This document shows, piece after piece, positions 1 to 64,000 of a stretch of DNA of 64,000 bases; positions within the stretch are counted from its first letter, which is position 1, and each line of letters opens with the position of its first letter. The DNA is from Streptomyces caelestis (lineage in GTDB: Bacteria; Actinomycetota; Actinomycetes; Streptomycetales; Streptomycetaceae): assembly GCF_001279005.1 (NCBI RefSeq), contig NZ_LGCN01000132.1:1-64000 (forward strand), written 5' to 3'. The translations under genes were made by a program, and so were the position numbers. Under the pieces are notes generated by a model. The model did not search any database, was not told where the DNA came from, and was given only the letters and a program-made list of their open reading frames with translations.

Positions 1-190
1 GCTTCGCCCGGGAGAAGGCGAGGATGAAGTGCCGCCGGTCCCAGAGCTGACGGACGTACTCGACGAGGGACGGCCGGGCACCGCTGACCGTGAGGCCGTA
101 CTTGGCGGCGAGCCGGTCCGCCGGCAGGCCCTCGTCGGGCGGCACGGACGCGGTGACCGCGACCGTGCCGTCGTGCGTGGTCTCACTCAC
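1..190 (-). CDS. ABC-2 type polysaccharide export permease, N-terminal part (cut by window edge)
   Basis: The first 63 codons of a leftward gene are visible; the rest lies outside the window. The GTG start at 190-188 gives VSETTHDGTVAVTASV, followed by a cytoplasmic N-terminus ending in YVRQLWDRRHFILAFSRAK, which resembles the pre-membrane segment of TagG/Wzm-type permeases. Such permeases export undecaprenyl-linked teichoic acid or O-antigen-like glycans together with a TagH/Wzt ATPase. The next genes on the same strand are a glycosyltransferase and CDP-alcohol enzymes, which fits a surface glycopolymer exporter. No membrane segment is inside the window, so the assignment rests on the N-terminus and context. 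Confidence 0.6.
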   Translation of the reverse strand, partial: MSETTHDGTVAVTASVPPDEGLPADRLAAKYGLTVSGARPSLVEYVRQLWDRRHFILAFSRAK

Positions 191-287
191 TAGTGGAAAA
201 CTTTCGTCCTCGAGATGCCCGGCCCGCAGGGCCTGGCATGAGCCGGGGAGCCTGGGTACGGCCCCGATGTTCCCGGATACGAGCTTG

Positions 288-1172
288 TCAGATGACGGGG
301 GGCCGGCCCAGTCGGGTCAGCCGCCACACCGTACGCCACTTCATGGGCCGGCGGGGTCCGCAGGGGGTGGCCCAGCCCTCCCGGAATCCGCCGAACCACG
401 CCTTCAGCGCGGGGCGCGAGGGCCGGCGCAGGAGGGTGAGGAGCATCCAGACGCCCAGATAGGCCGGGATCAGGAGCGCGGGGAGGTTGCGGCGGGCCAG
501 CCAGACCCGGTTGCGGGCGACCATGCGGTGGTAGACCGCGTGCCGGGAGGGGGCGGTGGTCGGGTGGTACAGCACCATGTCGGACCGGTAGTCGATCATC
601 CAGCCGGCGTCGAGGGCCCGCCAGGCGAGGTCGGTCTCCTCGTGGGCGTAGAAGAACTCGTCCGGCAGTCCGCCGACCTCGGCGAGGACCTTGGTGCGCA
701 CGGCGTTGGCGCCGCCGAGGAAGGTGGTCACGCGGGAGGAGCGCATCGGGTCGGAGGCGCGCAGCCGGGGCACGTGGCGGCGCTGGGTGACCCCGGTCTC
801 CGGGTCGGCGATGCGGAAGCTGATGATGCCGAGCGCCGGGTCGGCCGCGAAGGCCTCGCGGCACAGCTCGGCGGTGTCGTGGCCGGCGAGCAGGCCGTCG
901 TCGTCGAGGAATAGCAGGACGTCGACGTCGGTGCCGCCGGGACCGAAGGCCTCGATGCCGACGTTGCGGCCGCCGGGGATGCCGAGGTTCTCCGGCAGTT
1001 CGACGGTGCGTACGCCCTCGGGGACCTCGGGGACGGGCGAGCCGTTGCCGACGACGACGACCCGGACCGGGTCGCCGTCCTGCTTCGCGACCGAGTCCAG
1101 CAGGGCGCGCAGCTCGTCGGGGCGGTTGCCCATGGTGATGATCACCGCGCCGACCTTCATGCCGGCGCTCAC
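288..1172 (-). CDS. family 2 glycosyltransferase (GT-A fold)
   Basis: This 294-residue protein starts at GTG 1172, whose GTGA overlaps the TGA of the preceding CDP-alcohol phosphotransferase; ATG 1160 is an alternative. The N-terminus MKVGAVIITMGNRPDELRAL and the acceptor-loop motif NLGIPGGRNVGIEAF are typical of GT2 enzymes. LLFLDDDG carries the metal/nucleotide-binding Asp cluster and the later FFYAHEETDLAWR matches the ED-type catalytic motif of rhamnosyl- or galactofuranosyl-like transferases. The C-terminus has one or two hydrophobic stretches (around LPALLIPAYLGVWMLLTLL). It probably adds a sugar to a lipid-linked precursor before export by the neighbouring ABC permease. Donor and acceptor cannot be read from the sequence. 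Confidence 0.85.
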   Translation of the reverse strand: MSAGMKVGAVIITMGNRPDELRALLDSVAKQDGDPVRVVVVGNGSPVPEVPEGVRTVELPENLGIPGGRNVGIEAFGPGGTDVDVLLFLDDDGLLAGHDTAELCREAFAADPALGIISFRIADPETGVTQRRHVPRLRASDPMRSSRVTTFLGGANAVRTKVLAEVGGLPDEFFYAHEETDLAWRALDAGWMIDYRSDMVLYHPTTAPSRHAVYHRMVARNRVWLARRNLPALLIPAYLGVWMLLTLLRRPSRPALKAWFGGFREGWATPCGPRRPMKWRTVWRLTRLGRPPVI

Positions 1173-1948
1173 TTCAGCCTGCTGGAGGCGAGGACGGACA
1201 CCAGGTGCAGCAGGGTCTGCAGCAGGGCGATGCCGGCCAGGACGGCGGTGCCCAGGCGGGTGAAGAACAGGTCGCCCCGGGCCGCGTCCGCGATCGCGAG
1301 CACCAGGATCAGCAGGGACGCCTCGATGCCGAGGATGAGGCGGTGGAACTTGAACGCGGCGGCGGCCCGGCGGGCCAGCGCCATGCCGGAGGAGCGCATC
1401 TCGGCGGCGGCCTCCTTCACCGGCGGCAGCCCGTTCTGGTGGCGGGCGACGCCGACGAGGTCGGTCTCGGCCTTGATCAGGATCGCGCCGAGCGCGGCCA
1501 GGGTACCGAGGAAGGCCCAGAGCCAGTCGATCCGTCCGGATCCCCACGGGTCGGCGGCGCGCAGGCCGAGGCCGACCAGGACGGCCGCGTCGGTGAGGTA
1601 GGCGCCGACCCGGTCGAGGTAGACGCCGCCGAGCGAGTACTGCTTCCGCCAGCGGGCGATCTCGCCGTCGACGCAGTCCAGCAGCAGGTACAGCTGGACG
1701 GCGACCACGCCGAGGACGGCCCCCGTGATCCCCGGCACCAGCAGCGCCGGGGCCGCGAGGACGCCGAAGACGGTCATCAGGTACGTGAGCTGGTTGGGGG
1801 TGATCCTGGTGTTCACCAGGTAGCGGTCCACCCGCAGGGACACCTCGCGCATGTAGAGGCGCCCCATCCAGTGCTCACCGCTGCGCCGGTCCTTGACCCC
1901 CGGGGGGTGCACGACCGGACGGAGTTCAGCTACCGATGGCCTTGACAT
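1169..1948 (-). CDS. CDP-alcohol phosphatidyltransferase family membrane enzyme
   Basis: This 259-residue integral membrane protein contains the CDP-OH-P signature at residues 91-112: D91-x2-D94-G95-x2-A98-R99-x8-G108-x3-D112. The family moves an alcohol phosphate from a CDP-alcohol to a second alcohol with loss of CMP. The last acidic position of the motif (four residues after D112) is Ala116, while the paralogue two genes upstream has all four Asp. Several hydrophobic helices follow. The start ATG 1948 lies 23 nt inside the preceding dehydrogenase gene, and the stop overlaps the glycosyltransferase start, so the genes are translationally coupled. The substrate is probably the CDP-activated product of the nucleotidyltransferase in this operon. 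Confidence 0.85.
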   Translation of the reverse strand: MSRPSVAELRPVVHPPGVKDRRSGEHWMGRLYMREVSLRVDRYLVNTRITPNQLTYLMTVFGVLAAPALLVPGITGAVLGVVAVQLYLLLDCVDGEIARWRKQYSLGGVYLDRVGAYLTDAAVLVGLGLRAADPWGSGRIDWLWAFLGTLAALGAILIKAETDLVGVARHQNGLPPVKEAAAEMRSSGMALARRAAAAFKFHRLILGIEASLLILVLAIADAARGDLFFTRLGTAVLAGIALLQTLLHLVSVLASSRLK

Positions 1949-2987
1949 AGTCGGCGTAGACGTCCTTGATCTGTTCGGTCTTCAGGTCGAGATGTTCGAG
2001 GATGGTGAAGCGTCCGGGGCGGGTCTCCGGGGCGAACTCGACGGCCCGGACGAATTCGTCCGGCGTGAATCCGATCTCCTCCGGCAGCACCGGGAGCCCG
2101 TGCCGGCGCAGCACCTCGGCCATGTGGGCCGATTCCTCATGGGCGCCGCGCAGGTACATCGCGAAGGCGGCGCCCAGTCCGCACTGCTCCCCGTGGGCGG
2201 CGGCCCGTTTGGGGTAGAGCAGGTCGAAGGCGTGGTTGATCTCGTGGCAGGCGCCGGAGGAGGGGCGGGAGTCGCCCGACACGGACATGGCGATGCCGGT
2301 GAGGACCAGGGCCTCGGCCAGCACCTGCAGGAAGCCGTCGTCGCCGGCCCCGCCCGGATGCCGCAGCACCGCCTCGCCGGCCTGCCGGGCCATGGCGGCG
2401 GCCAGGCCGTCGATCTTCTCCCCGTTGACCCGGTGGGCCAGTTCCCAGTCGGCGACCGCGGAGATGTTGGAGATGGCGTCGCCGATGCCGGACCGCACGA
2501 AACGGACCGGGGCCTCACGGATGACGTTGAGGTCGATGACGACCGCGATCGGGTTCGGCACGCCGTACGAGCCGCGGCCGGCGTCGTTGTCGAGGGTCGC
2601 GACCGGCGAGCAGAGGCCGTCGTGCGCGAGGTTGGTGGCGACGGCGACCAGGGGCAGGCCGACGCGCGCCGCCGCGAACTTGGCGCAGTCGATGATCTTC
2701 CCGCCGCCGAGGCCCACGACCGCGTCGTAGCGGCCGGCCTTTATGGCGCCCGCCAGCCGGACCGCGTCGTCGATGGTGCCGCCGCCGACCTCGTACCAGT
2801 CGGCGCCGGGCAGCGAGGGCGCGATCCGCTCGCGCAGCCGGGCGCCCGAGCCGCCGCTGACGGCGATGGCCAGCCGGCCGGACTGCGAGATGCGCTCGTC
2901 GGCGAGCACGCAGCCCAGGTCGTCGAGGGCGCCCGGGCGGATGTCCACGACGACCGGCGAGGGGATCAGCCGGGTCAGTACTGGCAC
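1926..2987 (-). CDS. iron/zinc-containing dehydrogenase, glycerol-1-phosphate dehydrogenase-like
   Basis: This 353-residue protein has the dehydroquinate synthase/glycerol dehydrogenase fold: NAD-binding VGLGGGKIIDCAKFAA, then AVATNLAHDGLCSPVAT, and metal-ligand candidates Asp in GIGDAISN and His residues in SGACHEINHAFD and HGEQCGL. These are hallmarks of the EgsA/AraM sn-glycerol-1-phosphate dehydrogenase branch, which reduces dihydroxyacetone phosphate. GTG 2987 is preferred; it overlaps the end of the cytidylyltransferase-like gene by 13 nt. Position between a nucleotidyltransferase and a CDP-alcohol phosphotransferase suggests that it makes the polyol phosphate that is then CDP-activated. 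A plain polyol dehydrogenase is the main alternative. Confidence 0.8.
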   Translation of the reverse strand: MPVLTRLIPSPVVVDIRPGALDDLGCVLADERISQSGRLAIAVSGGSGARLRERIAPSLPGADWYEVGGGTIDDAVRLAGAIKAGRYDAVVGLGGGKIIDCAKFAAARVGLPLVAVATNLAHDGLCSPVATLDNDAGRGSYGVPNPIAVVIDLNVIREAPVRFVRSGIGDAISNISAVADWELAHRVNGEKIDGLAAAMARQAGEAVLRHPGGAGDDGFLQVLAEALVLTGIAMSVSGDSRPSSGACHEINHAFDLLYPKRAAAHGEQCGLGAAFAMYLRGAHEESAHMAEVLRRHGLPVLPEEIGFTPDEFVRAVEFAPETRPGRFTILEHLDLKTEQIKDVYADYVKAIGS

Positions 2988-3727
2988 GCGATCTCCCGTC
3001 CGCGGGCGAGGTCGTCGTGGTTGTCGATCTCCACCCACTCGACGTCGCCGATCGGCGCCACGTCGATCCGGAAGCCGCGGTTCACCAGTTCCTGGTAGCC
3101 GTGCTCGTAGAACTGCTGCGGGTCGGCCTCCCACACGGTCCTCAGCGCGTCGGCGAGGTCGGCGGCGGCGTCGCCCTCGATGAGGGTGACGCCGATGTAC
3201 TCGCCGGTGGCCTCGGCGGGGTCCATCAGCTTGGTGATCCTCGTCATCCCCTTGGCGGGGTCGACGACGACCTTCATCTCCTCGTCGGCGAGCTGCTTGA
3301 CCGTGTCGAGGGCGAGGATGATCCGCTTGCCCTCGCCGCGGGCGGCGAGCAGGGTCCGCTCGACGGAGACCGGGTGCACGGTGTCGCCGTTGGCGAGGAT
3401 CACGCCGTCCTTGAGGGCGTCACGGCCGCACCACAGGGAGTAGGCGTTGTTCCACTCCTCGGCCTTGTCGTTGTCGATGAGGGTGAGCTTGAGGCCGTAC
3501 TTCGCCTCCAGGGCCGCCTTGCGCTCGTACACGGCCTCCTTGCGGTAGCCGACGATCACCCCGACCTCGGTCAGACCGATCTCGGCGAAGTTGCCGAGGG
3601 TGAGGTCCAGGACCGTCGGTTCGCCCTCTATGCCCGCGGGCCCCACCGGCACCAGCGCCTTGGGAAGGCTGTCGGTGTAGGGGCGCAGACGCCGTCCGGC
3701 GCCGGCCGCCAGCACGAGGCCGATCAT
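2975..3727 (-). CDS. sugar/polyol-phosphate nucleotidyltransferase (LicC / IPCT-like)
   Basis: The 250-residue protein starts MIGLVLAAGAGRRLRPYTDS followed by LPKALVPVG, the GxGxRLxP...K nucleotide-binding signature of NTP transferases. NGDTVHPV supplies the metal-binding Asp, and EEWNNAYSLWCGRD resembles the phosphocholine or inositol-1-phosphate cytidylyltransferase subfamily. Expected reaction: CTP + polyol phosphate to CDP-polyol + PPi. Its ATG overlaps the preceding DUF5941 gene by 4 nt (ATGA). The neighbouring dehydrogenase and CDP-alcohol phosphotransferases fit a three-step synthesis, activation and transfer route. Substrate (glycerol-1-P, inositol-1-P or another) is inferred from context only. 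Confidence 0.85.
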   Translation of the reverse strand: MIGLVLAAGAGRRLRPYTDSLPKALVPVGPAGIEGEPTVLDLTLGNFAEIGLTEVGVIVGYRKEAVYERKAALEAKYGLKLTLIDNDKAEEWNNAYSLWCGRDALKDGVILANGDTVHPVSVERTLLAARGEGKRIILALDTVKQLADEEMKVVVDPAKGMTRITKLMDPAEATGEYIGVTLIEGDAAADLADALRTVWEADPQQFYEHGYQELVNRGFRIDVAPIGDVEWVEIDNHDDLARGREIACQY

Positions 3728-5544
3728 GCGGGTTCTCCTTCATCGTGTACGGCGGGCGCCCCTGCGGACGCCCAGAAGCGGATGCTCTCGACGAGCACCA
3801 CCAGGGCCACGGCCACGGCGAGGACCGTGAGCGCGACCGTGAACTGTGAGGCGGTGAGCAGTGCCGCCAGGACGGCGACCGCGAGCGTGCGGCCCTCGTG
3901 CCCCCCGATCACCCGCACCAGCCAGCGCGGGGACGCGCCCGCGTCGCCGCGGATGCGGTAGACCGTGTCGTAGTGATGGTAGGCGACCGCGGCCACCAGG
4001 CCGTAGGCCGCGGGCAGGGCTCCGTTCACGTCCGCGTCGGCCGCCAGCGCCAGGACGGTGCCGTACTCGGCGGCGCGGAAGAACGGCGGGACCAGCCAGT
4101 CGAGGGCGCCCTTGAGGGGGCGGGCGACGGCGAGGGCGGAGGTCAGGACGTAACCGCAGGCGGCGACGGTCGTCCAGGGGCCGCCGAAGCCGGTGAGCAC
4201 GGCCGTGGCGACGACCGCGAGACCGCCGAGCAGGGCGGCGGCGGGGGCGGTGAAGCCGGGCAGCCGCCGTGCGGGACGCCTCAGCGGGCCGGTGAGGGCC
4301 TGGGCGAGCGGGCCGGAGTCGGCGAGGTCGGCGAGCGCCTGCGCCGCCCGGTCGGTGCGGCGGGCCTTGCGGGTCAGCGAGCGCAGGACGCGGCCCGCGG
4401 TGGTGTACGTCGCGGCGAAGGCGCAGCCGACGAGTAGGGCGTAGAAGGTGATCCGGGGGGTGGTGAGCGCGGTGAGGACGGCGATCATCGCCCAGCGTTC
4501 GCCGATGGGCAGGACGATCATGCGGCGCACCCAGACCGTCCAGCCGACGCTGTCGAGCCTGTCGGAGAGGGCGGCGGTGGGGCTCGTGTTGGCGGTGGCG
4601 TCGTGGTTGGCCTCGTTGAAGGAGAAGTCGACCACGTGCCGGCAGGTCTGCAGGACCATCGCGCCGAGGGCGAGGGCCCATACGTCGTCACCGCCGCGGG
4701 CGGCGCCGAGGGCGAGGCCGGCGTAGTAGGCGTACTCCTTGGCGCGGTCGAAGGTGGCGTCGAGCCAGGCGCCGAGGGTGGAGTACTGCAGGGAGTAGCG
4801 GGCGAGCTGGCCGTCGGTGCAGTCCAGCACGAAGGAGGCGATGAGCAGCGCGCCGGCGGCGACGAAGCCGCCGCGGGTGCCGGTGGCGGCGCAGGCCGCG
4901 GCTATGAGCGCGGTGAGCAGGGAGGCGGTGGTGACCTGGTTGGGGGTCAGTCCGCGGCGGGCGCACCAGCGGGCGATGTAGCGCGAGTACGGGCTGATGA
5001 AGTGGGTGGTGAAGAAGCCGTCGCGGGCCTTGACGGCCGACTTCAGGCGTACGGCCTCGTCGTCGACGGCGGCGACGGCCTGCCGGGCCTCGTTGCGGGT
5101 CTGGGGGTCGCCGGGGACGGTGGCGACGAGGCTGCCGAGCTCGGGGCGGTGCACGCCGGCGCCGTCGGCGTCGAGGGCGGTGACGACGCGGTCGGCGAGG
5201 CCGTCGGCCAGGGTGGCGCCGCCGGCCGGCCCGGCGGGGGCCGCGGAGCTCTCGCGGGCCAGCGCGCGGCTCAGGGCCTGGCGGCCGGCCGGCTGGGCGG
5301 TGACGGCGCCGGGGACCGCGGAGAGCGGGAAGCGGGGGTCGGTGAGGCCGAGGCGCAGCGCGTGCGCGTGGCCCACGAAGCGGGCGTCGACCACGGCGAC
5401 CCGCTGCCCCGCGGGCACCGCGGCGAGCAGGGCCTCGGCCTCGGCGGCGCCGGCCGCGGTCCGTACGTCGAATCCGAGGGAGCGCAGATCGCCCTCGAGT
5501 GACGAACCGGGGACCGGCTGGCCGGTGAGGATGGCGGTCGACAA
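3724..5544 (-). CDS. DUF5941-type membrane protein with complete CDP-alcohol phosphatidyltransferase domain
   Basis: A 606-residue multidomain protein, first gene of the leftward operon. Residues 1-120 form a soluble, Ala-rich region. Residues about 180-330 hold a CDP-OH-P domain with the full signature D241-x2-D244-G245-x2-A248-R249-x8-G258-x3-D262-x3-D266. The C-terminal half contains multiple hydrophobic helices and the SIRFWAS segment before a short acidic tail, which I recall as the DUF5941 architecture of actinomycetes. The start is TTG at 5544. The stop overlaps the next ATG (ATGA). It probably carries out a membrane phospho-alcohol transfer in the same pathway as the smaller paralogue at 1169-1948. 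Confidence 0.8.
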   Translation of the reverse strand: MSTAILTGQPVPGSSLEGDLRSLGFDVRTAAGAAEAEALLAAVPAGQRVAVVDARFVGHAHALRLGLTDPRFPLSAVPGAVTAQPAGRQALSRALARESSAAPAGPAGGATLADGLADRVVTALDADGAGVHRPELGSLVATVPGDPQTRNEARQAVAAVDDEAVRLKSAVKARDGFFTTHFISPYSRYIARWCARRGLTPNQVTTASLLTALIAAACAATGTRGGFVAAGALLIASFVLDCTDGQLARYSLQYSTLGAWLDATFDRAKEYAYYAGLALGAARGGDDVWALALGAMVLQTCRHVVDFSFNEANHDATANTSPTAALSDRLDSVGWTVWVRRMIVLPIGERWAMIAVLTALTTPRITFYALLVGCAFAATYTTAGRVLRSLTRKARRTDRAAQALADLADSGPLAQALTGPLRRPARRLPGFTAPAAALLGGLAVVATAVLTGFGGPWTTVAACGYVLTSALAVARPLKGALDWLVPPFFRAAEYGTVLALAADADVNGALPAAYGLVAAVAYHHYDTVYRIRGDAGASPRWLVRVIGGHEGRTLAVAVLAALLTASQFTVALTVLAVAVALVVLVESIRFWASAGAPAVHDEGEPA

Positions 5545-5830
5545 CCGAATCTCACTCCCTGGGTGCCGACGCGTCGACGCCGGTCATGTACACGATGAGG
5601 CACCCGTACGGGTCCCCGGGCGGCATGTCGGCAGAGGTTATCGGATGCCCGGAAGCCCGCGTTCACCGCCCGTTCGACGACTGGATCGGCACGGTTCGCC
5701 CGCGCGCCGTCGCCGTGATCATCATCGGTGATGCGGGGCCCCGTCCACAAACCGTCGCACCACAGCGGACATTCGGCTCGAATCCCCACATGGGGGACCG
5801 CCGGGTCCGCTCGACATAGGGTGGGCCACC

Positions 5831-6802
5831 ATGACATGGCTGATCACCGGCGGGGCCGGTTACATCGGGGCACATGTGGCGCGGGCCATGACCGGTGCCG
5901 GGGAACGGGTCGTGGCGCTGGACGACCTCTCGGCCGGAGTGCCGACGCGGCTGCCCGCCGACGTCCCGCTGGTCAAGGGCTCGACGCTGGACGGCGAGCT
6001 GCTGAAGCGGGTGTGCGCGGAGCACGGGGTGACGGGAGTGGTGCATCTCGCCGCGCGCAAGCAGGCCGGCGAGTCCGTGACGCAGCCGACCCGGTACTAC
6101 CAGGAGAACGTGGGCGGCCTCGCGACGCTCCTGGACGCCGTCGCCGGCGCCGGGATCGAGCGCTTCGTCTTCTCCTCCTCCGCGGCCGTGTACGGCGACC
6201 CCGGTGTGGACCTCATCACGGAGGACGCCCCCTGCGCCCCGGCGAACCCCTACGGCGAGACCAAGCTCGCCGGTGAGTGGCTGGTCCGGGCGGCGGGCCG
6301 GGCGCACGGCATCGACACGGTGTGCCTGCGCTACTTCAACGTGGCGGGGGCGGCGGCGCCGGAACTGGCCGACACCGGTGTCTTCAACATCGTGCCGATG
6401 GTCTTCGACCGGCTCACCCGCGACGAGGCCCCGCGCGTCTTCGGCGACGACTATCCGACGCCGGACGGCACGTGCGTCCGCGACTACGTCCACGTGGCCG
6501 ACCTGGCGGAGGCGCACCTGGCGGCGGCCCGCAGGCTGTCCGAGGGCGACGTCACGGGAGACCTGACGGTGAACATCGGCCGCGGCGAGGGCGTCTCGGT
6601 GCGCGAGCTGATCACGGTCATCGGCGAGGTCACCGGCGACACCCGGGCCCCCCTCGTCGAGGGCCGCCGTCCCGGCGACGCGCCCCGCGCGGTGGCGTCG
6701 GCCGCCCGCGCGGCCGAGCGGCTCGGCTGGACCGCCCGGCACTCGGTGCGCGAGATGATCGACTCGGCGTGGCGGGGGTGGCGGCTGCACCACGGCCGCT
6801 GA
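5831..6802 (+). CDS. galE: UDP-glucose 4-epimerase family (extended SDR)
   Basis: This 323-residue protein opens with MTWLITGGAGYIGAHVARAM, the TGxxGxxG NAD-binding motif. It contains FSSSAAVYGDP with the catalytic Ser and NPYGETKLAGEWL with the YxxxK catalytic pair, then LRYFNVAGA. It interconverts UDP-glucose and UDP-galactose, or acts on a related UDP-sugar. It diverges from the glycoconjugate operon across about 290 bp and may supply a donor for the GT2 enzyme. Streptomyces carry several galE-like genes, so the exact substrate is uncertain. Confidence 0.88.
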   Translation: MTWLITGGAGYIGAHVARAMTGAGERVVALDDLSAGVPTRLPADVPLVKGSTLDGELLKRVCAEHGVTGVVHLAARKQAGESVTQPTRYYQENVGGLATLLDAVAGAGIERFVFSSSAAVYGDPGVDLITEDAPCAPANPYGETKLAGEWLVRAAGRAHGIDTVCLRYFNVAGAAAPELADTGVFNIVPMVFDRLTRDEAPRVFGDDYPTPDGTCVRDYVHVADLAEAHLAAARRLSEGDVTGDLTVNIGRGEGVSVRELITVIGEVTGDTRAPLVEGRRPGDAPRAVASAARAAERLGWTARHSVREMIDSAWRGWRLHHGR

Positions 6803-6827
6803 GCGGCGCGCGGCACCTGCCCACCCC

Positions 6828-6856
6828 CTGACCTGCGCATCGTTTACGCAGGTCAG
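6828..6856. terminator. 10-bp perfect inverted repeat downstream of galE
   Basis: CTGACCTGCG and CGCAGGTCAG are separated by 9 nt, starting 26 nt after the galE stop. There is no T-run, as is usual for Streptomyces terminators. It also lies about 90 bp upstream of the metal-efflux gene, so an operator for a metal-responsive repressor is the alternative. Confidence 0.5.
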
Positions 6857-6948
6857 AGCAGATGACAACGGTGTTCAGTGCCGCGTTGCGGATACCCCCT
6901 CCCCGTAGTTCACTGTGACCCGGACGGGGTCACGGGAAGGAACCTTTC

Positions 6949-7887
6949 ATGGGGGCTGGGCACGATCACGGGCATGCGCACGGCGCGCCCGCCGGCGGCA
7001 CCGCGAGCGCGGCGTACCGCGGCAGGCTGCGGGTGGCGCTGGCGATCACGCTCGGAGTCATGGTGGTCCAGATCGTCGGCGGCCTGCTGGCGGACTCGCT
7101 CGCCCTGGTCGCGGACGCGGCCCACATGGCGACGGACGCCGTGGGCCTGGGCATGGCGCTGCTCGCGATCCATTTCGCGAACCGCCCGGCGAGCGAGCAC
7201 CGCACCTTCGGCTACGCCCGCGCGGAGATCCTGGCGGCGCTGGCCAACTGTCTGCTCCTGCTCAGCGTCGGCGGCTACGTGCTCTACGAGGCGATCGAGC
7301 GGTTCGTCACCCCGGCCGGCACCGACGGCGGCCTGGCGATGGTGTTCGGTGTGATCGGTCTGGCCGCCAACCTGGTGTCGCTGACTCTGCTGATGCGCGG
7401 GCAGAAGGAGAGCCTGAACGTGCGCGGCGCCTTCCTGGAGGTGGCGGCGGACGCGCTCGGCTCCGTCACGGTGATCCTCGCCTCGCTGGTGATCCTGACC
7501 ACCGGCTGGACGGCCGCCGATCCGATCGCCTCCCTGGTGATCGCGGTGATGATCGTGCCCCGGACCTGGAAGCTGCTGCGCGAGACCCTGGACGTGCTCC
7601 TGGAGGCCGCGCCCAAGGGCGTCGACATGCGGCGGGTGCGGGAGCACATCCTGGCCACGGACGGCGTGGAGGACGTGCACGACCTGCACGCCTGGACCAT
7701 CACCTCGGGGATGCCGGTGCTCTCCGCGCACGTGGTGGTCAGCTCCGACGTCCTGAACGCCATCGGGCACGAGAAGATGCTGCACGAGCTGCAGAACTGT
7801 CTGGGCGCCCACTTCGACGTGGAGCACTGCACCTTCCAGCTGGAGCCCGGCGGGCACGCGGAGCACGAGGCGCGCCTCTGCCATTAG
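6949..7887 (+). CDS. cation diffusion facilitator (CzcD/ZitB-type metal efflux)
   Basis: The 312-residue protein begins MGAGHDHGHAHG, a His-rich metal-binding N-terminus. It has the six-helix CDF core with DAAHMATDAVGLG in TM2 (D/H metal site) and LEVAADALGSVTV in TM5 (the second AD..G site). The cytoplasmic C-terminal domain includes GVEDVHDLHAWTITSGM. It exports Zn2+/Co2+/Cd2+ in exchange for protons. The RBS is AAGGAA before ATG 6949. The C-terminus HAEHEARLCH is unusually rich in His/Cys and ends inside a 21-bp tandem duplication. Confidence 0.92.
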   Translation: MGAGHDHGHAHGAPAGGTASAAYRGRLRVALAITLGVMVVQIVGGLLADSLALVADAAHMATDAVGLGMALLAIHFANRPASEHRTFGYARAEILAALANCLLLLSVGGYVLYEAIERFVTPAGTDGGLAMVFGVIGLAANLVSLTLLMRGQKESLNVRGAFLEVAADALGSVTVILASLVILTTGWTAADPIASLVIAVMIVPRTWKLLRETLDVLLEAAPKGVDMRRVREHILATDGVEDVHDLHAWTITSGMPVLSAHVVVSSDVLNAIGHEKMLHELQNCLGAHFDVEHCTFQLEPGGHAEHEARLCH

Positions 7888-7908
7888 GAGGCGCGCCTCT
7901 GCCATGAG
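7867..7908 (+). repeat. 21-bp tandem duplication spanning the CDF stop codon
   Basis: Two adjacent 21-nt copies (7867-7887 and 7888-7908) differ at one base: the first ends CCATTAG, the second CCATGAG. The length is seven codons and the copies are in frame, so the TAG in copy 1 stops a reading frame that would otherwise continue through copy 2. Confidence 0.9.
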
Positions 7909-8060
7909 GACGGGGCCGGACGCGCCGCCGCGCGCCGGTGCGCCGGGGAACACAGCCCTCCGCCCCCGTGGGGACGGCCCCGGGACATGCGGGCCCGTCA
8001 AGGAGTGCCGGGAGTGCCGGATTCGTGCGGCAGACTGGGGACGCGAAGACCGAGTGAAGG

Positions 8061-8660
8061 ATGGGTATGCCGATCACACCTGCCACCGCGACGAACAGCC
8101 CGTCGAGCGGCGCCGCCGAGCCGATTTTGCTGGAACTGGTCGACGAGGACGGCGTGACGATCGGCACCGCGGAGAAGCTCGCCGCCCACCAGCCGCCGGG
8201 GCGGCTGCACCGGGCGTTCTCGGTGTTCCTGTTCGACGAGCGCGGGCGGCTGCTGATCCAGCAGCGGGCGCTGGGCAAGTACCACTCCCCCGGCGTGTGG
8301 TCCAACACCTGCTGCGGCCACCCCTACCCCGGTGAGGCGCCGTTCGCGGCGGCGGCCCGGCGCACCTTCGAGGAGCTGGGCGTGTCCCCGTCGCTGCTCG
8401 CCGAGGCCGGCACGGTCCGTTACAACCACCCGGACCCGGCCTCGGGCCTGGTGGAGCAGGAGTACAACCACCTCTTCGTCGGCATGGTGCAGTCGCCGCC
8501 GCGACCGGATCCGCAGGAGGTGGCGTCCACGGCGTTCGTGACCCCGGCGGAGCTGGCGGAGCGGCACGCCGAGGACGCCTTCTCGGCCTGGTTCCCGACC
8601 GTCCTGGACGCGGCCCGCCCGGCGGTCCGCGAACTGACGGGCCCCTCGGCGGGCTGGTGA
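8061..8660 (+). CDS. idi: isopentenyl-diphosphate delta-isomerase, type I
   Basis: A 199-residue Nudix-fold enzyme that interconverts IPP and DMAPP for isoprenoid synthesis. LHRAFSVFLFDERGRLL and SPGVWSNTCCGHPYPGE match the type I signature, with the catalytic Cys in NTCCGHP and metal-binding His residues around it. AAARRTFEELGV is the modified Nudix box and LVEQEYNHLFVG carries the catalytic Glu. ATG 8061 and ATG 8067 are both possible starts. The neighbours are not isoprenoid genes. Confidence 0.95.
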   Translation: MGMPITPATATNSPSSGAAEPILLELVDEDGVTIGTAEKLAAHQPPGRLHRAFSVFLFDERGRLLIQQRALGKYHSPGVWSNTCCGHPYPGEAPFAAAARRTFEELGVSPSLLAEAGTVRYNHPDPASGLVEQEYNHLFVGMVQSPPRPDPQEVASTAFVTPAELAERHAEDAFSAWFPTVLDAARPAVRELTGPSAGW

Positions 8661-8673
8661 ACCGGGAGACCGG

Positions 8674-9135
8674 CTAGGGGATCCACGAGGGCTTGAGCGG
8701 CAGGACGGCCCGGATCACCTTGCCGCCGGCGGCGGTGTGCTCGACGTCGCACGCTCCGCCCGCCTCGCGGGTGATCTCCCGCACCAGGAGCAGTCCGCGG
8801 CCGCCGGTGCGGCCGTGGTCGGTCTCCAGGGCGGTGGGCCGGTAGGGGTGGTCGTCCTCCACGGACACCCGGACCCACTCGGCGCCGACGGCGACCTCGA
8901 CGGCGAGCGTCGGGGACAGCAGCGCCGCGTGCCGCACGGCGTTGGTGACCAGCTCGGAGACGATCAGCAGCAGTCCCTGCACGACCTCGTCCGCGACCGG
9001 TACGCCCTGGCGCAGCAGCAGGTCCCGCACGGCGTGGCGGGCCTGCGGGACCGAGGCGTCGACGGCCGGGGCGGTGAACCGCCAGACACCTTCGTACGGC
9101 AGCGGATCGCCGCTCTCACGCTCGATTGTCACCAC
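8674..9135 (-). CDS. ATP-binding anti-sigma-factor-type regulator (GHKL/RsbW-like)
   Basis: A 153-residue protein with the compact HATPase_c_2 fold. The N-box is VSELVTNAVRHAA, the G1 box VSVEDDHPYRP and the G2 box GRTGGRGLLLVREI. Streptomyces encode dozens of these single-domain kinases; some bind sigma factors of the SigB/SigF class, while most are uncharacterised. No sigma factor or anti-anti-sigma gene is adjacent. The start is GTG 9135 or GTG 9132. It ends 13 nt from the convergent idi gene. Confidence 0.85.
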   Translation of the reverse strand: MVTIERESGDPLPYEGVWRFTAPAVDASVPQARHAVRDLLLRQGVPVADEVVQGLLLIVSELVTNAVRHAALLSPTLAVEVAVGAEWVRVSVEDDHPYRPTALETDHGRTGGRGLLLVREITREAGGACDVEHTAAGGKVIRAVLPLKPSWIP

Positions 9136-9273
9136 ACGTCGAGTGTTGGCACCGCTCGGCTCCCCGCCTCGACCCTGAACAGAAGTCAGCGGATATCGAG
9201 CGTTTCCGACCGCCCGTGCACGACCAGGCCCCTCGTGTGACCGTTCCGGTCCGCCCCGTGCCGGATCGGCGAA

Positions 9274-9927
9274 CTATTCGGGCTGTACGGGTTTGGCGGC
9301 CCGGTGGCCGCCGCGCGGCCCCTCCCCCGGCGCCCGCGCGGTCTCCTCACCGGCCAGCCGGTCGGAGACCATGCCGACGATCCGGCGCCCGCCGTAGCCG
9401 GTGGCGATCAGACCGAGCCCGTCGAAGAGCAGGGAGAGGGAGAGGAACGTGCCGATGACGTACTGACTGGTGCTGGGCCAGTTGCCCAGCACCAGGACGC
9501 CGAGGAGCAGTCCGAAGGCGCCCTGCACCAGCGTCCAGCCGAACTGCGGCCCGCGCACCACCAGGCTGCCGACCAGGCGGAACAGCCCGCCGGTGAGGAA
9601 CAGCAGCGCGGCGAACATGGCGAGCGCCTCGGCCGACGCCTCGGGTGTCTTCAGGACGACCACGCCGGCCGCGATGTTCAGGGCCGCGACGACCACGCCG
9701 AGCCAGAAGAAGTTGGTGTGCCGCGCCTGGACGGCGTGCAGCAGTCCGACCAGGCCGCCGATCAGCAGCAGCCAGCCGAACAGCACCATCGAGGTCAGGG
9801 TGGCGAGGCCGGTGTAGATCAGGCCGACCAGGCCCGCGACGACCAGGATCACGCCGAGTACGGCGAGCCAGCTGAAGCCGCGGCTCAGTTTCGCGGCCTC
9901 GCCCCGGGGTGTGGTGGACCTGGCCAT
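9274..9927 (-). CDS. HdeD/DUF308 family membrane protein
   Basis: A 217-residue protein with about six hydrophobic helices arranged as repeated pairs, for example WLAVLGVILVVAGLVGLIY and FGWLLLIGGLVGLLHAV. This is the HdeD/DUF308 pattern, found in proteins linked to acid stress in enterobacteria and of unknown role in Streptomyces. The C-terminal 40 residues are charged and cytoplasmic. The start is ATG 9927 with GAGGAGG upstream. It stands alone, divergent from the enoyl-CoA hydratase. Confidence 0.82.
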   Translation of the reverse strand: MARSTTPRGEAAKLSRGFSWLAVLGVILVVAGLVGLIYTGLATLTSMVLFGWLLLIGGLVGLLHAVQARHTNFFWLGVVVAALNIAAGVVVLKTPEASAEALAMFAALLFLTGGLFRLVGSLVVRGPQFGWTLVQGAFGLLLGVLVLGNWPSTSQYVIGTFLSLSLLFDGLGLIATGYGGRRIVGMVSDRLAGEETARAPGEGPRGGHRAAKPVQPE

Positions 9928-10039
9928 GACTGCCTCCTCGCTCCCGTCCCCCTCTCCCAGTCTCCGCCGTCCGCCCGTCCCCCGCCGGGTGGAGTCCCCG
10001 CCGGTCGGGACGCCGGCCCGGGCGGATAGCATCCGGCGC

Positions 10040-10795
10040 ATGGAACCCCAGGTGCTGCACGGCGTCACCGAGCACGTCGCCACGGTCGTCATCCGCAATC
10101 CGGCGAAGCGCAACGCCATGACGGCCGCGATGTGGGGTTCCCTGCCGCCGCTGCTGGAGACGCTGGCGGCCGACCCGGACGTACGGGTGCTGGTGCTCAC
10201 CGGTGAGGGCGGGACGTTCTGCGCCGGCGCCGACATCTCCACGCTCCGGGGGTCGCCGCTCGAGGCGCAGCGGCTGGCCGTGGCGGCGGAGGAGGCGCTC
10301 GCCGCCTTCCCCGGACCGACCCTGGCGGCGGTCCGCGGGCACTGCGTGGGCGGCGGGGCCCAGCTGGCTGCGGCCTGCGACCTGCGGTTCGCCGAGGAGG
10401 GGGCGCGGTTCGGAGTGACCCCGGCGAAGCTCGGCCTCGTCTACCCGGCCTCCGCGACCCGGCGGCTGGTGTCCCTGGTCGGTCCGGCCACCGCCAAGTA
10501 CCTGTTGTTCTCGGGTGAGTTGATCGATGCCGGGCGGGCGCTGCGCACCGGCCTGGTGGACGAGGTGCTGCCCGGGGGCGAACTGGGCAAGCGGGTCGCG
10601 GAGTTCGCCCGGGTTCTGGCGTCCCGCTCGCAGCTGACGCAGGCGGCGGCGAAGGAGTTCGCGAACGGCCGCACCGACCGGGACGCGTACTGGGACGGGC
10701 GGGCCCGGGAGAGCGGCGACACCGCGGAGGGCGTCGCCGCGTTCCTGGAGCGCCGGCCGCCGCGCTTCACGTGGAGCGCGGCTACGTCAGGATGA
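10040..10795 (+). CDS. enoyl-CoA hydratase/isomerase family protein
   Basis: A 251-residue crotonase-fold enzyme. The oxyanion-hole segments are FCAGADISTL and GHCVGGGAQLAAACDLR. The usual catalytic Glu region reads FGVTPAKLGLVYPASAT, without an obvious second Glu, so hydratase activity is not assured; isomerase or other crotonase chemistry is possible. ATG 10040 is chosen because the coding pattern begins there; no strong RBS is visible. Its 3' end overlaps the convergent DJ-1-like remnant by 14 bp. Confidence 0.85.
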   Translation: MEPQVLHGVTEHVATVVIRNPAKRNAMTAAMWGSLPPLLETLAADPDVRVLVLTGEGGTFCAGADISTLRGSPLEAQRLAVAAEEALAAFPGPTLAAVRGHCVGGGAQLAAACDLRFAEEGARFGVTPAKLGLVYPASATRRLVSLVGPATAKYLLFSGELIDAGRALRTGLVDEVLPGGELGKRVAEFARVLASRSQLTQAAAKEFANGRTDRDAYWDGRARESGDTAEGVAAFLERRPPRFTWSAATSG

Positions 10796-11000
10796 AGCGG
10801 CTCTTCACCCGGAACTCCTCGACGAGGTGCGCGGGCGCCTTCCGCGGGGAGCCGGCGTCGTAGGGCGGCTGCGGGTCGTACTCGGTGAGCAGCTGGACGG
10901 CCCGGGCGTGCTCGTCGCCCGCGAAGACCTCCACGGGACCGGTGACGTCGAGGCTCTGCACGCCGTCGAAGAGGACGACGAGAACGGTTCGCTGCGCCAT
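10782..11000 (-). pseudogene. internally deleted DJ-1/PfpI (GlxA-like) domain remnant
   Basis: The 72-residue frame begins MAQRTVLVVLFDGVQSLDV-TGPVEVFAG, the first strand and helix of a DJ-1/PfpI domain as found in isocyanide hydratases and GlxA regulators. It then passes directly to AVQLLTEYDPQPPYDAGSP, which matches the extreme C-terminal motif of the same family. The middle of the domain (about 110-130 residues), including the nucleophile-elbow Cys, is absent. The reading frame stays open across the joint, so this looks like an in-frame deletion product. It could be expressed as a mini-protein, but catalysis is unlikely. Confidence 0.65.
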
Positions 11001-11155
11001 GCCGTCGATTCTCGGCAGTGCCCGGTACGGCCGCAACGACGGGTTCCCCGCCTTTCCTGCCATGCCCGGACGGTGCGCATGGTGAGGCGCCGGCGAGGTA
11101 TACGCAGTACTTCCGGAGTCCGGCCGGAAAGGCCGGCAGACGAAAGGGGAGACTC

Positions 11156-11287
11156 ATGTTCCGTGCCGTCGCGGATGTCCTGCGCCAGATCGGCGGGGCC
11201 GTCGCCACCGTGGTGACACTGCCGTTCCGGGCGCTCGCCAGGCTCTTCGGCGGGGCCTCGTCCACCGCCCGGGGCCACCGGGCCTGA
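11156..11287 (+). CDS. small conserved-looking LPFR protein upstream of tex
   Basis: A 43-residue ORF starting MFRAVADVLRQIGGAVATVV and ending with LPFRALARLFGGAS followed by a short basic tail. A clear RBS (AAAGGGGA) lies 5-6 nt before ATG 11156. A short GCCGG/CCGGC hairpin (11123-11138) lies just ahead of it. The composition suggests a small amphipathic or membrane-associated peptide. I recall similar small ORFs in streptomycetes but know of no assigned function. Confidence 0.65.
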   Translation: MFRAVADVLRQIGGAVATVVTLPFRALARLFGGASSTARGHRA

Positions 11288-11392
11288 CGCCGCCCGTGCG
11301 GTCCCCGGGCCAGTCGCCGCCCTGATCCCCGGTTGTCGGCGTCACCTGCCACAATTGCCGCGCAACCTCAGTGGAGAAGGCGGTACGGGAAC

Positions 11393-13735
11393 GTGACGAC
11401 ACCCCTCACAGGGTCCATCGAAGGCAGGATCGCCGAGGAGCTCGGCGTACGGGAGCGGCAGGTGAGGGCCGCGGTGGAACTGCTCGACGGCGGTTCGACC
11501 GTGCCCTTCATCGCCCGCTACCGCAAGGAAGCGACCGAGATGCTCGACGACGCGCAGCTGCGCACGCTCGAGGAGCGGCTGCGCTATCTGCGGGAGCTGG
11601 AGGAGCGTCGGACGGCGATCCTGGAGTCGGTCCGCGAGCAGGGCAAGCTGACCGACGAGCTCGAGGCGCGGATCCGGGGCGCGGAGACCAAGGCGCGCCT
11701 GGAGGACGTTTATCTGCCGTACAAGCCCAAGCGGCGCACCAAGGCGCAGATCGCGCGCGAGGCGGGTCTGGAGCCGCTGGCGGAGGGGCTGCTCGGCGAT
11801 CCGGGCGTCGAGCCCCTCGCCGCGGCCGCCGCGTTCGTGGACGCCGACAAGGGGGTCGCCGATCCGCAGGCCGCCCTGGACGGCGCGCGGGCGATCCTCA
11901 CCGAGCGGTTCTCCGAGGACGCCGACCTGATCGGCGAGCTGCGCGAGCGCATGTGGGTGCGCGGGCGGCTGGCCGCGAAGGTGCGCGACGGCAAGGAGGA
12001 GGCGGGCGCGAAGTTCTCCGACTACTTCGACTTCGCCGAGCCGTTCACCGAACTGCCCTCGCACCGGATCCTGGCGATGCTGCGCGGCGAGAAGGAGGAG
12101 GTCCTCGACCTCGTCCTGGAGCCCGAGGAGCCCACGGACGGGCCGTCCTCGTACGAGGGGATCATCGCGGGCCGGTTCGGGATCGCCCCTAAGGGGCGGC
12201 CGGCCGACAAGTGGCTGGGCGACACGGTCCGCTGGGCCTGGCGCACCCGCATCCTGGTGCATCTCGGCATCGACCTGAGGCTGCGGCTGCGCACGGCGGC
12301 CGAGGACGAGGCGGTGCGGGTCTTCGCCGCGAACCTGCGGGACCTGCTGCTCGCCGCCCCCGCCGGCACGCGCGCGACGCTCGGCCTCGACCCCGGCTTC
12401 CGTACGGGCGTGAAGGTCGCCGTGGTGGACGCGACCGGCAAGGTCGTCGCCACGGACGTGATCCATCCGCACGTCCCGGCCAACCGGTGGGACGAGGCGA
12501 TCGCGAGGCTGGCGCGGCTGGCGAAGGAGCACGCGGTCGAGCTGATCGCGATCGGCAACGGCACGGCGTCCCGCGAGACCGACAAGCTCGCCGGTGAACT
12601 CATCACCAGGCACCCCGAGCTGAAGCTGACCAAGGTGATGGTGTCCGAGGCGGGCGCCTCCGTGTACTCGGCCTCCGCCTTCGCCTCCCAGGAGCTGCCC
12701 GACATGGACGTGTCGCTGCGCGGCGCGGTGTCGATCGCGCGCCGGCTCCAGGACCCGCTGGCCGAGCTGGTGAAGATCGACCCGAAGTCGATCGGGGTCG
12801 GCCAGTACCAGCACGACCTGTCCGAGGTGAAGCTGTCGCGTTCGCTGGACGCGGTGGTGGAGGACTGTGTGAACGGCGTGGGCGTGGACGTCAACACCGC
12901 GTCGGCGCCGCTGCTCGCGCGGGTCTCCGGCATCACCTCCGGACTCGCCGAGAACATCGTGGCGCACCGGGACTCCAACGGTCCGTTCCGGTCGCGGGGC
13001 GAGCTGAAGAAGGTGTCGCGGCTCGGTCCGAAGGCGTACGAGCAGTGTGCGGGCTTCCTGCGGATCCGCGGCGGCGACGATCCGCTGGACGCGTCGAGTG
13101 TGCACCCGGAGGCGTATCCGGTGGTGCGGCGGATGGTGAAGTCCTCCGGGACGGAGGTCGCCGCGCTGATCGGGAACACGGGAGTGCTGCGGTCGCTGCG
13201 GCCGCAGGAGTTCGTGGACGAGACGTTCGGTCTGCCGACCGTGGGCGACATCCTGAAGGAGCTGGAGAAGCCGGGGCGGGACCCGCGTCCCGCGTTCAGG
13301 ACCGCCGTCTTCAAGGAGGGGGTCGAGAAGATCTCCGACCTGGTCTCCGGGATGGTGCTCGAGGGTGTGGTGACCAACGTGGCCGCTTTCGGCGCCTTCG
13401 TCGACGTCGGTGTTCACCAGGACGGGCTGGTGCACGTCTCGGCCATGTCGAAGACGTTCGTCAAGGACCCGCGGGACGTGGTGAAGCCTGGGGACATCGT
13501 CAAGGTGAAGGTGCTCGACGTGGACATCCCCCGGAAGCGGATCTCGCTGACGCTGCGGCTGGACGACGAGGCCGCGCCCCAGGGGGAGCAGCGGGGGCAG
13601 CGCGGGGAGCGGCAGGGGGGTCGGCCGCCGAAGCAGCGGCAGCAGGGGCGTTCCGGAGGGAAGGGACAGTCCGCTGCGCCTGCTCCCGCCAACGGGGCGA
13701 TGGCCGACGCGTTGCGGCGGGCCGGGCTGGCGTAG
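11393..13735 (+). CDS. tex: Tex family RNA-binding transcriptional accessory protein
   Basis: A 780-residue protein with the full Tex architecture: N-terminal helical region ([20 protein letters not shown]), YqgF/RNase H-like domain ([19 protein letters not shown]), helix-hairpin-helix repeats ([15 protein letters not shown] and [12 protein letters not shown]), and a C-terminal S1 domain ([20 protein letters not shown]). It is nucleic-acid binding and conserved in most bacteria. The last 60 residues are a Gly/Arg/Gln-rich tail. The start is GTG 11393 ([19 protein letters not shown]) with GGAGAAGG upstream. Confidence 0.95.
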
Positions 13736-13739
13736 GCGC

Positions 13740-13754
13740 GGCCCCGTCGGGGCC
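13740..13754. terminator. GC-rich hairpin after tex
   Basis: GGCCCC-GTC-GGGGCC begins 5 nt after the tex stop codon, consistent with a Streptomyces-type terminator without a T-run. Confidence 0.5.
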
Positions 13755-13788
13755 GGGCGGGGTGGGTGCGCGGGCCGGCGCTTGCCGG

Positions 13789-13884
13789 GTGCCTCCCCGG
13801 AGGGGGCACCCCCAGCGCCCACCCGTGCCGCCCTGGGGGTGCCTCCCAGGCCCTTGAGGCACTGGGGGAGGCACGACTGCCCGC
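13789..13884 (+). repeat. dispersed palindromic element, copy A
   Basis: About 95 bp built from nested inverted repeats: GCCTCCCCGGAGGGGGCAC, then GTGCCGCCCTGGGGGTGCC, then GAGGCACTGGGGGAGGCACG and ACTGCCCGC. Related sequence occurs at 58284-58434 (opposite orientation), with fragments at 16002-16031 and 37923-37941. It fills the space between the convergent tex and ABC-F genes and may act as a bidirectional terminator. Confidence 0.75.
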
Positions 13885-13886
13885 AG

Positions 13887-15527
13887 CTACCGTTCCACGA
13901 CCTTGCCGGCCGTGACCTCCAGGCGTCTGGTCACCTCGACCGCGTCGAGCATGCGGCGGTCGTGGGTGATCAGGAGGAGGGTGCCCTGGTAGGTGTTCAG
14001 GGCTGATTCGAGTTGCTCGATGGCCGGCAGGTCCAGGTGGTTGGTCGGCTCGTCGAGGACCAGGAGGTTGACGCCCCTGCCCTGGAGGAGGGCCAGCGCG
14101 GCCCTCGTGCGTTCGCCCGGGGAGAGGGAGGCCGCGGGGCGCACGACGTGGTCCGCCTTGAGGCCGAACTTGGCCAGCAGCGTGCGGATGTCGGCCGGCT
14201 CCAGGTCCGGTACCGCCGGGCGGAACGCGTCGAGCAGGGTCTGGGGGCCGTGGAACAGCGCGCGGGCCTGGTCCACCTCGCCGAGGAGCACGCCCGAGCC
14301 CAGCGCGGCGTGCCCGGCGTCGAGCGGGACGCGGCCCAGCAGGGCGCCGAGCAGCGTGGACTTGCCCGCGCCGTTGGCGCCCGTGACGGCCACCCGGTCC
14401 GCCCAGTCGATCTGCAGGGAGACCGGGCCGAGGGTGAAGTCGCCGCGCCGTACCTCGGCGTCCCTCAGCGTCGCCACCACCGCGCCGGAGCGCGACGCCG
14501 ACGCGATCTCCATGCGCAGCTCCCACTCCTTGCGCGGCTCCTCGACCACGTCGAGGCGTTCGATCATGCGCTGGGTCTGACGCGCCTTCGCGGCCTGCTT
14601 CTCGCTGGCCTCGCTGCGGAACTTGCGGCCGATCTTGTCGTTGTCGTTGCCCGCCTTGCGGCGCGCGTTCTTCACGCCCTTGTCCATCCAGGCGCGCTGC
14701 GTCTGCGCCCGGTCCTGGAGGGCGGCCCTCTTGTCGGCGTACTCCTCGTACTCGCCGCGGGCGTGCCGGCGGGCCACCTCCCGCTCCTCCAGGTAGGCCT
14801 CGTAGCCACCGCCGTAGAGGTTGACCTGCCGCTGGGCGAGGTCGAGTTCGAGGACCTTGGTGACCGTGCGGGTGAGGAACTCGCGGTCGTGGCTGACGAC
14901 GACCGTGCCGGCGCGCAGGCCGGCCACGAAGCGTTCGAGGCGTTCCAGGCCGTCCAGGTCGAGGTCGTTGGTCGGCTCGTCGAGGAGGAAGACGTCGTAG
15001 CGGGAGAGGAGCAGGGAGGCGAGTTGGGCGCGGGCCGCCTGGCCGCCGGACAGCGAGGTCATCGGCTGGTCCAGGCCGACGGCCAGACCGAGGGAGCCGG
15101 CGACCTCCTCGGCGCGCTCGTCGAGGTCGGCGCCGCCCAGGGACAGCCAGCGCTCCAGGCTCGTGGCGTACGCGTCCTCCGCGCCCGGCGCGCCGTCGAC
15201 CAGGGCCTGGGTCGCCTCGTCCATGGTCCGCTGGGCCTCGGCGACACCGGTGCGGCGGGCCAGGAACGCCCGTACGCTCTCGCCGGGCCGGCGCTCCGGC
15301 TCCTGCGGGAGGTGCCCGACGGTCGCGGTGGGCGGGGAGAGGCGCAGCTCGCCCTGTTCCGGCGCGGTGAGGCCGGCGAGCAGGCGCAGCAGCGTGGACT
15401 TGCCCGCGCCGTTGGCACCGACCAGACCGATCACGTCGCCGGGCGCGACGACGAGGTCGAGACCGGTGAACAGGGAGCGGTCGCCGTGCCCGGCGGCGAG
15501 GTTCTTGGCGACGAGGGTGGCAGTCAT
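13887..15527 (-). CDS. ABC-F family ATPase (duplicated ABC domain, soluble)
   Basis: A 546-residue protein with two ABC cassettes and no membrane segment. Cassette 1: Walker A GANGAGKST, signature LSGGQ, Walker B VFLLDEPTNDLD, then VVVSHDRE. Cassette 2: GANGAGKST, LSPGERTRAAL, LVLDEPTNHLD, ITHDRR. The linker between the cassettes is charged and helical (about residues 240-330, rich in R/K/E/A), as in ribosome-acting ABC-F proteins. Linker length suggests a translation factor or antibiotic-protection role, but the subclass is not clear. The start is ATG 15527. Confidence 0.9.
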   Translation of the reverse strand: MTATLVAKNLAAGHGDRSLFTGLDLVVAPGDVIGLVGANGAGKSTLLRLLAGLTAPEQGELRLSPPTATVGHLPQEPERRPGESVRAFLARRTGVAEAQRTMDEATQALVDGAPGAEDAYATSLERWLSLGGADLDERAEEVAGSLGLAVGLDQPMTSLSGGQAARAQLASLLLSRYDVFLLDEPTNDLDLDGLERLERFVAGLRAGTVVVSHDREFLTRTVTKVLELDLAQRQVNLYGGGYEAYLEEREVARRHARGEYEEYADKRAALQDRAQTQRAWMDKGVKNARRKAGNDNDKIGRKFRSEASEKQAAKARQTQRMIERLDVVEEPRKEWELRMEIASASRSGAVVATLRDAEVRRGDFTLGPVSLQIDWADRVAVTGANGAGKSTLLGALLGRVPLDAGHAALGSGVLLGEVDQARALFHGPQTLLDAFRPAVPDLEPADIRTLLAKFGLKADHVVRPAASLSPGERTRAALALLQGRGVNLLVLDEPTNHLDLPAIEQLESALNTYQGTLLLITHDRRMLDAVEVTRRLEVTAGKVVER

Positions 15528-15675
15528 CAGACCGCCGATCCTAATGGCCGCGCGCGGCCGGTCGCGCCCCGGTTCCCACCGCCCCGCCCGCTCACCCGCA
15601 CCGTCCCGCCGGTGCGCGCCACGAGGTGCGCCCCGCCCTTGTACCCGGAGGGTGTCCACGGGGGCGGACGGCCCG

Positions 15676-15915
15676 GTGGCGTGCCTCTCCCCGCAGCCGG
15701 GGCGGCTGGTGCCGGGCGGTACGGCGGAGGAGGACGCGTGGTCCCCGAAGCCGGATCCGGCGGTGTCCGAGGCGATCGTGCGGCGCTGTGCCCGGCCGTC
15801 GCGGGGGCGCGGGTCCTGGAGCACCGGGCGGGGTCGCGACCGGACCGGGGCGCGGTGCGGCTGGAGCGGGTGCCGCTGCCGGACGGGCGGTTCCCGGTGC
15901 ACGACTACGGGGGCG
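15676..15915 (+). pseudogene. possible frameshifted gene remnant in the 15.5-16.1 kb gap
   Basis: No intact gene occupies 15528-16068. One frame reads EEDAWSPKPDPAVSEAIVRR and a second frame continues with RVLEHRAGSRPDRG followed by AVRLERVPLPDGRFPVHDYG. Together they look like one protein broken by a frame change near 15790. The second part degrades into a Gly-rich stretch followed by a piece of the dispersed repeat. I do not recognise the family; this is a weak call based on protein-like composition. Confidence 0.3.
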
Positions 15916-16001
15916 TGGGCGGAGGAGGCGGCAGTGCTTGCCGCACGCCGAACCCGCCGGGGCCGCGCTGGGCCGGCGTCCGCAAGGTGCCGGCGCGCCC
16001 G

Positions 16002-16031
16002 CCCGTGCCGCCCTGCGGCACGACTGCCCGC
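16002..16031 (+). repeat. dispersed palindromic element, fragment C
   Basis: CCCGTGCCGCCCTG followed by CGGCACGACTGCCCGC repeats the two outer parts of copy A; the inner hairpin is missing. GTGCCG/CGGCAC forms a hairpin. It is located 38 nt from the stop of the convergent BCCT gene. Confidence 0.65.
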
Positions 16032-16068
16032 GGTTCGGCGAGGGACGGCCTCGGTCCGTCATGAGGGG

Positions 16069-17799
16069 TCAGTGTTTGCCGATGGGGTCGCCCTCCACGT
16101 CCGGGCCGCGGCCCGGGCCCACGCGGATCTCGAATTCGCCGTCGTACTTCTTATGGCCCTCGATGACCGCGAGTTCCACCGCCTCGGAGCCCATCTCGCC
16201 CCGCACGATGAGCGGGTCGCTGCGCAGGTCGCGCATGAGCGCCACGCACATGAAGAGCATCACGACGACGAACGGGGCCGCCGCGAGGATCGTGAGGTTC
16301 TGCAGGCCGGTCAGCGCGTCGCCCTGTCCGCTGCCGACCAGCAGCATGATCGCCGCCACCGCGCCGGTGACCACGCCCCAGAACACCACCACCCAGCGGC
16401 TGGGTTCGAGCGCGCCCTTCTGCGAGAGCGTGCCCATCACGATGGAGGCGGCGTCGGCGCCCGAGACGAAGAAGATGCCGACGAGGGTCATCACCAGCAG
16501 GCTGGTGACGGTGGCGACGGGGTACTCCTGCAGCACGGCGAAGAGCCGGCCCTCGGGGGTCGTCTCGTCGCCGAGCCGGTTCTGCTCCTGCAGCTTCATC
16601 GCCGAGCCGCCGAAGATCGCGAACCAGACCAGGCTGACCGCGCTGGGGACCAGGATGACCCCGCCGATGAACTGACGGATGGTCCGGCCCCGGCTGATGC
16701 GGGCGATGAACATGCCCACGAAGGGCGTCCAGGAGATCCACCAGGCCCAGTAGAAGACGGTCCAGCTGCCCAGCCATGCGGGGACGTCCTCACCGCCGCT
16801 GATCTCGGTGCGGCCGGCCAGCTGGGGCAGGTCGCCGAGGTAGCCGAAGACCGAGGTCGGCAGCAGGTCGAGGACGAGGATGGTGGGGCCCACGACGAAC
16901 ACGAACACGGCGAGGACCAGGGCCAGCACCATGTTGATGTTCGACAGCCACTGGATGCCCTTCTCCACACCGGAGACCGCGGAGGCCACGAACGCCACGG
17001 TGAGCACCGCGATGATGCCGACCAGCAGCCCGGTGCCGGCCTTGTCCAGCCAGTCGAGCTTCTCCACACCGGAGCCGATCTGCAGCGCGCCGAGGCCGAG
17101 CGAGGCCGCGGAGCCGAAGACGGTCGCGATGATGGCGAGCACGTCGATGACCCGGCCGCCGACGCCGCCCGCGTTCTTCTCGCCGATGAGCGGGGTGAAC
17201 ACGGCGCTGATGGTCTGCCGGCGGCGCCGGCGGAAGGTGCTGTAGGCGATGGCGAGGCCGACCACCGCGTAGATCGCCCACGGGTGGAGCGTCCAGTGGA
17301 ACAGGGTGGTGGCCATGGCCGTCTCCATGCGAGCGCCCGAGTCGGCCGGGTGGGTGCCCGGCGGGGGCGTCGTGTAGTGCGCCAGCGGTTCGCTCACCCC
17401 CCAGAACATCAGGCCGATGCCCATGCCCGCGCTGAACATCATGGCGATCCACGACACCGTGCGGAACTCCGGTTTCTCGCCCTCCGCGCCGAGGTGGATC
17501 CGGCCGTAGCGGCTGGCCGCGAGCCAGAGGGCGAAGACCACGAAGCCGGAGGCGGCCAGCATGAACGCCCAGCCGCCGTTGTGCATCAGCCCGCCGAGCG
17601 CGCTGCTGGAGACGTTCTCGAGCGAGTCCGTCCCGATGGCGCCCCACAGCACGAACGCGAGGGTGAGCACGGCGGTGACGCCGAACACCACCCGGTCGGT
17701 CCGCGGGTGCTCCCGGCCCGGCAGGCCCGCTTCGGAACCCGGCAGCGGGCCCGCCGTGTCGTCCTCGTCGCTGTGCTGGTCGTGCGTCACGGGCGGCAC
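16069..17799 (-). CDS. BCCT family betaine/choline/carnitine transporter
   Basis: A 576-residue protein with about 12 transmembrane helices. The glycine-rich helix MMFSAGMGIGLMFWGVSEP and the aromatic betaine-box FYWAWWISWTPFVGMFIAR-I identify the family. The GMGIG form is that of Na+-coupled betaine carriers. It has a hydrophilic, acidic N-terminus of about 35 residues and a short C-terminal tail. It imports compatible solutes for osmoprotection. GTG 17799 is used, with GGAAGG upstream; GTG 17790 is an alternative. Confidence 0.93.
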   Translation of the reverse strand: MPPVTHDQHSDEDDTAGPLPGSEAGLPGREHPRTDRVVFGVTAVLTLAFVLWGAIGTDSLENVSSSALGGLMHNGGWAFMLAASGFVVFALWLAASRYGRIHLGAEGEKPEFRTVSWIAMMFSAGMGIGLMFWGVSEPLAHYTTPPPGTHPADSGARMETAMATTLFHWTLHPWAIYAVVGLAIAYSTFRRRRRQTISAVFTPLIGEKNAGGVGGRVIDVLAIIATVFGSAASLGLGALQIGSGVEKLDWLDKAGTGLLVGIIAVLTVAFVASAVSGVEKGIQWLSNINMVLALVLAVFVFVVGPTILVLDLLPTSVFGYLGDLPQLAGRTEISGGEDVPAWLGSWTVFYWAWWISWTPFVGMFIARISRGRTIRQFIGGVILVPSAVSLVWFAIFGGSAMKLQEQNRLGDETTPEGRLFAVLQEYPVATVTSLLVMTLVGIFFVSGADAASIVMGTLSQKGALEPSRWVVVFWGVVTGAVAAIMLLVGSGQGDALTGLQNLTILAAAPFVVVMLFMCVALMRDLRSDPLIVRGEMGSEAVELAVIEGHKKYDGEFEIRVGPGRGPDVEGDPIGKH

Positions 17800-17927
17800 C
17801 TTCCCTCAGAGCCGTGGGGCGGAGAGCACTCCTCCCGTTACGCCCCTACCACCTTTGGCGCAAAACTCACCTCAGCGGCGGAAGGTATCGACCTCCTCCA
17901 CCCGGTGACACGCCGCGAGGGCGCGTT

Positions 17928-19886
17928 TCACCGGGCTCCGGGGACGCGGTGGGCGGTGGGTTCCGGCCGGTCCACGCCGTCCAGGACGGTGCCCGGGGCC
18001 GCGGTGCGCGGGCCCGCCGTGGCGCGGGCGAAGGCGGCCGTTCCCCCGACGAACGGCACCCGCGCGAAGGTGCGGGCCAGGTCGAGGGTGAGCGTCGGGG
18101 TGTCGGCCGGGGGATCGATCAGGCCCCGGTCGGTGCCGGCCACGATCAGTGCCAGGCGGTGGCCCCGGGGCACGACGTGGTCGGTGGCCGCCAGGTCGAG
18201 GGTGATGGTGTACCGCTCGCCGGGGGTGAGCGGCTCGCCCTCGCCGTCGTCGGCGTGGTCGCCGAGGTCGGCCCAGCCACGGCTGACGATCGTGTGCTCC
18301 ACGTCGGCGGTCGCGGCGCGGGTCTCCTGGAAGCAGGAGCTGTCGCCGGTGGTGCTCGCGCCCCAGCAGGTCCGCTCCGGGAGGGTGGTGATGCCCTCTC
18401 CGTCGGCGGCGTGGTCGCGGACGGTGTCGGGGCCGAGGTCCACGAGTACGGCGGAGAGGTGGGCCGTGGGTGTGCTGGGAGTGGCGGTGACGGTGACCCG
18501 GGAGGCGCCGGACAGGCGCAGGTCGCGGGTGAGCGGGCCGGTGACGAAGCCGGCCTTGTCCGGGGTCGGGGTGTCGACGCGGGCGGCCCAGTCGGTCTCG
18601 CTCAGCCGCGGGTCGTCGGTGAAGGCCTCGGTCCCCCCGCCCCTGCGCAGGCCGAGGGTGCCGACGCCGGCCTCGGCGCCCTGTGCGGGGCGCAGGGTCG
18701 TGGTCCGCGTGTCGCGCGGCGGCCAGCTCTTCGAGGTCACCCACTGGTCGGGGCGGCGTTCGATGTCGGCCACGGGTTCGCGGTCGATGCCGTTGTCGTA
18801 GCCGAGGAGTTCGTGGTCGAACCAGCGGTGCAGGGTGTCGACCCATTCGGCGCGGCGGAAGTCGAAGGGGTCGACGTGACCGGTCTGGGAGAGCCAGATC
18901 TTGCGCTCGACGCCGTTCCTCGCGAGGGCGTCCCACCACGGGCCGACGTGCTGCATCCGTACGTTGAGGTCCTGCATGCCGTGCACCAGGAAGACGCTGG
19001 CCCTCACCTTCTTCGCGGCGCGCACGTAGTCGCGTTCGGTCCACAGCGGGGTCCGGTCGCCGGTGCGCGGGGCGCCCTCGACGAGTGCGCGCTGGACCTC
19101 GGCGCACCGTGCGCGGGCCTCGGGGCTCTCGACGTACCGGGACAGCCAGTCGGGACCGGAGTCGTAGAGCGGGGCGCCCCGGGTGAAGTAGTAGTCGTAC
19201 CAGGAGGAGATGGCGGCGATCGGGACGATGGTCTCCAGGCCCTCGACGCCGGTGGCGGCGACCCCGTTGGCGATGGTGCCGTCCCAGCTCTTGCCGATCA
19301 TCCCGGTGCGGCCGTCGGTCCAGTCGGCCCGGGCCCGTTCGGTGCCGGTGCGGCTGGTGTAGGCCCCGCCCCGGCCGTTCAGCCAGTCGACGACCGCCTT
19401 GGCGGACTGGATGTCGGAGCGGCCTCCGACGTCCACGCAGCCGTCGGACCGGTTGGTTCCGGCCAGGTCGACGCCGACGACGGCGTAGCCGCGCGGCACG
19501 AAGTAGTTGTCGTAGAACAGCGGCATCCGGACGATGTCGCCGTTCGCGTCGTAGGTCTTCCGCTGGCTCTCGTTGCCGCGCCCGCAGCAGGAGTAGTACG
19601 GGCTGGCGTCCATGATGACGGGAACCTTCCGGCCCCGCTGCGCGGGTTCGCGGGGCCGGACGATGTCGACGGCGACCCGGTCGGTGCGTCCGTCCCGGTC
19701 CTCGTCGAGTCCGGTGTCCACCCAGACGGCCTCGCGGACGGCGTCGTCGTAGGAGTGGACGGGCAGGCTCTGGCGCGGCGGTGCGGCGTGTGCCGCCGCG
19801 GGGGTGAGGAGCGTGGCCGTCAGGGCGGCGGTGGCCGCCGCCGCAGCGAGCGGTCTCCAGATCGTGAAGCGCGTGCGTTTCGGCAT
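17928..19886 (-). CDS. secreted Xaa-Pro dipeptidyl-peptidase (CocE/NonD hydrolase family)
   Basis: A 652-residue exported serine peptidase. Residues 1-35 are a Sec-type signal peptide ending AAAHA-APPRQ. The alpha/beta-hydrolase domain carries the nucleophile Ser200 in GMIGKSWDG, Asp306 in HGMQDLNV and His337 in LSQTGHVDPFDF. The C-terminal galactose-binding-like jelly roll typical of PepX/CocE follows (about residues 430-640). It removes X-Pro dipeptides from peptide N-termini outside the cell. ATG 19886 is preferred because it places the basic n-region and signal peptide correctly. The macro-domain frame runs 67 nt into it. Confidence 0.92.
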   Translation of the reverse strand: MPKRTRFTIWRPLAAAAATAALTATLLTPAAAHAAPPRQSLPVHSYDDAVREAVWVDTGLDEDRDGRTDRVAVDIVRPREPAQRGRKVPVIMDASPYYSCCGRGNESQRKTYDANGDIVRMPLFYDNYFVPRGYAVVGVDLAGTNRSDGCVDVGGRSDIQSAKAVVDWLNGRGGAYTSRTGTERARADWTDGRTGMIGKSWDGTIANGVAATGVEGLETIVPIAAISSWYDYYFTRGAPLYDSGPDWLSRYVESPEARARCAEVQRALVEGAPRTGDRTPLWTERDYVRAAKKVRASVFLVHGMQDLNVRMQHVGPWWDALARNGVERKIWLSQTGHVDPFDFRRAEWVDTLHRWFDHELLGYDNGIDREPVADIERRPDQWVTSKSWPPRDTRTTTLRPAQGAEAGVGTLGLRRGGGTEAFTDDPRLSETDWAARVDTPTPDKAGFVTGPLTRDLRLSGASRVTVTATPSTPTAHLSAVLVDLGPDTVRDHAADGEGITTLPERTCWGASTTGDSSCFQETRAATADVEHTIVSRGWADLGDHADDGEGEPLTPGERYTITLDLAATDHVVPRGHRLALIVAGTDRGLIDPPADTPTLTLDLARTFARVPFVGGTAAFARATAGPRTAAPGTVLDGVDRPEPTAHRVPGAR

Positions 19887-20470
19887 GCGCGGGACGGTAC
19901 AGGTGTCAACTCCAGTGCAGAAGAGGGCGGTTGACGGGCCATGGGCGCCTCGGCGGCCGACCGTGCGCCCGGGGCCGGTGACCGGTCCGCTCGGTCGCCG
20001 TGGTCGTACACCGTCACCGGTGTCCCGCGCTTCGCCGGCCGCTCGGTGATGAGCGGCTCGATCCGGGACCACGTGCCGCCGGCCGGACCGCAGCCGATGC
20101 GGGGCATGTGGACCGAGGCGCCGAGGGCCCTCGTGTGGCCGGCGAGGCGGTCGAGGGCGGTGTCGGTCGCCTCGTAACGGACGGGGACGCCCTTGCTGCC
20201 CGTCCGTACACCACGCCGGCCGATCATGTCGGCCACCCGGACGTACCGCTCGGCCTGGACCAGTCGGACCGCGCCCAGGCCGAAGTCGTCGGCGGCCCGG
20301 TCCCGGCGCCAGGCCCGGTAGGCGGCCTCCGGTTCGGGCCGGCGGCGCGACACGGCCAGGACGAAGCCCTTCCCCCGGCCCCCGATGTCGTTGCGGACAT
20401 GGGCGATGACCTTGACGCCCTTCACCGACGGAACGGTGGCGTCACCCCGGACGCATGCGATCCCCGACAT
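19820..20470 (-). CDS. macro-domain protein, probably degenerate
   Basis: The first 160 residues match a macro (ADP-ribose-binding) domain: GDATVPSVKGVKVIAHV, then ND-IGG-GKGFVLAVSRR, LGAVRLVQAERYV, HMPRIGCGPAGGTW and VTVYDHGD. Positions that the family normally keeps as Cys, Trp, Asn, Gln or Leu are here Arg, Arg, Asp, Arg and Pro (HVRND, GGRGKG, RRRPEP, VADMIGR, GCGPAGG), each explained by one T-to-C or A-to-G change. The frame then runs about 50 residues past the domain end into the next gene, as if the original stop was lost. It may be an inactive gene still open by chance. Confidence 0.6.
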   Translation of the reverse strand: MSGIACVRGDATVPSVKGVKVIAHVRNDIGGRGKGFVLAVSRRRPEPEAAYRAWRRDRAADDFGLGAVRLVQAERYVRVADMIGRRGVRTGSKGVPVRYEATDTALDRLAGHTRALGASVHMPRIGCGPAGGTWSRIEPLITERPAKRGTPVTVYDHGDRADRSPAPGARSAAEAPMARQPPSSALELTPVPSRACRNARASRSGDRSLRRRPPPP

Positions 20471-20604
20471 GACACCACCGCAGGCGTCGCCACCGACAGC
20501 GGCTTTGGCCCGCCGCCCGGCCGGCTGCGACAGGTCCCGGCCCCGGCGGCCGCCGGGGCCGGTCCGGGTGTCACAGCGGTGGTGGGACAGCGATACTGCT
20601 GCAC

Positions 20605-21300
20605 ATGACGACCGAGACCGAGCAGCCGCTCACGATCGACGAACTGGCGGCCCGAGCCGGTGTCACCGTGCGCACGGTCCGTTTCTACGGCACCAGAGGG
20701 CTGCTGCCGCCGCCGGTGATCGGTCCCCGGCGGGTCGGTCACTACGGGCGGGAGCACCTGGCCCGGCTGGAGCTGATCGAGGAGTTGCAGCACCGGGGCA
20801 TGACACTGGCGGCGATCGAGCGGTACCTGGGGCAGCTGCCGCCGGATCTGAGCGCCCGGGACCTGGCGGTCCAGCGGGCGGTGGTGGCCTCCTGGGCGCC
20901 CGAGGCGGTGGAGACGGTGTCGCGCGGGGAGCTGGAGCGCCGGGCGGGGCAGCCGCTGAGCGAGGAGGACCTCCGGCGGCTGGCGGCGATGAGCGTCGTC
21001 GAGCGGGACGGCGAGGTGTTCCGGGTGGACCCCGGGCTGCTGCGGCTCGGGGTGGAGCTGCTGGACGTACCGCTGTCCCACGAGACGGTCCTCGCCGCGC
21101 GCACCGCGCTCATCGAGCACTCCCGCGCGGCCGCCCGCGAGCTGTCGCGGCTGCTGCGCGAGGCGGTCGCGGAGCGGGACGCGCGGGACGTGCGGTCCCT
21201 GTCCGCCCGGATGCACCCGCTGGTGGTGCAGGCGCTGCTGACCGCCTTCCAGCGGTCGCTGCGGGAGGAGCTGCGGGAGTGGCTCGACGAGGAGGGGTGA
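20605..21300 (+). CDS. MerR family transcriptional regulator
   Basis: A 231-residue protein with an N-terminal winged HTH: LTIDELAARAGVTVRTVRFY followed by GTRGLLPPP and HYGREHLARLELI, the canonical MerR DNA-binding and wing pattern, then a coiled dimerisation helix. The C-terminal 130 residues are helical and contain no obvious metal-binding Cys cluster, so a small organic effector is more likely. It is convergent with the fadB gene (31 nt between stops) and divergent from the macro-domain gene; its target may be one of these or itself. Confidence 0.9.
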   Translation: MTTETEQPLTIDELAARAGVTVRTVRFYGTRGLLPPPVIGPRRVGHYGREHLARLELIEELQHRGMTLAAIERYLGQLPPDLSARDLAVQRAVVASWAPEAVETVSRGELERRAGQPLSEEDLRRLAAMSVVERDGEVFRVDPGLLRLGVELLDVPLSHETVLAARTALIEHSRAAARELSRLLREAVAERDARDVRSLSARMHPLVVQALLTAFQRSLREELREWLDEEG

Positions 21301-21331
21301 CGGGACGGGCCCCGTCACCCCGTGCGGCGGG

Positions 21332-23509
21332 TCAGCGGGCGTCCGTGAAGGTCTCCCCCCGCTCCGCCTTCGCCACCAGCAGCGCCGGCGGGGCGAAGCG
21401 CTCGCCGTAGCGCTCGGCGAGTTCCCGCGCGCGGGCCGTGAATCCGGGCAGGCCGCCCTCGTAGCCGTTGACGTACTGCAGGACGCCGCCGGTCCAGCCC
21501 GGGAAGCCGATGCCGAGGATGGAGCCGATGTTGGCGTCGGCGACGGAGGTCAGCACGCCCTCCTCCAGCAGCCGGACGGTGTCCAGCGCCTCGGAGAAGA
21601 GCATCCGCTCCTGCATGTCCGCGAACGGGATCTCGTGGCCGGGCTTGGCGAAGTGCTCGCGCAGCCCCGGCCACAGCCTCCCCCGCCTGCCGTCCTCGTC
21701 GTACTCGTAGAAGCCGGCGCCGCCGCTGCGGCCGGGGCGCCCGAACTCGTCGACCATGCGGTCGACGACCGCCTCGGCGGGGTGCGCGGTCCAGGTGCCG
21801 CCGGCCTCCTCGACGGCCCGCTTCGACTCGGCCCGGATCTTGCGCGGCAGGGTGAGGGTCAGCTCGTCCATCAGGGAGAGCACCTTGGCCGGGTAGCCCG
21901 CCTGGGCGGCGGCCTGCTCGACCGACGCGGGCTCGACGCCCTCGCCGACCATGGCGACGCCCTCGTTGATGAAGTGGCCGATCACGCGTGAGGTGAAGAA
22001 GCCGCGCGAGTCGTTGACGACGATGGGGGTCTTGTTGATCTGCCGCACCAGGTCGAAGGCGCGGGCCAGTGCCTCGTCGCCGGTGCGCTCGCCCTTGATG
22101 ATCTCGACCAGCGGCATCTTGTCGACGGGCGAGAAGAAGTGCAGCCCGATGAAGTCGGCCTGGCGCTCGACGCCCTCGGCGAGGGCGGTGATGGGCAGGG
22201 TGGAGGTGTTGGAGCACAGCAGCGCGTCGGGGGCGACGACGCCCTGGATCTCCTGGAACACCTTGTGCTTGAGGGAGGTGTCCTCGAAGACGGCCTCGAT
22301 GACCGCGTCGCAGCCGGCGAGGTCGGCGGCCTCGGCGGTGGGCGTGATCCGGGCGAGCAGCGCGTCGGCCTTCTCCCGGGTGGTGCGGCCCTTGGCGACG
22401 GCCTTGGCGCACAGCTTATCGGAGTAGCCCCTGCCCTTGACGGCGGCTTCCAGGGAGACGTCCTTGAGGACGACGTCGATGCCCGCGCGGGCGCACGAGT
22501 AGGCGATGCCGGCGCCCATCATCCCGGCGCCGAGGACGGCGACCCTGGTGACCTTGCGCGGTTCGACGCCCTTCGGACGGCTGGCGCCGGAGTTGACGGC
22601 CTGGAGGTCGAAGAAGAACGCCTGGATCATGTTCTTCGCGGTCTGTCCGGTGGCCAGCTCGACGAAGTAGCGGGCCTCGATGACCTGGGCGGTCTCGAAG
22701 TCGACCTGGGAGCCCTCGACGGCGGCGGCCATGATGGAGCGCGGGGCCGGGTAGGGGGCGCCGCCCGTCTGCTTGCGCAGGTTGGCCGGGAAGGCCGGCA
22801 GGTTGGCGGCGAACTTCGGGTGTGCGGGGGTGCCGCCGGGGATGCGGTAGCCGGGCCTGTCCCAGGGCTGGGCGGACTCGGGGTTGGCCTCGATGAAGGC
22901 GCGGGCCTTGGCGAGCATCTCCTCGCGCGTGTCGGCGACGTCGTCGACCAGGCCGTTCTGCCGGGCGCGGCGCGGGCTGTACTGGGTGCCCTGGAGGAGC
23001 ACCTTCAGCAGCGCGTCGGTGATGCCGAGCATGCGGACGGTGCGGACGACGCCGCCGCCTCCGGGGAGCAGGCCGAGGGTGACCTCGGGGCAGCCGATCT
23101 TGGAGCCGGGGGCGTCGAGGGCGATCCGGTGGTGGCAGGCGAGGGCGAGTTCGTAACCGCCGCCGAGGGCGGCGCCGTTGATCGCGGCGACGACCGGCTT
23201 GCCGAGGGTCTCGATGCGGCGCAGGTGCCGCTTGAGGGCCATGCCGCCGTCGAAGAGGTCCTGCGCCGTCTCGGGGGTGACCCGGATCAGGTCGCGCAGG
23301 TCGCCGCCGGCGAAGAAGGTCTTCTTGGCGGAGGTGATGATGACGCCGCGGAGGGAGTCCTTCTCCGCCTCCAGGCGGTCGGTGATCACGGCGAGGGAGT
23401 CGCGGAACGCCTGGTTCATGGTGTTCGCGGACTGGCCGGGGTCGTCGATGACGAGGGTGACGACGCCGGTGCGGTCCTGTTCCCAGCGGATGGTGGTGCT
23501 CTCGGTCAT
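21332..23509 (-). CDS. fadB: multifunctional fatty-acid oxidation protein: enoyl-CoA hydratase / 3-hydroxyacyl-CoA dehydrogenase
   Basis: A 725-residue fused beta-oxidation enzyme. Residues 1-210 are the crotonase domain ([32 protein letters not shown]). From about residue 330 the Rossmann domain reads [20 protein letters not shown], with SNTSTLPI and [16 protein letters not shown] for the HAD active site (His-Glu pair). The C-terminal HAD dimerisation domains end at about residue 720. ATG 23509 has a GGAG about 8 nt upstream and is 38 nt beyond the thiolase stop. It works with the adjacent FadA-type thiolase on the same strand. The upstream thiolase frame reads into this gene only because of the thiolase frameshift. 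Confidence 0.93.
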
Positions 23510-23547
23510 GGGGAAGTCTCCGTGAGTGAGGTGGCGGGTCGCCGGGT

Positions 23548-24766
23548 TCAGAGGCGTTCGACGACAGTGGCGATGCCCATGCCGCCGCCGACGCACAGCG
23601 TGGCGAGGCCGTAGCGCTTGTCCTGGCGCTCGAGCTCGTCGACGAGGGTGCCGAGGATCATCGCGCCGGTGGCGCCGAGCGGGTGGCCCAGGGCGATGGC
23701 GCCGCCGTTGACGTTGACCTTGTCCAGGGACAGGCCCATGTCCCGCCCGCGCGAACCGCAGGACGACCGCGGCGAACGCCTCGTTGATCTCGACGAGGTC
23801 GATGTCGTCGATGGTGAGGCCGGCCCTGGCGAGGGCCTTGCGGGTGGCGGGGGCGGGGCCGGTGAGCATGATGGTGGGCTCGGAGCCGGAGACGGCGGCG
23901 GAGACGATGCGGGCGCGCGGGGTGAGCCCGTGGCGCTCGCCGGCCTCCTTGGAGCCGATGGCGACGAGCGCGGCGCCGTCGACGATGCCGGAGGAGTTGC
24001 CCGCGTGGTGGACGTGGTCGATCCTCTCCACCCAGTGGTACTTCTGCAGGGCCACGGCGTCGAAGCCGCCCAGCTCGCCGATGTCGGCGAAGGACGGCTT
24101 CAGCTTGGCGAGCGAGTCGGCGGTGGTGCCGGGGCGCAGGTGCTCGTCGTGGTCGAGGACGGTGAGGCCGCTGCGGTCCCTCACCGGGACGACGGACCGC
24201 TCGAAGCGGTTCTCCTTCCAGGCGGTGGCCGCGCGCTCCTGCGACAGGGCGGCGTACTCGTCGACGTCCCGCCGGGAGAAGCCCTCGATGGTGGCGATCA
24301 GGTCGGCGCCGATGCCCTGCGGGACGAAGCCGGTGGCGAGGTTGGTCATCGGGTCGTTGAACCAGGCGCCTCCGTCGGAGGCCATCGGCACCCGGGACAT
24401 CGACTCGACGCCGCCCGCGAGGACGAGGTCCTCCCAGCCGGAACGGATCTTGGCGGCGGCCAGGTTGACGGCCTCCAGACCCGAGGCGCAGAAGCGGTTC
24501 TCCTGGACGCCCGCCACCGTGTCCGGCAGTCCGGCGGCGATGGCGGCGATGCGGGCGATGTCGGAGCCCTGGTCGCCGACCGGGCCGACGACGCCGAGCA
24601 CGATGTCGTCGACGGCGGCCGGGTCGAGGCCGGGGAAGCGGTCGCGGATCTCGTGGATGAGGCCGACGACCAGGTCGACGGGCTTGGTGCCGTGCAGGGC
24701 GCCGCCTGCCTTGCCGCGCCCGCGCGGGGTGCGGATCGCGTCGTACACGTACGCTTCGGTGCTCAC
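23548..24766 (-). pseudogene. fadA: acetyl-CoA acyltransferase (FadA-type thiolase), frameshifted
   Basis: From GTG 24766 the frame encodes a normal thiolase: [17 protein letters not shown] holds the acyl-accepting Cys, [12 protein letters not shown] and [11 protein letters not shown] follow. At 23742-23749 the frame breaks; the last 60 residues ([20 protein letters not shown] with the catalytic His, and [15 protein letters not shown] with the catalytic Cys) continue in another frame. The site is a tandem CCCG CCCG on the + strand; removal of one copy restores [11 protein letters not shown]. As given, the gene would yield a protein without its C-terminal active-site residues. It is an authentic mutation or a sequence error. 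Without the frameshift the enzyme would be about 404 residues. Confidence 0.88.
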
Positions 24767-24803
24767 GAGAGGGCCTTTCGCCGAGGGTTCGGGGGCTGTG
24801 GGG

Positions 24804-25949
24804 CTACGAGGGCTCCGGGGACGGGGACAGCAGCCGGGGCACGTCCCAGTCGCGGGCCACGTCGTCGGTGTCGGCGCCCGGCCGGGCGGGCCCGGTGCGG
24901 ACGGTGGTGGGGGTCGCGGAGAACCGCGGGGCCGGTGCGGGCTGGGTGACGCCGGCGTGGTCCGTGAACGTGGAGCGGGCGGCGAGGTGCGGGTGGCGCG
25001 GGGCCTCGCGCAGGGAGAGCACGGGCGCCACGCACGCGTCGGAGCCGTCGAACCGGGCCGTCCACTCGTCGCGGGTGCGGGTCCTGAAGCGGGCGGCGAC
25101 CTGTGCGCGCAGCTCCGGCCAGCGGGTGACGTCGGCGTGGGCGCCGGCCTGGTCGTCCAGGTCGAGCAGGCGCAGGAACTCGGTGTAGAACCGCGGCTCC
25201 AGCGCGCCGACCGCCATGTGCTTGCCGTCGGCGGTCTCGTAGGCGCCGTAGTAGGGGCAGCCGCCGTCGAGGAGGTTGGCGCCGCGCCGGTCCTGCCAGG
25301 CGCCGGCGGCGAGCATGCCGTGGATCATCGTGGAGAGGTGGGCGGCGCCGTCCACGATCGCGGCGTCGACGACCTGTCCGGCGCCGGTCGCGCGGGCGTG
25401 GTGCAGCGCGGCGAGGACGCCGACGACGAGGTAGAGGGAGCCGCCCGCGTAGTCGCCGAGCAGGTTGGCCGGGACGGCCGGGGGTCCGTCCGGGTCGCCG
25501 ATCATGCCGAGGGCGCCGGTGAGGGCGATGTAGGCGATGTCGTGGCCGGCGCGGTCGGCGAGGGGCCCTTGCTGGCCCCAGCCGGTCATCCGGCCGTAGA
25601 CCAGGCGCGGGTTGCGGGCGTGGCAGTCCGCGGGGCCGACGCCGAGCCGCTCGGCGACTCCGGGACGGTAGCCCTCGACGAGGACGTCGGCGCGGGCGGC
25701 GAGGTCGAGGACGCGGGCGGGGCCGTCGGGGGCCTTCAGGTCGACGATCACGGAGCGCTTGTTGCGGTTGGTCACGTCGAGGGCGGGGTCGATCCCGAGT
25801 CCGGGGCCGCCCGGACGGTCCACGCGCACGACGTCGGCGCCCAGGTCGGCGAGGAGCATGGCGGCGAACGGGCCGGGCCCGATCCCGGCCAGTTCGACCA
25901 CGCGCACGCCGTCGAGCGGACCGTGTCCCGGCGCCTTCGCCTCCGTCAT
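24804..25949 (-). CDS. alpha-methylacyl-CoA racemase / CaiB-BaiF family III CoA-transferase
   Basis: A 381-residue family III CoA-transferase-fold protein. [20 protein letters not shown] is the N-terminal signature. The racemase catalytic residues known from the mycobacterial enzyme can be placed: His136 ([11 protein letters not shown]), Asp166 (NLLGDYAGG) and Glu251 ([11 protein letters not shown]), which favours racemase over CoA-transferase. It converts 2R-methylacyl-CoA to the 2S form, allowing beta-oxidation of branched acyl-CoAs. It lies 37 bp upstream of fadA on the same strand, probably in one operon. Confidence 0.92.
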
Positions 25950-25964
25950 CGAGCCCCCATCGGC

Positions 25965-25986
25965 TGTGACACTACTGGTGTGACAC
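25965..25986. promoter_or_regulatory. direct repeat of TGTGACAC upstream of the racemase-fadAB operon
   Basis: TGTGACAC occurs at 25965-25972 and 25979-25986, 14 bp apart. The second lies inside the palindrome GGTGTGACACC. Location 15-40 bp upstream of the leftward start suggests a repressor site near the promoter. Confidence 0.45.
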
Positions 25987-26031
25987 CTACGATGCTAGGA
26001 ACGTGCCCCACCCGGCACAAGACCGGGCGAG

Positions 26032-26041
26032 CAAGCGCTTG
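26032..26041. promoter_or_regulatory. CAAGCGCTTG palindrome, KstR2-like operator
   Basis: A perfect 10-bp palindrome in the divergent intergenic region. With flanking bases (A-N-CAAG-NN-CTTG-N-C) it differs by one base from the AnCAAGnnCTTGnT pattern that I recall for KstR2-type TetR regulators of acyl-CoA catabolism, and the flanking genes are acyl-CoA and lipid related. Confidence 0.4.
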
Positions 26042-26282
26042 GCCACTTTACGGCGCGGCGTCGTTCCCCGCGCCGGTCCGCGCACCCGTCCGGTGTGCGT
26101 CGGGTTCCGGCGGGACGCGCACGGCCGGTCCCTCCCGGGGCGCGGTCGTACGTTTTTTCCCGCTTCTTCGGGGCGTTCGGGGGCACGGTCACCGGTTTCC
26201 TCCGGGCTCGTCGTCGGGCTCCGTCCCCCTCACGCTAGCCTCGGCCACCGACAGCGGCGCGGCTGCACGACCAAGGGGTGTC

Positions 26283-27473
26283 ATGAGCAGGCTGAACAGG
26301 GCGGACCGTCCGTACGACATCGTGCTCTTCGGAGCGACCGGCTTCGTCGGCGCGCTGACCGCGGAGTACCTCGCCGACCACGCCCCCGCCGGGCTGCGCT
26401 GGGCGATCGCCGGCCGCAGCGCGGAGAAGCTGGAGCGGCTGCGGGAGCGGCTGCCCGGCGGCGCGGAGGTCGGGCAGTTGCGGGCGGACGTGTCCGACCC
26501 TGCCTCGCTGCGCGCCCTCGCCGAGCACGCGCGGGTGGTCGCCACCACCGTCGGCCCCTACGTGGAGTACGGCGAGGAACTCGTCGCCGCCTGCGCGGAC
26601 ACCGGGACGGACTACGTCGACCTCACGGGTGAGCCCGAGTTCGTGGACCTGACGTACGTCCGGCACGACGCACGCGCGCGGGAGACCGGGGCCCGGCTGG
26701 TGCACGCCTGCGGCTTCGACTCGGTGCCGCACGACCTGGGCGCGTACTTCACCGTGCGGCGGCTCCCGGAAGGGGTGCCGCTGACCGTGGACGGCTTCGT
26801 GAACGTCGACGCGGCCTTCTCGGGCGGGACCCTCGCCTCGGCGCTGAACCAGTTCGCCCGGCACCGCGGGCTGCGCGCGGCGGCCCTGGAACGCCGGCGC
26901 CACGAACCGCGGCTGGTGGGCCGCCGGGCGTCGGCCTCGCCGGGCGCGCCGCGCTACGCGCCGGAGGTCGGCGCCTGGGCCCTGCCCCTGCCGACCCTCG
27001 ACGCGCAGATCGTGCGCCGTTCGGCCAGGGCGCTCGACCGGTACGGCCCCGACTTCCGCTACCGGCACTACGCGGCCGTGCGGCGGCTTCCGGTGGCGGT
27101 GGGCGGAGTGGCGGCCGTGGGCGCGCTGGTGACGGCGGCCCAGTTCCCGCCCCTGCGACGCCGGCTCCGCGACCGGCTCGGGCCCGGCGACGGGCCGAGC
27201 CCCGAGAAGCGCGCCCGGAGCCGGTTCACCGTCCGCTTCGTCGGCGGGGGCGGCGGGCGCCGGGTGTACACGGAGGTCTCGGGCGGCGACCCCGGCTACG
27301 ACGAGACGGCGAAGATGCTGGCCGAGGGAGCGCTCTGCCTGGCCTTCGACGACCTCCCGCCGACGGCCGGCCAGGTCACGACGGCGGTGGCGATGGGCGA
27401 CGCGCTGATCGACCGCCTCCACGCGGCGGGCATCCGCTTCCGCGTCGCCGCGACCCGGCCAGCCGAGAGCTGA
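26283..27473 (+). CDS. saccharopine dehydrogenase-like NAD(P)-binding protein (trans-acting enoyl reductase type)
   Basis: A 396-residue protein that starts [20 protein letters not shown] and continues with [15 protein letters not shown], a GxTGxxG Rossmann motif. The middle reads [20 protein letters not shown], then [11 protein letters not shown] and [15 protein letters not shown], hallmarks of the actinobacterial saccharopine dehydrogenase-like family that includes the mycobacterial trans-acting enoyl reductase. A hydrophobic segment sits near residues 265-290. The role is probably lipid-related reduction, uncertain. It diverges from the racemase-fadAB operon with possible shared operators. 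ATG 26283 is chosen by the start of the Rossmann fold. Confidence 0.87.
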
Positions 27474-27475
27474 CG

Positions 27476-27493
27476 CGGCCGGCCGTCCGGCCG
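27476..27493. terminator. CGGCCGG/CCGGCCG hairpin
   Basis: A 7-bp stem with a 4-nt loop, 3 nt after the stop of the saccharopine dehydrogenase-like gene. The remaining sequence to 27805 shows no convincing gene; short frames there lack an RBS and coding bias. Confidence 0.5.
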
Positions 27494-27805
27494 GTGTGCG
27501 GATCATCCCGGCGATCCGGCACGGCCGGACGGCGAGGGCGACGGTCACGGCCCGCCCGACGGGTCGTGAGCCGACGGCGACAGGCCGGACGCACCGTGCG
27601 CCGCCGTGCGCGTCAGCCTGCCGGGGCGGGCGGGACGGCATCCGCACGGGTCCTCGGGAGCGGTACCCGGACCGCACGGGCACGTCCCACGGCGGATTGA
27701 CCCGCGCTTGAGACTTCCGCGCCCCGTGTCCCGGAGAACACCACGAGAACGCGGCCGGAAAGGCGGCCGACTCTCAAAGGGAAGTTCAATGAAACACTTG
27801 AAGGC

Positions 27806-27997
27806 ATGCGATTTCTCCTCGAAGTGTCCATGGACAACGACGCGTTGGCGAAGGACCCGGCGGGTGAACTGGGCCGGATCCTGCGGTACTGGGGCGGGAA
27901 CCTGCGGCACTGTGCCATGGAACCCGGCGACGGATCGGTGATCTACGACTCGGAGTACCGCGAGGTGGGGCGGTGGAGCGTCGAGGACGTCTCCTAG
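27806..27997 (+). CDS. small conserved hypothetical protein
   Basis: A 63-residue protein. MRFLLEVSMDNDAL is followed by GELGRILRYWGGNLRHC and ending YDSEYREVGRWSVED. The GRILRYWGGNL...VYDSEYREVG pattern is one I recall from small streptomycete proteins of unknown function, and it is predicted cytoplasmic. An AAGGC lies 8-12 nt before ATG 27806. Its TAG overlaps the TAG of the convergent endonuclease V gene through a shared CTAG. Confidence 0.75.
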   Translation: MRFLLEVSMDNDALAKDPAGELGRILRYWGGNLRHCAMEPGDGSVIYDSEYREVGRWSVEDVS

Positions 27998-28686
27998 CGG
28001 GAGGCGGCCTCGGCGAGTGCCCGGCGGCACAGCGCGTCGGCCCTGCGGGTGGTCTCCGGGAGGCGGTAGGCGGGGGTCAGGGCCAGGGTGTGGGCGCAGG
28101 CGTTGTCCAGGCTCACGCGGTGGCCGACCGAGACGAAGACCGGTTTGACGGCGTTCCTGGTGCGCAGGGCGCGGCCGACCTCCTCGCGGCCGGCGAGCAG
28201 TGGGGAGACGCTGCCGCGCGAGGCGCCCGGTTCGTCGTGGGTGAAGGTGAAGGGGTTCTTGGCGACGCCGATCGTCGGCAGGCCGGTGAGGACGCCGAGG
28301 TGGCTGGCCAGGCCGAAGCGGCGGGGGTGGGCGAGGCCGTAGCCGTCGCAGACCACCAGGCCGGGCGGGCACGGCAGGGCGTCGAGGGCGGCCAGCACGG
28401 TGGGGATCTCGCGGAAGGCGAGCAGTCCGGGGACGTACGGGAACGAGATCCGGCCGACGGCCGTGGACTCGGCGACGACGTCGAGGGTCGCCGCGTCGAG
28501 GACGACGGCCGCGGCGGCGACGACGTCCCGCTCGTCGTCGTACGCCACGTCGACCCCGGTGACGCGGCCCGTGCCGGGCGGCGGGCCCGGTTCGTCGAGC
28601 ACCACCCGCGCGCGGAGCGCGTCCTGGACCGCGCGGGCCTCTTCCTCGGTCACGGGCCGGTCGGCCGGTGTGCGTACGGTCGTCAT
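27994..28686 (-). CDS. nfi: deoxyinosine 3' endonuclease (endonuclease V)
   Basis: A 230-residue protein with the endonuclease V motifs: GVDVAYDDERD (first catalytic Asp), FPYVPGLLAFREIP (PYIPG wedge motif and catalytic Glu) and VCDGYGLAHPRRFGLASHL-G (catalytic Asp and His). GVAKNPF matches the conserved GVAKs-type segment. It cleaves DNA (or RNA) one nucleotide 3' of inosine. The N-terminus is slightly extended relative to the E. coli enzyme. It appears monocistronic. Confidence 0.95.
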   Translation of the reverse strand: MTTVRTPADRPVTEEEARAVQDALRARVVLDEPGPPPGTGRVTGVDVAYDDERDVVAAAAVVLDAATLDVVAESTAVGRISFPYVPGLLAFREIPTVLAALDALPCPPGLVVCDGYGLAHPRRFGLASHLGVLTGLPTIGVAKNPFTFTHDEPGASRGSVSPLLAGREEVGRALRTRNAVKPVFVSVGHRVSLDNACAHTLALTPAYRLPETTRRADALCRRALAEAASR

Positions 28687-28714
28687 GGTGCCCCGAGCCT
28701 ACGGGGCGCACGTG

Positions 28715-28758
28715 CTCCGCGCGGAGGGCGCCTCCCGGCCCGTCCTCTCCGCGCGGAG
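28715..28758. repeat. two copies of the palindrome CTCCGCGCGGAG
   Basis: Identical 12-bp perfect palindromes at 28715-28726 and 28747-28758, centred 32 bp apart, lie between the endonuclease V start and the stop of the next upstream gene. They may be a terminator for the 107-residue protein gene or a dimer-binding site. Confidence 0.5.
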
Positions 28759-28763
28759 GCGGC

Positions 28764-29087
28764 TCACTTGCCGAGCGCCCGCTGGAGCTGGCCCTTGTTC
28801 ATGTGCGAACGGCCCTCGATGCCGCGCTTCCTGGCCTCCTCGTACAGCTGGTCCCGGGTGGGGCCCTGGGAGCCCTGGCCGGACCGCCGGCCGCCCCGCT
28901 CGCCGGACGACATGTCCTGCGTGGAGGTGCGGCTGGCCGTCTTCGACTCGCCGGACCGGGCGCGCTCCTTGTTCACCGTCCGGGCGGCGATCTCCTCGGC
29001 GCGCCCGGTGCTCTCGCCCCGGTCCTCGGCGCTGTCCTTGATGTGCTCGTACTGACGCTCCCGTTTGGGGCTGGAACCGCGTGGCAT
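28764..29087 (-). CDS. basic SAP/Rho-N-like protein, commonly annotated plasmid stabilization protein
   Basis: A 107-residue, highly charged protein that starts MPRGSSPKRERQYEHIKDSA. A low-complexity middle (Ser/Gly/Arg/Glu) leads into a C-terminal helix pair, RDQLYEEARKRGIEGRSHMN followed by KGQLQRALGK, which resembles the Rho N-terminal/SAP-type nucleic-acid-binding motif. Similar streptomycete proteins are often named plasmid stabilization protein without evidence. A chromosomal nucleoid or stress role is possible. ATG 29087 has GGAAG upstream. Confidence 0.8.
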   Translation of the reverse strand: MPRGSSPKRERQYEHIKDSAEDRGESTGRAEEIAARTVNKERARSGESKTASRTSTQDMSSGERGGRRSGQGSQGPTRDQLYEEARKRGIEGRSHMNKGQLQRALGK

Positions 29088-29423
29088 GTCCGCTCACTTC
29101 CTCTCGGGTACGACGAGCGGGTACCCACGTCGGCGGCGATCAGGGCACACCGCACGCGTCAGTGCTCCGGACGGGCGACCCGCCCCTTCTCCCCCACCGC
29201 CCGGGCCCCGGCCAGAGGGCCGTCCGGGTGGACGGGAGGTGCGCCGGGCGGCACGAGTGCCCCGGAGGTCACTCGGGGAGAGCCGTGTCACTCGGGTGCA
29301 TGAAGGCGGTGACAGAGGTCACTCGCTTTGCGTGTGCACGGATTGGCCGATTCCGTCGTCTCATCCAGTAGCCGACCCGATCCGCCCCGGAAGCCTGTCC
29401 AGCCGTCACGAGGGAGCAAGGCG
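29088..29423 (+). promoter_or_regulatory. ssgD upstream region with repeated GTCACTCG and a BldD-like inverted repeat
   Basis: GTCACTCG occurs three times (29269-29276, 29288-29295, 29319-29326). At 29310-29323 GTGAC-AGAG-GTCAC is an inverted repeat resembling the (A/G)GTGA...TCAC type bound by BldD. No coding gene is seen in this 336-bp stretch. The assignment to BldD is a guess from the motif and the developmental nature of the gene. Confidence 0.4.
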
Positions 29424-29837
29424 TTGTCCACCGTCATCGAGCAGACCGTCGAGGCCCGTCTCGTCGCCGCCGCGCCGCGGATGCCGAGCATTCCCGCCAC
29501 CCTGCACTACGACCGCGACGACCCGTTCGCCGTCCGCATGACCTTCCCCGCGCCCGCCACCCTGGAGGGCGTCGAGGTCTGCTGGACCTTCGCCCGCGAC
29601 CTGCTCGCCGCGGGGATGCAGGAGCCCGAGGGCGACGGCGACGTACGGGTGCGGCCGTACGGCTACGACCGCACCGTGCTGGAGTTCCACGCCCCCGAGG
29701 GGACCGCCGTCGTGCACGTCCGCTCGGGCGAGCTGCGCCGGTTCCTGGAGGCCACCGGCGAGCTGGTGCCGACCGGCCTGGAGCATCTCCGGCTCGACCT
29801 GGACCACGATCTCGCGGAGCTGATGCGCGACGCCTGA
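29424..29837 (+). CDS. ssgD: SsgA-like sporulation/cell-division protein (SsgD type)
   Basis: A 137-residue SALP family protein starting at TTG 29424 (LSTVIEQTVEARLVAAAPR) with GGGAGCAAGG upstream. PATLHYDRDDPFAVRMTFPA and VCWTFARDLLAAGM are the family core; GDVRVRPYGYDRTVLEFHAP and LDLDHDLAEL complete it. Family members help position septa and peptidoglycan synthesis during sporulation. I assign SsgD by sequence impression and by remembered synteny with SCO6722. A sibling paralogue such as SsgE or SsgG cannot be excluded. Confidence 0.78.
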   Translation: MSTVIEQTVEARLVAAAPRMPSIPATLHYDRDDPFAVRMTFPAPATLEGVEVCWTFARDLLAAGMQEPEGDGDVRVRPYGYDRTVLEFHAPEGTAVVHVRSGELRRFLEATGELVPTGLEHLRLDLDHDLAELMRDA

Positions 29838-30120
29838 CGCGCACGGCCGGCACCCGCCGTTCGACGGGGCGCCGAGCGTGTCGTGCGCGTGGCCGTCGTC
29901 CCGCGCGTCCCCGTGCCGGACGGCTCCCGCGCGCCGGGGCGGGGTGGGGCGGGCCGTGGCCGGGCTTCACCGGCGGCGGGCGCGTGGTTTCCGGCGGCGA
30001 GATCCCCGCCCTTCCGGGTCGACGGCCCCGGGCTCCGGGCAGGGGATCCGCGCGGGACGTGGCCCGCGTGCACCGGGGCGTGGCGCCGGCCGACAGCGCG
30101 GGGCGGGAACACATGGTGTG

Positions 30121-30176
30121 CGCCCCTGTGGCGCACCCACATGTGGACGCACCCATGTGGGTGCGCCACAGGGGCG
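30121..30176. terminator. 23-bp perfect inverted repeat between convergent genes
   Basis: Positions 30121-30143 and 30154-30176 are exact reverse complements around a 10-nt loop (TGGACGCACC). The arm contains GGCGCACCCACATG, of which ACGCACCC recurs in the loop. It lies between convergent ssgD and the GOLPH3-like gene, 20 nt from the latter's stop, and should terminate both. The rest of 29838-30196 holds no recognisable gene. Confidence 0.85.
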
Positions 30177-30196
30177 GGTCCTCGCCGAGCGAGGTC

Positions 30197-30841
30197 TCAT
30201 CGCCCCCGGGTGAGCGAGGCCTGCGGCGCCTCGTCCCTCAGCCCCGCGCGCAGCTCGCGCAGGACGGCGCCGAACGCGGGCGTCGTCGCTCCGGCGCGGC
30301 GGGCCAGGGCGTCCGCGCGCCCGTCGCGGAGGGAGCCGTCCGGCACCGGCGGCAGGCCCGCGGCGGCGGCGAGGGCGAGGACGGTCGCGGTCGGCTCGGG
30401 GACCTCCTCCACCGGTGCGGATCCGGCCAGGATCCGGTGGGCCTCCCCGCGCAGGGCGTCCGCGCGGGCGGTGTCGGCCAGGACGTGCTCCACCGACGGG
30501 AACACCCTAAGGACCCGGTGCTTCTCGGCGCGCAGCACTCCCTCGGCCACCAGTTGCTCCCGGACCGCGTCCAGGGTGTACCGCGCGCGCAGCGTCACCC
30601 AGACGCGCCAGCGGTGCGGACAGGACTCGCTGACCAGCTCCAGAAGACCGTCCAGGACCGGGTCACCGGTCCTGGAGTCGAGGTCACGGGGGGTGGCGAT
30701 GCCCTCGTCGTCGATCAGCAGGCCCCGCCGGGCCAGCTCGGCGAGGGCCCCGGCCCGCACCGCGGGGGCCTGCCGGGACGGGTCGGCGTCCCAGGCCAGC
30801 AGGGACAGACGGGCCGGCAGCGAGAGCGGGCCGTTGGGCAC
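30197..30841 (-). CDS. GOLPH3/VPS74 (GPP34) family protein
   Basis: A 214-residue mainly helical protein. LSLPARLSLLAWDAD is followed by RAGALAELARRGLLIDDEG, as in the bacterial GPP34 domain, and DPVLDGLLELV and RYTLDAVREQLVAEGVLRAE match later parts of the fold. Eukaryotic homologues bind phosphatidylinositol-4-phosphate; the role in Streptomyces is unknown. The start is GTG 30841 with GAGGAGG upstream. It diverges from the ABC-F leader promoter. Confidence 0.82.
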   Translation of the reverse strand: MPNGPLSLPARLSLLAWDADPSRQAPAVRAGALAELARRGLLIDDEGIATPRDLDSRTGDPVLDGLLELVSESCPHRWRVWVTLRARYTLDAVREQLVAEGVLRAEKHRVLRVFPSVEHVLADTARADALRGEAHRILAGSAPVEEVPEPTATVLALAAAAGLPPVPDGSLRDGRADALARRAGATTPAFGAVLRELRAGLRDEAPQASLTRGR

Positions 30842-30883
30842 GGGGCCTCCTCGGGGGCGATGACGTCGTGCTCGGAAAAGCCG

Positions 30884-30912
30884 TTGACAGCCGTTTCGGG
30901 CACTCCTACGGT
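30884..30912 (+). promoter_or_regulatory. housekeeping-sigma promoter for the ABC-F gene
   Basis: TTGACA at 30884-30889, a 17-nt spacer and TACGGT at 30907-30912 fit the Streptomyces TTGACN-TANNNT vegetative pattern. A transcript would begin near 30919, leaving an untranslated leader of about 235 nt. Confidence 0.7.
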
Positions 30913-30949
30913 GTACAGCGGTTCTGTTGCCGTTGATGGGAGAAGGACG

Positions 30950-31014
30950 TTGCTCGTCTGAGGTTCTGAGACACCGCGTCACACCGCTCAGGTGTGTACG
31001 TCGCGTGCGACCTC
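30950..31014 (+). promoter_or_regulatory. candidate attenuation leader: 3-codon ORF plus alternative hairpins
   Basis: GGGAGAAGG precedes TTG CTC GTC TGA (30950-30961), a minimal (f)M-L-V leader peptide. Immediately after it ACACC-GCTCA-GGTGT (30981-30995) can form a hairpin, and GTCG-CGTG-CGAC (31000-31011) another. GAGGT at the leader stop (30960-30964) can instead pair with ACCTC (31010-31014). Such mutually exclusive pairings controlled by a stalled ribosome are the known mechanism for antibiotic-inducible ABC-F genes. Confidence 0.5.
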
Positions 31015-31062
31015 GGCGTTCGAGCCGTCCTTGCGGTCCTTGCGGAACAGGGCTTTCCTCAT
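30988..31062 (-). CDS. possible 24-residue peptide antisense to the ABC-F leader
   Basis: ATG 31062 opens MRKALFRKDRKDGSNAEVAR-DVHT, 24 residues. GGAAGG lies about 8 nt upstream. Third codon positions are about 87 percent G/C, and the peptide is basic then acidic, so it reads more like coding sequence than the opposite strand does. It starts inside the leader transcribed in the other direction. I know of no homologue; it could also be a by-product of the leader structure. Confidence 0.35.
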   Translation of the reverse strand: MRKALFRKDRKDGSNAEVARDVHT

Positions 31063-31155
31063 GCCCAGGCCTTCCCTCCCGGCTGCCGGTCCTCGTCCCG
31101 CGGTGTCTCGATACGCGTGTGCCCCTGATCACCCCGAGCAACCGCGGAGGCCCGC

Positions 31156-32781
31156 ATGACACCAGCCATCACCTGTACCTCCCTCGCCTTCACCTGGCCC
31201 GACGGCACCACCGTCCTCGAGGGCCTCGACGTCGCCTTCGGCCCCGGCCGCACCGGCCTCGTCGGCGTCAACGGGTCGGGGAAGTCCACCCTGTTGAAGC
31301 TGATCGCCGGTGAGCTCCGGCCGGCCGACGGCGCCGTCCGGGTCGTCGGCGAGGTGGGGTACCTGCCGCAGAACGTGACGCTCGACACCGCGCTGAGGGT
31401 CGACGAGGCCCTCGGCATCGCCGCCCGGCGGACCGCGCTGCACGCCATCGAGGCGGGCGACGTGGCCGAGGAGCACTTCGAGACCGTCGGCGACGACTGG
31501 GACGTCGAGGAACGCGCCCTGGCCACGCTCGGCGAACTCGGCCTCGGGCACATCGGTCTCGAACGCACCGTCGGCGAGGTGTCGGGCGGCGAGTCGGTGC
31601 TGCTGCGGCTGGCCGCGCTGCTGCTGCGCCGCCCGGACGTGCTGCTGCTCGACGAGCCCACCAACAACCTCGACCTGTACGCCCGCAGACGGCTGTACGC
31701 GGCCGTCGCGAACTGGCCGGGGGTCATGGTCGTGGTCAGCCACGACCGTGAACTGCTGGACCTGGTCGACCAGATCGCGGACCTGCGCGCAGGAGAGGTC
31801 ACCTGGTACGGCGGCAACTTCTCGGCGTACGAGGAGGCCCTGGCCGTCGAACAGGAGGCCGCCGAGCGGATGGTGCGCGTCGCCGAGGCGGACTTCCGCA
31901 AGCAGAAGCGCGAACTGGTCGACGCCCAGGTCAAGTTGGCCCGCCGCAAGCGGTACGGACAGAAGATGTGGGACCAGAAGCGTGAGCCGAAGATCGTCAT
32001 GGGGGCGCGCAAGCGCGCGGCGCAGGAGTCCGCGGGCAAGCACCGCATCATGCACGAGGAGAAGCTCGCCGAGGCCAGGGAACGCCTCGACGACGCGGTG
32101 GAGGCCGTGCGGGACGACGACGAGATCCGCGTCGACCTGCCGTACACGGCCGTACCGCCGGGTCGCGGGGTCCTCACCCTCATGGACCTGGAACTGGAGT
32201 ACGGCGCCCGGGTGAACGGCGGTCTCGATCTGCGCGGCCCGGAGCGGGTGGCGCTGATCGGGCGCAACGGCGCGGGCAAGACGACACTGCTGCGCACGAT
32301 CGCCGGGGAGCTGGAGCCGGTGTCGGGCGAGGCGGCGGTCCACGTGCCCCTGCGGTTCCTGCCGCAGCGGCTCGACGTCCTCGCCCCGGAGCTGACCGTC
32401 GCCGAGAACGTGGCCCGGTTCGCCCCGGACGCCACCAACAACCGGGTCCGGGCCCGGCTCGCCCGCTTCCTGTTCCGGGGCGCCCGCGCCGACCAGAAGG
32501 CGGAAACGCTCTCCGGCGGCGAGCGGTTCCGGGCGGCGCTGGCGGCGCTGATGCTGGCGGAGCCCGCGCCGCAGCTGCTGATGCTGGACGAGCCGACCAA
32601 CAACCTCGACATGGCGAGCGTCCGGCAGCTGACCACGGCGCTGGAGTCGTACGAGGGAGCCCTGATCGTGGCCAGTCACGACCTGCCGTTCCTGGAGTCG
32701 ATCGGCATCACCCGATGGCTGCTGATGGAGGAGGGGGAGCTGAAGGAAATCACGACAGAAGCTGTCGGGTATCCCGTCTAG
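31156..32781 (+). CDS. ABC-F ribosome-protection ATPase (antibiotic resistance type)
   Basis: A 541-residue soluble twin-ABC protein. Cassette 1: GVNGSGKSTLL, VSGGES, VLLLDEPTNNLD, VVSHDRE. Cassette 2: GRNGAGKTTLL, LSGGERFRAAL, LMLDEPTNNLD, ASHDLPFLE. The linker between cassettes (about residues 230-310) is long, basic and helical (RKQKRELVDAQVKLARRKRY), as in ARE proteins that remove lincosamides, streptogramin A or pleuromutilins from the ribosome. From memory, the S. coelicolor counterpart is SCO6720 (TiaA). ATG 31156 has CGGAGG upstream; a long structured leader precedes it. Confidence 0.9.
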   Translation: MTPAITCTSLAFTWPDGTTVLEGLDVAFGPGRTGLVGVNGSGKSTLLKLIAGELRPADGAVRVVGEVGYLPQNVTLDTALRVDEALGIAARRTALHAIEAGDVAEEHFETVGDDWDVEERALATLGELGLGHIGLERTVGEVSGGESVLLRLAALLLRRPDVLLLDEPTNNLDLYARRRLYAAVANWPGVMVVVSHDRELLDLVDQIADLRAGEVTWYGGNFSAYEEALAVEQEAAERMVRVAEADFRKQKRELVDAQVKLARRKRYGQKMWDQKREPKIVMGARKRAAQESAGKHRIMHEEKLAEARERLDDAVEAVRDDDEIRVDLPYTAVPPGRGVLTLMDLELEYGARVNGGLDLRGPERVALIGRNGAGKTTLLRTIAGELEPVSGEAAVHVPLRFLPQRLDVLAPELTVAENVARFAPDATNNRVRARLARFLFRGARADQKAETLSGGERFRAALAALMLAEPAPQLLMLDEPTNNLDMASVRQLTTALESYEGALIVASHDLPFLESIGITRWLLMEEGELKEITTEAVGYPV

Positions 32782-32791
32782 CGTCGGCGGT

Positions 32792-35059
32792 ATGAGCCAG
32801 TCCAGCGAGTTCATCACCATCACCGGAGCCGGGGAGAACAACCTCAAGGACGTGTCGCTCCGCATCCCGAAGGGCCGGCTGACCGTGTTCACCGGCGTTT
32901 CGGGGTCGGGGAAGTCGTCGGTCGTCTTCGACACGATCGCGGTCGAGTCGCAGCGGCAGCTCAACGAGACGTTCACCTGGTTCGTGCGCAACCGGCTGCC
33001 GAAGTACGAGCGGCCGCACGCGGAGGCCCTGGAGGATCTGACACCCGTGATCGTCGTCGACCAGCGGCCGGTCGGCGGCCACTCCCGGTCGACGGTCGGC
33101 ACGATGACGGACGTGTACTCGGTGCTGCGGGTGCTGTTCTCGCGGCACGGCGCCCCGAGCGCCGGACCGGCGACGGCGTACTCGTTCAACGACCCGTCGG
33201 GCATGTGCCGCGCATGCGACGGCCTGGGCCGGACCGTACGGCCGGACTGGGACCGCATCCTCGACGCGGACCGTTCCCTCGCCGAGGGGGCGGTCCGCTT
33301 CCCGCCGTTCGCCGCGGGGACCTGGCAGGGGCAGGCGTACACCAACAGCGACGAGCTGGACCCGCACAAACCGGTGCGTGAGTTCACCACGACCGAAAGG
33401 GAGTTCCTGATGCGGGGGCGCCCCGGCAGCAAGGTCACCGTGAACGGCACGGGCGGCACCTGGACCACCGAGTACGAGGGACTCGCCGACCGCTTCGAAC
33501 GGCTCTACCTGAAGCGGGACCTGGCGGGGATGAGCCAGAAGACCCGTGACACGGTGCGGGAGTTCCTGGCCGAGGGTGTCTGTCCCGCCTGTCGGGGCGC
33601 GAGGCTGAACGAGGCGGCGCTGGCGTCCCGGATCGGGGGCCGGTCCATCGCGGACTGCGCGGCCATGCAGGTCACCGACCTCATCCCCGCGCTGCGGGAG
33701 ATCGACGATCCGGTGGCCGGCGCGATCGCCGGGGCCGCCGTCGCCGCGCTGGAACGGATCGAGACGATCGGGCTCGGCTATCTGAGCCTGGACCGGGAGA
33801 CGAGCACGCTCTCCGGCGGCGAGGGGCAGCGGCTGAAGACCGTACGGCACCTCGGATCGAGCCTGACCGGGATGACGTACATCTTCGACGAGCCCAGCGT
33901 CGGACTGCATCCGCGGGATGTCCACCGCCTCGGCGAACTGCTGCTGCGGCTGAGCGACAAGGGCAACACCGTGCTGGTCGTCGAGCACGACCCGGACGTC
34001 ATCGCGCTGGCCGACCACGTGGTCGACATGGGCCCGGGCGCGGGCGCCGGGGGCGGCCGGGTGGTGTTCGAGGGGACCCCGCGGGAGCTGGCCGCCTCGG
34101 GCACCCTGACGGGGCGGTGTCTCGGACGGCGTACGACGGTCAAGGACACGGTGCGGGAGGCGACGGGCGAGCTGTGGGTGAAGGGGGCCGACCGGCACAA
34201 TCTGCGGGAGGTCACCGTGCGGTTCCCGGCCGGGGTGCTGACCGCCGTGACCGGGGTGGCCGGTTCGGGCAAGAGCACCCTGGTCGCCGAGTTCACCGCC
34301 GTGCACCGTGACACCGTGGTGGTCGACCAGTCCTCGATCGGCATCTCGGCGCGGTCCACCCCGGCGACGTACCTCGGGATCATGGACACGGTACGGAGGA
34401 TCTTCGCGCGGGAGACGGGGGCGGAGCCGGGGCTGTTCAGCTTCAACTCCGGCGGCGCCTGCGGGACCTGCGAGGGCCGCGGGATCATGTACACCGACCT
34501 GGCCTTCATGGACCCGGTGACCACGACCTGCCCCGCCTGCGAGGGGCGACGGTTCAAGGACGAGGTGCTGCGGCTGACCGTCGGCGGCCGCTCCGTCGCC
34601 GACGTGCTCGGGATGACCGCCGAGGAGGCGCTGGACTTCTTCCACGACACGGGCGTGCGGCGCCGGCTGCGCGCCCTGCGGGACGTGGGCCTCACCTACC
34701 TCACGCTGGGCCAGCCGCTGTCCACCCTTTCGGGTGGTGAACGGCAGCGGATCAAGCTGGCCACCCGGCTGCACCGCAAGGGCGTGGTGTACGTGCTCGA
34801 CGAGCCGACGACCGGACTGCACATGGCGGACGTGGACGGTCTCGTCGCCCTGCTGGACCGGCTGGTGGACGCGGGCAACACCGTGATCGTGGTCGAGCAC
34901 GACCTCGATGTCGTCGCCCGCGCGGACTGGGTGATCGATCTCGGTCCGGACGGCGGACGGGACGGCGGACGGGTGGTCTTCGAGGGCACACCGGCGGAGC
35001 TGCTCCGCGCCGGGGGATCCTTCACGGCGGAGCATCTGCGGCGGGCCGGGCGTCACTGA
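32792..35059 (+). CDS. UvrA-like ABC ATPase (class II UvrA / drug-resistance type)
   Basis: A 755-residue UvrA homologue, about 200 residues shorter than housekeeping UvrA. It has two ATPase halves (GVSGSGKSSVVFDTIA; GVAGSGKSTLVAEF), signatures LSGGEGQRLK and LSGGERQRIKLA, and Walker B YIFDEPSVGLHP and YVLDEPTTGLHM. Zinc-finger Cys pairs are CRACDGLG, CPACRG, CGTCEGRG and CPACEG. The UvrB-interaction domain is reduced, as in UvrA2/DrrC-type proteins linked to DNA-binding drug resistance. It begins 10 nt after the ABC-F stop and is probably co-transcribed. Confidence 0.9.
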   Translation: MSQSSEFITITGAGENNLKDVSLRIPKGRLTVFTGVSGSGKSSVVFDTIAVESQRQLNETFTWFVRNRLPKYERPHAEALEDLTPVIVVDQRPVGGHSRSTVGTMTDVYSVLRVLFSRHGAPSAGPATAYSFNDPSGMCRACDGLGRTVRPDWDRILDADRSLAEGAVRFPPFAAGTWQGQAYTNSDELDPHKPVREFTTTEREFLMRGRPGSKVTVNGTGGTWTTEYEGLADRFERLYLKRDLAGMSQKTRDTVREFLAEGVCPACRGARLNEAALASRIGGRSIADCAAMQVTDLIPALREIDDPVAGAIAGAAVAALERIETIGLGYLSLDRETSTLSGGEGQRLKTVRHLGSSLTGMTYIFDEPSVGLHPRDVHRLGELLLRLSDKGNTVLVVEHDPDVIALADHVVDMGPGAGAGGGRVVFEGTPRELAASGTLTGRCLGRRTTVKDTVREATGELWVKGADRHNLREVTVRFPAGVLTAVTGVAGSGKSTLVAEFTAVHRDTVVVDQSSIGISARSTPATYLGIMDTVRRIFARETGAEPGLFSFNSGGACGTCEGRGIMYTDLAFMDPVTTTCPACEGRRFKDEVLRLTVGGRSVADVLGMTAEEALDFFHDTGVRRRLRALRDVGLTYLTLGQPLSTLSGGERQRIKLATRLHRKGVVYVLDEPTTGLHMADVDGLVALLDRLVDAGNTVIVVEHDLDVVARADWVIDLGPDGGRDGGRVVFEGTPAELLRAGGSFTAEHLRRAGRH

Positions 35060-35214
35060 GGCCGTTGCCCGTGGCGCGTCCCCTCCCGCCGGGGTGGCCC
35101 CGTCCGGATCCGCCCCGCATGATGGTGGCGCCGACGTCCGTGGGAGGCCGGCCGTCCACGGGCTCCCGCGGTCCGGCCGAGCAGCCGTGCCCGCCCCGTC
35201 CGAAAGGCGCGCCC

Positions 35215-35991
35215 GTGCCCAGCAAGAAGGCCCTCGTCCGCCGTCCCGCTCCCCGCCTGGCCGAAGGGCTGGTGACGCACGTCGAACGGGAGGGCGTCGA
35301 CGTCGGTCGCGCGGTGGAGCAGTGGGAGACGTACGCGCAGGCACTGCGCGCCCACGGCTGGGAGACGATCGAGGTGGACCCGGCCGACGACTGCCCGGAC
35401 TCGGTGTTCGTGGAGGACACGGTCGTCGTGTTCCGGAACGTGGCGCTGATCGCCCGCTCCGGTGCGGAGTCCCGGCGCGCGGAGACGCCCGGGGTCGAGG
35501 AGGCCGTGGCGTCGCTGGGCTGCTCGGTGACCCGGGTGGGGGAGCCGGGCACGCTGGACGGCGGCGATGTGCTGAAGGTCGGCGACACGGTGTACGTGGG
35601 CCGCGGCGGGAGGACCGACGCGGCCGGGGTGCGGCAGGTGCGGGCCGCGTTCGAGCCGCTGGGGGCGCGGGTGGTCGCGGTACCCGTCGCCGAGGTGCTG
35701 CATCTGAAGTCGGCGGTCACGGCCCTCCCGGACGGGACGGTCGTCGGGCACGTGCCGCGCGTGGACGCGCCCTCGCTGTTCCCGCGCTTCCTGCCCGTTC
35801 CGGAGGCGGCCGGGGCGCACGTGGTGCTGCTCGGCGGGGACGGGCTGCTGATGGCGGCGAGCGCGCCGAGGACCGCGGAACTGTTCGCGGACCTCGGCTA
35901 CGAGCCGGTCCCGGTGGACATCGGCGAGTTCGAGAAGCTCGAGGGCTGTGTGACGTGCCTCTCAGTGCGCCTTAGGGAGCTGCACGCCTGA
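35215..35991 (+). CDS. dimethylargininase (DDAH) / amidinotransferase-fold hydrolase
   Basis: A 258-residue protein of the pentein fold. DDCPDSVFVEDTVVVFRNVA, then GTLDGGDVLKVG, LHLKSAVTALPDG (catalytic His) and LEGCVTCLSVRLRELHA (nucleophilic Cys near the C-terminus) define the DDAH group. It hydrolyses N-omega-methylated arginines to citrulline and methylamines, or a related guanidine. GTG 35215 with GAAAGG upstream is the preferred start; ATG 35119 would add a low-complexity extension. Confidence 0.9.
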   Translation: MPSKKALVRRPAPRLAEGLVTHVEREGVDVGRAVEQWETYAQALRAHGWETIEVDPADDCPDSVFVEDTVVVFRNVALIARSGAESRRAETPGVEEAVASLGCSVTRVGEPGTLDGGDVLKVGDTVYVGRGGRTDAAGVRQVRAAFEPLGARVVAVPVAEVLHLKSAVTALPDGTVVGHVPRVDAPSLFPRFLPVPEAAGAHVVLLGGDGLLMAASAPRTAELFADLGYEPVPVDIGEFEKLEGCVTCLSVRLRELHA

Positions 35992-36091
35992 CCGGCGACC
36001 GGGTCACCCGTACGGCGCAACGACCTGCGACTCGGGGGCAGGGCGACACCCCAGGAGGACCCCCACTGATCAGCCCTCTTTACGGTGTCCT

Positions 36092-36140
36092 TAACCTACG
36101 GCTACGTAACCTACGGCTACGTAGCCTACGATTCCGTAGG
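36092..36140. promoter_or_regulatory. 3 x 15-bp operator array upstream of acyl-ACP desaturase
   Basis: Units 36092-36106 and 36107-36121 are identical (TAACCTACGGCTACG); unit 3 (36122-36136) is TAGCCTACGATTCCG, followed by TAGG. Overlapping palindromes GGCTACGTAGCC (36115-36126) and CCTACG-ATTC-CGTAGG (36125-36140) lie within. It is 55-100 bp upstream of the GTG start, in a local AT-richer patch, consistent with binding of a dimeric repressor. Confidence 0.7.
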
Positions 36141-36194
36141 TTCCCGGCACCGCTCGCCGGACCTCCCCGTGTCACCGTCCCCCTGGAGTCACCC

Positions 36195-37169
36195 GTGTCG
36201 CTCGCTTCTCCCCATCTCGGCAGCCCTTCGGTCTGGACCGACGCCCGGCTGTTGTACGCACTGGAGGAAGTGGTCGAGAAGGAGCTCAACCGGCACCTGA
36301 AGGTCACCAAGGACTGGATGCCGCACGAGTACGTGCCGTGGAGCGACGGCCGCAACTTCCCCGGCTTCTTCGAGGACGGCGAGGCCTGGGACAAGGAGCA
36401 GTCGAAGGTCACCGAGGTCGGCCGGATCGCCCTGGTGGTGAACCTGCTGACCGAGGACAACCTCCCCAGCTACCACCACGAGATCGCCACGTTGTTCGGC
36501 CGGGAGGGCGCCTGGGGCACCTGGGTGCACCGCTGGACGGCCGAGGAGGGCCGGCACGGCATCGTGATGCGGGACTACCTGCTCGCCTCGCGGGCGGTGG
36601 ACCCGGACAAGCTGGAACAGTTCCGCATGTCGCACATGAGCGAGGGCTTCGAGTCGGACAACCGGCACTCGATGCTCCACTCGATCGCCTACGTCGCCTT
36701 CCAGGAGCTGGCCACCCGCATCTCGCACCGCAACACCGGCCACCAGTCCGGCGACCCGGTCTGCGACCGCATGCTGGCCCGCATCGCGACCGACGAGAAC
36801 CTGCACATGGTCTTCTACCGCAACCTGCTCAAGTCGGCGTTCGAGCTGGCTCCGGACCTCACGATGCAGGCGGTGCGCGATGTCGTGGTGAACTTCCGGA
36901 TGCCCGGCCACGGCATCCCCGGGTTCGAGCGGGCGGCCGCGCAGATGGCCATCGGCGAGGTCTACAACCTGCGCATCCACCACGACGACGTGCTCCAGCC
37001 GGTGCTCCGCTTCCTGAAGGTCATGGAGATCGACGGGCTGGGGCCCGAGGGCCTCAAGGCCCAGGAGGAACTGGGCCTGTTCATGGGGGGCCTGGACGCG
37101 GAGGCCGCGAAGTTCGACGAGAAGCTGGCGACCCGCAAGGCCAGGATGGCGGCCCGCGCCGGCCACTGA
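36195..37169 (+). CDS. acyl-[acyl-carrier-protein] desaturase (soluble, di-iron)
   Basis: A 324-residue ferritin-like desaturase. Iron ligands lie in WTAEEGRHGIVMRDYL (E-E-x2-H) and ATDENLHMVFYRN (D-E-N-x-H), with NLPSYHHEIATLFG supplying the earlier Glu. HEYVPWSDGRNFP is a family signature. It introduces a cis double bond into acyl-ACP using a ferredoxin. GTG 36195 has CTGGAG upstream. Expression is probably set by the three-unit operator just upstream, to control membrane fluidity. The 3' flank is the 7-bp VNTR. Confidence 0.93.
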   Translation: MSLASPHLGSPSVWTDARLLYALEEVVEKELNRHLKVTKDWMPHEYVPWSDGRNFPGFFEDGEAWDKEQSKVTEVGRIALVVNLLTEDNLPSYHHEIATLFGREGAWGTWVHRWTAEEGRHGIVMRDYLLASRAVDPDKLEQFRMSHMSEGFESDNRHSMLHSIAYVAFQELATRISHRNTGHQSGDPVCDRMLARIATDENLHMVFYRNLLKSAFELAPDLTMQAVRDVVVNFRMPGHGIPGFERAAAQMAIGEVYNLRIHHDDVLQPVLRFLKVMEIDGLGPEGLKAQEELGLFMGGLDAEAAKFDEKLATRKARMAARAGH

Positions 37170-37296
37170 GGCCCGGCCGGGGGCACACGGGGGGGGGCGG
37201 CGGGTCCGCCCGAGCGAGGCGGTGCGCCCGGCTCCGCGCCACGTCCGGCCGCGCGTCGGCCCCCGCCACGGGGACGGCGCCGGCCGTACCGGTTCT

Positions 37297-37373
37297 CCGG
37301 CGACCGGCGACCGGCGACCGGCGACCGGCGACCGGCGACCGGCGACCGGCGACCGGCGACCGGCGACCGGCGG
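37297..37373 (+). repeat. 7-bp tandem repeat, CCGGCGA x 10
   Basis: Ten perfect CCGGCGA units (37297-37366) plus a partial one lie between the convergent desaturase and WhiB-like genes, ending 4 bp before the WhiB stop codon. No spacers or coding frame are involved. Confidence 0.95.
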
Positions 37374-37376
37374 GGA

Positions 37377-37622
37377 CTACCGTCCGGTGCGCCGCAGTTC
37401 CAGGCGTTCCTTCTCCGACATGCCGCCCCAGACGCCGAAGCGCATGTCGTTGGTCAGGGCGTACTCGAGGCAGGCGGCCCGGATCGGGCAGAGACCGCAG
37501 ATGCGCTTGGCCTCACGGACCGAGCTGCCGGGCTCGGGGAAGAAGAAGTCTCCCCCCGTCTGCGCGCACAACGCCTCCTCCTGCCAGGCGAGGTCGGGCG
37601 ACGGGATCGTTTCGGTGTGCAT
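37377..37622 (-). CDS. wblH: WhiB-like [4Fe-4S] transcription factor
   Basis: An 81-residue Wbl protein. Four Cys ligands are C19 (WQEEALCAQTGG), C42, C45 and C51 (ICGLCPIRAAC), followed by the turn GVWGGMSEKERLELRR and a basic end. Wbl proteins bind the housekeeping sigma factor and DNA and respond to redox or NO. ATG 37622 is used; upstream sequence gives no better start. The symbol is from remembered synteny with SCO6715. The tandem 7-bp repeat abuts its 3' end. Confidence 0.85.
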   Translation of the reverse strand: MHTETIPSPDLAWQEEALCAQTGGDFFFPEPGSSVREAKRICGLCPIRAACLEYALTNDMRFGVWGGMSEKERLELRRTGR

Positions 37623-37752
37623 GACCGAGAGCGTGCCGTGCGGCGAAAAACGTCCGATCAACGCGGGATCAACGCAGGGCCCTCCGGGCCTTCCGTGACC
37701 GCATGATGATGATGCAGGGGCGCCCGGCGCGCACGGCGGCGCGCCGGGCGCG

Positions 37753-37926
37753 TCAGGTCCCGCGCGGATCACCCCTGAGGACGGCGAACCGCGCGCCGTA
37801 CGGGCCCTCCATGCGGGCCGGCCGGCCGACGCCGGCGACGGAGGCGGCGGGCATCCGCACCCCGCCGCCCGGTTCGACGGCCCCGGCGACGGCGGTGTCC
37901 GTGTCGTCCACCCCGAAGTGGAGTGC
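37753..37926 (-). pseudogene. C-terminal fragment of a VOC/glyoxalase family protein
   Basis: The leftward frame reads LHFGVDDTDTAVAGAVEPGG, then VRMPAASVAGVGRPARM and GPYGARFAVLRGDP, matching the last betaalphabetabetabeta half of a VOC-fold protein (normally HFxVDDTDAAVA...GG.....DPQGA.F.V). The N-terminal half is absent. The breakpoint at 37923-37941 coincides with a 19-nt match to the dispersed repeat. No start codon or RBS is evident. The remaining 37623-38038 region contains no other gene. Confidence 0.65.
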
Positions 37927-37941
37927 CCCCTCCGGGGAGGC
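37923..37941 (-). repeat. dispersed palindromic element, fragment D
   Basis: Read leftward, these 19 nt (GCCTCCCCGGAGGGGGCAC) are identical to the beginning of copy A at 13791. They lie exactly where homology to the VOC protein is lost. Confidence 0.55.
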
Positions 37942-38038
37942 GCCCCGTGAGCCTCGGGCCGTGCACATGCCCTCCGGCCCACCTCGACGCGGCGCGCTCC
38001 GCACACGCGGGGCCGTGCTGCACCGCCCCCGGCCGGCT

Positions 38039-39079
38039 CTAGGCGGACGCCCGTCGGATCAGGGTCGTCGGGAAGATCACGGCGGACGGGGTGCCACCGG
38101 CGTTCCCGTCGGACGCGGTGGTGCCGTCCAGGTCGCGCAGGAGGAGGCGGGCCATCAGCCGGCCCATCTCCTCGATGTCCTGGCGGACCGTGGTGAGCGG
38201 CGGTTCGGTCTGTTCGGCGATCGGCAGCATGTCGTCGAAGCCGACGACCGCCACGTCGTCCGGCACCCGCCGTCCGTGCTCGCGCAGCACGCGCAGGGCG
38301 CCCGCCGCCATGAGGTCGTTGCCGGCGAACACCGCGTCCAGGTCCGGGCAGCGGTCGAGGAGCCTCCGCATCGCCCGCTCGCCCCCGGCCGGGGTGAAGT
38401 CGCCCTCCACGACCAGGCGCGGATCGGCGTCGGCCATGACGTCCCGGAAGCCGTCGAGCCGGTCCACCGCCGCGGTCTGGTCGAGGGCGCCGGTGATGTG
38501 GGCGACACGGCTGCGGCCGAGGCCGAGCAGGTGCCGTACGGCGTCACGGGCGCCGCCCCGGTTGTCGCTGTCGACGTAGACGGCGCCGCGCCGGCCGCCG
38601 CTCCCGTCGGGCCGGCCGCCGTACACCGTCGGCAGACCGGCCCGCTGGATCAGTTCGGGCAGCGGGTCGTCGATGTGGAGGGAGAACACCAGCGCGCCGT
38701 CGACATGGCCGCCGGCCAGGTAGCGGCCGACGCGGGCGTGGTCGTCGCGGTCCTCGGTGAGCAGCAGCACGAGCTGGTTGTCGTGGGCCGTCAGTTCCTT
38801 GCTGATGCCGCGCAGCTGCCGGGCGAAGAAGGGATCGGCGAAGACCCGGGTCTCCGGTTCGGCCACGACGACGGCGACGGCGTCGTGGCGCTTGGTCACC
38901 AGGCTGCGGGCGGCCTGGTTCGGCACGTAGCCGAGTTCCTCCACCGCCCGCCTCACCCGCTCGGCCAGGCGTTCCCGCACCCCGTCGGAGCCGTTGACCA
39001 CGCGGGAGACCGTGGCCCGGGAGACCCCGGCCCGCGCGGCCACGGCCTCCAGCGTGGGGCGCGGCGCTGTGTCGGTCAC
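38039..39079 (-). CDS. LacI family transcriptional regulator
   Basis: A 346-residue LacI/GalR regulator. The HTH is PTLEAVAARAGVSRATVSRV followed by the hinge VPNQAARSLVTKR. The periplasmic-binding-protein-like core follows (ADPFFARQLRGISKEL; TAVDRLDGFRDVM; VFAGNDLMAAGALR; VVGFDDMLPIAEQTEPPLTT). GTG 39079 has GAGGAG upstream. A CGAGAGCGCTCTCG palindrome 56 bp upstream is a classical LacI-type operator and implies autoregulation. A sugar or glycoside effector is likely; the nearby laccase and ThuA/DUF1080 genes are plausible targets. Confidence 0.92.
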   Translation of the reverse strand: MTDTAPRPTLEAVAARAGVSRATVSRVVNGSDGVRERLAERVRRAVEELGYVPNQAARSLVTKRHDAVAVVVAEPETRVFADPFFARQLRGISKELTAHDNQLVLLLTEDRDDHARVGRYLAGGHVDGALVFSLHIDDPLPELIQRAGLPTVYGGRPDGSGGRRGAVYVDSDNRGGARDAVRHLLGLGRSRVAHITGALDQTAAVDRLDGFRDVMADADPRLVVEGDFTPAGGERAMRRLLDRCPDLDAVFAGNDLMAAGALRVLREHGRRVPDDVAVVGFDDMLPIAEQTEPPLTTVRQDIEEMGRLMARLLLRDLDGTTASDGNAGGTPSAVIFPTTLIRRASA

Positions 39080-39134
39080 TTCGGGGCTCCTCACCTGCGG
39101 CTGCGGGAAAGGATAGCCCCGGCCCGGCCACGGG

Positions 39135-39148
39135 CGAGAGCGCTCTCG
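39135..39148. promoter_or_regulatory. LacI-type operator CGAGAGCGCTCTCG
   Basis: A 14-bp perfect palindrome with the central GAGCGCTC typical of Streptomyces LacI regulators (compare CebR sites). It lies between the laccase stop and the LacI start, in the LacI promoter region. Confidence 0.75.
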
Positions 39149-39164
39149 GATCACGTCCGGCGCG

Positions 39165-40151
39165 TCAGTGTCCGTGCTCGTGGCCCTCCCCGGCGGCCGT
39201 CCCGTGGGCGTGCTCGTGCGGGTCGTAGCCCGGGATGGTGCCGTCCGGTTTCTTCACCAGGAACAGGCCGACCATGCCCATGTCCGAGTGGCTCTGGACG
39301 TGGCAGTGGTACATCCAGGCGCCCGCCCCGACGCCCTCCCCCGCGATGATCTGGAAGCCGAAGGAGTCGGCCGGGCCGCAGATCTTGTTGTCGATGACCT
39401 GACTGGGGTCGTCGGGTCCGGTGAGCATGCCGGTGCGGTTGTCGGCCCAGCGGTGACCGTGCATATGGAACGTGTGATAGTACTCGCCGTGCGTGATCAT
39501 GACGATCTCGACGCGGTCGCCCACGGTGGCCTCGAAGTTCGGCCCGGTGTGCGCCGGCTTGTTGTTGATCGACATGTCGTTGAAGACGATGGTGTGGGTC
39601 GCGTCGGGCAGGACGTCGCCCTTGCGGCGCACGATCACCGGGCCGTACAGCCCGCCCCGGATGCCGCCGGTGCCGTGCGCCGTGCCGACGACGTGGTCGT
39701 GGTAGTGCCAGTAGCCCGCGCTGCCCGCCCGCCAGGTGCCGTCGGAGCGCCGGCCTGGCTTGTGGGTGCGCCAGGTGTAGGTGCGGGTGCCGCCGGGCTC
39801 GACGTCGCTCCTGTTCTGCCTGGTGCCGTCGCTGGAGATCTCGTAGTCCAGTCCGTGGACGTGCAGGCTCACGGGCACGTCCATGGTGTTCTCGAACTCG
39901 ACGTGCAGGGTGTCGCCCTCGTTGAGCTCGATCAGCGGGCCGGGGACGGTCGCCTTGCCCTTCTCGAAGCCGTAGCCCATCTGCCCGCCGGCCAGCCGCT
40001 CGGCGTACATCTTGACGCGCCGCACCTCGCCCCCGGCGGGCGCGGTCTTCGCCGGTGCGGTCGCGCTCACGGCCTCGGGCGCGACGGACAACGATGTCGC
40101 GACGGCAGCGCCGCCCAGCAGTACCCGCCGGTTGAAACCGCGTCTGTCCAT
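39165..40151 (-). CDS. two-domain small laccase (SLAC), Tat-exported multicopper oxidase
   Basis: A 328-residue protein that starts [20 protein letters not shown], a twin-arginine signal. Copper-ligand motifs are [33 protein letters not shown] and the trinuclear/T1 motif [14 protein letters not shown]. Length and order match the two-domain SLAC/EpoA laccases, which work as trimers and oxidise phenols with reduction of O2 to water. The C-terminus is His-rich. From memory, its S. coelicolor counterpart is SCO6712. It lies divergent from the ThuA/PQQ gene across about 175 bp. Confidence 0.95.
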
Positions 40152-40325
40152 GCCGAACTCCCCATCTGGCTGTCATGAACCTGTGAAACCGTAGCGGCCA
40201 CTCCTTCGTTTATCCACACTCAGGACAAAGTTCGTTTCATTGCTGCGATAGGTATTGGCGTATGGCGCAAAGGGGTCTAGCTTCCTTGACGCTGTTGCTG
40301 CGACCGAGGAGGGGTGGGTGGCCAC

Positions 40326-42872
40326 GTGCGGTCCACATCGCATCACGAACCCATGCGCTTACGAGGATTGAGCACGAGAAGCACGACGGGCACACGAAGG
40401 GCGAGAACGAGACGGCGCCTCTGGGCGGCCACCGTGACCGCCGGCGCCGTCACCGCCGGACTGCTGTCGGGTCCCGCCGCCAGCGCGCGCCCGGCCCCGG
40501 AACCGTCCCTGACAACGATGTCCATCACGTCGCCCCCGGGCGGCGCGAACGTACGGGTGCTGCTGTTCCACGGCTCCGCGGCCGGCGGTGAGGAGTCGCC
40601 CCTGGTGAACGCCGGGATCGCGGCGATCGAGAGGATCGGTCTGTCCGGCCCGGAGAACCAGCGGTTCCAGGTCACGGCCACCGGCAACGCCTCGGTCTTC
40701 ACCAACGCCGACAGGCTGAGCCGGTTCAACGCCATCGTGTTCCTGACCGGCGGCGGTGACGTCCTCGACCCGGACCAGGAGGCGGGCCTGGAGGCGTACA
40801 TGGAGGCCGGCGGCGGCTTCGTCGGCCTGCACGACGCGGCCCGCGCGGAGCCGTACTCGGACTGGTTCACCGGTCTGATCGGCGCCCGTCCGGCCGCGTC
40901 GAGCCCCACCACGGTGCAGCGGGCGACCGTCGAGGTCGGCGACCGCGCGCATCCGGCGACCAAGAACCTGCCCACCCAGTGGAAGCGGCCCGACAAGTGG
41001 CTGAACTGGGTGAAGAACCCCTCCGGCGACGTGCACACGGTCGCCCGGGTCCGCGAGTCGACCTACGCGCCCGGTGCGAGCGCCAACGGCTGGGACCACC
41101 CGGTCAGCTGGTGCCGCGACTACGACGGCGGCCGGTCCTTCTACACCGGCATGGGCGGCACGGTCTCGTCGTACGACGAGACCGACTTCCGCGACCATCT
41201 GCGCGGCGCCCTGTTGTGGACCACCCGGCTGGTGCGGGCCGACTGCAAGGCGACCATCACCGGCAACTACAAGGCCGAGCGGCTGACCCGGCCCAACCAG
41301 CCGGGCCACAACGACCAGATCGGCGAGCCGCACGGACTGGTCACCGCGCCCGACGGCCGCGTCTTCTTCATCGGCCGGGGCGGCGCCGACGCCTCGCGGC
41401 CCGTCGTCACGGACTGGAACGACCCCGACATCGGCAAGGGCACGGGCGAGATCCACGTCTACGACCCGAGGACCGGGAAGGTCACCCTCGCCGGGGCGCT
41501 CACCGTCTTCGGCAACAAGGGCGGCGGCGACGAGTTGCGGAAGGTCGAGGAGGGCCTGCTCGGCATCGAACTGGACCCGGCGTTCGAGCGGAACGGGTGG
41601 GTGTATCTGCACTACACCCCGCACTCCGGAATCAACCGGGACACGCACATGGCCGAGCGGCGGGTCTCCCGCTTCACGCTCGACCACGCCACCGACACGC
41701 TGGACCCCGCCAGCGAGAAGGTGCTGCTGAAGTGGCCGGTGCAGATCCACAGCTGCTGCCACGCCGGCGGCGGGATGGCCTGGGACTCCGAGGGCAACCT
41801 GTACATCGCCACCGGTGACAACAACTCCAGCGGTTTCAGCGACGGTTACTCGGGCAACAACCCCCAGCCCAACTTCAAGGGCGTGTCCTTCGCCGACGCC
41901 CGCCGCACCGCCGGCAACACCAACAACCTCAACGGCAAGATCCTGCGCATCCACCCCGAGCCGGACGGCACGTACACCCTCCCCGAGGGCAACCTGTTCA
42001 CCGGGAAGGAGACCGCCGAGGGCGGCGGCAAGACGCGCGGCGAGATCTACGTGATGGGTGTGCGCAACCCGGCGCGCATCTCCGTGGACAAAAAGACCGA
42101 CGTCCTCTACGCGGGCTGGGTCGGCCCGGACGCCGGCGCCCCGTCGACGACGTGGGGTCCGGCGAAGTACGACACGTTCGCCGTGATCACCGAGGCGTCC
42201 AACCGCGGCTGGCCGTACTGCATGGGCAACAAGCAGCCCTACCGGGACCGCAATCTGCCGGACCCGTCGAAGCCGCTCGGCTGGTACGACTGCGACGCCC
42301 CGAAGAACGAGTCGCCGAACAACGACGGTCTGGTCAACCTGCCGCCGGTGACCGGCAACAACATCTGGTACTCGCCGCAGGGCGGCGGTCCGGACTTCCC
42401 GCGCGACGCGAACGGCGTCCCGTCGTACGAGCAGGACGAGGCCACCTACCGGCTGCCCTGGCTCAAGGGCGGCGGCCAGGCCGCGATGAACGGCCCGGTC
42501 TACCGCTACGACGACGCGACGTCCAGTGACGTCCGGTGGCCCGCGTACTGGGACGGCAAGTGGTTCGTCGGTGACTTCTACGACACCGACCAGCCGCGCA
42601 ACGCGGTGCTGATGGACCCGAGGACGCAGGGCGACGGCGGCCTTCCGGTGCACTCGGAGTCCCTGAAGAAGATCGTGCCGGTCGGCAACGACGGCATCAA
42701 GAACCTGATGGGCTGGACGTTCGGTCCGGACGGCGCGCTCTACGTCCTCGACTACGGGCGCGGCTTCTTCACCTCCGACTCCAAGTCCGCGCTGTGGCGG
42801 GTCACCTACACGGGCGGCGGCCCCACCCCGGCCGCCGGCCGGCTGGCGAGGAAGGCCGGAGGAAACCAGTGA
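40326..42872 (+). CDS. secreted ThuA domain + PQQ-dependent sugar dehydrogenase-like protein, TTA codon
   Basis: About 848 residues from GTG 40326 (AGGAGG 13 nt upstream; ATG 40353 gives 839 residues). The Arg-rich n-region and LWAATVTAGAVTAGLLSGPA form a signal peptide. Domain 1 (about residues 70-290) is ThuA-like (VRVLLFHGSAAGGEESPLVN; AYMEAGGGFVGLHDAA; WCRDYDGGRSFYTGMGG). Domain 2 is a beta-propeller of the soluble glucose/sorbosone dehydrogenase type (GEPHGLVTAPDGRVFFIGRG; CCHAGGGMAWDSEGNLYIAT-GD; VMGVRNPARISVD; GWTFGPDGALYVLDYGRG). Codon 12 (40359-40361) is TTA, so translation should depend on bldA tRNA. It overlaps the next gene by GTGA. Confidence 0.88.
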   Translation: MRSTSHHEPMRLRGLSTRSTTGTRRARTRRRLWAATVTAGAVTAGLLSGPAASARPAPEPSLTTMSITSPPGGANVRVLLFHGSAAGGEESPLVNAGIAAIERIGLSGPENQRFQVTATGNASVFTNADRLSRFNAIVFLTGGGDVLDPDQEAGLEAYMEAGGGFVGLHDAARAEPYSDWFTGLIGARPAASSPTTVQRATVEVGDRAHPATKNLPTQWKRPDKWLNWVKNPSGDVHTVARVRESTYAPGASANGWDHPVSWCRDYDGGRSFYTGMGGTVSSYDETDFRDHLRGALLWTTRLVRADCKATITGNYKAERLTRPNQPGHNDQIGEPHGLVTAPDGRVFFIGRGGADASRPVVTDWNDPDIGKGTGEIHVYDPRTGKVTLAGALTVFGNKGGGDELRKVEEGLLGIELDPAFERNGWVYLHYTPHSGINRDTHMAERRVSRFTLDHATDTLDPASEKVLLKWPVQIHSCCHAGGGMAWDSEGNLYIATGDNNSSGFSDGYSGNNPQPNFKGVSFADARRTAGNTNNLNGKILRIHPEPDGTYTLPEGNLFTGKETAEGGGKTRGEIYVMGVRNPARISVDKKTDVLYAGWVGPDAGAPSTTWGPAKYDTFAVITEASNRGWPYCMGNKQPYRDRNLPDPSKPLGWYDCDAPKNESPNNDGLVNLPPVTGNNIWYSPQGGGPDFPRDANGVPSYEQDEATYRLPWLKGGGQAAMNGPVYRYDDATSSDVRWPAYWDGKWFVGDFYDTDQPRNAVLMDPRTQGDGGLPVHSESLKKIVPVGNDGIKNLMGWTFGPDGALYVLDYGRGFFTSDSKSALWRVTYTGGGPTPAAGRLARKAGGNQ

Positions 42873-45079
42873 CACGACAACGAAGAGTGTGGGCCGGCCT
42901 GCTGGCCGCCCTGCTGATGGTGCTCGGCCTGCAGACGACGACGTCCGCGGCCGGCGCGTCCGGATCCACGGCGGCCGGGGCGGCGGAGCAGGTGCTCACC
43001 TGGACCGCCGGCGACGGCATCACGGAGTACACCTCCGCGCCGACGACCGCGGTGGCCGGCACGGCGACGATCGTCTTCGAGAACAGCGCGGCCACCGGCA
43101 ACACCACCGGGATGCCGCACACGCTGACGTTCGTGACCTCCGACCCGGAGTTCAACGACGACGTCCAGCTGAACATCCTCGCCAACCCGGCCGACGCCCA
43201 GGGCGGCCGGCACACCGCCGAGGTGACGCTCACCCCGGGCCGCTACTTCTACCACTGCACCATCCCCGGCCACGGCGAGATGCAGGGCATCCTGACGGTG
43301 ACCGAGGGCAGTGGCGAGGACACCACGGCGCCCGAGGCCACGGCGAAGGTGACCGGCTCGCAGAACGGCAAGGGCGAGTACGTCGGTTCGGCGAGCGTGA
43401 CGGTCCGGGCCACCGACTCCGGTTCGGGCGTGGACCGGATCGAGTACGCGATCGGGGCCGACGGCGCCTGGCAGCCGTACACCGCCCCGGTCGTCGTCGA
43501 CCAGGTCGGCGCCCACACGGTGCGCTACCGCGCGCTGGACAAGGCGGGCAACGTCTCGGCGGAGCAGAGCGTCACGTTCACGGTCGTCGCACCGCCGACG
43601 GACGACTCGACCCCGCCGGAGACCTCCGCGACGGTGGACGGCGAGAAGAACGGCGACGGGGCCTACATCGACATGGCGACGGTGACCGTCACCGCGTCCG
43701 ACACCGGCTCCGGCGTCAACACCATCGAGTACGCGATCGGCGCCGGCGGCGCCTGGAGGGCCTACACCGGCCCGGTGATGGTGCACGAGGTCGGCACGCA
43801 CACCGTGCGCTACCGCGCCACCGACAAGGCGGGCAACACGGCCGCGGAGAAGAGCGTGGAGTTCACGGTCGTCTCCGCTCCCCCGCAGGACACCACCCCG
43901 CCCGTGACCGGCGTGACGCTCGGCGGCGTCAGGAACTCCGACGGCGCCTACGTCGGCAGGGCCACGGTGACGGTCGGCGCCAGCGACGGGCACGACGGCT
44001 CCGGCGTGGCCGCCGTCGAGTACTCGCTCGACGGCGGACCGTACCTGGCCTACACCGCGCCCGTGGTGGTCGACCGTGCGGGCCGGCACACCGTGGCCTA
44101 CCGGGCGAGCGACGAGGCGGGCAACACCTCCGAGCCGCTGACGGTGAGCTTCACGGTCGTCGCGGGCGGCGGGGTGCCCTCGCCCGACTGCCCCGAGTAC
44201 GACGAGCGGCGGACGGTGATCGTCGGCACGGTCGACTCGGGTGTGCCGAACCGGGTCACCGACAACCGGTGCCGCATCGGTGAGCTGATCGAGGACGAGA
44301 AGGAGTGGACCTCGCAGGCGCTGTTCCTGAAGCACGTCGGGGCCGTTCTGGACCGGCTGAGGAAGGAAGGGGTCATCGACAAGCGGGAGCGTCGGGCCGT
44401 CAACCGGGCGGCCCGCGAGTCCGGCATCGGCACGCCGGGCCAGACCGACGGCTACCGGACGATCCTCGACGGCACCGAGGCCTCGTTCGCGAAGTGGGAG
44501 CAGGTGGGCGGCGGTTCGTTCGCGCTGAACCCGGACGGGTCGATCACCTCCGGCACCACGAGGAGCGGGCTCGGCATGCTGTGGTTCCCCGAGCGCACGT
44601 ACGGCGACTTCTCGCTGAAGCTCCAGTGGCGTGACGACGCGCCGGGCGCCGGCAACGCCAACTCCGGTGTGTTCGTGCGGTTCCCGCAGATCCACGACCA
44701 TCCGGAGGAGCCCCGGCCGGAGTGGGCCGCCATCACGTTCGGGCACGAGATCCAGGTGTTCGACTCGCCCACCGGCGACATGTACAAGACGGGCTCGGTC
44801 TACGGCTTCGACCGGGTGGGCCTGGCCGGCGCGGGCGTGACGCAGAAGGGCGCCTGGAACGACTACGAGATCCGCGTGGTGGACCAGCACTACTCGGTCC
44901 ACCGCAACGGCGTGCTGATCAACGAGTTCGACAACACCGGCGGCCAGGACTTCAGCCCGCCGCGCTCGGACGACCCGGGCACGGACGGGCGGCGGTACGC
45001 CTCCGGCTACATCGGACTGCAGGTGCACGGCACGACGGACGTCGTCTCCTACCGGGACGTCCGGATCAGGGAGCTGTAG
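42869..45079 (+). CDS. secreted cupredoxin + three OmpL47-type Ig-like repeats + DUF1080 (3-keto-glycoside hydrolase-like)
   Basis: A 736-residue exported modular protein. After a signal peptide (to about residue 28), residues 40-145 are a cupredoxin with complete type 1 copper ligands His84 (GMPHTLTF), Cys130 (YFYHCTIPG), His135 and Met138 (GHGEMQG). Three Ig-like repeats of about 95 residues follow, each with the pattern SGV..IEYA.G.G.W..YT.PV and HTVRYRA.DKAGN. A linker leads to a C-terminal DUF1080 laminin-G-like domain (FSLKLQWRDDAPGAGNANSG; HEIQVFDSPTGDMYKTGSVY; YIGLQVHG), a fold shown in other bacteria to hydrolyse 3-keto-disaccharides. It is coupled to the preceding gene by a 4-nt overlap. 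Confidence 0.88.
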   Translation: MTRQRRVWAGLLAALLMVLGLQTTTSAAGASGSTAAGAAEQVLTWTAGDGITEYTSAPTTAVAGTATIVFENSAATGNTTGMPHTLTFVTSDPEFNDDVQLNILANPADAQGGRHTAEVTLTPGRYFYHCTIPGHGEMQGILTVTEGSGEDTTAPEATAKVTGSQNGKGEYVGSASVTVRATDSGSGVDRIEYAIGADGAWQPYTAPVVVDQVGAHTVRYRALDKAGNVSAEQSVTFTVVAPPTDDSTPPETSATVDGEKNGDGAYIDMATVTVTASDTGSGVNTIEYAIGAGGAWRAYTGPVMVHEVGTHTVRYRATDKAGNTAAEKSVEFTVVSAPPQDTTPPVTGVTLGGVRNSDGAYVGRATVTVGASDGHDGSGVAAVEYSLDGGPYLAYTAPVVVDRAGRHTVAYRASDEAGNTSEPLTVSFTVVAGGGVPSPDCPEYDERRTVIVGTVDSGVPNRVTDNRCRIGELIEDEKEWTSQALFLKHVGAVLDRLRKEGVIDKRERRAVNRAARESGIGTPGQTDGYRTILDGTEASFAKWEQVGGGSFALNPDGSITSGTTRSGLGMLWFPERTYGDFSLKLQWRDDAPGAGNANSGVFVRFPQIHDHPEEPRPEWAAITFGHEIQVFDSPTGDMYKTGSVYGFDRVGLAGAGVTQKGAWNDYEIRVVDQHYSVHRNGVLINEFDNTGGQDFSPPRSDDPGTDGRRYASGYIGLQVHGTTDVVSYRDVRIREL

Positions 45080-45100
45080 CCCTCACGGGTCGGTCCTCAC

Positions 45101-45135
45101 GGGTCGGGAAGCCGGGGATCGCGGCTTCCCGACCC
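45101..45135. terminator. 14-bp perfect hairpin between convergent genes
   Basis: GGGTCGGGAAGCCG and CGGCTTCCCGACCC flank a 7-nt loop, starting 22 nt after the DUF1080 gene stop and 37 nt from the stop of the convergent alcohol dehydrogenase. It is preceded by a direct repeat of CCTCACGGGTCGG. Confidence 0.85.
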
Positions 45136-45171
45136 GGCCCGGCCGCCCCGGCCGGTTCCCCGGCTCGCGGG

Positions 45172-46362
45172 TCAGGGCTTGATCAGCACCTTGACCGCGC
45201 CGTCCTGCTTCTTCTGGAACATGTCGTAGGCGTGCGGCGCCTCGTCGAGCGGTACGCGGTGGGTGGCGAAGTCGTCGACGCCCAGGGGGTCCTCGTCGGT
45301 GAGGTAGGGGATGATCTCGTCGCTCCAGCGGCGCACGTTCGCCTGGCCCATGCGCATCTGGATCTGCTTGTCGAACAGGGTGAGCATGGGCAGCGGGTCG
45401 GCCATGCCGCCGTAGACGCCGCTGATCGAGATGGTGCCGCCGCGGCGCACCAGTTCGATCGCGGTGTACAGGGCGGCGAGCCGGTCGACGCTGAAGCGTT
45501 CCGCCATCGGGCCGCTGAGCTTGCGGGGCAGCAGCGCCGAGGCGTTCTGCACCATGCGGGCCGCCGCGCTGCCGTGCGCCTCGGTGCCGACGGCGTCGAT
45601 CACGGCGTCGGGGCCGCGGCCGTCGGTCTGGTCGCGGATCGCGGCGACGAGTTCCTTCTCGTCGTCGAAGGAGCGCAGGTCGAAGGTCTCCACGCCCCGC
45701 TGCTTCGCCCGGTTCAGCCGTTCCGGGACCAGATCCACGCCGAACACCCGTCCCGCGCCCTGGACCTGGGCGATCCGGCAGGCCATGTCGCCGATGGGGC
45801 CGAGTCCGAGCACGGCGACGCTGCCCCCCTTGGGGACACCGGCGTAGGCGACCGCCTGCCAGGCGGTGGGCAGGACGTCGGAGAGGTAGACGAACCGGTC
45901 GTCGGCCGGGCCCTCGGGCACCTTGATCGGACCGTACTGGGCCTGCGGGACCCGCAGGTACTCGGCCTGGGCGCCCGGGACCGCGCCGTACAGCCGGGTG
46001 TAGCCGAACAGGGCCGCGCCCATGTTCTCGGCGCTGACCTGGGTGGTCTCGCACTGGGTGGGCAGTCCGGTCAGGCACATCCAGCAGTTGCCGCAGGCGA
46101 TCTGGAACGGCACCACGACCCGGTCGCCGACCTGGAGGTCGGGCACCGCCGCGCCGACCTCCTCGACGATGCCCATCGGCTCGTGGCCGAGGATGTCGCC
46201 CGGGGTCATGAACGGGGTGAGGACCTCGTACAGGTGCAGATCGGATCCGCACAGTCCGCTGGAGGTGACGCGGATGATCGCGTCCGTCGGCTCCTCGATC
46301 CGGGGATCGGGCACGTTCTCCACCCTCACGTCCCGCTTTCCCTGCCAGGTCAGTGCCCTCAT
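45172..46362 (-). CDS. zinc-dependent alcohol dehydrogenase (threonine/formaldehyde dehydrogenase-like MDR)
   Basis: A 396-residue medium-chain dehydrogenase. Catalytic zinc ligands are Cys in SSGLCGSDLHLYE and His/Glu in ILGHEPMGIVEEV; structural zinc Cys residues are in ACGNCWMCLTGLPTQC. NAD binding is VAVLGLGPIGDMACRIA. DAVIDAVGTEAHG and the length recall the glutathione-independent formaldehyde dehydrogenase-like branch common in Streptomyces. Substrate unknown. ATG 46362 has GGAGG upstream. Confidence 0.92.
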   Translation of the reverse strand: MRALTWQGKRDVRVENVPDPRIEEPTDAIIRVTSSGLCGSDLHLYEVLTPFMTPGDILGHEPMGIVEEVGAAVPDLQVGDRVVVPFQIACGNCWMCLTGLPTQCETTQVSAENMGAALFGYTRLYGAVPGAQAEYLRVPQAQYGPIKVPEGPADDRFVYLSDVLPTAWQAVAYAGVPKGGSVAVLGLGPIGDMACRIAQVQGAGRVFGVDLVPERLNRAKQRGVETFDLRSFDDEKELVAAIRDQTDGRGPDAVIDAVGTEAHGSAAARMVQNASALLPRKLSGPMAERFSVDRLAALYTAIELVRRGGTISISGVYGGMADPLPMLTLFDKQIQMRMGQANVRRWSDEIIPYLTDEDPLGVDDFATHRVPLDEAPHAYDMFQKKQDGAVKVLIKP

Positions 46363-46533
46363 CGCCGCCTGCTCCCTCCGTGATGGCCGATATGTCGCTC
46401 ATGCGGTGGGCCTCCGGGTACCCGAGCCGCCGCACGCCGAACCGCCGGTCGCCGAACCGATCGGCGGGAGCCGCCGCGCGGACGCACGCCGCGTGCGGTC
46501 GGGTGCGGGTGGCGTGCGCGCGGGCCGCCCGGC

Positions 46534-46558
46534 CGGACCGGCCGGCCCGGCCGGTCCG
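46534..46558. terminator. 11-bp perfect hairpin downstream of pcaV
   Basis: CGGACCGGCCG-GCC-CGGCCGGTCCG ends 1 nt before the pcaV stop codon (leftward gene), a likely terminator. Confidence 0.7.
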
Positions 46559-46559
46559 C

Positions 46560-47024
46560 TCAGCGCGGGGCGGCCGGGGAGGGGGCCGGATCGCGCAGCC
46601 CTTCGGCCGCGTCCGCCACCCGCCGGATCAGGTCGATGAAGAGCGCCTGCTCGTCGGCGTCGAGCGGGGCCAGGAAGACCTGGTTCATCCGCGCGGTGCG
46701 CACCGTCAGCCTGCGGTGGGTGCGCACGCCGTCGTCGGTGAGGCGCAGCAGGAAGCGGCGGCCGTCCTGGGGGTCGCGGACCTTGTCCAGCAGCCCGCGC
46801 CGGATGAGCCGGCCGATCACCTCGGCGATGGTGGACCGGTCCAGCCCGACCCGCTCCCCCACGGTGCGCTGGTCCAGGCCCGGCTCGGCGACCAGCGCGT
46901 TGAGGACCGCGAACTGCGGCGAGGTGATCTCCTCGGAGACCATCGTGTTCCACAGCAGGTGGTGCGCCTGCTGGAGTCGCCGGGCGAGGTGCCCGGGGTG
47001 GGTGGTGAGGTCCACCGCGGCCAT
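46560..47024 (-). CDS. pcaV: MarR family repressor of the protocatechuate operon (PcaV)
   Basis: A 154-residue MarR protein divergent from pcaI. The winged HTH spans LDQRTVGERVGLDRSTIAEV and IGRLIRRGLLDKVRDPQDGR-R. With ATG 47024 as start, Arg15 and His21 fall where the S. coelicolor PcaV structure, as I recall it, has ligand-binding Arg15 and His21, which supports both function and start. It represses the pca operon until protocatechuate binds. The last residues are Pro/Ala-rich. Confidence 0.9.
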   Translation of the reverse strand: MAAVDLTTHPGHLARRLQQAHHLLWNTMVSEEITSPQFAVLNALVAEPGLDQRTVGERVGLDRSTIAEVIGRLIRRGLLDKVRDPQDGRRFLLRLTDDGVRTHRRLTVRTARMNQVFLAPLDADEQALFIDLIRRVADAAEGLRDPAPSPAAPR

Positions 47025-47051
47025 GTGCGCTCCCCAGTCGTTTTCGTTGGT

Positions 47052-47184
47052 GCACTGAACAATACTCGCCGAACGCACCTCCCCCGTACCCCCCCATGCC
47101 GTTCGATACGAACATGAGCAGGGTATTGACGCTCCCACCCCCTCGATGGCAGCGTGTGGCCGACCTCGAGAAAATACTCAGTGC
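47052..47184. promoter_or_regulatory. divergent pcaV-pcaI control region with paired TCAGTGC motifs
   Basis: GCACTGAACAATACTC (47052-47067) and AAAATACTCAGTGC (47171-47184) carry the same TCAGTGC core in opposite orientation, one near each divergent start, consistent with two PcaV operators. GTTCG-ATA-CGAAC (47101-47113) is a further palindrome between them. TTGACG at 47126-47131 may be the pcaI -35, but the matching -10 is poor. Confidence 0.6.
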
Positions 47185-47231
47185 CCTGACTAACTCGGTC
47201 GGGTTGCCCGGAGAGGACGGGGATCCCTCGG

Positions 47232-47987
47232 ATGGACAAGGTGGTCGCCTCGGCTGCGGAGGCGGTGGCTGACGTGCCGGACGGCGCGTCACTGGCGGTG
47301 GGCGGCTTCGGCCTCAGCGGTGTGCCGAACGTGCTGATCCAGGCGCTGTACGAGCGGGGGGCCGACGGTCTGTCGGTCGTCTCGAACAACTGCGGGGCGA
47401 TGGAGTCCGGGCTCGCGGTGCTGCTGGCGGCGGGCCGGATCGCCCGGGTGACCGGCTCCTACATCGGCGCGAACAAGGAGTTCGCCCGGCAGTACCTGAC
47501 CGGTGAGCTGGAGGTGGAGCTGATCCCGCAGGGCACGCTCGCCGAGCGGCTGCGCGCCGGGGGCGCCGGCATCCCGGCGTTCTACACCCCGGCCGGGGTG
47601 GGCACACAGGTCGCCGAGGGCGGACTGCCCTGGCGTTACGACGGCTCCGGCGGGGTGGCGCTCGCCTCGCCCGCGAAGGAGGTCCGGGAGTTCAACGGCA
47701 CCCGGTACGTGCTGGAGCGCGGCATCCGCACCGACTACGCGCTGGTGCGGGCGGCGAGGGGCGACCGGCACGGCAACCTCGTGTTCAACAAGTCCGCCCG
47801 CAACTTCAACCCCCTCGCCGCGATGGCGGGCCGGGTGACGGTCGCGGAGGTGGAGGAGCTGGTCGAGCCCGGCGCGCTCGACCCGGACGCGGTGCACCTG
47901 CCGGGCGTCTTCGTGCAGCGGGTGGTCGCCCTCACGCCCGAGCAGGCGGCGGACAAGAGGATCGAGCGGCGGACGGTGAGCGGCTGA
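47232..47987 (+). CDS. pcaI: 3-oxoadipate CoA-transferase, alpha subunit
   Basis: A 251-residue subunit A of the succinyl-CoA:3-ketoacid CoA-transferase family. It starts [36 protein letters not shown] is the subunit A signature, and GTYxGxN-like [18 protein letters not shown] and [15 protein letters not shown] follow. It activates 3-oxoadipate with succinyl-CoA in the beta-ketoadipate pathway. First structural gene of the operon; its stop overlaps pcaJ by one nucleotide (TGATG). Confidence 0.95.
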
Positions 47988-48631
47988 TGGCCTGGACACG
48001 GGAGGAGATGGCCGCGCGGGCGGCCCGGGAACTGCGCGACGGCCAGTACGTCAATCTCGGCATCGGCCTGCCCACGCTGATCCCCAACCACCTCCCGGCC
48101 GGTGTCGAGGTGGTGCTGGAGAGCGAGAACGGCATCCTGGGCACCGGCCCGTACCCCGCCGAGACGGAGGTCGACCCGGACCTGATCAACGCCGGGAAGG
48201 AGACCGTCACGGTCCTTCCGGGCGCCTCCTTCTTCGACTCGGCGCTGTCCTTCTCGATGATCCGCGGCGGGCACATCGACGTCGCCGTCCTCGGCGCGAT
48301 GCAGGTGTCCGGACGCGGTGACCTGGCCAACTGGGCGGTGCCCGGCAAGCTCATCACCGGCATCGGCGGAGCGATGGACCTGGTCCACGGCGCCCGCACG
48401 GTGATCGTGGTGATGACCCACACCGCGAAGGACGGCTCGCCGAAGATCGTGACGGAGTGCTCGCTGCCGCTGACCGGCAGGGAGTGCGTGGACCGGATCA
48501 TCAGCGACCTCGGCGTCCTCGACGTCACCGACGACGGACTCGTCCTCGTCGAAACCGCTCCCGGCGTGACCGCCGGGGAGATCACCGCCAAGACCGGAGC
48601 CGAACTCACCCTCGGGGAGGGCCTGTCGTGA
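47987..48631 (+). CDS. pcaJ: 3-oxoadipate CoA-transferase, beta subunit
   Basis: A 214-residue subunit [20 protein letters not shown], then [14 protein letters not shown] with the catalytic Glu that forms the CoA thioester, and [20 protein letters not shown]. It pairs with PcaI. Its end overlaps pcaH by GTGA, so pcaF, which I recall lying here in S. coelicolor, is absent. Confidence 0.95.
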
Positions 48632-49407
48632 CCGACGCACTCACTCAAGCCGACATCGACCGGGAGATCGCGGCCGAGCACGCCGCGTACGGGAAGCGGG
48701 TCGCCGACGGCGCGCCCGTCGAGCACCACCCGCGCCGCGACTACCCGCCGTACCGCCCCTCGGTGCTGCGCCACCCGAAGCGGCCGCCGATCGCCATCGA
48801 CGTCACCCAGGACCCGGAACTGGTGGAGCTGTCCTCCCCCGCGTTCGGGGAGCGGGACATCACCGAGATCGACAACGACCTCACCCGGCAGCACGCCGGT
48901 GAGCCGATCGGCGAGCGCATCACCGTCTCCGGACGGCTGCTGGACCGCGACGGACGGCCGGTGCGCGGCCAGCTGGTGGAGATCTGGCAGGCCAACTCGG
49001 CCGGCCGGTACGCCCACCAGCGCGAACAGCACGACGCCCCGCTGGACCCGAACTTCACCGGCGTGGGCCGCACCCTCAGCGACGACGACGGCTTCTACCG
49101 CTTCACCACCGTCCAGCCGGGCCCGTACCCCTGGCGGCAGCACCTCAACGCCTGGCGGCCCGCCCACATCCACTTCTCGGTCTTCGGCTCGGCGTTCGCC
49201 CAGCGGCTGGTGACGCAGATGTACTTCCCCGGCGATCCGCTCTTCCCCTACGACCCGATCATCCAGTCGGTGACGGACGACGCCGCCCGGCAGCGGCTGG
49301 TCGCGACGTACGACCACGACCTGTCGGTGCCGGAGTTCTCGATGGGCTACCACTGGGACATCGTGCTCGACGGACCGCGGGCCACCTGGATGGAAGAGGG
49401 GCGCTGA
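48628..49407 (+). CDS. pcaH: protocatechuate 3,4-dioxygenase, beta subunit
   Basis: A 259-residue iron-binding subunit. [10 protein letters not shown] and [21 protein letters not shown] contain the start of the intradiol dioxygenase domain. Fe(III) ligands are in [15 protein letters not shown] (Tyr), and [12 protein letters not shown] with [11 protein letters not shown] (His, His, Tyr). It cleaves protocatechuate to 3-carboxymuconate with PcaG. GTG 48628 overlaps the pcaJ stop. Confidence 0.95.
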
Positions 49408-49413
49408 CCCACC

Positions 49414-50019
49414 ATGACGAAGATCGACACCACGCGTCCGGAGACCGTGCTGCCCACCCCGTCGCACACGGTCGGCCCCTTCTACGGCCACGCCCTGCCC
49501 TTCCCCGGCGGCGAGGACATCGCGCCCCTCGGGCATCCGGACACCGTCACCGTGCACGGGCACGTGTACGACGGCGAGGGCCGGCCGGTGCCGGACGCGC
49601 TGCTGGAGCTGTGGGGGCCGGACCCCGAGGGGAACGTGCCGACGGCGGACGGCTCGATGCGCCGGGACCCGGCGAGCGGCGGCTTCCTCGGCCGCAACGG
49701 CGTGGAGTTCACCGGCTTCGGGCGGATCCGGACCGACGCGAACGGCCACTGGTACGCCCGTACGCTCCGTCCCGGAGCCCGTGGCGGGAACGCGCCCTAC
49801 CTCAGTGTGTGCGTGTTCGCGCGAGGTCTGCTGGTGCACCTGTTCACCCGGATCCACCTGCCGGGCGACGAGGCGGCGCTGGCGGCGGACCCGCTGCTGT
49901 CCCGGCTCGACGCCGGGCGCCGCGACACGCTGGTCGCGGGTGAGGAGGGCGCGGGCACGTACCGTTTCGACATCCGCCTTCAGGGCGAGGGCGAGACGGT
50001 CTTCCTGGAGTTCCAGTGA
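49414..50019 (+). CDS. pcaG: protocatechuate 3,4-dioxygenase, alpha subunit
   Basis: A 201-residue non-catalytic partner of PcaH with the same beta fold. [20 protein letters not shown] is the family N-terminus; [20 protein letters not shown] and [20 protein letters not shown] follow. It begins 6 nt after pcaH, and its TGA overlaps the pcaB start. Confidence 0.95.
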
Positions 50020-51347
50020 CATCAGCCGATTCCGACACCGGCCTGCTCGCCCCCGGGTGGGCCGGTTCCCCGGCCGCCGCCGAGACGGCGGACGCGGCGT
50101 TCCTGCGGGCGCTGCTCGACGCGGAGGCCGCGCTGACCCGCGCCCAGGCCGCCCTGGGGCTCGCCCCGGCCGGGGCGGCGACGGCGGTGACGGAGGCGGC
50201 CGGCCCGGCCGGTTTCGACGTCGCGTCCCTCGCCGTGCGGGCGCGGGACGGCGGGAATCCGGTGATCCCGCTGGTCGCGGAGCTGACCCGGGCGGTCGGC
50301 GCGGAGCACGGACCGTACGTGCACCGGGGGGCGACCAGCCAGGACGTGATGGACACGGCCATGATGCTGGTCGCCCACCGCGCCCTGGGCCCGGTCCTCG
50401 CCGACCTCGACCGCTGCCGGCGTGCCCTGGCCCGTCTGGCCGCCGAGCACCGTGACACGCCGATGCCGGGCCGGACGCTGACCCAGCACGCCGTACCGAC
50501 GACGTTCGGGCTGAAGGCGGCCGGGTGGCGGTCGCTGGTGCTGGACGCGCGGGACCGGGTGACGGCGGTGCGCGGCTCGCTGCCCGCCCAGCTCGGCGGT
50601 GCGGCCGGGACGCTGGCGGCCTTCTCCGCGTACGGGGCCGAGGACGCCACCGCGCTGCCGGGCGTGTACGCCCGTGAACTCGGCCTCGCCGAGCCCCTGT
50701 TGCCCTGGCACACGCTCCGCACGCCGGTCGCCGATCTCGCCGGCTGTCTCGCCTTCGCCGCCGGCGCGCTGGGCAAGCTCGCCGTGGACGTCCTCACCCT
50801 CTCGCGCACGGAGATCGCCGAGGCCGCCGAGGGCAGCGGCGGCGGTTCCTCGGCCATGCCGCACAAGGCGAACCCGGTGCGCTCGACGCTGATCGTCGCG
50901 GCGGCGCGGCGCGCACCGCAGCTCGCCGCGACGCTGTACGGCTCGCTGGTGGCCGAGGACGAGCGGCCGGCCGGCGCCTGGCACGCCGAGTGGGAACCGC
51001 TGAGGGACCTGCTCCGCCTGGTGGGCGGCGCCGCCCGGGACGCGGCCGAACTGACCGAGGGGCTGCGGGTGCGCCCGGAGGCCATGCGCGACCACCTCCG
51101 GCTCACCCACGGACTGATCGTCTCCGAGCGGCTGTCCGCCGAACTGGCGCCGGTCCTCGGTCGCGCCCGCGCGAAGGAGCTGCTCACGGCGCTGGCCCGG
51201 CGGGCGTACCAGGAGGGCCGTGAACTCGGCGAACTGCTCGCCCGGGAAAGCGAGCTGGAGGGGATCGACGTCTCCTCGCTCATCGACCCCGCCCATTACA
51301 CCGGCTCCGCCGGACCCCTCACCGACCGTGCTCTGGAGCGACGTTGA
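50016..51347 (+). CDS. pcaB: 3-carboxy-cis,cis-muconate cycloisomerase
   Basis: A 443-residue member of the aspartase/fumarase superfamily. [17 protein letters not shown] is the substrate-binding region, and [20 protein letters not shown] is the superfamily signature (SSxMPxKxNP) with the catalytic Ser loop. It converts carboxymuconate to carboxymuconolactone. The start is GTG 50016, overlapping pcaG. Confidence 0.95.
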
Positions 51348-52459
51348 CCGACACCCTCCTCAACCACCGTACGGAAGGCCCCGCCTCCGCTCCCCCGCTG
51401 CTGCTCGGCCCCTCGCTCGGCACCTCGTACGCCCTGTGGGACGAGGTGGCGCCCGAGCTGTCGGCCGCGCACCGCGTGGTCCGCTGGGACCTGCCGGGGC
51501 ACGGCGGTTCGGCGGCGGGACTGATCGGCGCCGGTGCGACCGTCGGCGACCTCGCCGCTCTGGTGCTCGCGCTCGCCGACGCGCTCGGCATCGAACGGTT
51601 CGCGTACGCGGGCGTCTCGCTGGGCGGCGCGGTGGGACTGCAGCTGGCCGTGCACCACCCGGACCGGCTGTCGTCGCTGGCCGTGATCTGTTCCTCGGCG
51701 CACTTCGACGGCGCGAAGCCGTGGGAGGAACGGGCGGCGCTGGTGCGTCGCGAAGGGCTCGCCGGACTCGCGGAGGGCGCGGACGCCCGGTGGTTCACGT
51801 CCGGGTTCACCGTGCCGGGGCTGGTCCGGGACCACCAGGAGGCCGACCCGGAGGCGTACGCCGCCTGCTGCGACGCGCTGGCCGCGTTCGACCTGCGGGA
51901 CCGGCTGGCGGAGGTGTCCGTGCCGACGCTGCTGGTGGCCGGCCGGGAGGACCCGGCGACGCCGCCCGAGCATCTGCGGGAGATCGCGGACGCGGTGCCG
52001 GACGCCGCGCTGGTGGAGATCCCGGGCGCCTCGCACCTGGCGCCGGCCCAGCGCCCGGAGGCGGTGCTGACCGCGTTGCGGACGCACTTCGACGGGGCCG
52101 CCCGGCGCGGCATGGCGGTGCGCCGGGAGGTGCTGGGCGACGCGCACGTGGACCGGGCGCAGGCCCGGCAGACGCCGTTCACGGCACGCTTCCAGGACTT
52201 CATCTCGCGCTACGCCTGGGGCGAGGTCTGGACCGACCCGACCCTCACCCGCCGCGAGCGCAGCATGATCACGCTCACGGCGCTGGTCGCGCACGGCCAC
52301 TACGACGAGCTCGCGATGCATGTGCGCGCGGCGCGCCGAGGCGGGCTCACCCCCGAGGAGATCGGGGCGGTGCTGCTCCAGACGGCCGTGTACTGCGGGG
52401 TCCCGGCGGCGAACTCGGCGTTCGCGACGGCCCAGCGGGTGCTGGCGGAGGAGGAGTAG
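51344..52459 (+). CDS. pcaL: bifunctional 3-oxoadipate enol-lactonase / 4-carboxymuconolactone decarboxylase
   Basis: A 371-residue PcaD-PcaC fusion, typical of actinobacteria. Residues 1-250 are an alpha/beta hydrolase (WDLPGHGGSAAG; FAYAGVSLGGAVGLQLAVHH with the nucleophile Ser; VAGREDPATPPEHL with the acid; GASHLAPAQRPE with His). Residues about 255-371 are the AhpD-like decarboxylase domain (FQDFISRYAWGEVWTDPTLT; LTALVAHGHYDELAMHVRAA; AVYCGVPAANSAF). TTG 51344 overlaps the pcaB stop. Last gene of the operon. Confidence 0.95.
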   Translation: MTDTLLNHRTEGPASAPPLLLGPSLGTSYALWDEVAPELSAAHRVVRWDLPGHGGSAAGLIGAGATVGDLAALVLALADALGIERFAYAGVSLGGAVGLQLAVHHPDRLSSLAVICSSAHFDGAKPWEERAALVRREGLAGLAEGADARWFTSGFTVPGLVRDHQEADPEAYAACCDALAAFDLRDRLAEVSVPTLLVAGREDPATPPEHLREIADAVPDAALVEIPGASHLAPAQRPEAVLTALRTHFDGAARRGMAVRREVLGDAHVDRAQARQTPFTARFQDFISRYAWGEVWTDPTLTRRERSMITLTALVAHGHYDELAMHVRAARRGGLTPEEIGAVLLQTAVYCGVPAANSAFATAQRVLAEEE

Positions 52460-52462
52460 CCG

Positions 52463-52490
52463 GGGACCGCCTCGGCGCTAGCGCGGTCCC
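52463..52490. terminator. GGGACCGC/GCGGTCCC hairpin at the pcaL / LAL convergence
   Basis: An 8-bp stem with a 12-nt loop begins 3 nt after the pcaL stop. Its right arm is the last codons of the convergent gene, so it can serve both directions. Confidence 0.6.
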
Positions 52491-55159
52491 ACTCCCGCCC
52501 CGAGCTCCTCCCCGGCCCGCTTCACCAGGCCGTCCGCGCCGCAGGAGCGGGCCAGGGCGAGGCCGCGTTCGAGGTCGGGGGCGGAACGGGCGAGGATGCC
52601 GTACTCGACGCGGGCCACGGCGTGTTCGTACTGGCAGGGGGAGGACTCCAGGTAGGTGACCGCCTGGGCGGCGAGGCGGACCGCGCGCTGGCCGGTCTCC
52701 AGGGCGGCGGCGACCCGCAGGGCGTCTCCTATGGCGGTGTCCGTGCCGAAGCGTTCGGCCTGCCGGCGGACGTCGACGGCGAGCCGGGCGGCACGGGCGG
52801 GGTCCTCGGTGGCGAGGGCGCGGGCGAGGTCGGCGGCCCAGAAGACGTGCACCGGGTTGTGGTGACCGCGCGCGGTCGCCGCCTTCTGCGCCGCCTCCAG
52901 TTCGTTGACGCCCTCCTGGACGCGGCCGACGGCGAGCAGCAGCCGGCCGCGCACGGAGCGCGGGTCGGGCAGCACGATGGTGGACGGGTAGGGCGGTGCG
53001 AAGCCGTACCGTTCGGCCACCTCCCAGGCCTCGTCGACATGACCGCGCGCGAGCAGGGTGTCGACCAGGTTGCAGGTCGCCGTCCAGTACAGGGGCAGTC
53101 CGCGGCCGACGCGTTCGGCCAGGCGCAGGGACTCGCGCAGTGCCGCCTCCGCCGCCTCCAGCCGGCCCCGCCTGCGGTGTCCGAGCCCCACGTAGGCGTG
53201 GGCCAGGGCCAGGTGGCCGCCGCTCCAGCCCGCCGTGTCGTAGGCGTGCAGGGCCTCGTGGTAGAGGCTCTCGGCGCGGTCGAGGCGGTCGGTGTACGCG
53301 TAGGTGTCGGCCAGCATCAGCAGCAGCTCGACGCCCCACTCGGAGTCGGTCCAGCCGAGGCCGGGGGCGAGGCGGCCGTTGACGAGGGCGCGGTCGCAGA
53401 TCTCGACGATCTCCTCGGCGTTCTCGCCGCGCATCATGGCGTCGAAGCCGCGCACGATGAGCAGCGCGCGTTCGGAGTTGTCCCGGCCGGTACAGGTGGC
53501 GGCGAGTTCGGCCAGCCGTTCGGAGCGGCCGGGGGAGGCGGTCTCGCCGGCGTGGATGCCCTCCCACATGAACTGCACGGTCTTCAGCCGCATCTGCGCG
53601 GGGCCGGGTTCCAGCCGGGCGGCCTCCGCCTCGACGGTGCGGACGGCCTCCTCCGGCTGGTCGTTGTGCAGCAGCGCCTGGGAGAGGCGGACCACGGCGT
53701 CCACCCGCCGGTCGCCGTCGAGGCCGGGCATGCCGAGGGCGGCCCGCAGCTGGCCGATGGTGCGGGCGGGTGCGGTGAGGAAGGTGGCGCAGCCCAGTTC
53801 GTAGAGGACCTGTGCGTGGACCTCGGGGCGGGGCGGTTCCTCCAGGGCGCGTTCCAGACAGCGGCGGGCGGCGTCCGGGGCGCCGACGGCGAGGTGTTCG
53901 CGGGCGGCCTCGCGCAGTTGCCGGACGAGTTCCTCGTCGTCCTCCGGGTGCACTTCGAGGAGGTGGCGGGCCGCCGCGGCGGCGCCGCGTCCGGAGTCGG
54001 TGACGATCCGGGCGGCTATGCCGTGCATGGCGCGGCGCAGGGCGTCGGGGATGGATTTGTAGACGTCGGTGGCGATCAGGGGGTTGACGAACTCGAGGTC
54101 GGCGGGGGCGGTGCGGCCCGTGGCGGACGGGTCGGGGACGGTGAGTATGCGGGCGCCGCGCAGGCGTTCGGCGCAGCGGGCGGCGTCGTCGACGTCCAGG
54201 GTGGCGAGCCGCGCCGCCAGGGCGACGGTGATGTCGGTGCCGAGGATGGCGGCGGCCCAGGCGAACCGGGTGGCGTCTATGCCGAGTTGTTCCAGACGGG
54301 CGACGAGTCCGCCGCCGCGGGCGGAGCGGTTCAGGTCGCGCAGTTCGCCGGCGTGGGCCTCGACGGGTTCGAGTTCGGCGTCCTGGACCTTGGCGAGGAG
54401 TTCCACGGTCTCGTAGAGGTTGCCGCCGGTGACGGCCCAGACCTCGCGGCAGAACGCGGCGTCGGCGTGCTCGCCCAGGGTGGCGCGGGTGAGTCCGGCC
54501 GCGCCCTCCGGGGTGAGGGCGCCGAGGGTGGCGACGGGCCGGTCGGCGGCGACGGCGTCCAGGTGCCGGGCGCCGGCTCCGGAGATCTCGCCGGGCCGGC
54601 GGGCGACCACGACGAGGACGGAGACGTCCGCCAGGCGTTCGGCGAAGGAGGCGAGCCAGCCCAGGGTCTCCTGGTCGGCCCAGTGCGCGTCGTCGACCAG
54701 CAGGACCAGCGGCCAGTCCCGGCGGGCCAGCCGGCGCACGGCGGCGACCAGTCCCTCGTACACGCCCTGCGGGTCGGCGTACCGCTCGCCGGGGTCGGCT
54801 ATGCCGAGGGCGGGGCCGGCGATGTCGTACCAGTCTCCGAGGTACTCACGCGCCTCCTCCGGCAGCATCGACACCAGCGCGGGCTGGAGGAGTTGACGCA
54901 CGACGTTGAAGGGGACCGAGCGCAGGGTCTCGCCGCCGCGGGCCGACCACACGGTGCAGCCGCGGTGCTCGGCGATGCGGCGGGTCTCGGCCAGCAGCGC
55001 GGTCTTGCCGAGTCCGGCCTCGCCCCGGAACACCAGCAGGCCGCCCGGCGAGGACCGGTCCGCGCACAGGGTCTCGACGGCCTGCGTGATCACGGCGACT
55101 TCCTCGTCGCGCTCCCACAGAGCGGCCGAGGGGACGGCCTGGGGCCGTACCTCCGTCAT
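52478..55159 (-). CDS. LAL-type AAA+ ATPase/TPR protein lacking the LuxR HTH
   Basis: An 893-residue STAND-type protein. The N-terminus carries Walker A FRGEAGLGKTALLAETRR and Walker B WPLVLLVDDAHWADQETLGW. About 500 residues of TPR-like helical repeats follow (LYELGCATFLTAP; ADTYAYTDRLDRAESLYHEA-LH; LAHAYVGLGHRRRGRLEAAE). LAL regulators of this build end in a LuxR HTH after SCGADGL-x-RAxxEL, but here the frame stops right there (GAGVGPR). It may act as a signalling ATPase, or be a truncated regulator. ATG 55159 is chosen. It is convergent with pcaL. Confidence 0.85.
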   Translation of the reverse strand: MTEVRPQAVPSAALWERDEEVAVITQAVETLCADRSSPGGLLVFRGEAGLGKTALLAETRRIAEHRGCTVWSARGGETLRSVPFNVVRQLLQPALVSMLPEEAREYLGDWYDIAGPALGIADPGERYADPQGVYEGLVAAVRRLARRDWPLVLLVDDAHWADQETLGWLASFAERLADVSVLVVVARRPGEISGAGARHLDAVAADRPVATLGALTPEGAAGLTRATLGEHADAAFCREVWAVTGGNLYETVELLAKVQDAELEPVEAHAGELRDLNRSARGGGLVARLEQLGIDATRFAWAAAILGTDITVALAARLATLDVDDAARCAERLRGARILTVPDPSATGRTAPADLEFVNPLIATDVYKSIPDALRRAMHGIAARIVTDSGRGAAAAARHLLEVHPEDDEELVRQLREAAREHLAVGAPDAARRCLERALEEPPRPEVHAQVLYELGCATFLTAPARTIGQLRAALGMPGLDGDRRVDAVVRLSQALLHNDQPEEAVRTVEAEAARLEPGPAQMRLKTVQFMWEGIHAGETASPGRSERLAELAATCTGRDNSERALLIVRGFDAMMRGENAEEIVEICDRALVNGRLAPGLGWTDSEWGVELLLMLADTYAYTDRLDRAESLYHEALHAYDTAGWSGGHLALAHAYVGLGHRRRGRLEAAEAALRESLRLAERVGRGLPLYWTATCNLVDTLLARGHVDEAWEVAERYGFAPPYPSTIVLPDPRSVRGRLLLAVGRVQEGVNELEAAQKAATARGHHNPVHVFWAADLARALATEDPARAARLAVDVRRQAERFGTDTAIGDALRVAAALETGQRAVRLAAQAVTYLESSPCQYEHAVARVEYGILARSAPDLERGLALARSCGADGLVKRAGEELGAGVGPR

Positions 55160-55421
55160 CCCGCTACCTCCCCGAGTCGCCCGAATGACGTACAGACCTT
55201 GAGCGTAGTCCTCCCGCCGTCCGAGCGGTGCCCGCTCGCGCCACGTGTTGCCGTGACGGGTGACACGGGCGCGGAAAGTCGACGCGCGCCACCCCTCACC
55301 AGGGGACCTGATGGTCAACTGCTGTCAAGGGAAGGGGAGATGGAAATCGCCGTGCGGTCCGCGCGAGGGTGTGACGGGACTCTCTCATCCGGCTTTCACC
55401 GAGGCCTCATACGGTGGGGGC

Positions 55422-56384
55422 ATGACGCAGGTGACTCCTCCCGGGTGGTACCCCGACCCCGGGCAGACGAATGAGGGGCCGGCCACCGAGCGCTGGTGGG
55501 ACGGCAAGGCCTGGACGGAGCAGGTCCGTCCGGTGGGGCCGGCCGCCGCCTGGGGTCCCCCGGTGCCGGACGGCACGGGCGGGCCGGCGTATCCGGCCTA
55601 CCCGGCATACCCCGCTCCACCGCCGCCCGGGCGGGGGAACCGGGTGCGGAACGGGATAGCGGTGGCGGCGGCCGTCGCCGTCCTGACGAGCATCGGTGTG
55701 GGCGTGTACGCGCTGACGGACGACGGCGGGGGCGGCGCCGGCGCGACCTCGCAGGGGCCGGGCGGACGGGACGGCGGACCGTTCGGCGACCCGGACGGGC
55801 GGGACGGGGACTCCGGTGAGAAGCCGGCGCCGGACGGGTCCGAGGCGCCGCGGATCGAGAGCGGGTCGGTGACCGACGCGCTGAGCGGCATCAGTCTGCC
55901 CGTCCCGGACGGCTGGTACGGCCAGGAGTCGCAGGTGGGCGCCTCGGTGACGTCGAAGGACACGTACGACTGTCCCGGCGACACCTCCAGGACGTGCACC
56001 AAGGGCGGGGCGTACTCGGCGCCGGCCCTGGCGCTCGGCGCCAAGGGGTCCACCGCCGAGGAGGTCGCCAAGGCGGACATCTCCGCCAACGCGGAGGAGA
56101 GCTACGGCGGTGCGGCGTACGGGAAGATCACCTCGCACGACGTCCTCGCGTCCAGGGCCGTGACCGTGGCCGGGCAGAAGGGCTATCTGGTGCGCTGGAA
56201 GGCGGTCACCGGCAAGGGCTCCGACGGGTACGTCCAGTCGCTGGCCTTCCCGTCGCCCGCGCAGCCGCAGCGGATCGTCGTGGTCCGCTTCGGGGTGGAC
56301 ACCGATCAGGAGCAGTCCGTACTCGACGAGATCACCGAAGGGATCGAGGTGTCGTCGGGCGGCGGCAGCGGCCAGGACGTCTGA
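55422..56384 (+). CDS. DUF2510 membrane-anchored protein with extracytoplasmic domain
   Basis: A 320-residue protein. Residues 3-36 are a DUF2510 motif (TPPGWYPDPGQTNEG; ERWWDGKAWTEQVRP). A Pro/Ala/Tyr-rich stretch (PAYPAYPAYPAPPPPG) leads to a single transmembrane helix at about residues 76-97 (GIAVAAAVAVLTSIGVGVYA-L). The outer part begins with a low-complexity Gly/Asp linker and ends in a beta-rich domain (ISLPVPDGWYGQES; VTVAGQKGYLVRWKAVTGKG). Function unknown. ATG 55422. Confidence 0.82.
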   Translation: MTQVTPPGWYPDPGQTNEGPATERWWDGKAWTEQVRPVGPAAAWGPPVPDGTGGPAYPAYPAYPAPPPPGRGNRVRNGIAVAAAVAVLTSIGVGVYALTDDGGGGAGATSQGPGGRDGGPFGDPDGRDGDSGEKPAPDGSEAPRIESGSVTDALSGISLPVPDGWYGQESQVGASVTSKDTYDCPGDTSRTCTKGGAYSAPALALGAKGSTAEEVAKADISANAEESYGGAAYGKITSHDVLASRAVTVAGQKGYLVRWKAVTGKGSDGYVQSLAFPSPAQPQRIVVVRFGVDTDQEQSVLDEITEGIEVSSGGGSGQDV

Positions 56385-56399
56385 CACCGCGCGGTCGAC

Positions 56400-56444
56400 G
56401 GCCGGGTGGGACGCCCCTCCGCTCAAGAGGTGTCCCACCCGGCC
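56400..56444. terminator. 13-bp perfect hairpin after the DUF2510 gene
   Basis: GGCCGGGTGGGAC and GTCCCACCCGGCC flank a 19-nt loop, 16 nt after the stop codon and 80 nt from the convergent TetR stop. Confidence 0.8.
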
Positions 56445-56524
56445 GGGGTGAGCGCCGCCCCCGTCCCCACGGTGCGGCGCCGTCAGGCCGCCGTACGGTC
56501 ATCCCGTCGACGGCGGCCCGCGTC

Positions 56525-57139
56525 TCATGCGAGGCCGAGGGCCGGCAGCACGGCGGCCTCCACGAAGCGGATCAGGTACTCCGCGTCCGCGTTGCGGCCG
56601 TCCAGCAGGGGCCGGACCCGCAGCACACCGAAGATCTGCGCCGGGACGTACTCCAGCGCCGGGTTCCCGGCGGCGACCTCCCCGCGCTCGACGCCGCGCC
56701 GCAGGATCTCCTCCAGCGCGCCGATCTCCGGGTCGACCAGCGCCTCGCGCAGCGCCCGCGCCAGTTCCCGGTCCTGGACGACCGCGTGTCCGAGCGCCTG
56801 GAGCAGCGTGGTGTCCTTCGGCGACCACTCCCCCGCGCACCGCGCCACCTCGCGGAGGTCCCCGGCGAGGGTGCCGGTGTCGATGCCGGCGAACCGCGCC
56901 TGCCGGTGGGAGCGCAGGGCGGCGGCGACGAACCGGGGCTTGGTCTGCCACTGCCGGTACAGGGTGGACTTGCTGCACCGCGTGCTGGCGGCGATGCCCT
57001 CCATGGTGACGGCGTCGTAGCCGCACTCGCGGATCCGGTCCAGCACGGCGTCGAAGAACTCCCGCTCACGCTCCGGCGTGATCTTGGAGCGGCGCGAGGT
57101 CCCGGTCTGCCCGGGGCGGTCCGCGTCCTGCGACGTCAT
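56525..57139 (-). CDS. TetR family transcriptional regulator
   Basis: A 204-residue TetR protein. The HTH is AVTMEGIAASTRCSKSTLYR followed by QWQTKPRFVAAAL. The C-terminal ligand domain (TetR_C type) has GDLREVARCAGEWSPKDTTL-L and ends VEAAVLPALGLA. ATG 57139 is followed by a charged N-terminal arm. It faces the DMT transporter gene across an array of five 16-bp repeats that is very probably its operator, so it should repress both itself and the transporter. Confidence 0.92.
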   Translation of the reverse strand: MTSQDADRPGQTGTSRRSKITPEREREFFDAVLDRIRECGYDAVTMEGIAASTRCSKSTLYRQWQTKPRFVAAALRSHRQARFAGIDTGTLAGDLREVARCAGEWSPKDTTLLQALGHAVVQDRELARALREALVDPEIGALEEILRRGVERGEVAAGNPALEYVPAQIFGVLRVRPLLDGRNADAEYLIRFVEAAVLPALGLA

Positions 57140-57190
57140 CGGCTCGGCTCCTCGTCCTTCGAGCGGGGCACAGGTCATCGATGCGCCAGT

Positions 57191-57270
57191 GTACCGGTAC
57201 GCGAACGTACCGGTACGTCGGCGTATCGGTACGTCGACGTATCGGTACACTGGCGTATCGGTACGGACTC
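57191..57270. promoter_or_regulatory. 5 x 16-bp operator array (GTAYCGGTAC core)
   Basis: Units at 57191, 57207, 57223, 57239 and 57255, each 16 bp, all start GTACCGGTAC (first two, perfect palindromes) or GTATCGGTAC (next three), with a variable 6-bp tail. A sixth partial unit (GTATCGATGA) follows. It occupies the intergenic region between divergent tetR and the DMT gene. Confidence 0.9.
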
Positions 57271-57381
57271 GTATCGATGAGGTGCGGTTCCCCGCGCCGT
57301 CCGCACCACGACAGCGCCACCGTCAGCGAAAGGCCGGGGGATGAACACCCGCAAGGAGCCGGAACCCGTGGGGTCCGGCCG

Positions 57382-58458
57382 ATGAACGCCCTCCTCGTGG
57401 CCGTCCTGCTGTCCCTGCTCTCCGCCGTCGCCTACGCCGCCGCGGCGGTGGCCCAGGAGCGGCTGGCCTCCCGGTCCTCCGGCGCCGGCGCGCTGCGGCT
57501 GCTGACCGACGGCGCCTGGTGGTGGGCGGTCGCGCTGAACGCCTCGGCCGCGCTGCTCCACGTGGTGGCGCTCGCCTACGGCCCGCTCACCGTGGTCCAG
57601 CCGCTCGGCGCCCTCACCCTGGTGGCGGCGGTGCCCCTGGGGGCGCGGATCGCGGGGCGGCCGGTGAGCGCGGCCGAGTGGCGGGGCACCGCGTTCACCC
57701 TGGCCGGTCTGGCGGCGGTGCTGGTGGCGGCGTCCGGACCGGCGCCCGACGACGTGCTGAGCGGGACCGAGGCGCTGGTCGTCGCGGGCGGTACGGCGGC
57801 CCTGATCGGTCTGCTGTCGTGGCCGGGGTCCCGGCCCGGCCTGCGGCACGCGACCGCGTCGGGTCTCGCTTCCGGGGTGGCCTCGGCGCTCACCCAGACC
57901 GTGACGGTCGCGGTGACGGACCGGTCCGGTCCCCCGCTCACCGCACGGGTGGTCGTGGTGGCGCTGCTGGTGGCCGCCTTCGCGGCCGGCGGACTGCTGC
58001 TGTCCCAGACCGCCTACCGGAGCGGTCTGGGCGCCCCGCTCGCGGTGGTCACCCTGGCGAACCCGCTGGCGGCCGCGGTGATCGGCCTCTCCCTCCTCGG
58101 CGAACGCCTCCGCGGCGGTCCGCCGGGCGTCCCGCTCGCCCTGACCGGAGCGGCACTCGCCTCCTGGGGCGTCCTGCTGCTGAGCCGGGCGACACCACCC
58201 CACGTGAGCCCTCCCGCGGTGCGGCAGCGGGGCTCCGTGGAGAACCACCTGGTCGCCACTGCGGACAGCCGCACCCCCGTCATCGCGGGCAGTCGTGCCT
58301 TCCCCAGTGCCTTGAAGGCCCGGGAGGTGCCCCCGGGGCGATGGGGGTCCCCCCGCTCATGGGGGTCCCCCCGCTCGAGCGAAGCCGAGAGTGGGGGAGG
58401 GCGGGCGCTGGGGGTACCCCCTCCGGGGGAGGCATCCCGCGAACGCCGGGCTGCGTGA
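57382..58458 (+). CDS. DMT-superfamily (EamA-like) transporter with repeat-derived C-terminal tail
   Basis: A 358-residue protein with about nine or ten hydrophobic helices in residues 1-280 (LVAVLLSLLSAVAYAAAAVA; HVVALAYGPLTVVQPLGALT; LAVVTLANPLAAAVIGLSLL), the arrangement of DMT/NipA-like exporters. The fold ends at about residue 278. From residue 302 the sequence (SRAFPSALKAREVPPGRWGS and beyond) is encoded by the dispersed palindromic element and is therefore not ancestral. Probably an exporter controlled by the divergent TetR. ATG 57382; RBS weak. Confidence 0.82.
   Translation: MNALLVAVLLSLLSAVAYAAAAVAQERLASRSSGAGALRLLTDGAWWWAVALNASAALLHVVALAYGPLTVVQPLGALTLVAAVPLGARIAGRPVSAAEWRGTAFTLAGLAAVLVAASGPAPDDVLSGTEALVVAGGTAALIGLLSWPGSRPGLRHATASGLASGVASALTQTVTVAVTDRSGPPLTARVVVVALLVAAFAAGGLLLSQTAYRSGLGAPLAVVTLANPLAAAVIGLSLLGERLRGGPPGVPLALTGAALASWGVLLLSRATPPHVSPPAVRQRGSVENHLVATADSRTPVIAGSRAFPSALKAREVPPGRWGSPRSWGSPRSSEAESGGGRALGVPPPGEASRERRAA
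58284..58434 (-). repeat. dispersed palindromic element, copy B (inside the DMT gene 3' end)
   Basis: Read leftward it has the same ends as copy A: GCCTCCCCCGGAGGGGGTAC and CCCCCAGCGCCC at one side and CACTGGGGAAGGCACGACTG with CCCGC at the other. Its centre differs: it carries an 18-bp unit ATGGGGGTCCCCCCGCTC twice in tandem (58341-58376). It supplies the last 57 codons of the transporter gene. Confidence 0.75.
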
Positions 58459-58485
58459 CACCCCCCGCCCGGCCCCGGACGGCAG

Positions 58486-60540
58486 TCAGTCCGTGACGAT
58501 CGCCGGGTCGCTGACGCCCGGCCGGCCGTTCTCGACGTGCCCCGCGAAGCGGCGCAGGTAGGCCGGCTCGGCCGGGGAGGTGACCGTCAGGTCGTACCAG
58601 CGGTGGCTCGCGCGCAGGCCGACGGTGCGGTGCACGGTGGCGCCGGGCCGGACGGTGACGGTCGTGGGACGGCCGCGGTAGCCGTCGGCCAGCCGCAGCC
58701 GGGCCGTGCCGGACCCCTCGTTGACGAACGTCAGCCGGACGTCGTCGCCGGTGTGGCGGGCGGTGACCTCACAGCCCGCGACCCCGTTCGGCCCCCGGAA
58801 GACGCGGAGGAACCCGTTCGGGCCGTGCACGGTCAGGTCGTACGAGCCCTCGGAGTACGCCGAGTTCCAGGAGTCCGAGATCTCCTTGCCGGCCTCGGTC
58901 GTGTAGGTCCAGGGGCCGTCGGCGCGGTTGCCGGAGGTGACCAGGAAGGCGGCGCCCGCCCGGGCGCCGGAGGCGAAGGTCAGCGTGAACCTCCCGGTCG
59001 CCGGGTCGGCGGAACCGTCCACCGCCGGGGCGTACTTCAACGGGCGGGCCGGGCGCAGCCCGCGCTCCTGGCGGGGCATGCCGGCCTCGGCCGGGGGCGT
59101 GGGCCGGTAGTCGGGATGGCGGTCGCGGTCCGGCGGCTCGTAGGCGTCGGTGTCCGGCAGCCGGACCGGCCGGCTGTCCCCGCGGGTGAAGTCGAAGGCG
59201 GAGGTCAGGTCACCGCAGACGGCGCGCCGCCACGGCGAGATGCCCGGCTCGCGCACACCGAAGCGGCGCTCCATGAACCGGATGACCGAGGTGTGGTCGA
59301 ACGTCTCCGAGCAGACGTATCCGCCCTTGCTCCACGGCGACACCACCAGCATCGGCACGCGCGGGCCGAGTCCGTAGAAGCCCTCGCGGTGGGTGGCGCC
59401 GCCCTCGAAGACGTCCAGGGACACGTCGACGGTGGACCGGCCCTGCGCGGCCGACTTCGGCGGCAGCGGCGGCACCACGTGGTCGAAGAAGCCGTCGTTC
59501 TCGTCGTACGTGACGAACAGGGCGGTCTTCGCCCAGACGGCGGGGTCGGAGGTGAGCGCGTCCAGGACCTGGGAGATGTACCAGGCTCCGTAGTTGGACG
59601 GCCAGTTGGAGTGCTCGGAGAAGGCCTCGGGGGCGGCGATCCAGGAGATCTGCGGCAGCCGGCCGGCCTTGACGTCGGCACGGAGCAGGTCGAACCAGCC
59701 GTCGCCGTTCTTGACGTCGGTGCCGGTGCGGGCCTTGTCGTACAGGGGGTCGCCGGGCTCGGCGTCGCGGTACTTGTTGAAGTACAGCAGGGAGTTGTCG
59801 CCGTAGTTGCCGCGGTAGGCGTCGGATATCCAGCCCCAGTGGCCGGCCGCGTCCAGGCCGTCGCCGATGTCCTGGTAGATCTTCCAGGAGATCCCGGCCT
59901 CCTCCAGCCGCTCGGGGTACGTGGTCCAGTCGTAGCCGAGTTCGTCGTTGCCGAGGACCGGGCCGCCGCCCGCGCCGTCGTTGCCGGTGTGGCCCGACCA
60001 CAGGTAGTAGCGGTTGGGGTCGGTGGAGCCGATGAAGGAGCAGTGGTAGGCGTCGCAGACGGTGAAGGCGTCGGCGAGCGCGTAGTGGAAGGGGATGTCC
60101 TCGCGGGTCAGGTACGCCATGGTGGTGGTGCCCTTGGCGGGCAGCCAGCGGTCGTACTTGCCGTTGTGGTAGGCCTCCTGGCCGTCGGACCAGCCGTGCG
60201 GCAGTCCCTCCAGGAACCGCATGCCGAGGTCGTCGGCCTCCGGGCGGAAGGGCAGGACCTCCGTGCCGTCGCTCCTGGTCTGGTGCCACACCGACCTGCC
60301 GCCGTCCAGGGTCACCGGATGCGGGTCGCCGAAGCCGCGGACGCCGCGCAGCCGGCCGAAGTAGTGGTCGAAGGAGCGGTTCTCCTGCATCAGGACGACG
60401 ATGTGCTCGACGTCCTCGATCGACCCCGAGCGGTGGTGGGCCGGGAGGGCGGCGGCCCGCTCGATGCTCGCGGACAGCGCGCCGAACGCCGTGGCGGCGC
60501 CCGCGAGTCGGAGGAATCGGCGCCGGTCGACTTCGGGCAT
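58486..60540 (-). CDS. phosphocholine-specific phospholipase C (Tat-exported phosphoesterase)
   Basis: A 684-residue protein. MPEVDRRRFLRLAGAATAFG is a twin-arginine signal. The phosphoesterase domain starts VEHIVVLMQENRSFDHYFGR-LRG, with HCSFIGSTDPNRYYLWSGHT and TYDENDGFFDHVVPPLPP supplying metal/phosphate-binding residues, and VVSPWSKGGYVCSETFDHTS-V following. Two C-terminal DUF756-type beta domains follow (about 490-580 and 590-680). It hydrolyses phosphatidylcholine or sphingomyelin-type lipids and is often phosphate-regulated in actinomycetes; no PHO box was sought successfully here. ATG 60540. Confidence 0.93.
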   Translation of the reverse strand: MPEVDRRRFLRLAGAATAFGALSASIERAAALPAHHRSGSIEDVEHIVVLMQENRSFDHYFGRLRGVRGFGDPHPVTLDGGRSVWHQTRSDGTEVLPFRPEADDLGMRFLEGLPHGWSDGQEAYHNGKYDRWLPAKGTTTMAYLTREDIPFHYALADAFTVCDAYHCSFIGSTDPNRYYLWSGHTGNDGAGGGPVLGNDELGYDWTTYPERLEEAGISWKIYQDIGDGLDAAGHWGWISDAYRGNYGDNSLLYFNKYRDAEPGDPLYDKARTGTDVKNGDGWFDLLRADVKAGRLPQISWIAAPEAFSEHSNWPSNYGAWYISQVLDALTSDPAVWAKTALFVTYDENDGFFDHVVPPLPPKSAAQGRSTVDVSLDVFEGGATHREGFYGLGPRVPMLVVSPWSKGGYVCSETFDHTSVIRFMERRFGVREPGISPWRRAVCGDLTSAFDFTRGDSRPVRLPDTDAYEPPDRDRHPDYRPTPPAEAGMPRQERGLRPARPLKYAPAVDGSADPATGRFTLTFASGARAGAAFLVTSGNRADGPWTYTTEAGKEISDSWNSAYSEGSYDLTVHGPNGFLRVFRGPNGVAGCEVTARHTGDDVRLTFVNEGSGTARLRLADGYRGRPTTVTVRPGATVHRTVGLRASHRWYDLTVTSPAEPAYLRRFAGHVENGRPGVSDPAIVTD

Positions 60541-61787
60541 GGGTGAGGGCCTCTCGTACGGTGCCGGATGCTGGGGGTGCGTGTGAAAGGAGTGTTCCAG
60601 GAGCGGCGAACGTCGCGGAAGGGCGCGGTGGCGCGGGTGTGAAGGTCGTCGGTACGTGAGGTGCGGCGACGCGTCGTGGTCCGTCCGGGATCGCCACGCG
60701 GTCCCGGACGGCCCCGGGGGCCCGCCGTGCCGGTGGTCCCGGTGCAGCGGCGCTTCGGCTGCGGTGGGGTACCCGGCCGTGGCGGGCCACCGGGCCGCGT
60801 ACCGGTCGGGACCGCCCGCGTCGAGGCGGCCGAACGCGTCGCGGGTGCGGTCGGGGGCCACCGCGGTGCGGCGCGGTGTGGTGCGCGGGTCGGAGGGGTA
60901 CGGCGACCAGGGCTGGAGGCCGGCCGGCAGGTCGCCGCGGACGGCCTCGGCGTCCGCGGCGTCCGGCAGCCGGGGTGCGTCCCCGTCCCGGATCCGCCGC
61001 CGGGTTTCGTGGTGGAGGGCGGCGTCGGGCCGCTCGCCGGCGAACAGGACCGTCGGGCGCGGGCCGTCGCCGGCCGCGTCCAGCAGCGCGGGACGGATGG
61101 CGGGGACGGGTTCGGCCCCCCGTCGCCCGGCACGACCGCGCCGTGGCGCACGAAGCCGTCGCCGGCCTCCGTGAGGACTCCGGCGGGCCGCCGGAACGCC
61201 TCCCGGTCGACCCGCCGGTCGGCCTCGATCACTCGGATTCCGGCGCAGCGCGTCCGGCGGCGGCCCGATCGGCCTGCCCCGCCGTGACGGCGGGCGAAAG
61301 CCCGGAGGCGCCCGCCGACGGCTCGCCGGCGCCCGCTCCGGGCCGAGTCGGCGGGCGGCGCGGCCCTTCCGGACGGACGGTGCGATTCGCGCCAGATTGG
61401 GCGATGACTGTTTCCGGCCGCGCTCCGGACGGGGCGGACCCGCTGCCCCGGCGCCTCCTGCCCGGCATGGTACGGCCGCTCCGGCCGGCGATGTGCCGCC
61501 GTAACCAGGGCAACGGAGTCGTCGGCGCCGGCGTGACGGCCGGTCGCCGCCTTCCGCACGGGCGGGCACAGCCCTCCGGAGGGCGTGCGGCTGCGCCGTT
61601 TTCGGCCGGGCGGACACCGCCGTTCCCGCTCCCCGAGGGGCGCCGGGAACGGCGGATTGCGTCCGGTGCGGTTCGCACGTGCGTACGCGTCGTGTTGTTC
61701 CGGGGTGTATCAGGGCACACGCCCCTGGCGCGGAGGGAGTGCGCTGTCGGCTGCCCAGGGAGCAGCCGCTGACAAAGGGTGGGGGAG
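60541..61787. other. 1.25-kb region without an intact gene
   Basis: Six-frame reading shows only frames with poor codon structure. On the minus strand a protein-like piece (PALLDAAGDGPRPTVLFAGE, then RRRIRDGDAPRLPDAADAEA) in one frame and RVIEADRRVDREAFRRPAGV in another suggest a decayed, frameshifted gene at about 60650-61270; the family is not recognised. From 61290 to 61787 I see only a strong hairpin and the upstream region of the LuxR gene. Confidence 0.4.
61617..61655. terminator. 12-bp perfect hairpin in the phospholipase-LuxR gap
   Basis: CCGCCGTTCCCG and CGGGAACGGCGG enclose a 15-nt loop that itself holds CCCCGAGGGG. It is 133 bp upstream of the LuxR start and not at the end of any intact gene. 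It may be a relict terminator or part of an RNA leader. Confidence 0.55.
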
Positions 61788-62384
61788 ATGGTTCGTACTG
61801 TCGTGGTGCACGACGAGGAACTGCTGCGATCGGCACTGGTGCAACTGCTCAGATCCGATGCCGCGCTGGAGGTCTCGTCCATGTCACCCGGCGCCGGCCC
61901 GCCGGAGCACGACGCGTTGCCGACGGACGTGTGGGTCGTGGACGGCGACTGTCTGTGGGGGCCGGGGCGGACGCACGGCGCGCCCTTCCGGGCGCGGCGC
62001 GGAGACCGGCTCGTCGTCCTGACGACCGCCAAGCGGCCGGGGATCCTCCGCCGGGCGTTCGACGGCGGTGCGCTCGGGCTGGTCGACAAGAACGCCCCGG
62101 CGCGCCGGCTGATCACGGCCGTCCACGCGGTCGCCAAGGGGGAACGTTTCCTCGACCAGACGCTCACGGTCGCCCTGCTGGAGGGCGCGGAGATGCCGCT
62201 GACCACCCGGGAGCTGAGCGTGCTGTCCCTCGCCTCCCAGGGGGCGCCGATGGCCGAGATCGCGGCCCGTCTGCACCTGTCCCGGGGGACCGTCCGCAAC
62301 TACATGGCCACGGCGATACGGAAGGTGGGCGCCCGCAACCGGGTCGACGCGATACGCATCGTCCAGAGCGCCGGATGGACGTGA
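61788..62384 (+). CDS. NarL/LuxR family response regulator-like protein
   Basis: A 198-residue protein (ATG 61788; GTG 61779 would add three). The N-terminal receiver-like domain has HDEELL near the start, the candidate phosphoacceptor Asp in DVWVVDGDCLWG, and the conserved Lys in GLVDKNAPARRLITAV. The C-terminal HTH is MPLTTRELSVLSLASQGAPM followed by AEIAARLHLSRGTVRNYMA. The spacing of the receiver is short and the loop after the Asp is unusual, so phosphorylation may not apply. No sensor kinase is adjacent. It is convergent with the ABC transporter. Confidence 0.85.
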   Translation: MVRTVVVHDEELLRSALVQLLRSDAALEVSSMSPGAGPPEHDALPTDVWVVDGDCLWGPGRTHGAPFRARRGDRLVVLTTAKRPGILRRAFDGGALGLVDKNAPARRLITAVHAVAKGERFLDQTLTVALLEGAEMPLTTRELSVLSLASQGAPMAEIAARLHLSRGTVRNYMATAIRKVGARNRVDAIRIVQSAGWT

Positions 62385-62423
62385 CGGACGTGCGGTGAAC
62401 CCGTCCGGGACGGCCGGCTCCGG

Positions 62424-64000
62424 TCAGGGCGTCCGGGCCGGGCCGCCGTTCCAGTGGCCCGTCAGGTCACGGTAGAGCGGTGAGCGCTCCAGCGCCTCCT
62501 CGTGCGTGCCGCACACCGCCTCCGTCCCGTCCAGCACCAGCACCCGGTCGGCGCGGACGGCCGACGACAGGCGGTGCGCCACCACCAGCAGCGTTCCCCG
62601 GCGCCGCGCGAGGGCCTCCTCCGCGCGCGCCTCGGACGCCGGGTCGAGGTGGCAGGTGGCCTCGTCGAGCAGCAGCAGGGGCGCGGGGGACAGGTGGGCG
62701 CGTGCGAGCGCGACGAGCTGCCGTTCGCCCGGGGACAGGTCGGCGGGCCGCACCGGGGCGTCGAGCCCGCCCAGGCGCTCGACCAGCGGCCGCAGGCCGA
62801 GGGCCCCGACGGCGGCGTCGAGGTCCGCGCGGTCCGCGTCCGGACGCAAGTACGCGAGGTTGTCCGCCACGGTCCCGGAGAAGACGTACGCCTCCTGGGG
62901 CACCAGCACCCGCAGCGCGGCGAGTTCGGCGGGGGCGCGCCCGGTCACCTCCCGGCCGGCCACCCGCACCTCGCCGCCGCTCGGCGCGAGCGTCCCCGCG
63001 ACCAGGCGGGTGAGCGTCGACTTGCCGATGCCGCTCGGTCCGACGACGGCGAGGCGCTCGCCCGGGGCGACGCGCAGGTCGAGCGAGTCGAGGACCGGCT
63101 GCGCGCGGGCGCCGTAGGACAGGGTCACGGACCGCAGCTCCACCGCCGCGGCCGGTCCGCCGCGCACCGGTGACCGGGCGCCGACGGGGTCGGCGGAGTC
63201 GGGGCCGGCGGCGTCGGGGAGGTCGGCGTCGGGGGGGTCGGCGGCCGGACGGGGCGCGGCCGGGTACGCGGGCTTCGGCCGCGCGCGGTGTCCGGGCGCC
63301 GGCATCCCCGTCCCCGGCCCCGACGCCTTCGTCGCGTCCGGCTCCGGGCCGATGATCCGGTCGAGGACCACCAGCAGCCGGGCCCCCGCCGCGCCGAGCG
63401 CGGTCATCAGCGTGTGCAGGGCGGGCAGCAGCGACTGGACGAGGTAGGTGAAAGCCCCCAGCAGCGCGCCCGCCGTCACTCCCCGCCCGCGCAGCCACGG
63501 CACCGCCAGCAGCAGCGCCAGGACGGGCAGCTGACCCGCGACACCGAGCGCCGCCGTGCGCACCGCCGCCCAGCCGGCCAGGGCGCGGGCCGCCGCGGCG
63601 GCCGCGTCGACCAGCTCCGCGCCGCGCCGCGCCGCTCCGGGCCCGGTTCCGCAGGCCGTCAGGTCCCGCAACGCCGCCCGTGACCGGGCCGCGTGGTCGC
63701 CCAGCGCCTCGTCGGCCGCCAGGGCGCGCCGCTGGGCCGCCGCCATGGGCCGCAGCGTCGCCAGGAAGAGCAGCAGGCCGCCGGTCAGCGGTGGCAGCAC
63801 CACCACGAGGAGGGCGGGGTGCAGCGACAGCAGGCCCAGCAGCGCTCCGGCGGCGGTGAAGACGAAGGACCGCAGGGTCAGGACGAGGCCGGCGAAGCTG
63901 TCCCGGGCGATCTCGACCTGATTCGTCAGCCGGGAGACGGCCGCCCGGTCCGTCCCGCCGGCCCCGCCCCAGGCGGCCCGGGCCAGGGACCGGTCGACCG
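62424..64000 (-). CDS. ABC transporter, fused permease and ATPase (N-terminus outside the window)
   Basis: The last 525 or so codons of a type I ABC exporter half-molecule. The membrane part (SRLTNQVEIARDSFAGLVLT; FTAAGALLGLLSLHPALLVV) runs to about 63360. A Pro/Asp-rich linker of about 70 residues (with DLPDAAGPDSADPVG) precedes the ATPase: Walker A VVGPSGIGKSTLTRLVAG, Q-loop VLVPQEAYVFSGTVADNL, signature LSPGERQLVALARAHL, Walker B LLLLDEATCHLDP and switch VVAHRLSS. It is probably one half of an exporter pair encoded further right. The LSPGE signature is a common variant. Confidence 0.88.
   Translation of the reverse strand, partial: VDRSLARAAWGGAGGTDRAAVSRLTNQVEIARDSFAGLVLTLRSFVFTAAGALLGLLSLHPALLVVVLPPLTGGLLLFLATLRPMAAAQRRALAADEALGDHAARSRAALRDLTACGTGPGAARRGAELVDAAAAAARALAGWAAVRTAALGVAGQLPVLALLLAVPWLRGRGVTAGALLGAFTYLVQSLLPALHTLMTALGAAGARLLVVLDRIIGPEPDATKASGPGTGMPAPGHRARPKPAYPAAPRPAADPPDADLPDAAGPDSADPVGARSPVRGGPAAAVELRSVTLSYGARAQPVLDSLDLRVAPGERLAVVGPSGIGKSTLTRLVAGTLAPSGGEVRVAGREVTGRAPAELAALRVLVPQEAYVFSGTVADNLAYLRPDADRADLDAAVGALGLRPLVERLGGLDAPVRPADLSPGERQLVALARAHLSPAPLLLLDEATCHLDPASEARAEEALARRRGTLLVVAHRLSSAVRADRVLVLDGTEAVCGTHEEALERSPLYRDLTGHWNGGPARTP

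Follow-up and report, generated by a model that had tools for sequence, protein, structure and literature searches.

A small laccase co-inherited with secreted ThuA-GSDH and cupredoxin/DUF1080 proteins in a candidate glycan-processing module

Small laccases are widely studied in biocatalysis. What two-domain multicopper oxidases do is described as poorly understood in the available part of one report (PMC13151041). Partners of a small laccase would give a testable idea of its purpose, and a locus in a 64,000-nucleotide stretch of Streptomyces caelestis DNA (the window) raises the question of which proteins these partners are and what they do together. The earlier note on this DNA proposed that a PQQ sugar dehydrogenase oxidizes a glycoside, that a cupredoxin carries the electrons to the laccase and O2, and that a DUF1080 domain cleaves the product. 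We found no description of a laccase/ThuA-GSDH/cupredoxin linkage in the open-licence PMC literature.

Architecture of the divergent locus

The arrangement originally noticed, a Tat-type laccase gene divergent from two translationally coupled genes for secreted proteins (Table 1), is confirmed by Pfam and PDB matches and by the overlap of the GTG start of the cupredoxin/DUF1080 gene with the ThuA-GSDH stop codon (GTGA). The true ThuA-GSDH start lies within 40314–40353. Among 80 intergenic regions from close relatives, window included, the inverted-repeat block is mostly at least 90% conserved, and both promoter hexamers fall inside conserved blocks.

Table 1. Features of the laccase locus, in window coordinates
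Feature	Position	Strand	Remarks
LacI-family regulator, adjacent to laccase	38039..39154	-	Pfam
Two-domain small laccase (SLAC type), Tat-type signal	39165..40151	-	328 aa; PDB and Pfam matches
Imperfect inverted repeat TTTATCC-N7-GGACAAA, divergent intergenic region	40209..40229	none	Possible regulator site
Likely ThuA-GSDH promoter, TTGGCG-N17-TAGCTT	40255..40283	+	-35/-10 by our reading
Secreted ThuA + GSDH (glucose/sorbosone dehydrogenase-like propeller) protein	40314..42872	+	Pfam; Foldseek
HSCCHAGG motif of ThuA-GSDH: sGDH-family catalytic His preceded by invariant Cys-Cys	41748..41771	+
Secreted cupredoxin – 3 x OmpL47/Ig-like – unnamed domain – DUF1080 protein, translationally coupled	42869..45079	+
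Cupredoxin domain	42986..43309	+	Copper-bind match
Type 1 ligands	His ~43118, Cys ~43256, His ~43271, Met ~43280	+
Unnamed domain of cupredoxin/DUF1080 protein, ~85 residues	44174..44446	+	No Pfam family listed there
3-keto-disaccharide hydrolase (DUF1080) domain	44444..45076	+	Pfam; structure model

Domain matches at the locus are beyond chance. The laccase matches two-domain laccases in PDB at E-values down to 4.5e-205, as well as Pfam Cu-oxidase_2 and Cu-oxidase_3. It has two cupredoxin domains and, in translation, the copper motifs HxH, HxH, HxxHxH, and HCHxxxHxxxM, and a 14-residue N-terminal segment reads as a Tat signal. Its closeness to solved SLACs makes it an ordinary member of the SLAC/SCO6712 type (PDB 3cg8; 5lhl is close); the enzyme itself holds no novelty, and what is new is its partner set. 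Going by gene number, the S. coelicolor partners of SCO6712 are probably SCO6711 and SCO6710.

In the ThuA-GSDH protein, Pfam assigns residues 81–303 to ThuA (2e-59) and residues 409–638 to GSDH (PF07995, a six-bladed fold; 4.7e-23). In the partner protein, three OmpL47/Ig-like domains separate the cupredoxin from the C-terminal part. The plastocyanin-type Copper-bind match (2.7e-05) is the weakest by E-value of the domain matches at the locus, and the assignment also rests on the ligand set. The unnamed domain has a single match in its own genome; in other families, many loci have it toward the C-terminus of both partner proteins. The last domain belongs to the 3keto-disac_hyd family (Pfam PF06439, 5.1e-31), and its model (pLDDT 85) has the lectin-like eliminase/hydratase fold, with 9fbe, 8rr2, 8v31, 3osd, and 8tda among the first 14 fold matches.

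Co-inheritance and changing surroundings of the three genes

Co-occurrence across genomes, on which the earlier idea depended, is clearly present. Among 149 other genomes of the genus, 90 carry both the laccase (at least 410 bits; next below 251) and a cluster-type ThuA-GSDH (at least 1252 bits; next 405), three carry only the laccase, and one only ThuA-GSDH. All 90 pairs lie side by side, divergent, and within 3 kb. Outside the genus, 22 of 224 genomes of the class carry both, one carries only the laccase, and none only ThuA-GSDH (thresholds of at least 303 bits, next 81, and at least 785 bits, next 491). In a further order (298 genomes, E ≤ 1e-60), the same 43 genomes carry both and no genome carries only one, with 42 of the 43 pairs within 6 kb; ThuA-GSDH scores there begin at 615 bits (next 250), and nine of the 43 laccases score only 230–246 bits. 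One genome (G048), in which laccase and DUF1080 are both partial, was counted as having neither.

Each of the 91 genus genomes with ThuA-GSDH also has a relative of the cupredoxin/DUF1080 protein, in 90 of them downstream on the same strand; one relative (in G037) is without DUF1080. Four genomes of the genus and class have a laccase without a cluster-type GSDH. Solitary second laccases occur at two loci (L213 and L216). Both observations count against the electron chain considered below, whereas the laccase and cupredoxin occurring together without GSDH at three loci (L114, L116, and L117) counts in its favor. A ThuA/GSDH paralogue (E ≤ 0.001) is carried by 24 of the 58 genus genomes that lack the cluster, and 22 of these 24 are without a full laccase. 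Thus, the cluster-type protein, rather than any GSDH, tracks the laccase. Co-occurrence and adjacency in six families (labels as given by the tool) bear out the claim that the genes form one module.

Could regional synteny explain this pattern? Flanking genes are often conserved too in the 80 named Streptomyces loci, and linkage there is therefore weak evidence by itself. Outside the genus, flanking genes differ, the order and orientation of the core genes vary, and DUF1080 is located in the cupredoxin protein, the GSDH protein, or both. Such changes, with a domain moving between proteins, point to a module held together by function, not by regional synteny. Homologues of LacI, WhiB, ADH, PcaV, and PcaIJ were not found in 20 loci from 16 genomes (L110–L129, 3–16 kb each; L128 and L129 come from the same genus) while the core stays, and synteny as the whole explanation was rejected. 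The LacI regulator does adjoin the cluster, as had been pointed out, and is present in 69 of the 80 Streptomyces loci. However, it has no match in L110–L129 or L219–L238. As far as tested, it is conserved only within the genus and lies outside the core beyond it.

Glycan processing and the proposed electron chain

That the module is aimed at glycans, as first suggested, is well supported. The function-named fold neighbors of the DUF1080 domain are 3-keto-glycoside eliminase/hydratases, an F5/8C lectin domain is inserted in many other-family members of the GSDH protein, and neighbors in some loci include ROK, GH3, AP_endonuc_2, and a ThuA-DUF1080-ricin lectin protein. The DUF1080 domain shares fold and family with BT2157 (3osd), 8rr2, 9fbe, and 8tda at ∼20% identity, but here it is fused to a cupredoxin or a GSDH. 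In the available text on the LacABC lactose 3-dehydrogenase of Caulobacter crescentus (PMC9007349), a nearby gene likewise supplies a DUF1080 protein that acts after periplasmic glycoside oxidation. In contrast to that system, the present cluster has ThuA-GSDH, cupredoxin, and laccase, and a Pfam scan of the three cluster proteins and five neighbors detected no GMC flavin dehydrogenase with LacB/LacC.

Our tentative reading, to which we assign somewhat less than an even chance, is that the laccase, ThuA-GSDH, and cupredoxin/DUF1080 protein together make up a secreted glycan-processing module that depends on copper, consumes O2, and passes electrons along a chain to the laccase. The GSDH propeller would oxidize a sugar or glycoside, perhaps at C3, and would be held to the glycan by ThuA and, in many other-family members, by the inserted lectin domain. 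Electrons would go to the cupredoxin, which sits on an Ig-like arm whose length varies, and then on to the small laccase, which would reduce O2. The 3-keto-disaccharide hydrolase domain would then cut the oxidized glycoside by elimination/hydration. One argument against this is that no GSDH is known to oxidize C3.

Candidate electron donors for small laccases follow from their near-perfect co-inheritance with these defined partner domains. It is conceivable, if rather doubtful, that most small laccases of actinomycetes physiologically serve an undescribed Gram-positive extracellular chain, running from glycoside through GSDH, type 1 cupredoxin, and small laccase to O2 and oxidizing glycans for cutting by DUF1080. 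If true, this would mean that soil actinomycetes also break down glycans oxidatively, along a copper-wired route.

The genes could also be co-inherited through shared lignin-carbohydrate material, with the laccase acting on lignin phenolics and GSDH, DUF1080, and ThuA on the attached carbohydrate of plant cell walls, without direct electron transfer. Protocatechuate (pca) genes often lie just beyond the cluster in this genus (PcaI in 44 and PcaJ in 38 of the 80 loci, some of which are cut short), which fits such a division of labor, but no pca homologue occurs in L110–L129 and the regular type 1 cupredoxin partner is left unexplained. According to the available part of PMC5675413, laccase-negative S. 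ipomoeae released lignin-containing material from wheat straw at 33 rather than 113 mg/g; this loss of lignin solubilization by the SilA mutant keeps phenolic substrates plausible. On the other hand, a Cellvibrio two-domain enzyme is judged in the available text of PMC13151041 to be unlikely to degrade lignin polymers efficiently, though it belongs to superfamily N and SLAC to superfamily K. On balance, we consider this explanation unlikely, yet worth serious attention.

Dehydrogenase and copper sites

The catalytic His, the Arg-Asn pair, and the Gly-Pro of the Ca/PQQ site are invariant in 16 of 16 aligned ThuA-GSDH proteins, where equivalence was judged from HMMER alignment and known sGDH residues. 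HSCCHAGG is likewise invariant (16/16). As a hallmark of the cluster, HSCCH was rejected: CCHxGG is also found in three paralogues, in which the preceding His-Ser is absent.

The basic sGDH residues that bind the PQQ carboxylates are Lys377, Arg406, and Arg408. All 40 aligned proteins have Met in place of Arg408, in a region covered by the HMMER alignments with a score below 0. At the place of Lys377, where these alignments stop short and correspondence is uncertain, no Lys occurs in the 37 cluster-type proteins, but an almost invariant Arg follows after a few positions. Searching PDB with the C-terminal piece of ThuA-GSDH gave chance matches only. PqqE passes the cut-off in 18 of the 91 genomes with the cluster and in 14 of the 58 other genus genomes, so that PQQ biosynthesis shows no association with the cluster (p 0.68) and was rejected as a co-occurring gene; in the window's own genome PqqE is not over the cut-off and PqqB was not found. 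The assignment to the GSDH family and its catalytic residues stands, whereas the seemingly altered carboxylate positions and the lack of PqqE in 73 of the 91 cluster genomes speak against the earlier naming of PQQ. PQQ is the weak step of the proposed chain. The GSDH center in such a chain may be PQQ or another center at the invariant HSCCH site.

Fold comparison agrees with the family assignment, although the ThuA-GSDH model is of low confidence (pLDDT 57, pTM 0.69) and too poor for mapping residues. Its top Foldseek matches are glucose dehydrogenase 7cdy, the hedgehog-interacting protein HHIP (second), sGDH, and aldose sugar dehydrogenases; the matches also include 3das, an S. coelicolor aldose sugar dehydrogenase with bound PQQ, and, at rank 19, fungal AA12.

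Reduction of quinones and phenoxy radicals has been proposed for fungal sugar dehydrogenases. By analogy, the same genes could serve the opposite function, the dehydrogenase and cupredoxin reducing laccase-made quinones or phenoxy radicals and so preventing repolymerization. The AA12 fold match is consistent with this, as is the cytochrome domain of the founding AA12 enzyme (PMC4133262, available part). However, this wiring gives the cupredoxin and DUF1080 no clear role, and we regard it as very improbable. As described in the same part of that source, the AA12 enzyme resembles the present protein in being a secreted six-bladed GSDH-fold enzyme with a one-electron carrier domain, and it is PQQ-dependent even though several PQQ ligands are missing. 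There the carrier is heme b in the same chain, whereas here the role would fall to the type 1 cupredoxin of a partner protein, and no linkage to a laccase or DUF1080 is seen in that text.

The HHIP match and the altered PQQ positions would also suit a propeller that is a non-enzymatic binding domain, as in hedgehog-interacting protein, and serves as a glycan anchor, with the cupredoxin loading copper into the laccase. The invariant catalytic His, Arg-Asn, and Gly-Pro argue against a mere binder. The type 1 copper site is intact as the earlier note had read it: all 18 aligned cupredoxins, the window's included, share the ligands His-Cys-His-Met. Electron carriers use this same set, which disfavors copper delivery, and the best-scoring solved relatives are auracyanin A and plastocyanin.

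Copper regulation bears on the same alternative. SCO6710, by its gene number probably the cupredoxin/DUF1080 gene of S. coelicolor, appears in the available part of PMC6414726 as a putative target of CsoR repression, with expression falling to half in cultures grown from high-copper spores. This favors copper supply, but lower rather than higher SCO6710 at high copper is a poor fit to simple CsoR control. CsoR control was not supported by our own searches, in which operator-like patterns numbered 27 versus 27.4 expected and 23 versus 14.4 expected (three of 100 shuffles gave as many). No CsoR-like operator lies between the divergent genes of the window; the nearest is a weak one at 45077–45091, after the cluster. 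Copper supply with glycan anchoring seems improbable to us.

When plasmids were searched with the cupredoxin/DUF1080 protein, 20 records matched, one of them (S. fungicidicus) over the whole length.

Gene arrangement and flanking region

The earlier note described a laccase gene divergent to two secreted multidomain proteins, and the gene coordinates and domain matches confirm this description. The GC content of the window is ∼73%, and the nearest relatives of its proteins come from Streptomyces. A gap of 162 intergenic bases separates the two-domain small laccase (SLAC) from a protein that joins ThuA to a glucose/sorbosone dehydrogenase-like propeller (GSDH). The third gene starts in a GTGA overlap, with GGAGG upstream. 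Its product combines a plastocyanin-like cupredoxin domain with three OmpL47-type repeats, a further domain without a name, and a DUF1080 (3-keto-disaccharide hydrolase) domain. Judging from their N-termini, both multidomain proteins are predicted to be secreted.

Features of the laccase cluster and its surroundings
Feature	Position	Strand	Remark
Acyl-ACP desaturase	36195-37169		upstream of LacI
WhiB-like ORF	37377-38006		upstream of LacI
Two-domain laccase, SLAC type	39165-40151	-	relatives of SLAC type
Imperfect inverted repeat	40209-40229		conserved block in divergent intergenic region
Likely promoter	40255-40283		conserved block in divergent intergenic region
ThuA + GSDH protein	40314-42872	+	secreted (predicted from N-terminus)
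Cupredoxin/OmpL47/DUF1080 protein	42869-45079	+	secreted (predicted from N-terminus)
MarR/PcaV-like regulator at the pca operon	46560-47138
Start of pca (protocatechuate) operon	47232-49407

The two conserved blocks are mostly ≥90% conserved across 80 intergenic regions of close relatives. A search of the window for a CsoR-like site found none between the divergent laccase and ThuA-GSDH genes. By gene numbering, we take SCO6710 to lie two genes from SLAC (SCO6712). One study calls SCO6710 a glycosyl hydrolase, putatively CsoR-repressed, whose expression drops by half in cultures grown from high-copper spores (PMC6414726). The pca operon often adjoins the cluster in Streptomyces, and the desaturase and WhiB-like ORF are syntenic in many members of the genus.

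The unnamed domain of ∼85 residues (CPEYDERRTVIVGTVDSGVPNRV..., 44174-44446) lies on the C-terminal side of both partner proteins at many of the loci L110-L127 and L219-L238. In several families it occurs in the cupredoxin proteins as well as the GSDH proteins; it was not seen in L124/L125 and is possibly a joining or anchoring domain.

Co-occurrence within and beyond Streptomyces

Co-occurrence across genomes, the lack of which would have refuted the idea of the earlier note, is borne out. In a sample of 150 Streptomyces genomes that includes the window's own, cluster-type ThuA-GSDH occurs in 91 others and SLAC-type laccase in 93. Both are present in 90, divergent and within 3 kb every time, while three genomes have the laccase only (G058, G116, and G147) and one has ThuA-GSDH only (G073). 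The latter exception may be an assembly gap, because upstream of the ThuA-GSDH match the 8823-base contig runs on for only about 250 bases. The 91 genomes with ThuA-GSDH also encode, without exception, a relative of the cupredoxin/DUF1080 protein; its gene is downstream on the same strand in 90 and on another contig in G120. These matches are partial or split in 11 of the 91, and in G037 the cupredoxin/OmpL47 part alone is present.

At locus L215 (G048:C83, about 8126-9139), a partial laccase abuts a partial DUF1080, both C-terminal parts, as if the middle of the cluster had been lost by one deletion.

Counts for the three core genes are 80, 80, and 79 among 80 named Streptomyces loci, some of which end at contig ends. 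Since LacI (69), WhiB (67), ADH (58), and often pca genes are also kept in the flanks, function and synteny cannot be told apart within the genus; samples from outside it make this possible. A class-wide sample of 246 genomes includes 224 from outside the genus, among which 22 have both genes, one has the laccase only (G165), and none has ThuA-GSDH alone. Of the 22, 17 have the laccase gene upstream in the same orientation and five have it divergent. Another sample, from a further order, comprises 298 genomes, a few of them common to the class sample; here laccase and ThuA-GSDH occur in the same 43 genomes, within 6 kb in 42. The two loci of G540 (L224, L225; laccase and GSDH/cupredoxin) are 445 kb apart, and this genome nevertheless retains both. 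Genomes with both genes span six families (f1, f17, f19, f28, f37, and f57). At E ≤ 1e-5, no homolog of LacI, WhiB, ADH, PcaV, or PcaIJ was found at L110-L129 (20 loci, 16 genomes). The P values from 2×2 tables are tiny and ignore phylogeny, and rearrangement of the cluster is the stronger argument. Laccase, ThuA-GSDH, and cupredoxin form a real conserved module.

Rearranged clusters and laccases apart from GSDH

In other families, ThuA-GSDH and DUF1080 form a single fused protein (about 1000-1400 aa), joined mostly via PKD and the unnamed domain, and the cupredoxin protein has 2-10 OmpL47 repeats in copies unbroken by a contig end. L236, L237, and L238 carry DUF1080 on both partners. Because this domain is found on one, the other, or both proteins, it migrates between partners. 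Gene order is cupredoxin-laccase-GSDH in L236 and L237, and the laccase is last in L234, L235, and L238. Twenty loci were taken from 19 of the 43 further-order genomes, and all 19 genomes encode the cupredoxin protein and GSDH in one cluster. ThuA is split in most fused forms and unsplit in L229, L234, L235, and L238. The insert in L110, the sole fused form so examined, is an F5/8 type C domain (Pfam), also found in 120 listed relatives of that protein.

Tandem laccases in L114, L116, and L117 are divergent to a cupredoxin-OmpL47 protein, with neither GSDH nor DUF1080 nearby; the cupredoxin gene of L117 (G165) is broken by a contig end. This arrangement fits a direct laccase-cupredoxin partnership. 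The existence of solitary laccases without either partner counts against an obligate module. These are L118, L210-L213 (SLAC type; G058, G116, G147, and G144:C31), and L216 (SLAC type; G176:C3). In L213, the laccase is followed by a close relative of LacI (628 bits), so LacI may travel with the laccase within the genus.

Redox sites and glycan links

The intact type 1 copper site that the earlier note assigned to the cupredoxin holds, its ligands being invariant in 18/18 cupredoxins; auracyanin A and plastocyanin are the best solved relatives. GSDH keeps its catalytic His, Arg-Asn, and Gly-Pro without variation, and the His is preceded by an equally invariant Cys-Cys. Three paralogs share CCHxGG, but they share neither the His-Ser before it nor an Asp at domain residue 424. 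Going by our own alignment and the residue numbering of the PQQ sugar dehydrogenase sGDH, the place of Arg408 is Met in 40/40 aligned proteins, and that of Lys377 is without Lys in the 37 cluster-type proteins, with a near-invariant Arg a few residues on. HHIP, a non-enzyme, has the same fold. A fungal AA12 enzyme is without several ligands, yet is PQQ-dependent (PMC4133262).

PqqE scores above the cut-off in 32/150 genus genomes (18 of 91 with the cluster versus 14 of 58 without), and the window's own genome has no PqqE above the cut-off and no PqqB. Most carriers of the cluster would have to scavenge PQQ if they use it. The proposed mechanism, in which GSDH would oxidize a glycoside, electrons would pass through the cupredoxin to laccase and O2, and DUF1080 would cleave the keto-sugar, is plausible but unproven, and PQQ is its weakest step. 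Among matches listed in open-licence PMC, no title or abstract describes the laccase/ThuA-GSDH/cupredoxin linkage.

The first matches of the DUF1080 model (pLDDT 85) are putative glycosyl hydrolases with function unassigned. Its function-named fold matches are 3-keto-glycoside eliminase/hydratases (9fbe and 8rr2), 3-keto-2-hydroxy-glucal hydratases (8v31 and 8tda), and BT2157 (3osd). One paper names BT2157 a 3-ketotrehalose hydrolase and gives fitness evidence for a DUF1080 role in lactose use, with a proposed route via 3'-ketolactose (PMC9007349). From 92 flanking ORFs of L110-L129, 20 were hand-picked and scanned. Eleven have no evident glycan link. Of the others, ROK-type regulators adjoin the laccase in L112, L119, and the tandem-laccase loci L114, L116, and L117, and GH3 is in the flanks of L114 and L116. 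The cupredoxin gene of L112 is followed by one for an AP_endonuc_2 TIM barrel, and L129 has a protein that combines ThuA, DUF1080, and a ricin lectin domain.
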